Shown here: positions 1 to 27,694 of the stretch, piece by piece
Position numbering within the stretch: the first letter of the stretch is position 1
Layout: each line of letters begins with the position of its first letter
From: a virus
Direction: 5' to 3' (one strand)
Length of the DNA stretch: 27,694 bases
Virus record (IMG/VR): IMGVR_UViG_3300032093_000676
Location: 1 to 27,694 of that record
Translations under genes and position numbers: made by a program
The notes under the pieces: generated by a model
What the model was told of the DNA's origin: nothing
Seen by the model: only the letters and a program-made list of their open reading frames with translations
The model's database searches: none

Positions 1-1247
1 CTCTGTTGTTGGGTAGCCTGTGCAATGGGCGTTGTGCCCCCAGACACGATGGGTGCTGGAGGTGGTGTGATATCAGCCGATGGCGTGATAGGTGGCGCAG
101 GTGGGGGCGTTACGTTTGTAAGCGGTGTCCCAGAAGTCTGAGGTTGGTCAAACGCTTGTTGGATAGCATTGTTTGCAGGGGCTTGCGGTTTGGTTGTGTC
201 TTGAGTTGCCCCAGGCAGAATAGAGTTTGACCGACGCCAGCCGCCAAGGCCACCGCCCATCACCCCGCCAAGAGCCGCACCACCAACAAACGACTCTTTG
301 TACCGCTCAACAGCATCCTGGTCAAAGAACTGGGCTTTATCGTCCACAGCCATCCGAGCACCTTGGCCAGCGCCCTCTTGTAGGGTTTCTGATACGCCTT
401 CTTTTAAGCCAGTAGAAACCGCAGTGGCTCCAGTACGCAAAGCTGCGCCACTAAGACCACCGGGCTTGTCAAGAAAATTAATGGTGTTGCGAAACAAGTT
501 ACCACGGGTTAGTGCTCCTTCTACGCCAACCATACCCAGCCCAGTGTAGGCTGCGCCATAGCCAAGGGCGCTTGGCAGATCAGTCTGACCGCCTGTTTGT
601 TCCCGTTGCTGGCTCAGCATTTCTCCAACGCCGGATGGGTACTGCCCAGCAAAACCAGCCGCAGTTGCTCCAGTACTTAAGTTGCGTTCGGCAACGGCAA
701 TGGCTTGTTTGGCTTTGTCGGCAGCGGCTACATCTTTGGCGGCTTCAGCAGCAGCAAGCGCGGTGCGTCCTTCAGCAAGTGCGGCACGGGTGCCAGTCAT
801 GGCAAGACGGCCAGCCCCGCCAGTTACAAGTGCTTCCGCCATATATGGGGCAGAACCAATAGCCAGCCCAGTTACATAGTCAACACCTGTGCCAACGCCA
901 GTGACATCTTTATATGACTCAATTGCGCCCAACTCTTTGGCTCGTGCAGAACTAATATCTGCTTGTGCTTCATTGCGGACTCGTTGTTTTTGTAGGTAGT
1001 CAGACGTTCCTTCAAGCCCAGCAGCTTTGGTAACTGCTTCTGCCGTTCCATACAGACCAGCTTGATAACGGTCTATAGCCGACCCAAACCGCTGGGAAGT
1101 TTTACCGCCGCTTATGTCATAGTCAAACGACTGCGCAACTTCCGTGATCGGAAGCTTAAAAACTTCAGACGTCCGCTTGATGATTTCTTCATCGCTGGCA
1201 TCCTGTAAAGACGGAAACCGAGAACGAAAATCGGCAAATGAGGGCAT
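1..1247 (-). CDS. large internal virion (ejection) protein, N-terminal part
   Basis: The reading frame starts at ATG 1247 and runs off the window edge without a stop, so only about 415 N-terminal residues are visible. The start reads MPSFADFRSRFPSLQDASDE, resembling the short N-terminal motif of large phage internal virion proteins (T7 gp16-like: FR..YP...D.SDEEL). Next come a Gly/Ala-rich hydrophobic stretch (about residues 110-300, e.g. GVDYVTGLAIGSAPYMAEAL and YPSGVGEMLSQQREQTGG) and a Pro/Thr-rich linker near the window edge. It follows two other probable internal virion genes, matching the gp14-gp15-gp16 order of podoviruses. Ejection through the envelope is the family role; any lytic transglycosylase or other enzyme domain would lie outside the window. 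The class is inferred from context and composition. Confidence 0.7.
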   Translation of the reverse strand, partial: MPSFADFRSRFPSLQDASDEEIIKRTSEVFKLPITEVAQSFDYDISGGKTSQRFGSAIDRYQAGLYGTAEAVTKAAGLEGTSDYLQKQRVRNEAQADISSARAKELGAIESYKDVTGVGTGVDYVTGLAIGSAPYMAEALVTGGAGRLAMTGTRAALAEGRTALAAAEAAKDVAAADKAKQAIAVAERNLSTGATAAGFAGQYPSGVGEMLSQQREQTGGQTDLPSALGYGAAYTGLGMVGVEGALTRGNLFRNTINFLDKPGGLSGAALRTGATAVSTGLKEGVSETLQEGAGQGARMAVDDKAQFFDQDAVERYKESFVGGAALGGVMGGGLGGWRRSNSILPGATQDTTKPQAPANNAIQQAFDQPQTSGTPLTNVTPPPAPPITPSADITPPPAPIVSGGTTPIAQATQQQ

Positions 1248-1250
1248 GGT

Positions 1251-2927
1251 TTACCTTACAAGGGGATTTGCGGCCAATTGATCACGTTGTGTGCGCAATG
1301 CTTGCAGTGCTTGCGCGTTTGCAAGATTTGGTTGCTGCCTCAAAGTTTGCATAGCACGTTCAATTTCTATATCCAAACTACCTATCCGATCAGTAATTGG
1401 GCCTGTCACTTCTGGACTGATGTTTCCATACCTGGGTGCGGGCGCAGGAGTGGGCAAAGGAATTGCAGACGCAGGAGCAGCTACAGCCCCGCCTTTACCA
1501 CCGCCAGCAAATGGATCGCTGCCTGGTTTTGCGTCTTTCATTGCAGCAGCCACGGGATCAACATACCCAGTATTGACCCCAAGGGTGGAGTATTTTTTCT
1601 GGATTGCTTTTATCTGGTCAGGCGTTTTTGCCCCTGACACTTCATCTGCGTAGTTCTGTTGCAGCTTTTCATTGGCTTTGTCTGGCACTGGTTTAGCGTC
1701 GCGTTCTCCAGTAATCTTCTTAAAGAACGTCACATCTTGGATTGGTTTGCCGTCTTTTCTTGCAAAATTTCCTGTGTTTTTGTCGTAGCTGATGGGTTCG
1801 CCGTCAGTATCAGCACCAAGTACCGCCCAATTGCCTGTCTTTTCTCCCAGAGACTTGGCCAAAGAATTGCGGTAGTTGGCGTCAGCGTTGTAGTTTTTAA
1901 CCTTGGCGGCTGATTCCGCAATTTTGCCGGGCGTGAGGAGTTGCTCTTCCGCAAATTTGTCACGGTTAAGTCTTAAAGTATCTTCGTCAACGCCCAGTTT
2001 TTTGGCCTCAATGTCCACTCTTCTTTCTGACAACTTCAATTCTTGATTTTTACGGAAATCTTCTTTGCCGCGCCAATAATTTTCTGGCGATGACGATGTC
2101 ATCATCAAGTCCTGAACTTTGCTTGTCAATAACTGCAAAGTACTGATGTCCGCAGGCAGCACTTCTTGTTTGCCCTTTTTGTCCGTAAGCACAATTGAAT
2201 TCCCGCCCATAGCGTTTTTAGCAATCGTCGCAGTTTTTCCGTCGTCCAATCCTGGAAGTTTGCCTTCGTTATAGATTGGGACGAAGTGTTCTTCAAGTAC
2301 TTTAGCAATGTCGCCATTTGTTTGTTTTAAAGAATCAAAAACGTTTTGCTGGAACCCTAAAGCAATTTCTTGCTTTTGAGCATAACGTTCGGCACGTTTA
2401 CCAGAAGAAATGTTAAGGGCACCCGCTTCTGCTGCTTGTGCTTTTTCGGTCAGACCTGCTGCGTAAAGTCGTTTGGAGTACTCATCTGCCGCCATGTCTT
2501 TAGTCATGGTTGGCCGAGCGGGGTTGTACTGTGCTGCTACTGCTTTTGCTTCTGGAGTTGCTGCTACTTCTCCTTGACGTTGTGCATTTTGACGTAACGT
2601 TTCAGCAATTTGTGCTCGGTCGTAAGCGTCAAATGCGTCCCCAGAATTGTTGGTAAGCATTGCTGCTTGCTGTGGGCCTACGCCAGTATCAGCTTGCAGG
2701 TCACCAGATAACGCAGCTTTTCCAATGCGCCCGTAGGATTCTGCGGCAGCAGATTTAACGGATTCTTTTTCCCGCATCCTGTCTTCAAACTCAATTGCTT
2801 GGCGACGATCAGCAGCTTCACGCATTTCGCGTTCTTTTTTCTTTTCTTCAAGTTCTTGCAGCGTGACATACGTGCCTATCCCGCCCTTGACAAGACCGCT
2901 TGCAAATGCACCAAGATTAAACGCCAT
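1251..2927 (-). CDS. internal virion protein, coiled-coil rich (gp15-like position)
   Basis: A 558-residue protein starting at ATG 2927 with a good Shine-Dalgarno (AGAGGA five bases upstream). Residues about 20-60 are a highly charged Glu/Lys/Arg helix (LEEKKKEREMREAADRRQ). The middle is predicted helical (KLSERRVDIEAKKLGVDEDT), followed by a Gly/Ala/Pro-rich linker (about 470-510) and a C-terminal helix. There is no signal peptide and no recognisable enzyme motif. It lies between a smaller Gln/Ala-rich virion protein and the very large virion protein, the usual place of the second ejection protein in short-tailed phages. Its start overlaps the end of the PAPS-reductase-like gene by 11 bases. 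Function is assigned from position and composition only. Confidence 0.65.
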   Translation of the reverse strand: MAFNLGAFASGLVKGGIGTYVTLQELEEKKKEREMREAADRRQAIEFEDRMREKESVKSAAAESYGRIGKAALSGDLQADTGVGPQQAAMLTNNSGDAFDAYDRAQIAETLRQNAQRQGEVAATPEAKAVAAQYNPARPTMTKDMAADEYSKRLYAAGLTEKAQAAEAGALNISSGKRAERYAQKQEIALGFQQNVFDSLKQTNGDIAKVLEEHFVPIYNEGKLPGLDDGKTATIAKNAMGGNSIVLTDKKGKQEVLPADISTLQLLTSKVQDLMMTSSSPENYWRGKEDFRKNQELKLSERRVDIEAKKLGVDEDTLRLNRDKFAEEQLLTPGKIAESAAKVKNYNADANYRNSLAKSLGEKTGNWAVLGADTDGEPISYDKNTGNFARKDGKPIQDVTFFKKITGERDAKPVPDKANEKLQQNYADEVSGAKTPDQIKAIQKKYSTLGVNTGYVDPVAAAMKDAKPGSDPFAGGGKGGAVAAPASAIPLPTPAPAPRYGNISPEVTGPITDRIGSLDIEIERAMQTLRQQPNLANAQALQALRTQRDQLAANPLVR

Positions 2928-3666
2928 GATTTTCCTCTCGAGTCAGAGCGCGTAGCCCCGACATTTGTTCCGTTACTGCATTATCAATCCGCCGAAGCAA
3001 TTGCACAACGTGCGTATACTTTTCTGGATGGTTTGTTTTGATATAGGCCATACGTTCTACAGAATGGTTGCAGTGTGCAGTGCAGTTCCAGCAATCCAAT
3101 GAGGAGTGCTCCATGCTAAGCCGACCTGACGTGTCAACCCCGCATTCAGTAAGGTACGCCAAAACATCTTCTTTAGTCCAATCTTCAATAGGCTGAATGC
3201 GCTCTACGCCGTCCTGTGTTTGCCCAGATTTAATTGGCGCTTTGCGGGTTTCATCAGAACGTTGTCCTGAAATAATGGCGGTAAAACCAAAATTTCTACA
3301 GGCTTGGGCCAAAGGATGCCATATATTTTCTGAACAACAATCCAAGTAAGTACGCAATGTAATATCTTGGCTCTGCTCAAACTGTTGTCCAGTGGCGGTG
3401 TAGCTTACTGGCACAACGTCAGATGGATACCCGCGCTGCGCAACCGAAGTAGGCTGGTCACTTACGACTTCAAGAAAATTAGGAACTCGGATTTTGAGTT
3501 GCTCCATAGCTTCCTGAATTTCTGGAAAACCGGCATTTGTGTTTACCCAAACCACTGTAATTTTGTCCAAGTAATTTTTTAGTAAGTGCAAACACGCAAG
3601 CGAGTCTTTTCCGCCTGAATACATCAAAGCAACCTTACTATGTCGGACAAACAAATCGTCAAACAT
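2917..3666 (-). CDS. PAPS/APS reductase-family PP-loop protein
   Basis: A 249-residue protein of the adenine nucleotide alpha-hydrolase/PAPS reductase family. From ATG 3666 the PP-loop SGGKDS is at residues 17-22 and the family motif SGQRSDE at 133-139. A Cys-Cys pair lies at 110-111, and CWNCTAHC begins at 192. The spacing CC-X80-CxxC resembles iron-sulfur-binding assimilatory APS reductases, which reduce sulfonucleotides to sulfite; in phages, related proteins can instead serve nucleic-acid modification. The frame stays open upstream (ATG 3681, TTG 3702). ATG 3666 is preferred because it sits one base after the stop of the preceding gene, although no clear Shine-Dalgarno is visible. The gene is inserted between two internal virion protein genes. 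Family is sure, substrate is not. Confidence 0.85.
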   Translation of the reverse strand: MFDDLFVRHSKVALMYSGGKDSLACLHLLKNYLDKITVVWVNTNAGFPEIQEAMEQLKIRVPNFLEVVSDQPTSVAQRGYPSDVVPVSYTATGQQFEQSQDITLRTYLDCCSENIWHPLAQACRNFGFTAIISGQRSDETRKAPIKSGQTQDGVERIQPIEDWTKEDVLAYLTECGVDTSGRLSMEHSSLDCWNCTAHCNHSVERMAYIKTNHPEKYTHVVQLLRRIDNAVTEQMSGLRALTREENHGV

Positions 3667-3667
3667 A

Positions 3668-4576
3668 TTACATAGACGCATACAAGCCGATACCAGACCC
3701 AACCGCAGAACCTAGTCCGCCGTACATAGCGCCTTCAGCTTGCTGCTGTGCGTTATACGCTGAAATATCGGCTTGATACTTACCAACGCCAAGTTGGCCA
3801 ACTTGGTTCCACCCGCTCATAGCAGTTCCTGCTCCGCGATTAAACGAATCAGCAATAGCCAGTTTGTTGGTTACACCAGACTGAGCAGTGTTGACTCCAG
3901 TAGCGCCTGCGCCAACACCTGTATTGGTTGCCGTATTAGCTTGCGATGGCAGACCAGCGTACATGTTGTACGCATTACCCAACTTGGCTAAACCAACTTC
4001 TTTAGCCGCCATACGTGTCTGGTTTTGGGCTTGCGCTTGTGCAGCAGCCGTTAGAACAGAATTGACGTTTTCATTACCAGCCGCAACACCAGAAGTGGGG
4101 TCAATCCCATACTGTTGCTGGCGCATCATTGTTTGTTGGCGTTGATTTTCAGACGCAGTTGCTACATCTGCACCAGCGCGAAGCGCCATCATTTCTTGAT
4201 ATGCAGGTTCGTTGTACTCAACAGCTTCTTTACGAATCGCTTCCATAAGCGGGATACCGCCAGTTTCATAACGTTCACGGTCTTTTTCGGAGTACTCCAA
4301 CTGCTTCTTCATAGTAGCAGATGTAACGTCGTACAAACCCTGTGCCCGTTCTTCTTGCTTAGCAGCAGCCACTTTAAGATCGGGGTAAATGGTGGTCTTG
4401 AACTCTGCCCATTGTTCTTTTGCCAAGGCAGAGAGTTCTCTTTGGGCGATGCCAATATTGGGATCAGGTGCAGGAGCGGCACTTCCGCCGCCTTTACCCC
4501 ACAGCGTACCCAATCGTCCTTTGCCTGTTGACTGAAACGCCAATTCTGGCAGCATTTCAAACTCGTGCATCTTCAT
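3668..4576 (-). CDS. internal virion protein, Gln/Ala-rich (gp14-like position)
   Basis: A 302-residue protein. After a Gly/Pro linker (GGGSAAPAPDPN) it has a helical region (about 40-170) and then a Gln/Ala/Asn-rich region ending in Gly-rich hydrophobic repeats (GAMYGGLGSAVGSGIGLYAS), like the membrane-interacting tails of podovirus ejection proteins. Start ATG 4576 overlaps the GNAT stop as ATGA, which supports this start over the Met two codons downstream. It is the first of three consecutive probable internal virion genes, interrupted only by the PAPS-reductase-like gene. No catalytic motif is seen. Role inferred from size, composition and order. Confidence 0.65.
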   Translation of the reverse strand: MKMHEFEMLPELAFQSTGKGRLGTLWGKGGGSAAPAPDPNIGIAQRELSALAKEQWAEFKTTIYPDLKVAAAKQEERAQGLYDVTSATMKKQLEYSEKDRERYETGGIPLMEAIRKEAVEYNEPAYQEMMALRAGADVATASENQRQQTMMRQQQYGIDPTSGVAAGNENVNSVLTAAAQAQAQNQTRMAAKEVGLAKLGNAYNMYAGLPSQANTATNTGVGAGATGVNTAQSGVTNKLAIADSFNRGAGTAMSGWNQVGQLGVGKYQADISAYNAQQQAEGAMYGGLGSAVGSGIGLYASM

Positions 4577-4995
4577 ACGTGTCCTTTAATCCATCGGCAT
4601 TCTTCGGGGAGCATACCGTATACAAACATATCAGAGCCATCAATGTGCGAGCGGCGCAGCAAACCTTCTTGTTTGTACCCAAGCGCCTCTACAAATTTAA
4701 CCGACACATCGTTGCCGACTTTTACCAATGCGGTAACACGACGGCATTTAAGCTGAATAAACGGGTACGCAAAGCTGCGGTGCAGAAACTCGCGGTTCAA
4801 CCAGCTTTTGCCGGGCACTGCTGCAACACTCATGCTGATTGACGCTCCTGAATACATGTTGTACACAACCCCTGCAATCAACTCACCGTTTTGCTCTAGC
4901 CCAATTGCTATGTCTTCGTTGCTGTTGTCTTCTTCCAACTTCGCCCAGACCCACGTTCTGACTCGTTCATCTTGCCCGTATACCACAGTCTTCAT
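4573..4995 (-). CDS. GNAT-family N-acetyltransferase-like protein
   Basis: A 140-residue protein with the GNAT layout. A central beta-hairpin (residues about 30-60, ELIAGVVYNMYSG) precedes a helix/turn (SWLNREFLHRSFAYPFIQL) and the typical C-terminal segment NDVSVKFVEALGYKQEGLLR. The family transfers acetyl from acetyl-CoA to amines. Similar small GNATs sit among the structural genes of many short-tailed phages, where the substrate is unknown. The stop overlaps the next start by ATGA. A strict R/QxxGxG/A acetyl-CoA loop is not obvious, so activity is not guaranteed. Confidence 0.75.
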   Translation of the reverse strand: MKTVVYGQDERVRTWVWAKLEEDNSNEDIAIGLEQNGELIAGVVYNMYSGASISMSVAAVPGKSWLNREFLHRSFAYPFIQLKCRRVTALVKVGNDVSVKFVEALGYKQEGLLRRSHIDGSDMFVYGMLPEECRWIKGHV

Positions 4996-5006
4996 ACGGG
5001 CGTATC

Positions 5007-5210
5007 TTACCCAGATTGTTGGATTCTGGAAAGGATTAAGTTTAACTGGGTGACAACCTGCGGCAAAGTGGCGGCAGCAGGCAGCGGGGACAAAACAGTT
5101 GACCCTGGCCGTGACCCGGTGATGATCTCTACGTTGGCTTTCAACGGCTCAATAATTCGCCCCAGTTCGGGCGGCAAAGAATTCGTGGCCGGGATACTGG
5201 GTTTCTTCAT
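5007..5210 (-). CDS. small conserved phage protein of unknown function
   Basis: A 67-residue protein whose start ATG overlaps the stop of the nozzle-like gene by four bases (5207-5210). It begins MKKPSIPATNSLPPELGRII and continues with EPLKANVEIITG, a short helix and a C-terminal helix (TLPQVVTQLNLILSRIQQSG). I recall similar tiny proteins (PSIPxTxxLPPE...ILEPLKExVExLTG) between the tail nozzle and acetyltransferase genes of short-tailed phages. No enzymatic motif. It may be a minor virion or assembly protein; that is inference. Confidence 0.7.
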   Translation of the reverse strand: MKKPSIPATNSLPPELGRIIEPLKANVEIITGSRPGSTVLSPLPAAATLPQVVTQLNLILSRIQQSG

Positions 5211-7045
5211 ATCTGCCTGAGTTCCCCAATTGAGGTGGCCATCTTAAAGCTGCGCAACGGAGCATTTCCGGTCAGCTGTACTTCCCAAATATAGCCCTTT
5301 GAAGAAGCAGGCAAACGCACAGGTTCTTGGGATGTTATGCCTTGGGAATACACTTGAACTTCGTCAGAAAATAAAATAAAGTTTACGTTTCTGGTTTCAG
5401 CAATGTTTGGGATGGGGGTCAAAGCACTGCCGCCAAGCAGCATCCCATTAAGCACAATAGAGTTAACTGTACTGTTCAGAGTAGCACCAGACGCCCAAAG
5501 GGCTTGGTTTGCCGCCACAATGGCAGCAACATATGCGTTATACGCTGTTGTATCGTCAATGTAATCCCAGTCAGCCTGAACTTTCACGGCTCCAAAATTA
5601 GTAGGTGCTGGCAGAACAAATTTCTTTGACTTCCATTGGTAGAACAAGTTGTTTACCGTATCTGCATCAAGTTGATAAATTTCTGTTCCTCCGTAGGGGA
5701 CGACATATACGTTTGCTGTTGACCGCTGAACAAACACAGCTTGAGCGTCGGTGTCAAAAGTTACCAACGGCGGAGTATCCCCACGGGTAATGATTAATGC
5801 GGCCTTTGTCGATCCTACGGCGTAGAACGCAATATACATGTTCTGGTATATCGCCCCAATCATCGAAGTGGGTAAGTAAGTCTGCCATTCGTCTCGTGTA
5901 AACAACGGGCGTGAAATTACATCCATTGCCCCTGGAGCAATTGAAACAATTCCGTTGGGGCTGGCGTACAGAACCCCGTATTGGTCGCCTGCAATTGACT
6001 TCTTGGACACGCATGGTTCAAACAATGGCACTTTCTCTTGCGTCATAGCCCCAGGCGTGGAACCTGTAATCAAATACGGGTGCTGTTTTGTACATACAAC
6101 CAGCGTTTGGCCAAACACGCCAAGCCCGACAATCGGAGACCCAACAGTCATCATGTAACCACTTGGCCAAGCGTGAGGCAGGTATGGCTCGCAAAACCAC
6201 ACTTGGTTCCCGGTAAACCCCGCCAAAATGCCGTTTGGCATTGAAACCAAGCCTTGCAACGTGGCAGGCGGCGGGATGTAGTACAGGGAAGGAAGGATAA
6301 CGCCCAAGTTGGCGGATAAGATATTGTCGGCAAAAGTGCCAGTCGCAACGCCAGTGCTGGGGGTTACGGTAACCTGCCCAACATAGAAATAATTGACGGA
6401 GTCAGTTCCGGCAACAGCCCGGTAAATTCGAATTGCTGTGATGTTGTATCCTGCGGACGACACCGGAGCCGTGGCAAACGCGCTGACTGTGACAGTAGCG
6501 TTTGGCTCAACAGTGGAAATCGCTGTGGCGGGACTGGGGCCAGACTCTTCTAAAACTGCGCCAAATGTGTTGACGTATGTATACACATACACACGATCTT
6601 CATGCACAGTTCCAGAACCGCCGCTTTTAACAAGTGTGGGGCCAGTAGTTGGATTTGGAACGCCCATCTGGTAATAGGCATTTGGAAAAGGTTTTACCCC
6701 TGTCCCGCTAGTAGTTGCCAATGCCCAGTTGGTTTTCTTTGGGCCAACGCCATCGGTGTAGTACACCCGGTCGTCAGTGACGTCGGCTACAGGGCCAGGA
6801 ACGACATTGACATCAGTTGTCCACTCAAGCCAAGCAGTCGCACCAGTAGATGTTTTCTCTAACTGGTAGATAGTCTGTACGTTTGAGTTGCCCGTCGTGT
6901 ATGCAAACACTGGCTTGCGCCAGGGGCGTAACTCGCCCGATTGGATTTTTACATTGCTGGCAACCTGCGCTTGATTGGGTTGAAGTAAAGCAGGGCCAGT
7001 GCGGGGGGAAATGCCCGAAAATGCTTCAAGTTTAAGAAAAGGCAT
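5207..7045 (-). CDS. tail nozzle/stabilisation-like beta-propeller protein
   Basis: A 612-residue beta-rich protein. Features are the N-terminal FSGISPRTGPALLQPNQAQ, repeated short beta blades (DDRVYYTDGVGP, DRVYVYTYVNTFG), a fibronectin-like insertion at about 150-240 (EESGPSPATAIS), and the blade VWFCEPYLPHAWP with following hydrophobic strands. Those features characterise T7 gp12/P22 gp10-type proteins that form the distal tail tube or plug the DNA channel. There are no transmembrane segments. Start ATG 7045 has a purine-rich GGGGGAAG upstream. It lies between the lysis block and the internal virion protein block. The class is fairly sure; whether it is nozzle or stabilisation protein is not resolved. 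Confidence 0.7.
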   Translation of the reverse strand: MPFLKLEAFSGISPRTGPALLQPNQAQVASNVKIQSGELRPWRKPVFAYTTGNSNVQTIYQLEKTSTGATAWLEWTTDVNVVPGPVADVTDDRVYYTDGVGPKKTNWALATTSGTGVKPFPNAYYQMGVPNPTTGPTLVKSGGSGTVHEDRVYVYTYVNTFGAVLEESGPSPATAISTVEPNATVTVSAFATAPVSSAGYNITAIRIYRAVAGTDSVNYFYVGQVTVTPSTGVATGTFADNILSANLGVILPSLYYIPPPATLQGLVSMPNGILAGFTGNQVWFCEPYLPHAWPSGYMMTVGSPIVGLGVFGQTLVVCTKQHPYLITGSTPGAMTQEKVPLFEPCVSKKSIAGDQYGVLYASPNGIVSIAPGAMDVISRPLFTRDEWQTYLPTSMIGAIYQNMYIAFYAVGSTKAALIITRGDTPPLVTFDTDAQAVFVQRSTANVYVVPYGGTEIYQLDADTVNNLFYQWKSKKFVLPAPTNFGAVKVQADWDYIDDTTAYNAYVAAIVAANQALWASGATLNSTVNSIVLNGMLLGGSALTPIPNIAETRNVNFILFSDEVQVYSQGITSQEPVRLPASSKGYIWEVQLTGNAPLRSFKMATSIGELRQI

Positions 7046-7063
7046 AGCACTTCCCCCAGTGGG

Positions 7064-7321
7064 TTACTCAGCAGGAGTTTCGGCGGGCACTTCGGCTGGG
7101 ACTTCCGCAGCTTCAGCTTTACGACGACGGGCGGGGCGTGGTTGGCCAGCAATATCTGCTTCCAGTTCTTCCAACAACAGCTGCCCATCTTCGTTTAGTT
7201 GGAACTTACCGCCGTCGTACGTACCGATGATTTTTCGATCAGCCATGATGCCACGGATGATGTTGCCAGCCACGTACTCAGCGCCTGAGGCTTCCATAAA
7301 TTGCTCAAAAGACATCGCCAT
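7064..7321 (-). CDS. small phage protein with acidic Pro/Glu tail
   Basis: An 85-residue protein from ATG 7321, with Shine-Dalgarno GGAG six bases upstream. The N-terminal half looks folded (MSFEQFMEASGAEYVAGNII, then GKFQLNEDGQLLLEEL). It then turns into a basic patch (RPARRRK) and a low-complexity tail with three near-identical EVPAE/ETPAE units. I do not recognise a function. It sits 18 bases upstream of the nozzle-like gene and 53 bases after the endolysin stop. Confidence 0.7.
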   Translation of the reverse strand: MAMSFEQFMEASGAEYVAGNIIRGIMADRKIIGTYDGGKFQLNEDGQLLLEELEADIAGQPRPARRRKAEAAEVPAEVPAETPAE

Positions 7322-7374
7322 TTAAATCTCCAGGGTTGTTAAACACAGGCCCATTATCCAGCAAAAGACAAGCT

Positions 7375-7971
7375 TTACGCAAGGACTGCCAAGGCTTCAT
7401 TGGTGTGTTTGATGCGGTCTTCGAGGCCAATTGTCCCACCGTTGATCTTCTTCGTGAGTGCTGCCCAGTCCCCTGACTCGGCCAGACGGTTGCAGTCATG
7501 CGTTGACCAGAACCACCCTGCCGTCAGTGCCGCATATTTAGGTGTGGCAACCAGCTCTGGCTGCATGACAAAGTCAACGCCCAGGGCTTGGCCTGCGTGA
7601 AAATAATTTGAATGCCCGGTCAATTGGATGCAACCTCTGCCAAAAAAACGCCATCCGTCCCCTGACGCCTCGTCACGGTTTCCCATACGACCGCTGTACA
7701 CTTTATTGGCAATAAGGCGAGGCTGACCAGCGCACTGGTTGGCAACGTCAAGAGTGGGGAAACGCTTGGGCCACAACTTCATCAGTGTGGCTGCGCGGTA
7801 ATTCAAGTTCTCTTGCAGCACCTTAAAGTGTCCACATTCATGGCCGCACTGCCCGATGAATGCAGCCTGCTGTCTCTTGGTGGAGATGTTGAACCGGCCA
7901 AAGGTTTCATTAAGCGCATCAACCCACTCAGGGCCAATGTGCAGCTTTTTGAGTTGTTCACTGTTTACCAT
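7375..7971 (-). CDS. endolysin, glycoside hydrolase family 19 (chitinase/lysozyme-like)
   Basis: A 198-residue single-domain GH19 muramidase/chitinase-like endolysin that would cleave peptidoglycan glycan strands at lysis. Catalytic candidates are Glu45 in GQCGHECGHF and Glu54 in LQENLNY. Downstream are YSGRMGN and GRGCIQLTGHSNY, hallmarks of phage GH19 enzymes. There is no signal peptide or SAR transmembrane segment, so export should depend on the holin encoded upstream. The start overlaps the end of the i-spanin gene by 14 bases. Length is normal for the family. Confidence 0.93.
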   Translation of the reverse strand: MVNSEQLKKLHIGPEWVDALNETFGRFNISTKRQQAAFIGQCGHECGHFKVLQENLNYRAATLMKLWPKRFPTLDVANQCAGQPRLIANKVYSGRMGNRDEASGDGWRFFGRGCIQLTGHSNYFHAGQALGVDFVMQPELVATPKYAALTAGWFWSTHDCNRLAESGDWAALTKKINGGTIGLEDRIKHTNEALAVLA

Positions 7972-8425
7972 TTATCTGATCCCTTACTTTGTTGTAGGTG
8001 TCGATGCAGCTGTTGAGTTGGACGGTGTTTCTGTCTCCTTCGATTGCGATGGCGACAACAGCTTTAATAGCCTCTCTGTAAGCGTCGGGTCTTTCTTCTC
8101 CCCGATCTCTGGCGGGAGGGCTGGAATCTGGGGCGGTTGAAACACAACTTGCGGGGGCTTGGACAGGAAGCCGCAGCTGGCCAGCATCAACAAGCTTATT
8201 AATATCAGACTGTTTTTTAGCAAGATCATTTTTGGCCTTTCTCAATGTTTCGGTTTGGTTGTTGAGTGAAGACATCAGCTCTTGCTCTTTGGCTCGAGAC
8301 GCTTCATTAAGTTTAGCAATCTGAGCCTGCATCTCTGCATCTCGATCAGCATATCCAACATGATGGCCGTAACCGTACGCCCCACCAATTGCGATCATGG
8401 CTGCAATGATCAGATATGGATTCAC
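7958..8425 (-). CDS. Rz: i-spanin (Rz-like)
   Basis: A 155-residue inner-membrane spanin subunit. It has an N-terminal membrane anchor (YLIIAAMIAIGGAYGYGHHVG) and a periplasmic coiled-coil (about 28-78, KLNEASRAKEQELMSSLNNQ), then a Pro-rich linker and a C-terminal helix. With the o-spanin it would fuse inner and outer membranes in the last step of Gram-negative lysis. The start is GTG 8425, overlapping the holin-like gene stop as GTGA. The Rz1 reading frame is completely nested inside this gene in another frame, the classical embedded spanin arrangement. Confidence 0.88.
   Translation of the reverse strand: MNPYLIIAAMIAIGGAYGYGHHVGYADRDAEMQAQIAKLNEASRAKEQELMSSLNNQTETLRKAKNDLAKKQSDINKLVDAGQLRLPVQAPASCVSTAPDSSPPARDRGEERPDAYREAIKAVVAIAIEGDRNTVQLNSCIDTYNKVRDQINGKQ
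7984..8229 (-). CDS. Rz1: o-spanin lipoprotein (Rz1-like), embedded in Rz
   Basis: An 81-residue lipoprotein read out of frame wholly inside Rz. Start ATG 8229 has Shine-Dalgarno AAAGG six bases upstream. The N-terminus is a lipoprotein signal (basic K5, hydrophobic 7-16, lipobox LASC with Cys19), giving a mature protein of about 63 residues anchored to the outer membrane. The mature part is proline-rich (KPPQVVFQPPQIPALPPE), as in known Rz1 proteins. It would pair with the Rz coiled coil in the periplasm. Confidence 0.88.
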   Translation of the reverse strand: MILLKNSLILISLLMLASCGFLSKPPQVVFQPPQIPALPPEIGEKKDPTLTERLLKLLSPSQSKETETPSNSTAASTPTTK

Positions 8426-8901
8426 TGCCCAACCTCACGTCTTGCTGCTGCAATTTCTTCCCGAACATGCTCAGGTTCAAGGTGCTCTGGCGGTGTTGTG
8501 GGTGGGGGCGGAGGAACCCAGGTTTCATCAAGTGGGGGATTTACCCAGGCTGGCAAAGCACCAGATGATGTCCAAGTTGAAGTAGCGGGGGCAGGAACGG
8601 GAGCGGGGGCAGGAGTCGGGGGAGTTACTGGGGGCGGATTGATTGCAGCAGACACCGCACCCACTGCTCTTTTGCCTACGATGCCGCCAATGCCGCCAAC
8701 AATAAGCAACACGATATCGTTCAGCATCTTTGTGTAGGCTTGATCAATGGGGGCCATTGACTTGATTGGTTGGGTCACAAACGTCACGCTGTAAAGCAAG
8801 GCAATCACAATGCCGAACAAAATGATGGTAATCATCACCACAACAAAGCCCCAGATGCGGACTTCGATTTCTTCGGGGGTGAGTTTATTTTTTGACAACA
8901 T
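8422..8901 (-). CDS. holin-like membrane protein with proline-rich tail
   Basis: A 159-residue protein from ATG 8901 (the frame is open further upstream but overlaps the lipoprotein gene). It has two hydrophobic segments, about residues 16-40 (IWGFVVVMITIILFGIVIAL) and 60-76 (LNDIVLLIVGGIGGIVG). A long Pro/Ala/Thr-rich segment (PPPVTPPTPAPAPVPAPA) and a charged C-terminal helix follow. Position directly upstream of Rz/Rz1 and the endolysin, with a GTGA overlap to Rz, supports a holin role: a timed inner-membrane pore releasing endolysin. The unusual proline-rich C-terminus is longer than in typical class II holins. Holin is an inference from topology and context. Confidence 0.65.
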   Translation of the reverse strand: MLSKNKLTPEEIEVRIWGFVVVMITIILFGIVIALLYSVTFVTQPIKSMAPIDQAYTKMLNDIVLLIVGGIGGIVGKRAVGAVSAAINPPPVTPPTPAPAPVPAPATSTWTSSGALPAWVNPPLDETWVPPPPPTTPPEHLEPEHVREEIAAARREVGQ

Positions 8902-9127
8902 CGGGTTCCACCTTTTTTTCAAGCACTGGAGCAACAAGATATTCGGGGCATGTCTGGGTAAACATGCAACGAGGTTTTTGGCATTCTTTAAGGTCAAAGT
9001 TGTCTGGGTTTTGACAAGTGTATCGGTAGCGGTCTTCACACCCGACAAGCAAAAATATAATACCTATCATCATGACGGTCTTATGCAAACCAATCATTGC
9101 ACACCACATGACTTTATTTTTGTTCAT
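8885..9127 (-). CDS. Cys-rich phage lipoprotein
   Basis: An 80-residue protein from ATG 9127; ATG 9109 or 9097 are alternatives. It has a hydrophobic signal with lipobox LVGC. The mature part begins CEDRYRYTCQNPDNF and holds further cysteines (KECQKPRCMFTQTCPEYL). I recall related short lipoproteins (C.DRYRYPCQDP...C..P.C....TCPE) in many tailed phages; their role is unproven, possibly superinfection exclusion or lysis-related. The C-terminus is charged (LEKKVEPDVVKK). It overlaps both neighbours slightly, inside the lysis block. Confidence 0.75.
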   Translation of the reverse strand: MNKNKVMWCAMIGLHKTVMMIGIIFLLVGCEDRYRYTCQNPDNFDLKECQKPRCMFTQTCPEYLVAPVLEKKVEPDVVKK

Positions 9128-9308
9128 TGCGTTGCCTGTCCATTTGTTGGCGCTCATATTCAAGTTGTTGACGCAGTCTTTCCATGCGCTCAATTTGCAT
9201 TTTGCTCTCCTTTTGTGCAGCCAATGTGTCATAGTAAATGCTTCCCAGCAGCGGTAGCAGCAGGACAAATACCAACACCATAGCAACTAACGCAACTAAA
9301 AACCCCAT
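9114..9308 (-). CDS. small single-pass membrane protein with coiled-coil
   Basis: From ATG 9308 this is a 64-residue protein: a transmembrane segment (GFLVALVAMVLVFVLLLPLL) followed by a strongly charged helix (KMQIERMERLRQQLEYERQQ). The frame extends upstream to ATG 9431, which has a fair Shine-Dalgarno (GAGAGG). That start would overlap the preceding gene by 136 bases and add a Gly/Ser/Pro-rich N-terminus, so I prefer the short form. It lies between a C-terminally anchored coiled-coil protein and a lipoprotein in the lysis/membrane block. Function unknown; an anti-holin or accessory lysis role is possible. Confidence 0.6.
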   Translation of the reverse strand: MGFLVALVAMVLVFVLLLPLLGSIYYDTLAAQKESKMQIERMERLRQQLEYERQQMDRQRNEQK

Positions 9309-9997
9309 CTTACTTTTCGATCCATTATTAGAAGGCTGAAGAACAGGACTAGGTAAAGGACGACCACTAAACAGGCTACCCCGTAGATTGCCTTGTCTTG
9401 GATTGCGCTGATTACCTTTCTGCGTTGCCATTCAACCTCTCGTTGTTTCTTTTCTTGGGCCAGCCTTGCTTCTTCCTGTTCCCCAATGATCTGCACTCTC
9501 ATTGCGTTGACTCGTGTGTACAAATTCCCCAGTTCAGGCGGGGACTGGTACACCATGATCTCACGAATTTCTTTGGCCAGTTTTTCAAACTGTGTTTTTG
9601 CCAACTCTCTGTTTAGCGCTGACTCCATGATGTTTTGATTGGGGTCATAAACAGTCTTGGACTTTTCTTCTTCTTCTCTGATATGGTCAGCAAGTTGTTG
9701 CTGAACTTTGAAGAACTGAGACAGATTTGCCGCCAAATCAGCCACTACCCGACCTTCATCCCAAACCTCTGGTTCAGCCTTTTTTGGCTTAAGCGCAGCA
9801 ACAGGGGCAGCTGCTTGAGGTTTTTTCTTTTTGAAGAACCCGAAGAACCCTCCCACTTCCTCCGCAATTGCCTGAACTTCCTTGGCTGCTTTTTGAGCAG
9901 AAGCAACAGTTCCCTTTACCTCTTTGTAAAGTTCGCACCCTTTTCTGATGGCTGCAACGCAACCATTCGCCATTGCCAAAAGGGTGAGCGGATCAAT
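9296..9997 (-). CDS. C-terminally anchored coiled-coil membrane protein; probable AUU start
   Basis: A helical protein of about 233 residues with a Lys-rich patch after GGFFGFFKKKK, long charged coils (HIREEEEKSK, EEARLAQEKKQREVEWQRRK) and a C-terminal transmembrane segment (YGVACLVVVLYLVLFFSLLI). The only conventional in-frame start near the N-terminus is TTG 9979, which has no Shine-Dalgarno. Six codons upstream is ATT 9997, with AGGGG exactly six bases before it, giving MDPLTLLAMANGCVAAIRKG. That agrees with related proteins I remember beginning MDPxTLL. An in-frame TAA two codons before the ATT bounds the choice. Function unknown; it heads the membrane/lysis block. Confidence 0.7.
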   Translation of the reverse strand: MDPLTLLAMANGCVAAIRKGCELYKEVKGTVASAQKAAKEVQAIAEEVGGFFGFFKKKKPQAAAPVAALKPKKAEPEVWDEGRVVADLAANLSQFFKVQQQLADHIREEEEKSKTVYDPNQNIMESALNRELAKTQFEKLAKEIREIMVYQSPPELGNLYTRVNAMRVQIIGEQEEARLAQEKKQREVEWQRRKVISAIQDKAIYGVACLVVVLYLVLFFSLLIMDRKVRWGF

Positions 9998-10009
9998 TTT
10001 TTACCCCTG

Positions 10010-10237
10010 TTATGGCATGGCTGCTTTTATTTTGTCTACTGTGTCAGCAGCATCAATTTGGGTCTGCATAACTGCGTATTTGTCTCGAATGAGTTGACGA
10101 GCGGTTTCAGCCCCTTCCATTTGGCCAGGGATTTGTTTGGCAATAGCCTCGTCATACGGTTTAAATTCGTCTGCACGGGCTAGACGGCGCTTTTCATGCG
10201 CAATAACTTTAGCTTTATTGAAGTTGATGGTAATCAT
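10010..10237 (-). CDS. small fibre-associated phage protein
   Basis: A 75-residue protein starting MITINFNKAKVIAHEKRRLA from ATG 10237. That start overlaps the upstream stop as ATGA and has GGAG eight bases upstream; the longer frame from 10252 is less likely. It is helical and charged, resembling short phage proteins of the form MITINxxKAKEIxxxxxRAxR found directly after tail fibre genes. An assembly or chaperone role is guessed from position only. Confidence 0.75.
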   Translation of the reverse strand: MITINFNKAKVIAHEKRRLARADEFKPYDEAIAKQIPGQMEGAETARQLIRDKYAVMQTQIDAADTVDKIKAAMP

Positions 10238-10425
10238 TCTTGGTACTCCCATGCGTTGCGAAATGTGCGGTCTGTTGGAATGTCAGACACATCCACGATC
10301 TTGAAGGGCTTGCCAGCGGGTACATCTTTCGCCGCAATCTCTTCAATCGTTAAACCGCACTCAGCGGCAGGAATAACGACAACAACTCCGCCATCGTCAG
10401 TTGGGTAAATGATTCTTGAGTTCAT
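10234..10425 (-). CDS. small conserved phage protein (tail fibre neighbour)
   Basis: A 63-residue protein, beta-strand rich N-terminally (SRIIYPTDDGGVVVVIPAAE). It continues with CGLTIEEIAAKDVPAGKPFK and ends with DRTFRNAWEYQE. I recall near-identical small proteins paired with the MITINF-type protein after tail fibre genes of phages infecting various proteobacteria; no biochemical role is known to me. It lies nine bases after the fibre stop and is coupled by ATGA to the next gene. Confidence 0.75.
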   Translation of the reverse strand: MNSRIIYPTDDGGVVVVIPAAECGLTIEEIAAKDVPAGKPFKIVDVSDIPTDRTFRNAWEYQE

Positions 10426-10434
10426 GGTTTTTCC

Positions 10435-11370
10435 TTATCTGAAAGCAGCAACATACATACTTGTAGTGTCCACAAATGCATTATTTTCTACGTGGTGAAT
10501 ATTTATAGCTGACATAGTAATACTAGTAATATTATTAAAAGAGTTGGACGCGGTTGTAACCAAAGACGCTACTTGTACGCAATAATTTGCATCTTGCATT
10601 GCAGTGGAAAAGTTAACCCCATACACTCCTGCGCCAAGATCGGAAATGCTAGATACATTTCCACTGGCACGAATAGATATAGTACCTGTGCCATCAAAGT
10701 TAACCCACGCCCTTGCTGAGTAACTAGGTGCTGAACCCGATGCCGTTGTAAGGGCCGTAGCTGAAGTTGCAAGAGTTGCCAGGGTTGCTGTACCTGCGTT
10801 GGTAGCGTACCCCGCAGTGGTGGCATACCCTGCGTTGGTAGCAAACGACGCACTGTTGGCAGTCCCTGCGTTGGTAGCGTACCCAGCGTTGGTAGCGAAC
10901 CCAGCGTTGGTAGCTGACCCGGCAGCAATAGCCGACTGAGCAATCCAAACGGGCGACGAAGCACCTGCGGAAGACAGTATTTGTCCAGCGGTTCCAGCAG
11001 CAGTGTAAGACTGTAAAGTCCCTGTGCTGTACGCAACTGCTCCGTTAGCTGCGGTCGCCGCATCAAATTGAACCATGGCATTAAGCCCGGCAGCAGTTAC
11101 TCGCAGTTCAAGCTTATCAGCTGCTGCATATGCTTGAGCGGTAGTTGCCTCTTGCCCGCGAACTACTGTAAAACTATCTGACGAACGCGCAGTAACTTTT
11201 ACAATTTCAAGTTGATTGCTAGAGTTTGTCAGAGTGGCATAAAAATAATTTGTTCCTGTAATTGCAGGAAATAGCGCACCTTGCCCAGTAGTCACTACTA
11301 TTGTGGTGGCCGAAGAAGAAATTGACGATGCAAGCGGTGCAGATGCATTATTTGAAAAAAGTACTGGCAT
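10435..11370 (-). CDS. tail fibre/receptor-binding protein, copy A
   Basis: A 311-residue fibre-type protein. The N-terminal domain of about 100 residues includes FVVRGQEATTAQAYAAADKL-like sequence (SFTVVRGQEATTAQAYAAAD) common in phage fibre proteins. A low-complexity ATNAGYATNAG repeat (about 145-205) follows. The C-terminal module (about 215-311) has WVNFDGTGTISIRASGNVSS and ends SMYVAAFR. That module is closely shared with the fibre gene at 11766, suggesting alternative or hetero-trimeric fibres with related tips. The N-terminal domain differs from copy B. It is 12 bases downstream of the DUF5856-like gene. Confidence 0.8.
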   Translation of the reverse strand: MPVLFSNNASAPLASSISSSATTIVVTTGQGALFPAITGTNYFYATLTNSSNQLEIVKVTARSSDSFTVVRGQEATTAQAYAAADKLELRVTAAGLNAMVQFDAATAANGAVAYSTGTLQSYTAAGTAGQILSSAGASSPVWIAQSAIAAGSATNAGFATNAGYATNAGTANSASFATNAGYATTAGYATNAGTATLATLATSATALTTASGSAPSYSARAWVNFDGTGTISIRASGNVSSISDLGAGVYGVNFSTAMQDANYCVQVASLVTTASNSFNNITSITMSAINIHHVENNAFVDTTSMYVAAFR

Positions 11371-11382
11371 AGCAAAGTGTCC

Positions 11383-11754
11383 TTATTCGAACGTTCGCAA
11401 TTTATATAAAGTGCTCAAATACAAGGCAACTGCTTCATCAATCAAATTTTGAACCGCAGTCTGTTGCTTGTCAACAGCAGTGTAACGTAGTTGTTCGACT
11501 AACGTCAGTTGTCCTTCGAGTACATCCGCAATTTCTCCGGGAGCAGGGGCGTCTAACATAGGTATGGTGTCAATTACCCCATACCTTCCTTGATAGGCTT
11601 CGGCAATGCTGTCGGCAATTTCAATAATGCCATCATAAAAAGCATTTAACGCTATGTGTTTTGCATAACTGGTAGTCCGCAAATGTTCACGATGAGCAAG
11701 TTCTCGGCTCAAAAACAAAACAGCAATTAGACGGCCCATCAAGGGGGTGCTCAT
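11383..11754 (-). CDS. DUF5856-like (ferritin-like helical) protein
   Basis: A 123-residue helical protein: REHLRTTSYAKHIALNAFYD, then IIEIADSIAEAYQGRYGVI, and a C-terminal helix pair (NLIDEAVALYLSTLYKLRTF). This matches the DUF5856 type of phage protein, a four-helix ferritin/Dps-like fold judged from the motif AHREHLRTxSYAxHxAL and AEAYQGRyG. Biochemical role unknown. Start ATG 11754 has AAGGA seven bases upstream. The gene sits between the two paralogous tail fibres, so it may have been carried with the duplicated module. Confidence 0.75.
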   Translation of the reverse strand: MSTPLMGRLIAVLFLSRELAHREHLRTTSYAKHIALNAFYDGIIEIADSIAEAYQGRYGVIDTIPMLDAPAPGEIADVLEGQLTLVEQLRYTAVDKQQTAVQNLIDEAVALYLSTLYKLRTFE

Positions 11755-11765
11755 GATTAGTCCTT

Positions 11766-13109
11766 TTATCTGAAAGCAGCAACATACATACTTGAAGAAT
11801 CAACATATGCATTATTTTCTACATGGTCGATATTTATAGTTCCCGTAGTAATACTAGTAGGGTTATTAACAGTGTTGGACGCAGTTGCAACCAAACCCAT
11901 TATTGTTATGCAATAATTTGCATCAGGCATCCCAGTAGAGAAGTTAACCCCATACTTTCCTGTGCCATTATCGGTAATGCTAGACACGTTAACACTTGCG
12001 CGAATAGATATAGAACCCGTGCCGTTAAAGTTAACCCACGACCTTGCCCCGTAATAACCGGGTGAGCCAGAAGTTATTGTAATGCCGTTACCTGCATTGC
12101 TAGCGTAACCTGCACTGCTAGCGTAACCTGCACCGCTAGCGTAACCTGCATTGCTAGCGTAACCTGCCGAACCCGCATAGGTAGCGTTAGATGCGGAACC
12201 TGCCGAACCCGCATAAGATGCCTGAGATACAGAAAAATTACTGGGGTTATAGACGTAAAAATTAATGCCATCGTTGCCACCCCAAAGCCAAGTGGGTTGC
12301 CCGCCTTGGCCAGACCAATAGAAGTTAATGCCGTTACCATCAGATCGATTAGGGTACGCCCTACCAGCATTTGTAGCGTAGCCTGAGTTTGTAGCGTAGC
12401 CTGCGTTAGTGGCTGCGCTTGCATTGGTGGCAGACGAAGCAAAAGTCGCGTTGGTGGCAGACGAAGCAAAGGTTGCGTTGGTGGCTGAACCTGCACTGGT
12501 AGCCGTAGTAGCCAGAGTAGCCGTAGTTGCCAACGTAGCCGTAGTTGCCAATGTTGCATTGGTAGCTGAAGCAGCGGAACCGGTTGTGTTCTGGTTAAAC
12601 GTGGGCCAAGTGAACGTACCCGTGCTAAAGTTGCCTGACGTTGGCGTACCGAGAGAGGGAGTTGTAAAACTTGGTGAGGTTGCCAAAGCAACCACAGTGC
12701 CGGAGCCAGTTGTGCTATATGAAGTACCCCACGCTGTTCCTGTGGAATTTGGAATGCCCGAACCGGGGTAAATCATACCGGCTGGAGCCGCAGCAGAAGT
12801 CCAAGTCGTACCGTCTGAAGTCAGCAAGTTGCCCACTGTGCCCGCAGCTACCGCAGAAACCGTAGAACCTGCACCAACCAAGACGCCAGTTGCAGTTGTA
12901 AGCCCTGTACCGCCGTTGCCAACAGGCAAAGTGCCAGTAACACCAGTAGAAAGGGGCAACCCCGTAGCGTTGGTCAGTGTCGCAGACACAGGTGTCCCCA
13001 ATGCCCCGCCAGCCTGATACTTATCAGTATTCAGGTTTACAAAGTTGGCATCGACTTCCGTATTGGTTAACGGCGAGCCTTTACCTGCACGAGTGACAAT
13101 TGTTGACAT
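11766..13109 (-). CDS. tail fibre/receptor-binding protein, copy B
   Basis: A 447-residue fibre protein. The N-terminus is TRAGKGSPLTNTEVDANFVN, a common phage fibre attachment motif. Next come the GNGGTGLTTATGVLVG segment, a T/A/S-rich segment and long ATNA/YAS-type repeats. Within the repeats an aromatic insert (about 265-295, GINFYWSGQGGQPTWLWGGN) may be a distinct receptor-contact loop. The C-terminal module GARSWVNFNGTGSISIRASV...SMYVAAFR is the paralogue of the fibre A tip. The gene contains exact tandem DNA repeats (12091-12162). It would bind the host surface receptor and fix host range. Confidence 0.85.
   Translation of the reverse strand: MSTIVTRAGKGSPLTNTEVDANFVNLNTDKYQAGGALGTPVSATLTNATGLPLSTGVTGTLPVGNGGTGLTTATGVLVGAGSTVSAVAAGTVGNLLTSDGTTWTSAAAPAGMIYPGSGIPNSTGTAWGTSYSTTGSGTVVALATSPSFTTPSLGTPTSGNFSTGTFTWPTFNQNTTGSAASATNATLATTATLATTATLATTATSAGSATNATFASSATNATFASSATNASAATNAGYATNSGYATNAGRAYPNRSDGNGINFYWSGQGGQPTWLWGGNDGINFYVYNPSNFSVSQASYAGSAGSASNATYAGSAGYASNAGYASGAGYASSAGYASNAGNGITITSGSPGYYGARSWVNFNGTGSISIRASVNVSSITDNGTGKYGVNFSTGMPDANYCITIMGLVATASNTVNNPTSITTGTINIDHVENNAYVDSSSMYVAAFR
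12091..12162 (-). repeat. four tandem 18-bp repeats in fibre B
   Basis: Four consecutive 18-bp units, plus-strand CCTGCATTGCTAGCGTAA with one or two substitutions in the middle, at 12091, 12109, 12127 and 12145. Each encodes one six-residue Tyr-Ala-Ser-x-Ala-Gly unit of the fibre shaft. Copy-number change by slippage would change shaft length in frame. Confidence 0.9.
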
Positions 13110-13122
13110 CTAGACACCCCAA

Positions 13123-13575
13123 TTAGGAGACGGTGATTTGCCAGGTGATGCTCATGGCGTCATTTGCGCCTTTGTTGACAACTGAGAACACCGTACGGCA
13201 CAACATGGTTCCAGTTGTTGGGTCGTTGAAGATACCGGCTTCGGTAACAGCGCCAGTACCAGTACCAGCTGGGAAACTGGCTACGTAAGTAACAACGTTG
13301 GTAGACGAAGTCGCTGACGAAAAAGTTACCCGTGAACCTGAAATTGGGGTTTCCAGCGCGGTATCACCAACCGCTGCTGCGGTAGTACCCGTCCCCAATC
13401 CCATGTGCGTCATGGCTGCTGGCGAATTGGTCGTTTTGAGCATTGAAGACGCAATAAAGGTCTTGCCTGCGGTAACAACCAAATTTTTGAATTCACGAGA
13501 GTCTTTGACATTGCCTTGTGCGTCAAAAACTTTGACGAAGACGTTGCCAGTGACTGTAAGTTTATCGTTCAACAT
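13123..13575 (-). CDS. phage virion structural protein (fibre/appendage-type)
   Basis: A 150-residue beta-rich protein beginning LTVTGNVFVKVFDAQGNVKD and continuing with FKNLVVTAGKTFIASSML. It has a MGLGTGTTAAAVGDTALE loop and a TEAGIFNDPTTGTMLCRTVF segment. This is the common phage virion type with an N-terminal strand pair and the VVxxGKxxIAxxM motif, often found beside tail fibres. There is no enzymatic motif. It lies between fibre B and the repeat protein. Exact virion location is unknown. Confidence 0.7.
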   Translation of the reverse strand: MLNDKLTVTGNVFVKVFDAQGNVKDSREFKNLVVTAGKTFIASSMLKTTNSPAAMTHMGLGTGTTAAAVGDTALETPISGSRVTFSSATSSTNVVTYVASFPAGTGTGAVTEAGIFNDPTTGTMLCRTVFSVVNKGANDAMSITWQITVS

Positions 13576-13587
13576 GAACTTCTCCTG

Positions 13588-14409
13588 TTAAAAAGTGAAC
13601 TGAATTCCCACGTAGTCTTCAGCAAAATATGTGATGTCACAATAATCTTGTATCGACCCCACTCCTGCGTCCGACAATGAAAAAGAATCTGTTGCAGAAG
13701 AAGCAGTACTGATCACTGCCGCTTCCGTAATCGTAACAACATTGGCTGTAAAGTCAATGAATTCAAAAGAAATACCATCGCCAACATCGGCAAGGTCATT
13801 CATTGCAAACGCTTCAGTCAAAAACTGATCAAAGGCGTAATAACTTGAGTCCCCAGAAGTAACAGTCTCAACTTTAATAGCTGGGGCAAAAGACAAAGAC
13901 GATGTGTCTGACAAAGTCAACGTGTCAAAAACGTCTCGAATATAAATTAACATTACCAAAGCGCTATCACTAAAAGAAACTGTTTCAGCAACTGGCTTTT
14001 GAAAATTCAAAGCCGGGGAATCATTTGTTGCTAGGCTTTCAGTAACAGTCCCAAGAGTAAACGCTAGGGCCTTTGTGTCGGCAACAGAAATAGTTTCTGT
14101 CTTTCCAAGTTGTGAAGTTTTTACGCTGCTATCGGACAATGTAACAGATTCAGTTTTTGCAGCGGGAACAAACGACAACGCAGAGATGTCTGCAATAGTC
14201 GAGGAATCAGTAAGGGGTTTGGAAAACGTCAAGACCGAACTATCGGCAATTCCAATTGTTTCCGCGCTAAACCTAAACAACCCGCTTGTGTCCATACGCG
14301 CTGAAGACGACAACAAAATGTAAGCAATCTCGGACACTGGCACTACATAAGTGGCAGTCCTTGAAAGATTTACAAAAGTGACGCTGGCGCGTAGGGAGGT
14401 GTCTGCCAT
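13588..14409 (-). CDS. Ser/Asp-rich repeat virion protein (probable appendage)
   Basis: A 273-residue protein. Residues about 48-215 consist of roughly eight or nine degenerate repeats of 18-20 residues. The shape is E-[ST]-[VIL]-x-x-x-D-[ST]-x-x-L-x-F, seen for example in ETIGIADSSVLTF, ESVTLSDSSV, ETISVADTKALAF, ESLATNDSPALNF and ETVSFSDSAL. Regular acidic turns and alternating hydrophobics suggest a beta-solenoid or beta-roll rod. N- and C-terminal parts are non-repetitive. Start ATG 14409 shares one base with the upstream stop (TGATG). A thin structural spike or appendage near the fibres is inferred. Confidence 0.7.
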   Translation of the reverse strand: MADTSLRASVTFVNLSRTATYVVPVSEIAYILLSSSARMDTSGLFRFSAETIGIADSSVLTFSKPLTDSSTIADISALSFVPAAKTESVTLSDSSVKTSQLGKTETISVADTKALAFTLGTVTESLATNDSPALNFQKPVAETVSFSDSALVMLIYIRDVFDTLTLSDTSSLSFAPAIKVETVTSGDSSYYAFDQFLTEAFAMNDLADVGDGISFEFIDFTANVVTITEAAVISTASSATDSFSLSDAGVGSIQDYCDITYFAEDYVGIQFTF

Positions 14410-14741
14410 CAGAAGTCTTCGCGTAACTTGAACTTCAGTACGTCATACACAGTTTGGATTTGCCCGTCGGAGAAAGTAATTTCAATCTCACCTTCGTAGT
14501 CCCCGGCTGCGCCTTGCAGCATCACAGGGGCCGAGGCTGGGTAAAAGGTAACTTGTCCGTTTGGCCCGTCTGTAATAGACCCTACAACCGTGGCCTGCAA
14601 CGTGGACGACCCAACTGCTCGAAAATACAAACGAGAAGTAGCCCCTGTTAAAACAACTGCTGCTCCAGTAGTGCTATCTGTGATGTTACACACCAGTGCA
14701 GGGCGTGTGTCATTCGTGACCAGTTTAATTTTGTCAGTCAT
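14409..14741 (-). CDS. BppU N-terminal-like/DUF2479-type baseplate or appendage protein
   Basis: A 110-residue Ig-like beta protein with the pattern IKLVTNDTRPALVCNITDST...VVLTGATSRLYFRAVG...GQVTFYP...YEGEIEITFSDGQIQTVYD. This is the BppU-N/DUF2479-type fold by which receptor-binding appendages attach to phage tails. Its ATG overlaps the stop of the head-tail adaptor gene as ATGA, and its stop touches the next start. It probably links the repeat protein or fibres to the tail; that is inferred. Confidence 0.75.
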   Translation of the reverse strand: MTDKIKLVTNDTRPALVCNITDSTTGAAVVLTGATSRLYFRAVGSSTLQATVVGSITDGPNGQVTFYPASAPVMLQGAAGDYEGEIEITFSDGQIQTVYDVLKFKLREDF

Positions 14742-15385
14742 ACAAGCCTCTGGAATTCAATCGCAACAGACGCACGGGTCAAACCTTTGTTCACTTGCGT
14801 GCGCACATCCGCCATCACGTCGTTAAATCTCTTCAAGTAGTCAAGAGATGTTCTGAGGTCGTAGTATGGCTGGTTTGGAGTATTGTACAAACGCGCCCTT
14901 GCCCCATACGCAATATCCTCAAGGAATCGTTCGTATATTTCTTCTCGAATCGTTGTAGATGAGCGAGTTGGTTTGAGGGCAATCCGCAACTTAATTTGGT
15001 TGGCTTGCGTGACTTGAGGATACGGAACCAACTGCACTTCTTGTGAAGATGGTCTGAAATAATAGTAGGGGTTCCCCGCCAACGTATTCCAATTGGTTGT
15101 TCGGTAAATCTGTGTCAACTGCTCAATGGCTCGTGGAACCAAAAAGACATCTCCGTACCAAGCTTCGACAATGTCTGCAATTTTGTAGTTGCCGTCCGGC
15201 TCAAGCTCGTACACTGCAACCCCAGAAATACCCGCTATAGGGTCAAGGTTTTCTTGGATATACCTGGTTTCCTGGCAAAACTCAATACAAGAATTGCGGA
15301 TTGCATTAAGCGCCACAACTTCTGGCACATCTTTTACAAACTGCATAACTTCTGGCAAAAACAAGTCGTACGCAACTTCACTCAT
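14738..15385 (-). CDS. head-tail adaptor/connector-like protein
   Basis: A 215-residue protein. An N-terminal helical region (YDLFLPEVMQFVKDVPEVVA, NSCIEFCQETRYIQENLD) is followed by a beta domain (EVQLVPYPQVTQANQIKLRI) and a helical C-terminus (FLEDIAYGARARLYNTPNQP). This is the shape of proteins that sit below the portal in short-tailed phages (tail adaptor, T7 gp11 position). It is coupled by ATGA overlaps to both neighbours. Function inferred from architecture and order. Confidence 0.65.
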   Translation of the reverse strand: MSEVAYDLFLPEVMQFVKDVPEVVALNAIRNSCIEFCQETRYIQENLDPIAGISGVAVYELEPDGNYKIADIVEAWYGDVFLVPRAIEQLTQIYRTTNWNTLAGNPYYYFRPSSQEVQLVPYPQVTQANQIKLRIALKPTRSSTTIREEIYERFLEDIAYGARARLYNTPNQPYYDLRTSLDYLKRFNDVMADVRTQVNKGLTRASVAIEFQRLV

Positions 15386-16068
15386 GACATTGATCCAGGT
15401 AAAGAAGGGTTACGTGGAAGCAGAGCCAACTCTGGCGATCCTCTCATTTCGGACTGCTCTTTAACACCTGTGGCAGCAGTGAACGTTGTCAGATACATCT
15501 GCCCCAAAGCAATACCAGGAGCATACTCGGCGTCTTTGGTGCAAGCTCTAAACAGCATGTAGTCAAGCAGCGGGCCTTGGAACACATCAAACACAGGAAT
15601 TACTTGCGACTCAGACGTCAAGTCAGTCGGCTGCATTGAGTAGTTGATCTCAAGATAGTTTGTCCCAGTGCTGGGCGGGTACACGTAGTACGCCGTTTGA
15701 TCTTGAAGGTCGTAAATGTAATTTGTGGTTGTCGTACTAGCCGTGGCCGTATGCCAATTTGGATTGAACGCATCCAACAACTCACGCGAACTGATACGAA
15801 CAGCACGGCCAGGAGTCGTGCCAGTCGTGCCCATATTTCGATAAACGCTTAGAAGCATCCATCCGCCGCTAGGCAGTGTCTGTCTTGTGCCAGCTGCAAG
15901 TTGTACCGCGCTTCTTGTAGCTGAGGCATTAGGCTGCATGACCACAATTTGCCGCAGGCCATCATTAAGCCATCCCAGAAGTTCTGCTCTTGTCCAGCGA
16001 ACCCCAGAGATGTCAATAAGCTGTGTGGCAGCTTTGCTGATAATTGTGCCTGCGGTAACTGTACCCAT
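15382..16068 (-). CDS. DUF6682-like phage connector protein
   Basis: A 228-residue protein with an N-terminal helix-turn segment typical of the DUF6682 phage family: ISKAATQLIDISGVRWTRAE and LLGWLNDGLRQIVVMQPNAS. A beta-rich centre (AYYVYPPSTGTNYLEINYSM) and a C-terminal helical part (FQGPLLDYMLFRACTKDAEY) follow. The family is found next to portal and capsid genes in short-tailed phages and is thought to act in head completion. It sits 16 bases downstream of a UUCG hairpin and overlaps the next gene by ATGA. Confidence 0.75.
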   Translation of the reverse strand: MGTVTAGTIISKAATQLIDISGVRWTRAELLGWLNDGLRQIVVMQPNASATRSAVQLAAGTRQTLPSGGWMLLSVYRNMGTTGTTPGRAVRISSRELLDAFNPNWHTATASTTTTNYIYDLQDQTAYYVYPPSTGTNYLEINYSMQPTDLTSESQVIPVFDVFQGPLLDYMLFRACTKDAEYAPGIALGQMYLTTFTAATGVKEQSEMRGSPELALLPRNPSLPGSMS

Positions 16069-16084
16069 GCAACTTCTTTCGATG

Positions 16085-16106
16085 AATAGGGGCCGAAGCC
16101 CCTATT
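16085..16106 (-). promoter_or_regulatory. strong UUCG-tetraloop hairpin 3' of the decoration gene
   Basis: On the minus strand, a perfect 9-bp stem AATAGGGGC/GCCCCTATT closes the loop TTCG, a C(UUCG)G ultrastable tetraloop. No U-tract follows, so it looks more like an mRNA 3'-end stabiliser or processing site than a complete intrinsic terminator. It stands between the decoration gene and the DUF6682-like gene. Confidence 0.8.
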
Positions 16107-16109
16107 TGA

Positions 16110-16481
16110 TTAGGCCGAAATCATGGCGTACCAGTTCAAGCCATCAGCAGTTACGTAACGAGCACATTTAGAAACGGCTTGTGAGTAAGATGCGTTGGCT
16201 GAACCGCCATTGATAGTGCCGCCGACTGGTGGGAACACGATCAAAGCGTTGGTAGCTTGGCCATTCAGGATGAGGATATCAGCGGCTCCACTGCCAGCTG
16301 GCAAAATCGCTGCGCCAGTAGAGGCAACGGTAGCGAATACAGTGATATCGGCAGTGATTGCAACAGCAGTAGCTTGCGTAGTGGCGCTAGTGACTTGACC
16401 AGTCAAAACGTCACCAGCAATCAACTGTTGTGCAGCCTCAGCCCATATACCTTGTCCGATGATCTTTGATTCTTGAGACAT
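16110..16481 (-). CDS. probable capsid decoration/head protein
   Basis: A 123-residue protein, hydrophobic and Ala/Thr/Val-rich: ITADITVFATVASTGAAILP, then DILILNGQATNALIVFPPVG. It ends SKCARYVTADGLNWYAMISA. Small beta-rich proteins in this position, immediately downstream of the major capsid protein, are typically head decoration or stabilising proteins. It is bounded on both sides by GGGGC-TTCG-GCCCC hairpins, so it forms its own expression segment. No motif proves the role. Confidence 0.55.
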   Translation of the reverse strand: MSQESKIIGQGIWAEAAQQLIAGDVLTGQVTSATTQATAVAITADITVFATVASTGAAILPAGSGAADILILNGQATNALIVFPPVGGTINGGSANASYSQAVSKCARYVTADGLNWYAMISA

Positions 16482-16510
16482 GATAAATCCTATGTGTGGT
16501 GGTTTAAAGA

Positions 16511-16530
16511 GACGGGGCCGAAGCCCCGCC
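16511..16530 (-). terminator. UUCG hairpin, probable (partial) terminator after capsid gene
   Basis: Minus strand GGCGGGGC-TTCG-GCCCCGTC forms an 8-bp stem including one G-U pair that exists only on this strand, closed by a C(UUCG)G loop. It is followed by TCTCTTT, a modest U-rich run. Seven bases separate it from the capsid stop codon. It probably reduces read-through from capsid into downstream genes. Confidence 0.75.
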
Positions 16531-16537
16531 TTATTCT

Positions 16538-17560
16538 TTAGCCTGCGACTTGCAACAAGGCCAAGCCGTTTGCTTGAGCGACTTGGGTGCCGTAGACGTT
16601 CAAACCACGAACCAACGTACCGAAGTCGTTGGGGTTCTGCAAGGACTCAACCTTAGCGATCTGAGACGCAAAGGTGATGGCAGACTTGTGGCCTGCAATC
16701 ACAGCGTGACGCTTCAACGCGTTAGACAAAACAGCATCAGTACCGGTGTTGGGGTTCATGTAGGTCTTGCCAACAGCGCCACGGGGGACGAGGTTGGAGA
16801 CATACACGCTGAAGCGGTCGATCATGCCGATCTTGCCGTTACGCAACACGCTGGCAGCGTCACCCATGAACTGGGCTTGAGCCAAGTTCGATTGCATCAG
16901 GATCTGACGCTCGGTGGGGGTGAGGATCAACCAACGGTCGGTCTCGGGCACATTGTTCTCATCCAACACGCTGGACAAAGCAGTGATGCTTGACAGGATG
17001 TTGGAGGCGGTCAACGTGACGGGAGCCAGATCGGTGCCCAGGTTGAACGCGCCAGAGATTGCACCAGCGGTAGCGCCTTGGTTGGCGGCAGCGCCTTGGT
17101 TGAAGTTGGTATACAGAACGTCTTTGTCGATCTGAATCTTCATCTGCATGGCGGCGTCGTTGGTGAACATGTCCATCAACTTGGGCTTGGCTTGCAGTTC
17201 CAAAACGTTGTTCACGTTCACGCCAAAGTACTTGCCCTTGTTGATCACCAAAGTGATGGTGCTGGGAGCAGGCACTTCATAAGCCAGATTCTGGCCGATG
17301 CTGTAGCTGTTGATCGTGATGGTGGGGATCGTGTTGATGATCACGGTGTCGCCCATGCCGGTGATGTCACCTTGCCAATCGGTGTTGGCAATTTCGCCAA
17401 AAACGGTGGCGGCATAGAACTTCTGGGCCAGCTTGCCAGACCAGAGGGCGGGGATAAACGTACCCGAATAAGCGGTGCCGGAATAGGCTACTTGACCACC
17501 GGGGGTGTTGAAACCGCCAGAGTTAATCGGATAGGCTGCTGCTGCGGTAATTGTAGACAT
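16538..17560 (-). CDS. major capsid protein
   Basis: A 340-residue major capsid protein, presumably of HK97 fold, forming the icosahedral head. Supporting segments are FIPALWSGKLAQKFYAATVF, GMGDTVIINTIPTITINSYS (N-arm/E-loop side), VPAPSTITLVINKGKYFGVN, then DRWLILTPTERQILMQSN, and a C-terminal FASQIAKVESLQNPNDFGTL strand/loop. Start ATG 17560 has GAAGGAAG upstream. The gene follows scaffold and is followed by a terminator-like hairpin. Codon choice is visibly more GC-rich and regular than in neighbours, fitting very high expression. Confidence 0.92.
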   Translation of the reverse strand: MSTITAAAAYPINSGGFNTPGGQVAYSGTAYSGTFIPALWSGKLAQKFYAATVFGEIANTDWQGDITGMGDTVIINTIPTITINSYSIGQNLAYEVPAPSTITLVINKGKYFGVNVNNVLELQAKPKLMDMFTNDAAMQMKIQIDKDVLYTNFNQGAAANQGATAGAISGAFNLGTDLAPVTLTASNILSSITALSSVLDENNVPETDRWLILTPTERQILMQSNLAQAQFMGDAASVLRNGKIGMIDRFSVYVSNLVPRGAVGKTYMNPNTGTDAVLSNALKRHAVIAGHKSAITFASQIAKVESLQNPNDFGTLVRGLNVYGTQVAQANGLALLQVAG

Positions 17561-17617
17561 GGCTACTTCCTTCTTCAGTTAAAAAACTTTTGATGAGTAC
17601 CGCCATGCGTGGGTCGT

Positions 17618-18556
17618 TTAACGAATACGGCCTTCGGCTTGGGCGGCGTTGATTTCTGCTTCCATTTTCACCGCCTCTTCGTTTGTCAACCGGCCTTTGA
17701 TCCACTCGTTGTAAAAATCCGAAACTTCCTGTGAGGAATAGATTCGTTTTTCTCCAGCCGAAGTAGTAGCAGGCGTCGAACGGGAGCGGGTCGGCGCTAC
17801 TTGACTTTGAAGATTCGGCTGTCGCTGTTGCGTAGGAGGAGCAATCATGTTTCTGTACTGCTTGAAAATCGTAGCCGTTCTGGCTGCGTCAAATGCCTCA
17901 TAAGCATTTGTCAATGCGTACTGGCGGGGTAGCCCATAAATGGGATCAACCTCTGCCAACCATGACAGGAAACCTTGGTCTACGTTTAAGGCTTCCCAAT
18001 CAGGAACTTGTGCAGACAGCGCAGACAGAAACCGATCTTTATCGGAAACACCTTGCCGTTCACTCACGTTCCCAAGCTTGCTCTTCAGTTCGTTCACTTC
18101 CGAAAGCAACTGACTTTCTCGGTCGCGGAATCCCGCTACTTTCTGTTCAGTCGCACGGTCGATCAAATCCAACAGATCAGAACCAAATGCTTCTTTGTCT
18201 TGTTCAGTGATAAGAGTCTTGGCCGTACTCGGTTGTTCGTATGCTTGCTGTGCTTTTGACGAGGCGTTCTCTGCGATTAGGGTCTGAACTTGGACATTCA
18301 GTTCCTTCATCTGCGAGTGCAAGCGTGGCACTTCTGCATCGTACATACCCTTGAGCGTAAGGTACTTGCGTTCCCACGTTTCTTCGGATACCGATTTTGG
18401 TTGCGGCTCTTGCGAGACATGCTGCTGCGGCGGATCAGCCGGGGGTTGAGGGTCTAAATTTGGAACAGTCTCCGTGTTATCGGTCTGTCCTGTCATTTGG
18501 GCTACAAACGCATCTGCGTCATCAACTTGTTGCTGAATAGCTCGTGGCAATGCCAT
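17618..18556 (-). CDS. scaffolding protein
   Basis: A 312-residue hydrophilic protein. It has a Pro/Gln-rich N-terminus (DPQPPADPPQQHVSQEPQPK), a central coiled coil (about 75-160, MKELNVQVQTLIAENASSKA), a helical core with VPDWEALNVDQGFLSWLAEV, a Gln/Pro/Ser linker and a charged C-terminal helix pair ending EAEINAAQAEGRIR. This composition and its place directly before the major capsid gene match podovirus scaffolds that template procapsid assembly. The start has a strong AAGGAG. Confidence 0.85.
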   Translation of the reverse strand: MALPRAIQQQVDDADAFVAQMTGQTDNTETVPNLDPQPPADPPQQHVSQEPQPKSVSEETWERKYLTLKGMYDAEVPRLHSQMKELNVQVQTLIAENASSKAQQAYEQPSTAKTLITEQDKEAFGSDLLDLIDRATEQKVAGFRDRESQLLSEVNELKSKLGNVSERQGVSDKDRFLSALSAQVPDWEALNVDQGFLSWLAEVDPIYGLPRQYALTNAYEAFDAARTATIFKQYRNMIAPPTQQRQPNLQSQVAPTRSRSTPATTSAGEKRIYSSQEVSDFYNEWIKGRLTNEEAVKMEAEINAAQAEGRIR

Positions 18557-18570
18557 ATCTCTATCTCCTT

Positions 18571-18673
18571 CGCTCCGACTACGCTCTAGGACTCCGGCTT
18601 TACGGTCAGTCCAAGTTCGCTTACGGTCTGCTACTTGGTTAATGTTGCGGTGTCGCGCTCCGACTTAACGGTC
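18571..18673 (-). repeat. short degenerate repeats in the scaffold gene leader
   Basis: The 123-bp gap before the scaffold gene holds repeated units of plus-strand form CTCCGRCTTWACGGTC, near 18571-18583 (partial), 18592-18607 and 18658-18673. Additional TTACGGTCTGCT copies lie near 18621 and 18666. No reading frame is apparent. They could be protein-binding sites or leader RNA elements for the capsid block. Confidence 0.55.
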
Positions 18674-18679
18674 TGCTTG

Positions 18680-18913
18680 TCACCTACGGGTTTTGGCGAC
18701 CAGCGTTTCCGCTTGATCCACCATCTCAAGGATTTCCTTGAGTTCGAGGTTCCGGCCCTGGAGCCGGGACTTCATTTCTTCACCTGTTGCTTCGCCAAGT
18801 CTTTCGAGAGTCTCTTGACGCCGCGATTTTAAAAATTCTACCAAAGGTTGCATCTCTGGGGTGCGCATCAGTGCAAGGCACCGGGCAACCCTTTCGTCAA
18901 CCCTTATTTGCAC
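18680..18913 (-). CDS. small helical phage protein (unknown)
   Basis: A 77-residue, almost wholly helical protein: VARCLALMRTPEMQPLVEFL, then RRQETLERLGEATGEEMKSR and LQGRNLELKEILEMVDQAET. Small proteins with LQGRAxxLxxLLExVExA at this place between portal and scaffold are common in short-tailed phages; their role is unknown to me. It overlaps the upstream small gene by 10 bases. Confidence 0.7.
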   Translation of the reverse strand: MQIRVDERVARCLALMRTPEMQPLVEFLKSRRQETLERLGEATGEEMKSRLQGRNLELKEILEMVDQAETLVAKTRR

Positions 18914-19095
18914 ATTCCATCCGTCTTTGCAGACATCTGGGCGTACTCTTTGCCGCCACGTTTGCCCATAGCGTCGATGTTGCCATCATTGCCGCCAGCG
19001 CCTTGAGTAGCGGGGCCTTTGGACATACCGTCAGTTTTGGCTGACTCTTGTTTGTACTCAGCTGAACGCTTTTCCATTGGGTTTACTGCTTGCAT
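18904..19095 (-). CDS. small Gly/Lys-rich hydrophilic protein (unknown)
   Basis: A 63-residue disordered-looking protein containing two copies of SAKTDGM(S/C)K (residues about 18-26 and 55-63), with Gly/Asn-rich sequence between. Start ATG 19095 has AAGGAG eight bases upstream, so it is likely translated. It lies between portal and the 77-residue gene. No function recognised. Confidence 0.65.
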   Translation of the reverse strand: MQAVNPMEKRSAEYKQESAKTDGMSKGPATQGAGGNDGNIDAMGKRGGKEYAQMSAKTDGMCK

Positions 19096-19140
19096 GGGTT
19101 TTACTCCTTTGTGTGGATGATATACGAGAACTTACCGTTG

Positions 19141-21276
19141 TCAACTACCGATTCCGGCTGCTGGTGCAAAATTATTTGCTACCGGCGCACCGTTCTGGAG
19201 TTGTGCTCCTGGCCGCTGAACTGGAGGCGTACCCCCGGCAGCGGCTTGCCCATTCTGCTGAGCCGTCTGCGCTTGCTGTTGTTGCATCATCTGTGCTTCA
19301 TTTGCCAGTCGCTGTTTGAGGATTTCAACAGGGGGAACAATGTGGTCAGGGTTGAGGTCAAGCGTTTTGGCCGACTGACGCAGCAACTCTGCAATGCCTT
19401 CCATGCCGATGACTTGCTGGACAGCAGGGCTTTGCAGGGCGATCTGGAGGAACTGGTTCTGGCGAACCTGAGCCTGTTCTTTCTGCACCAAGGACGCAGC
19501 GCCACGAGCGCGGACATTGACATCCCCCTTGAGGTCTGGGTCTGTGCCGTACCGCATATTGTAGAAATACAACCGATCAATGGCTGGCTCGATAACCGTA
19601 CGGTCAATGTTGGCAATCACCTGCTTGATAGATTTGCCAGCGTTGCTCATCAGCATGTTCATGCCTGTAGCCGTGCGGCCTGCACCACCTGCGGGGCTGT
19701 CCCCCGTCATATACCGTGGAATGCCCGTGTATTCGTCAGCCAGGGTGGCAAACTTCTCATAGACCGCCATAAGTTCAGCAGCCAATGAATTGGGCTGGTA
19801 GAACTGCATTGGAGGTGCTGCTCCCGCCAGTGGGTCAGACGTAACCTGCCAGACTTTCCAGGGATACAACTGTGTGATGTTCTCGCCCTGGGGGAGCCTA
19901 TCAATGTTGTACACAACCTGTGGGCCACTGGCAATTGACAAGTTGTTGACCAATGAGCGAGCGGCAGCGTTACAGATGTCCTGGGTGTCCCGACACAAAT
20001 CCGCTACAGAGTTGCCCCAGAACGCGCCGGGGACTTCTTCGTAGGAAGCTTTGTAGTACGGCTTACGCCCGAGGGGGTCGGCATTAACCACCGCTTTTAT
20101 GACCCAGTGCCCGACCACCCAACCTTCGATGGGGTAATCCATCAACGGGTCGGGAATCTCTTCCTCGGTCATACCCCAGTCCTTGAGCAGTTGCCCTTGG
20201 ACATTTCCCCAGAACTGGAGCGCATCAATCAATTCAGACGGGTTCTGTTGCACACCCATAGTTGACTTGCCTTCAGCCGCAGCCTTGTTCATGTCAACGT
20301 AAATCCAGTCGCGCAGACCGCCTTTGCCGTACTCTTCCAACACGGCGCGGATGGCTCCGTCGCTGTAACCTTCAACGCCGATAAGGGCTTGCAGGTCAGC
20401 ACGCGCTAACTTATGACGCTCAATTATGAAGCCATCATTGATGTCGGACGAATCCGCAGCGGGATAAATATTGAACGGGTCAACCCGCTCCCACTCAAGG
20501 GTGAGCATGTCTTCAACAGCAAGCGTGTACTGCCCGTCTGGAGTAGGCACCCACTGCATCTTGGGGCGCTTGCGTACAACCGGCCCTTTCATGATGGCAG
20601 ACGGGAAAGTTGTGATGTCGTCCAAAAACTCAGAAAACGCCACGTTCCAGTTGCCCTCAAACAACTGATCCGACATTTTGAGTTCCATCCGCTCTGCCGT
20701 GCGTTTGGCCATGTCCTTGATCTGCGACATAGCCATATCCTTCATCTCAAGTAGGCGCTCACGCACCTGCTGGTCAGTCGGAGGTTGGCCCATCATGTAC
20801 AACTGCTGTACTTCCTGTTCTGCCTGCGCCATGATGCCCTGCACCTGATTTGGCGGCAGATCGGGCACGGGGCTTGGCTGGATCGTCCACGGTTTGTCTT
20901 CCGCAGCGGTAACCAGGGTGTCTTTGAGCCAGCTGGACGCCGCACGACACTTGTTTGACGTGAGCATCATGTAGATGGTGGCGCTGCCCTGCTCGCGCAG
21001 CTGGGCCAGTTTGTCTGGGTCGTACTCTCCGCGCCTTGCGCGAACAGACTTGAGCATCTTGATCTCAGAGGTCTGCTGCTTGGCCAGCATGGCAGACATC
21101 CATTTTTTGCGGATGTACCCCGCAAGGGCTTGAACAACGGGCTGCGAATTGGCCAGTTGAGCGGCATCACGCTGCTCTTCTTGTAGCGCCTTTAAAGACT
21201 TGATGGTGACAAGTCCGCCGCCAGCCACTGTGACTCCTGGCGCGGTGGTATTCGTAATGTTAAGTCCAAGTTGCAT
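19141..21276 (-). CDS. portal protein (podovirus type)
   Basis: A protein of about 711 residues forming the dodecameric DNA gate at the packaging vertex. Support comes from size and from the segments QGSATIYMMLTSNKCRAASS, MDYPIEGWVVGHWVIKAVVN, GVQQNPSELIDALQFWGNVQ, VPGAFWGNSVADLCRDTQDI and DEYTGIPRYMTGDSPAGGAG. A Gln/Ala-rich C-terminal barrel-like tail follows. The gene comes directly after terminase large subunit. ATG 21276 is chosen; an in-frame GTG 21285 would add three residues. The protein ends in low-complexity QQQQAQTAQQNGQAA. Confidence 0.92.
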   Translation of the reverse strand: MQLGLNITNTTAPGVTVAGGGLVTIKSLKALQEEQRDAAQLANSQPVVQALAGYIRKKWMSAMLAKQQTSEIKMLKSVRARRGEYDPDKLAQLREQGSATIYMMLTSNKCRAASSWLKDTLVTAAEDKPWTIQPSPVPDLPPNQVQGIMAQAEQEVQQLYMMGQPPTDQQVRERLLEMKDMAMSQIKDMAKRTAERMELKMSDQLFEGNWNVAFSEFLDDITTFPSAIMKGPVVRKRPKMQWVPTPDGQYTLAVEDMLTLEWERVDPFNIYPAADSSDINDGFIIERHKLARADLQALIGVEGYSDGAIRAVLEEYGKGGLRDWIYVDMNKAAAEGKSTMGVQQNPSELIDALQFWGNVQGQLLKDWGMTEEEIPDPLMDYPIEGWVVGHWVIKAVVNADPLGRKPYYKASYEEVPGAFWGNSVADLCRDTQDICNAAARSLVNNLSIASGPQVVYNIDRLPQGENITQLYPWKVWQVTSDPLAGAAPPMQFYQPNSLAAELMAVYEKFATLADEYTGIPRYMTGDSPAGGAGRTATGMNMLMSNAGKSIKQVIANIDRTVIEPAIDRLYFYNMRYGTDPDLKGDVNVRARGAASLVQKEQAQVRQNQFLQIALQSPAVQQVIGMEGIAELLRQSAKTLDLNPDHIVPPVEILKQRLANEAQMMQQQQAQTAQQNGQAAAGGTPPVQRPGAQLQNGAPVANNFAPAAGIGS

Positions 21277-21327
21277 ATGCGTCACATCTTTAAACTGTTA
21301 GGGGTGTAACCGATATCGGCAGCAATG

Positions 21328-22728
21328 TCAAGTCCAGACGTAATCAACTTTTTTGATTTCAACCGACTTGCGCTGCCAGGAATCCCCAGTTACGTTACCG
21401 TCTGCGTGCAGGCACGCATACTGGTGCGCATCTGCAATGTGGGAATGCGAATTTTTCTCGGGCTTGTCGTCAGCCTCGCCATTTTGCCGGATTTTATACC
21501 GGTATCCGCCCCGAAGGGAAGCAATTAAATGTGTACATGACGGATCGACCAAGTGGGCGGGTTTACCATCCACCGAACGAGTTAGCATCTTGTCCACTGC
21601 ATTGATACGTGCCACAACACTGTTGGACTTGGCAGAAATCACCCGAAACCCCTCTGCTCGCAGGATATCGAACACCGACCGCTCGTCAGTCTGCGCCCTC
21701 TGCTGCCCTGCCGGGTCACCCACAATCAGGACGTTCATCCCCGGAAACCTGTTGGCCAGCATGGGTTTTAACTTCTCCCGGCAGAACCGCAGCGTACCCA
21801 TCCCCTCTGAGATCAAGTCGGCAAAGGTCAGGAACCTCCCCTGGGCATCAACTTGGTTGATGGTACACGCAGGTGTCAACCCAAAGTCCATCCCGATGAT
21901 GAGCGGGTGAGTCTGGAGCTTGATGTAGTTCAGCGACTGCTTGGCAACGTGTGTATCCCGGTCAAACGCCTTGAACACCGGCTGTCCGCTCAGAGACTTA
22001 CCAAACTCCCCGTGGACATACACATCTATCCAGTCTTCCTTCTTGCCTTCGCACAGGTTCTCGTAGTAGTCGTCCGGCAGGTACTGCGTCCAGTCCGCCT
22101 CTTGGCTCAACCCAGACGGCTGTATGGTGACGTGCATGTTCTGGGGCGGCTCAGTGAGCATGGTCTCCCAAAACGTGTCCATGTCCGGTGGGTTGGTAGC
22201 CCCCCACACTTTGTGAATCTGTTTGCCGTTGTCATCACACGCCCCAACGCCGTTCATCGTCTTATCGGGATACCTACCCAGACGACCAGTGAGCGCGTTG
22301 TAAATGTCCGGGTTGATCTCCCGGAACTCATCCATCACACCAAACGTCAGCTGCAACGAGAGCAACCGGCGCACGTCATTGGCGTCATCCAGTCCACGAA
22401 ACAAGACTTCGCACTCCACGTCGTCAAACTTCAGCTGGAACTTGGAGTTTGTCTTCTCCAGTATCCCGGCCTCTCCGTCTGGATACCACTTCAAGAAGTC
22501 CGGTATGGTCGTGTCCCACAGCATCTGGCGGGTGTTACGAATGACCGCCGTACGACTACGTCGTATGCCATCAGGTGACGCCTTGACCCGCTTGGCTTCG
22601 TAGCCAATCTTGATGAGCGCCGCCGTGGTCTTGGTTGACCCGACTGGCCCCACGATAAAGTTGGAGAACTTGTCTGCTGTAAGAAACGGAACCACCGATA
22701 TGGGTGGTGTGTAGACAAGATTAGCCAT
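21328..22728 (-). CDS. terL: terminase large subunit
   Basis: A 466-residue packaging motor with ATPase and nuclease. A variant Walker A GPVGSTKT is at residues 27-34, Walker B VMDE at 131-134 (Asp133, Glu134) and the coupling motif WGATNP at 175-180. The RNase H-like nuclease Asp residues appear in GMDFG (Asp281), VGDPAG (Asp338) and the C-terminal SHIADAHQY. Start ATG 22728 overlaps the small-subunit stop by 8 bases; a TTG one codon upstream is less likely. Length is on the short side but all motifs are present. Confidence 0.95.
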   Translation of the reverse strand: MANLVYTPPISVVPFLTADKFSNFIVGPVGSTKTTAALIKIGYEAKRVKASPDGIRRSRTAVIRNTRQMLWDTTIPDFLKWYPDGEAGILEKTNSKFQLKFDDVECEVLFRGLDDANDVRRLLSLQLTFGVMDEFREINPDIYNALTGRLGRYPDKTMNGVGACDDNGKQIHKVWGATNPPDMDTFWETMLTEPPQNMHVTIQPSGLSQEADWTQYLPDDYYENLCEGKKEDWIDVYVHGEFGKSLSGQPVFKAFDRDTHVAKQSLNYIKLQTHPLIIGMDFGLTPACTINQVDAQGRFLTFADLISEGMGTLRFCREKLKPMLANRFPGMNVLIVGDPAGQQRAQTDERSVFDILRAEGFRVISAKSNSVVARINAVDKMLTRSVDGKPAHLVDPSCTHLIASLRGGYRYKIRQNGEADDKPEKNSHSHIADAHQYACLHADGNVTGDSWQRKSVEIKKVDYVWT

Positions 22729-23200
22729 CAATGGTCAGGGGCTGTGCCCCCTGCGGTATGTTTATCGTGATACTGAACTTGGGTGCTGCATTGAGTGCAC
22801 CAGCGTCAAGTTTCGGTGCTTTCAGTCCTGCTACGTCTGTCAGCGCATTGAACACCGAGAGCTTTTGCAAGATCGTGGAGTCGTTGCTTATGGCCTGCTT
22901 GAACATCATGGACATCATCTCTTCAGCCATAAGGCCCGCCTTGAGGCGAAACGTCATCCCGTTGCGTTCAAAGTCCGACCGCTGCGCCTGTACAGCTGTG
23001 ATAAACGGTGGCCACTGGGACAACCGCTCCCACTTCTCGCCTTCAAACCCAAACCTCTGGGCGATCAGCGCCGGGTCTTCCAACCCCGCAGCACACTCCC
23101 ACACCAGCTGGGGCGGGATGTCCAACGTGACGTGCGCTTCTGGTGCGCTTGGTGAGAGCGCAAACTCTGTGTACTCAGAGTACTCGGTGAGGTCATCCAT
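22721..23200 (-). CDS. terS: terminase small subunit (probable)
   Basis: A 159-residue protein from ATG 23200; the frame continues to TTG 23239. The N-terminal part has a helix-turn-helix-like segment (VWECAAGLEDPALIAQRFGF). A helical middle (NGMTFRLKAGLMAEEMMSMM) and a C-terminal strand FSITINIPQG follow, as in small terminase subunits of related phages. It would recognise the packaging site and recruit the large subunit. It lies directly upstream of terL with an 8-base overlap, and also overlaps the ribbon-helix-helix gene by 8 bases. Confidence 0.75.
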   Translation of the reverse strand: MDDLTEYSEYTEFALSPSAPEAHVTLDIPPQLVWECAAGLEDPALIAQRFGFEGEKWERLSQWPPFITAVQAQRSDFERNGMTFRLKAGLMAEEMMSMMFKQAISNDSTILQKLSVFNALTDVAGLKAPKLDAGALNAAPKFSITINIPQGAQPLTIDG

Positions 23201-23327
23201 CGCGTTTGGCAAAGAACGCCACCAAGGCTTGTCGCACAACCTCAGACATCGGAACGCCTGTGCTTTTGGTGTACGCCTTCAACTTGACAGCAAGGTCTTC
23301 GGGGAAGAAGAAATTGAGTCGAATCAT
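23193..23327 (-). CDS. ribbon-helix-helix (CopG/Arc-type) mini-protein
   Basis: A 44-residue gene, ATG 23327 to TGA 23193. Its sequence begins MIRLNFFFPEDLAVKLKAYT and continues KSTGVPMSEVVRQALVAFFA before KRDG. A beta strand with alternating residues, then two helices with a Gly/Pro turn and the SEVVRQAL second helix is the canonical MetJ/Arc/CopG DNA-binding fold, which acts as a dimer. The start overlaps the upstream stop as ATGA, and the stop overlaps terS by 8 bases, so it is translationally embedded in the packaging operon. It could autoregulate the leftward operon or bind packaging-site DNA. Confidence 0.85.
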   Translation of the reverse strand: MIRLNFFFPEDLAVKLKAYTKSTGVPMSEVVRQALVAFFAKRDG

Positions 23328-23557
23328 CTAAATCCTGCTGTTTTTTTCGCAATGCTTTTAGGCTGCGCTACAAACTGTTTGCCTTGCGCCTTACCAGCAC
23401 GTTTGGCTTTGGTTGTGGCTGCATATTCAGCAGGTGACAAGGACTTGATCGCAGCCTCAGGCAAGTAACGCTCACCTGTTTTTGAAGACGGCTTACCACT
23501 CTTGGTACGCCATTTCTGGTCGCCCCAATCTTTAAGAGACTTCTGTGGCGCTTTCAA
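23324..23557 (-). CDS. DUF5872-like basic protein, C-terminal part
   Basis: A 77-residue very basic protein: KSLKDWGDQKWRTKSGKPSS, then KTGERYLPEAAIKSLSPAEY and KRAGKAQGKQFVAQPKSIAK. In proteins of this family that I recall from phages and other large DNA viruses, this block is fused behind the segment encoded by the upstream ORF (23554-23736). Here it starts at TTG inside a TTGA overlap. Function unknown; charge suggests nucleic-acid binding. Confidence 0.75.
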   Translation of the reverse strand: MKAPQKSLKDWGDQKWRTKSGKPSSKTGERYLPEAAIKSLSPAEYAATTKAKRAGKAQGKQFVAQPKSIAKKTAGFR

Positions 23558-23736
23558 TCTTTGTACCCCCCACCTGCGGCCTTGTACTTCTTGGCCACAA
23601 GCTGTGCCTTACGGGCTGACCACTGCCCTGCGCCTGTTCCCTGTGTGGCCGCAGCTTTTACTTCGGACACGATCCGTTTACGAAGCGCAGGTTTTGTGTA
23701 GTTGTTCGCAGCATTTACGGTACTGCGGGTAGCCAT
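23554..23736 (-). CDS. DUF5872-like basic protein, N-terminal part
   Basis: A 60-residue basic protein with YTKPALRKRIVSEVKAAATQ and GTGAGQWSARKAQLVAKKYK. The GQWSARKAQ..A..YK..GGGY motif matches the N-terminal half of the DUF5872-type proteins I recall. Its TGA lies exactly where the fused family would continue, and the downstream ORF resumes in the -1 frame. Start ATG shares one base with the upstream stop (TGATG). This is either a genuine split gene or a frameshifted pair. Confidence 0.75.
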   Translation of the reverse strand: MATRSTVNAANNYTKPALRKRIVSEVKAAATQGTGAGQWSARKAQLVAKKYKAAGGGYKD

Positions 23737-23903
23737 CAGTACTTGCCCTTCATGACTGGCTTACCAGCCTTTTTCATCTTGGCTTCTTCCATCTTCTCGC
23801 CTTTTTTGTACAGGGCGGCAGGCATCTTCTTTTCAGACTTCTCTTCTTTGGCAGTTTCTTTGCCTTTGAAGCGGGACAGTAAGTTTGCGGGCATTTTGGC
23901 CAT
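23736..23903 (-). CDS. small Lys/Met-rich protein, first gene of the leftward operon
   Basis: A 55-residue gene from ATG 23903, with an excellent Shine-Dalgarno AGGAG six bases upstream, to TGA 23736 (sharing a base with the next ATG). The product reads MAKMPANLLSRFKGKETAKE and then Lys/Glu/Met-rich sequence (KKMPAALYKKGEKMEEAKMK) ending KPVMKGKY. It looks disordered and basic, like its downstream neighbours. It is the promoter-proximal gene of the structural operon. Function unknown. Confidence 0.75.
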   Translation of the reverse strand: MAKMPANLLSRFKGKETAKEEKSEKKMPAALYKKGEKMEEAKMKKAGKPVMKGKY

Positions 23904-23930
23904 GAGGTGCTCCTGGTGGTTGATGTATGT

Positions 23931-23958
23931 ATGGTACGTGGGTGCGGGCGAATGTCAA
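23931..23958 (-). promoter_or_regulatory. sigma70-type promoter for the leftward operon
   Basis: On the minus strand, a perfect -35 box TTGACA (23958-23953) lies 16 bases before a -10-like TACCAT (23936-23931). Transcription would start near 23924, about 20 bases before the first gene's ATG at 23903. The -10 matches consensus at four of six positions. Confidence 0.55.
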
Positions 23959-24061
23959 GGGGTAGGGGTATATAAATATATGTAGGTGTATGTATATGAA
24001 AATTTTAGGTCTTGTAGTGTGCGTAATGGGTAGTGTATGGCCCCCGTCCGCGTGTCCGTGT

Positions 24062-24086
24062 CCCTCCGCCCCTCCCTCTGCCGCCC
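24062..24086 (-). other. G-quadruplex motif in pyrimidine-rich tract
   Basis: The plus strand at about 24041-24086 is C-rich. On the minus strand it reads GGG-N7-GGG-N1-GGGG-N4-GGG, which fits the G3+N1-7 quadruplex pattern; another G5 run lies just downstream (24045-24041). It lies between the leftward promoter and the structured RNA region and carries no reading frame. Confidence 0.6.
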
Positions 24087-24108
24087 ATCGCACCATGTTG
24101 GCTGTTAG

Positions 24109-24649
24109 TGTAGGGTAGATGATCTCATCCCCTCGCTGGCAACGATGCCGGACATGATGCCCTTTGCAAACCCTACGGGGTCGGCACGATCTACGGATTG
24201 TGGGTTGATTGTTCGTCTAGCTGGAATCGGTCATTAAAAATTTGCGTGTAATCTCATGCCGTGGCGGGCATGACTGAGTGTGAAATAGACGAAGGCACTC
24301 TGACTGCGGCGATTGTTACCCAGTCAAGCTACGCATTAGGGGCGAACGCAAAACCCTTTGTTGTGGTGATATTCATTAAGTTGGGCAAGGCGGTCAATGT
24401 ACGCCCCGACAATATCACGCAAACACAGCAAGGCAAGTCTATGCGACCTAATACTATCGGGCTTGAATGACGGGACATAGCGCACCACGGTATGCGGTAA
24501 GAATCCGCGCCGGTGTACCCTTGGAAAAGGTACTTTGGGTAGGACTAATGGAAAGACATTAGCAGTAGCGCCGACTAACGGGCGATGAGGTACGCACAGC
24601 GGGCACCAAGAACAGCAAGCCCGAGTCCCCTGTATTCAGGGGGCATCAT
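24109..24649 (+). ncRNA. candidate large structured non-coding RNA (GOLLD-like or new)
   Basis: A gene-free region dense in helices. Exact pairs are: GTAGGGT 24110-24116 with 24170-24176; CTGGCA 24136-24141 with 24146-24151; CACGATC 24185-24191 with 24196-24202 closing a TACG tetraloop; TTCGTCTA 24212-24219 with 24286-24293; TCATGCC 24254-24260 with 24267-24273; TGACTG 24301-24306 with 24321-24326. Also GTGATATT 24366-24373 with 24411-24418, enclosing GTTGGG/CCCGAC; CTAATG 24545-24550 with 24557-24562; CGGGC 24600-24604 with 24619-24623; CCCCTG 24627-24632 with 24637-24642. ATGATGCCC 24154-24162 matches GGGCATCAT 24641-24649, joining both ends. Several helices contain G-U pairs valid only on the plus strand. 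Exact ends and promoter are not determined. Giant lake-phage RNAs such as GOLLD are the nearest known analogue; identity unproven. Confidence 0.65.
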
Positions 24650-24706
24650 AGTGTGTAGTGACAGTATGCACTAAATGTCCCTTTACTTATTAACTTGGAG
24701 AATTTC

Positions 24707-25198
24707 ATGAATCAAATCACAATCGCCCCTGCTATCGTCAATGTGTCTGGCAAGACCAAGGTCGAGCGTCAAGTGTCTGTTGTTCGCACCGCATCTCAGC
24801 AAGCATTGACCGCTTGTCTGTCACTCAAGGGTAAGGTGGGCAACGCTATTCGTGCCAATGCCGCATCCGCTGGTTTGCTCGATGTTGCGGCGGCTTGCGT
24901 CAACTCAAACTACAAGCCACTGGTCGAGATGCTCAGCATCCGCTTGGGTGAACCCATGATTGTCAGTAACCGCGCATCATTCGAGTCACTGCCTGACTTG
25001 TTCGAAGCCCGCATCATGAAGGCAAAGCTGGCGAAGAACGATGGTATGCGTATTGACAAGAAGTCTGGTGCGCTGGTTGCTGGTTCTAAGCTGGCTGTTG
25101 AGATGGAACTCAAGGCATTGGTGACTGACATTATCCGTGCCGTCAACGAGTACCACGCTAACCGCAAGGCTGAGCAACAGCAAGTTGTCGAAGCCTGA
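24707..25198 (+). CDS. early-region phage protein of unknown function
   Basis: A 163-residue protein from ATG 24707, with Shine-Dalgarno TTGGAG six bases upstream; the in-frame TTG 24695 belongs to the Shine-Dalgarno itself. It is soluble and mainly helical: VVRTASQQALTACLSLKGKV, then SNYKPLVEMLSIRLGEPMIV and a central FESLPDLFEARIMKAKLAKN. The C-terminus is a charged helix ending HANRKAEQQQVVEA. I do not recognise the family. It is the first gene to the right of the structured RNA, with codon usage like a well-expressed gene. Confidence 0.8.
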   Translation: MNQITIAPAIVNVSGKTKVERQVSVVRTASQQALTACLSLKGKVGNAIRANAASAGLLDVAAACVNSNYKPLVEMLSIRLGEPMIVSNRASFESLPDLFEARIMKAKLAKNDGMRIDKKSGALVAGSKLAVEMELKALVTDIIRAVNEYHANRKAEQQQVVEA

Positions 25199-25260
25199 TC
25201 CACTGTCCCTGAGTACGGACGCAAACTGCTCATCACTCACTAACTTAACTGGAGAATCCA

Positions 25261-25449
25261 ATGCGTGTACATCTTTTGCCCAAAGGGCAGTCAATTGCCC
25301 CTATGCCCCCCAAGCGTGTCAAGGATGCGATGTTTGACCACCGAGACATTCGCGGCCCCTTCTCTTTGCTGATCGCACCCACGCCGCCTCAAGTGCTCGT
25401 TGGTGGTGGATTCATGCGCGGCATGGCGACCAACAGATTGTGGGGATGA
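25261..25449 (+). CDS. small protein of unknown function
   Basis: A 62-residue ORF with a clear leader: CTGGAG six bases before ATG 25261, in a context (TTAACTGGAGAATCC) much like that of the preceding gene. The product (MRVHLLPKGQSIAPMPPKRV, then IRGPFSLLIAPTPPQVLVGG) is Pro/Gly-rich with no known motif. It ends right at the start of the palindrome-rich region. Confidence 0.6.
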   Translation: MRVHLLPKGQSIAPMPPKRVKDAMFDHRDIRGPFSLLIAPTPPQVLVGGGFMRGMATNRLWG

Positions 25450-25451
25450 AT

Positions 25452-25814
25452 GTTAGTGGGCACTCACGAGAATATTCCAGGGGTGTCCAGCGGAATATTC
25501 ACTGGAATATTCAGTACTACATAAAATATCCATAGGAATCAACCACTTATGTATCTATGTAATACTCAATATTCCAATATTCCAATATTCCACATAGTCA
25601 GACGCCCTTACGCGAGAGATGATGACGATTGATGCGTGAGAGCGCGTCATACACACAATCCACAATATCTCAAAACCCGCCTGACCCTTTCCAAAATCTG
25701 GAATATTGGAATATTCCCGTTAGTGCTCACTAACCCCCTAGTATCCATGCGGGTTCTAGCGTAAGTGTCCACTCACGAGAATATTCCAACCCAATTTTCC
25801 ACCGGAATATTCAC
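25452..25814. repeat. GGAATATTCC palindrome cluster: candidate replication origin or multi-operator
   Basis: Gene-free DNA with at least ten copies of GGAATATTC/GAATATTCC or close forms, at 25470, 25492, 25504, 25567, 25575, 25583, 25700, 25708, 25779 and 25804. The three at 25567-25591 are tandem with 8-bp period. 25708-25717 is the perfect palindrome GGAATATTCC. A 28-bp block containing CACTCACGAGAATATTCCA recurs at 25452-25479 and 25761-25788 (three mismatches). Next to the perfect copy is another palindrome, GTTAGTGCTCACTAAC (25719-25734). Such clustering in an otherwise coding-dense phage points to an initiator or repressor binding array. Confidence 0.8.
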
Positions 25815-25827
25815 CCCGCTTGGTGGT

Positions 25828-25952
25828 GTGCGGCGGCGTCCGCACCTATCATGCCGTCAATCGACCGCTTGTTTCTAATCGGTCTCAATCACTTCTGCTT
25901 GGGCAGAAGCATAACAAATAAAATTCGGCAAGTCAAGCGAATCAAGGGATTC
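25828..25952. other. cluster of four short hairpins in gene-free DNA
   Basis: Inverted repeats are GTGCGG/CCGCAC (25828-25845), GACCG/CGGTC (25863-25884), CTTCTGC/GCAGAAG around TTGG (25892-25909) and GAATC/GATTC (25939-25952). No U-tract follows any of them, so they are not clear intrinsic terminators. They may belong to the neighbouring origin-like region or to the leader RNA of the gene at 25985. Confidence 0.5.
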
Positions 25953-25984
25953 CCCACTAACTCACTCAACCATTGGAGCACCTC

Positions 25985-26173
25985 ATGGTAAACGACCTCA
26001 TGTATCTTGAAGCTGACAACATCGTCACACCCCCAAACTACCTGTCCGACTCGGATGATGCGTTCACTTGGCGCTTCATGGACGACTTCAACCCGATGGA
26101 TTCCCTCGGCCCTTTGGACGACCCCGATGCGTTCTTGGCTGAGTACCTCAAACTGAAAGGAGAAACGAAATGA
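25985..26173 (+). CDS. small acidic protein, first of the rightward small-gene train
   Basis: A 62-residue acidic protein from ATG 25985, with Shine-Dalgarno TTGGAG six bases upstream. It is Asp-rich (YLSDSDDAFTWRFMDDFNPM, then GPLDDPDAFLAEYLKLKGE). The very acidic character recalls DNA-mimic or inhibitor proteins of phages, but there is no recognisable family. The stop overlaps the next start as ATGA. Confidence 0.7.
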   Translation: MVNDLMYLEADNIVTPPNYLSDSDDAFTWRFMDDFNPMDSLGPLDDPDAFLAEYLKLKGETK

Positions 26174-26379
26174 GCAAACAATCGGACATTGACTACTTAG
26201 TAGCCAAAGGGCTACCCGAGGTCTACGCCCACATGGCGGTTGAAGCGCCAGGATGGAGGTTAGAGCCAAACTATTATTTGCATAGTGTAATTCATGAATC
26301 ATTCGTGTGGTATTTGACGGAAGAAGGCCTTGGCTTTTGGTATGCCATTTGGAACAACGTACAAGCGGAGGGACTATGA
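26170..26379 (+). CDS. small protein of unknown function
   Basis: A 69-residue protein coupled by ATGA overlaps at both ends. It starts MSKQSDIDYLVAKGLPEVYA and contains an aromatic-rich segment (HESFVWYLTEEGLGFWYAIW). It is soluble by composition despite the aromatic content. No family recognised. The ribosome site AAAGGAG lies inside the end of the preceding gene. Confidence 0.7.
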   Translation: MSKQSDIDYLVAKGLPEVYAHMAVEAPGWRLEPNYYLHSVIHESFVWYLTEEGLGFWYAIWNNVQAEGL

Positions 26380-26528
26380 ACAAACTATTCTTGGTGTGCT
26401 GCACCGTCCTGACAATGCTCGCTGGATATATGGGCTGGGACGGCGATGGGTACTATCTCAGGCAGGTACTCTTAATATATACAGGGTTCATGGGTGCAAT
26501 CACCCTGGGCCTACTCATGAAGGACTGA
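26376..26528 (+). CDS. small two-pass membrane protein
   Basis: A 50-residue protein from ATG 26376 (ATGA overlap with the upstream stop; GGAGGG upstream). It has two hydrophobic segments, residues about 3-19 (KLFLVCCTVLTMLAGYM) and 29-48 (VLLIYTGFMGAITLGLLM), separated by a WDGDGYYLR loop. The frame continues upstream to 26307 but that part lies inside the previous gene. A membrane-acting early protein is possible; function unknown. Confidence 0.65.
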   Translation: MNKLFLVCCTVLTMLAGYMGWDGDGYYLRQVLLIYTGFMGAITLGLLMKD

Positions 26529-26530
26529 CC

Positions 26531-26749
26531 TTGGAAGACTACCACCTACCCATATGTACACACTGTTACGCAGTGCGTGTGGAACCACAACGAAGACATA
26601 ATCCACGACCAACCTGTGCGTCCTGTGGTGAGAAGATCGCCCAGCAGCGCAAGCACACCGTGGTTCCCATGCCCAAATCAAACTACATAGCAGTGACAGA
26701 CTTGTCCCTGCTCAAGGGACTCAACTCATCGCACAAGGGGAAATCATGA
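26531..26749 (+). CDS. zinc-ribbon protein with TTG start
   Basis: A 72-residue protein with a four-cysteine zinc ribbon: CTHC (9-12) and CASC (29-32). It continues EKIAQQRKHTVVPMPKSNYI and TDLSLLKGLNSSHKGK. I recall this C-terminal signature (KHTxxPMHKSNYxxxTDLSLLxGLN) in small zinc-ribbon proteins of proteobacterial phages; function unknown. TTG 26531 is chosen because AAGGA lies exactly six bases upstream; CTG 26525 overlaps the previous stop. The upstream open frame is a shadow of the membrane-protein gene. Coupled by ATGA to the next gene. Confidence 0.75.
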   Translation: MEDYHLPICTHCYAVRVEPQRRHNPRPTCASCGEKIAQQRKHTVVPMPKSNYIAVTDLSLLKGLNSSHKGKS

Positions 26750-26913
26750 ATGACGAACGAGAAATAGAAATAATCCGCGAGTTGCATATCATCCGAGAAC
26801 GACTGCGGTTTGTGAGCAACAACATCGACAACATATCCAAACGAGACGACTGCATCGCCAATCTTGAAGCGGTGCACAACAAGATACGGTATCTGTTGGA
26901 GATTGTTCTATGA
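26746..26913 (+). CDS. small helical protein
   Basis: A 55-residue gene, ATG 26746 to TGA 26913, overlapping both neighbours as ATGA. The product is almost entirely charged helix: MNDEREIEIIRELHIIRERL, RFVSNNIDNISKRDDCIANL, then EAVHNKIRYLLEIVL. It probably forms a helical hairpin or coiled-coil dimer. No family recognised; the tight coupling at both ends is the main evidence that it is real. Confidence 0.7.
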   Translation: MNDEREIEIIRELHIIRERLRFVSNNIDNISKRDDCIANLEAVHNKIRYLLEIVL

Positions 26914-27104
26914 CGGGATACCCCCCAGGTTTACTGCAAGATGACGACCCGAGGTTATCCAAGTGGTTAGCCTCACGCCTTGACGCACGGCGCATAGTGC
27001 GTGAAGTTTGCAAGGAGATCAAGCATGAAAGGACTGTTCAAGAAGGCATACCTCGTTGGTCAAGGCGGGATGACCTGCGCGTGCTGTGCACCCAAGTCGG
27101 GTAA
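26910..27104 (+). CDS. small protein of unknown function
   Basis: A 64-residue ORF starting at an ATGA overlap. The first part (MTGYPPGLLQDDDPRLSKWL, then ASRLDARRIVREVCKEIKHE) looks like genuine protein. The last 25 or so residues (RTVQEGIPRWSRRDDLRVLC) are read out of frame with the next gene and look less protein-like. The overlap of 80 bases with the gene at 27025 is unusual for this set. Confidence 0.55.
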   Translation: MTGYPPGLLQDDDPRLSKWLASRLDARRIVREVCKEIKHERTVQEGIPRWSRRDDLRVLCTQVG

Positions 27105-27201
27105 CAAGTACGCCGCTCGTGCCAGACAGAAGATGGACAAGCAGGGCAAGCTGCGTCTGACTCGACTCATCAACCAACTCAACAAGGAGTTACCAGCATG
27201 A
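27025..27201 (+). CDS. small basic Cys-containing protein
   Basis: A 58-residue protein from ATG 27025, with a strong AAGGAG seven bases upstream. It has a CACC cluster (MTCACCAPKSGNKYAARARQ) followed by a basic helix (KLRLTRLINQLNKEL). Charge suggests nucleic-acid binding. It begins inside the previous gene in another frame and is coupled to the next by ATGA. Confidence 0.65.
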   Translation: MKGLFKKAYLVGQGGMTCACCAPKSGNKYAARARQKMDKQGKLRLTRLINQLNKELPA

Positions 27202-27443
27202 AACTCAGAGACATACGGCGCAGAGCGAAGACTCCATACACGCCCATTGGAGATGGGCTGGTGTTTCTGCGCGACTACAAAGCCGAGCGATGCCGTACCT
27301 ATGCGATGGGGTGCCCGATCTGTGACCATTGGCGGTTCTATGACGAACATGGGCGGTATCCCTACAGCTGGGAGGAGTTGAGCAGATACATGGACATGCT
27401 CGAAGACGGCAAGACACCAGACTTTAGAAAGGTAGTGATATGA
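27198..27443 (+). CDS. small protein with CPIC motif
   Basis: An 81-residue protein: MKLRDIRRRAKTPYTPIGDG, LVFLRDYKAERCRTYAMG, then CPICDHWRFYDEHGRYPYSW and a C-terminal helix. A Cys at about 32 plus CPIC near 39-42 could form a metal site, but a full four-ligand ribbon is not evident. ATGA overlaps on both sides. No family recognised. Confidence 0.7.
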   Translation: MKLRDIRRRAKTPYTPIGDGLVFLRDYKAERCRTYAMGCPICDHWRFYDEHGRYPYSWEELSRYMDMLEDGKTPDFRKVVI

Positions 27444-27622
27444 ACGAGATCATCGTAGAACCACGCACGGTGTATGGCAACACAAACATATACCCCAAGT
27501 GTGAGAAGGCGAAGTTGTTTGCCCAGTTGCTCAACCAACTGACATTGACGCAAGACAACCTGGACATCATCAAGAAGCTTGGGTATTCCATCCGAGCACA
27601 GTATGTTGAAGTTAACCTGTAA
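27440..27622 (+). CDS. small conserved phage/plasmid-type protein
   Basis: A 60-residue protein: MNEIIVEPRTVYGNTNIYPK, CEKAKLFAQLLNQLTLTQDN, then LDIIKKLGYSIRAQYVEVNL. The pattern TVYGN..IYP..E.AK.FA.L...LT......IK.LGY.I recalls small proteins of unknown function in proteobacteria and their phages. Start overlaps the previous stop as ATGA. Confidence 0.72.
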   Translation: MNEIIVEPRTVYGNTNIYPKCEKAKLFAQLLNQLTLTQDNLDIIKKLGYSIRAQYVEVNL

Positions 27623-27633
27623 GGACACCTATC

Positions 27634-27694
27634 ATGTTCCCAAGCCCCGAACATCGCGGAGTATTTCTCACAACCCTACGCACACTGGGTGTTG
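27634..27694 (+). CDS. start of next rightward gene (partial)
   Basis: ATG 27634 with AAGGA eight bases upstream opens a frame (MFPSPEHRGVFLTTLRTLGV) that stays open to the window edge. Twenty residues are too few to assign a function. Confidence 0.5.
   Translation, partial: MFPSPEHRGVFLTTLRTLGV

Follow-up and report, generated by a model that had tools for sequence, protein, structure and literature searches.

A boxA-like element in a large structured non-coding RNA between divergent operons of tailed phages

What occupies the gap between two oppositely transcribed gene blocks of an uncultured tailed phage, when that gap holds no credible gene? The window (the whole stretch of DNA analysed here, a 27,694-base IMG/VR virus record) carries in its left 23 kb a leftward block of structural genes, which encodes an internal virion protein, a tail fibre, the major head protein, a head-tail adaptor/portal and the large terminase, and its rightward block of small genes begins at 24707. 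A preliminary description had proposed that the interval between them encodes a large structured RNA, possibly of a new class, transcribed from the plus strand. To our knowledge, very few phage RNAs of such size and complexity have been described. Comparative sequence evidence confirms a non-coding structured RNA at 24109-24706 (+), which runs from a 5' hairpin up to the next gene's start codon, measures ~560-600 nt and is homologous, colinear or modular, in relatives.

The first gene of the rightward operon (24707-25198, +) encodes a 163-aa protein with a largely helical model, no match in PHROG, Pfam or a phage database and no fold match in the PDB (best E 0.58). A scan of IMG/VR with this protein yielded 19 loci; with conserved-motif scans and two protein alignments the sample reached 58 non-redundant upstream regions in total, and three extra loci lacking a protein match are included in some counts. 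The position of the gene behind the RNA is conserved in the relatives, where the downstream proteins form families that can barely be aligned (A1 versus A2), and those that were tested belong to no known family. Close relatives can be aligned over the whole interval at ~90% identity; in distant relatives (~50% protein identity) short blocks are fixed and the surrounding stems are altered. Searches in wider collections returned chance matches only: a blastn comparison of the region with 50,697 phage records gave matches of 33 bases, and blastn of a related member gave matches to Flavobacterium phages. The RNA core pattern matched once in the genomes of 84,980 bacterial and archaeal species, apparently within a Halomonas coding sequence, and we judged this match to be chance because the remainder of the motif is absent there.

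Is the interval an RNA at all? The folding energy of the window sequence gave z-scores of -2.94 (+) and -1.80 (-) against 100 shuffles. When a slightly different stretch was compared with 24 shuffles, z was only -1.76, and several true relatives fold with z near 0, so that folding energy alone is insufficient as proof, and we rejected these scores for that purpose as too noisy. The sole open reading frame of at least 60 aa inside the interval (24261-24470, 69 aa) bears out the earlier impression that no credible gene is present: an in-frame stop interrupts it in one ~90%-identical relative, another has a frameshift within it, and substitutions fall evenly across its codon positions (3/5/4 and 4/5/4). 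Across the modelled pairs, G-U was counted 14 times and A-C 3 times, which favours the plus strand and agrees with the earlier argument from G-U pairs. A reading in which the interval holds only DNA-level features or an unrecognised coding region can draw on the repeats and the tracts rich in G or C that precede the RNA. The compensatory changes with G-U pairs, the covariation of a pseudoknot (see below) and the interruptions of the only open reading frame already contradict this reading, and we regard it as hardly credible.

Covariation is strong in the 3' domain. In an alignment of 18 members of this domain (A3), the 19 proposed pairs are formed in 92.3% of cells and 15 of them have changed on both sides; the covariation score is 0.557, compared with 0.187 +/- 0.020 after shuffling and at most 0.138 with the partners slid. 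A covariance model built from A3 (R1) finds 30 loci at E <4e-4, one per contig and each directly upstream of the gene, and recovers loci outside its training set (for example L259, L280, L282, L288, L307, L308, L311 and L315). In the 29 distinct R1 sequences all 15 modelled pairs are double-changed, with 147 double-changed cells and a score of 0.908, compared with 0.248 for shuffled and at most 0.10 for slid controls; this alignment was fitted to the model and thus leans towards the modelled pairs.

The domain comprises two hairpins and a pseudoknot between them. Hairpin H4 (24545-24562, +) consists of CTAAT and ATTAG around GGAAAGAC; it is 97% paired, compared with 68% in shuffled controls, with double changes at all five pairs. 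The H-type pseudoknot (24563-24584, +) joins 24564-24566 to 24574-24576 in its first stem (S1) and 24569-24573 to 24579 and 24581-24584 in its second (S2), with G24580 bulged. S1 is of the AAGT/ACTT type and S2 of the CGCCx/yGGCG type with one bulged G, in which the pair x-y is seen as GC, CG, AU and UA. Both stems are 100% paired in the 18 sequences, and double changes affect 4/5 pairs of S2 there and 5/5 in the larger R1 alignment. Hairpin H5 (24600-24623, +) has the arms CGGGC and GCCCG and a conserved 14-nt loop, ACCAAGAACAGCAA; 31 members contain 19 distinct arm pairs, of which the bases are 84% paired versus 55% after shuffling, again with double changes at 5/5 pairs.

We found no R1 match in the nearest isolates by terminase, Pseudomonas phage Rollin and Rhizobium phage RHph_TM3_14A. 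The latter carries at 17600-18200 a divergent intergenic region of ~680 nt with GCTCTTTGACA at 17764-17774 and a folding z of -3.69 (24 shuffles). Its homology to the RNA is undetectable, and as a lead only we mention that it may be a remote counterpart in phages whose hosts are known. A narrow search for the same boxA variant, GCTCTTTGACA, in 219 Pseudomonadota genomes gave nothing.

Additional helices precede and follow this domain. Hairpin H1 (24255-24272, +; CATGCC and GGCATG around GTGGCG) covaries in 24 members with 16 distinct arm pairs, 97% paired versus 55% shuffled (maximum 76%), and has double changes at all six pairs. Hairpin H2 (24276-24300, +) pairs GAGTG with CACTC across a conserved loop containing AAATAGNCGA and also covaries (22 members, 8 distinct arm pairs, 93% versus 78% shuffled, p=0.001), as does hairpin H7 (24649-24673, +; TAGTGTGTA and TATGCACTA around GTGACAG), with 25 members, 18 distinct arm pairs and 90% versus 78% paired (p=0.0005). 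The hairpin at 24494-24508 (+; GCGG-UAAGAAU-CCGC) recurs across subtypes with the loops UAAGAAU, UGCAAGA and UGCAAAU, which may resemble the T-loop of tRNA; its covariation is not significant (p=0.054). The first-pass regular expressions for H1, for the 5' hairpin H0 and for this T-loop hairpin gave poor or non-significant pairing; the H1 signal became clear after a one-base shift of the arm boundary, and the T-loop hairpin remained non-significant. H0 (24118-24129, +; GATG-ATCT-CATC) corresponds in relatives to stems with the conserved loop ATCG and is 69% paired in 53 loci, compared with 50% shuffled (maximum 63%), counted with a crude expression that also captures off-target sites. By analogy, H0 might be a counterpart of boxB. 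Upstream of H0, related loci such as L142/L260 and L276 contain one or two direct repeats of ~40 nt with CCTAxxxTGTAGG-like hairpins, which could be boxB-like protein sites.

Several of these helices had been proposed before. The UACG-capped hairpin (CGATC-UACG-GATTG) is indeed present in the sequence at 24187-24200 (+) and appears as a stem-loop in a terminator scan. The GTTGGG/CCCGAC helix proved to be enclosed in a larger central helix of the MFE fold, GTGATATT with AATATCAC (24366-24373 with 24411-24418, +), which belongs to a subtype-specific domain and has by eye, in the printed sequences, a counterpart with other letters in L134/L286 (CCGATATA/TATATCGG). The suggested pairing of TTTGCGT (24241-24247) with ACGCAAA (24346-24352) is unsupported because one relative (L004) breaks it, keeping ACGCAAA with TTGAGAT opposite. 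The proposed long-range match of 24154-24162 with 24641-24649 is present in the window and invariant in three close relatives, and relatives further out showed no recognised counterpart. The preliminary description missed the 3' pseudoknot domain, the boxA-like element described below and the two covarying hairpins that follow it.

What could allow a polymerase to cross such a region? The boxA sequence is the NusB-S10 site of rRNA operons, and it mainly counters Rho; intrinsic terminators require more. The window contains a boxA-like element, GGTCATTAAAAATTT, at 24229-24243 (+), which is the second, 3' boxA position of the family and precedes the next gene by ~460 untranslated bases. The strict motif G[N]TC[AT]TTAA[AC]AA matches once in the window and exactly once in a 58-kb relative (G003, locus L342), in both cases at the RNA and in its orientation. 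Across the family, the core T[CT]NTTAA[AC]AA occurs in 53 of the 58 loci, with 68 sites versus 1.5 expected and none antisense, which places the putative boxA at a fixed position on the sense strand only. The window copy, GGTCATTAAAA, differs at two positions from the gammaproteobacterial consensus GYTCTTTAANA (PMC5725501). The exact consensus GCTCTTTAACAA is found in L312, L313, L314, L319, L322 and L323, and several relatives carry two copies, of which the first is this perfect consensus. The element is imperfect in L273, L308, L311 and L315, and L259 has the 3' domain with no recognisable boxA.

We also looked for the phage variants in real rrn leaders. The E. coli rrn leader copy adjoining 16S was confirmed, and GATCTTTAAAAA/GATCTTTAACAA were found upstream of 16S in real rrn leaders. 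In 8 of 369 gammaproteobacterial genomes, GATCTTTAA(A/C/G)AA lies ~130-170 bases before the 16S start, mostly followed by the boxC-like TGTGTGGG; by its place in these leaders, we take the GATC variant to be a genuine rrn boxA. A search for GATCATTAAAAATTTG in 274 gammaproteobacterial genomes produced four matches away from rRNA, which we rejected as chance.

Which operon would such a signal serve? In the 58-kb relative, the RNA heads an early/replication operon of ~25 kb on its own strand, which encodes DNA polymerase A, an SNF2-type helicase, a DUF927 protein and a PD-(D/E)XK nuclease. The same operon contains a metallopeptidase/VWA-like DUF2201 protein (by Pfam) and a MoxR-type-ATPase-like protein (by eye, with no Pfam match), the pair lying at 1785-2891 (-) and 6029-7033 (-). 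Inspection of the large open reading frames of this relative revealed no T7-type RNA polymerase; a family search in 12 relatives was also negative, in which the positive controls gave no signal either. No tRNA genes are present in the window or in the 58-kb relative.

Other signals surround the divergent region. A sigma-70 promoter match, TTGACA-16-TACCAT (10/12), at 23958-23931 (-) of the window faces the structural operon. Upstream of the RNA in related loci such as L009 and L317, repeated GTGTGTATACACAC palindromes and GTGTGTAT half-sites lie near the divergent region and are possibly operators or origin repeats. Moreover, the Rfam family Atu_At1, a Rhizobiales sRNA, has matches of 74-88 bits in four relatives, each on the strand opposite to that of the large RNA (L143 772-877 +; L295 1871-1976 -; L314 1924-2030 -; L293 1857-1963 -). 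All four lie in the divergent operon's leader, L313 and L325 show similar sequence, and by sequence Atu_At1 appears as a bacterial sRNA family that these phages carry at a fixed place.

Taken together, the alignments establish covarying helices and a pseudoknot in a plus-strand, non-coding RNA at a fixed site before the first gene of an operon. With only slight preference, we judge it probable that this large RNA, transcribed rightward and probably by the host RNA polymerase, is the leader of the early/replication operon and uses boxA antitermination. Host RNA polymerase would transcribe the untranslated RNA and probably the operon behind it. As known boxA biology suggests, boxA in the nascent RNA would bind NusB-S10 and seed a Nus antitermination complex as on rRNA operons. 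The antiterminated polymerase would become resistant to Rho, and could thus cross ~560 untranslated structured bases and continue into the operon. The 3' domain (H4, pseudoknot and H5) may be an exchangeable functional module that folds under the antiterminated polymerase and either interacts with a partner protein or makes the modified polymerase more stable, which is the least certain part of the model. A functional boxA would mean that the rRNA antitermination machinery is also exploited by phages outside the lambda group, and the signal hints at a way for a phage to produce a long untranslated RNA without being stopped by Rho.

The same divergent location has been considered for a replication-origin or primer RNA, functionally like RNA II of ColE1, a primer similar in size to the structured RNA. 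The replication genes of the early operon would suit such a role; the boxA and the operon-leader geometry require no origin, and domain exchange, described below, would be unexpected for a primer. We consider this role very improbable. A cis-acting 5' leader of the riboswitch or attenuator type that controls the adjacent 163-aa gene would explain the fixed position of the RNA upstream of this gene or its positional counterpart, and H6 and H7 lie between the RNA core and the start codon. However, the same core precedes very different downstream families (A1 and A2), no competing alternative helix was recognised and the RNA is far larger than a usual attenuator, and we think such control unlikely.

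Hairpin H6 (24627-24642, +; CCCCTG-TATT-CAGGGG), identified in the sequence and in printed relatives, bears on where the transcript ends. In some relatives it is terminator-like with a U-rich tail (for example AAACCCTGAGGGGTTTTC), and both cis action on the polymerase and trans action as a free RNA are therefore conceivable. The RNA may accordingly be a free-standing, trans-acting molecule in the manner of GOLLD or ROOL, for example in assembly or as a scaffold, which ends at H6 and in which boxA only shields its own transcription from Rho. Its length and complexity, a conserved 3' domain beside a more variable 5' part and middle, and the replacement of the whole 3' part by a different structured RNA in other relatives would fit such a molecule. 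On the other hand, the RNA is always near the same gene position, neither mobile nor near tRNAs, H6 lacks a U-tract in the window and the RNA has no similarity to GOLLD or ROOL. We rate a free trans-acting RNA as a rather doubtful, though serious, contender to the antiterminated operon leader.

The members vary, and we sorted them by eye into several subtypes, which have boxA, the 3' domain and mostly also H1 and H2 in common and differ in the middle. L134/L151 share the middle type of the window, and the gene behind their RNA is a member of the other protein family. In many of the loci L293-L325 the 5' hairpins and boxA are retained and the 3' domain is missing; among those searched, R1 detects it only in L304, L307, L308, L311, L315, L318 and L320, and L305 also has it by sequence. 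Another structured RNA is present instead in 15 of these loci; its hairpin around TTTGGGTGAAGTAA covaries perfectly, with 32/32 paired across 8 distinct arm pairs. The 3' domain appears exchangeable because other relatives keep the 5' module and boxA before a different small RNA; at least two kinds are seen, the window's pseudoknot type and a small type at loci such as L293, L312 and L325. We tentatively hypothesize, with less confidence than for the leader role, a dedicated phage locus in which boxA, a host rRNA antitermination signal, drives expression of a structured RNA, and the functional domain of this RNA is swapped as a whole between phages. At such a locus the shared 5' module and boxA would precede one of at least two unrelated structured RNAs. 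If true, it would amount to an rRNA-like production line for phage RNA cargo, and exchange of the RNA domain while the boxA module stays constant would suggest that selection acts on the RNA itself.

How does this RNA compare with known families? The functions of GOLLD and ROOL, the best known large phage RNAs, are unresolved. A divergent GOLLD had been suggested as one possible identity, to be checked with the Rfam models for GOLLD, ROOL and other large RNAs. At the curated threshold nothing in Rfam matches the window RNA, and GOLLD and ROOL have no match in the interval at E<=10, none at the gathering threshold in 13 relatives and none at E<=3 in six; on 33 related loci, Rfam finds only Atu_At1, which lies outside the RNA and on the other strand. 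The RNA is thus not a detectable GOLLD or ROOL. Readings as a group I or II intron, RNase P or tmRNA had no Rfam support and were rejected. The RNA was found neither in Rfam 15 nor in a limited search of open-licence literature, and strong covariation together with the absence of an Rfam match supports the alternative suggestion of a new class. We file it as a new family of a known kind, the large phage RNAs, which gain with it a strongly covarying member that has a constant place at an operon and a control signal that can be recognised; its unusual traits are the rRNA-type antitermination signal and the apparently exchangeable domain.

GOLLD RNAs, many of which exceed 800 nt and which often lie near tRNA islands, have a universally conserved 3' region and a variable 5' region and form a homo-oligomeric RNA cage; ROOL forms a homo-octameric one (PMC12286853). 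Our RNA resembles GOLLD, by analogy and not homology, as a large phage-encoded structured RNA with a pseudoknot, a conserved 3' core (30 loci under one model) and a middle and 5' part that vary by subtype. It differs in having no sequence or covariance-model match, in being shorter than many GOLLD RNAs, in lacking nearby tRNAs and in its fixed place at the head of an operon with a boxA. ROOL is likewise a phage-encoded structured RNA of ~600 nt with pseudoknots and of unknown function, whereas our RNA has no match to its covariance model, no tRNA neighbourhood, and a boxA in an operon-leader position. Leaders of rRNA operons (PMC5725501) share the sense-strand boxA upstream of a long untranslated structured RNA, and the GATCTTTAAAAA variant of the phage boxA occurs in real rrn leaders. 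In contrast to these, the phage RNA is not ribosomal, and its boxA is internal, preceded by a 5' module and sometimes present twice.

Early phage operons offer further parallels: lambda nut places a boxA in the leader of such an operon, and HK022 put is a structured RNA that acts on the polymerase. The RNA described here resembles both, as an early operon leader with a boxA, as in nut, and with structured RNA, as in put; it is far larger than either, and no N-like protein was identified with it.
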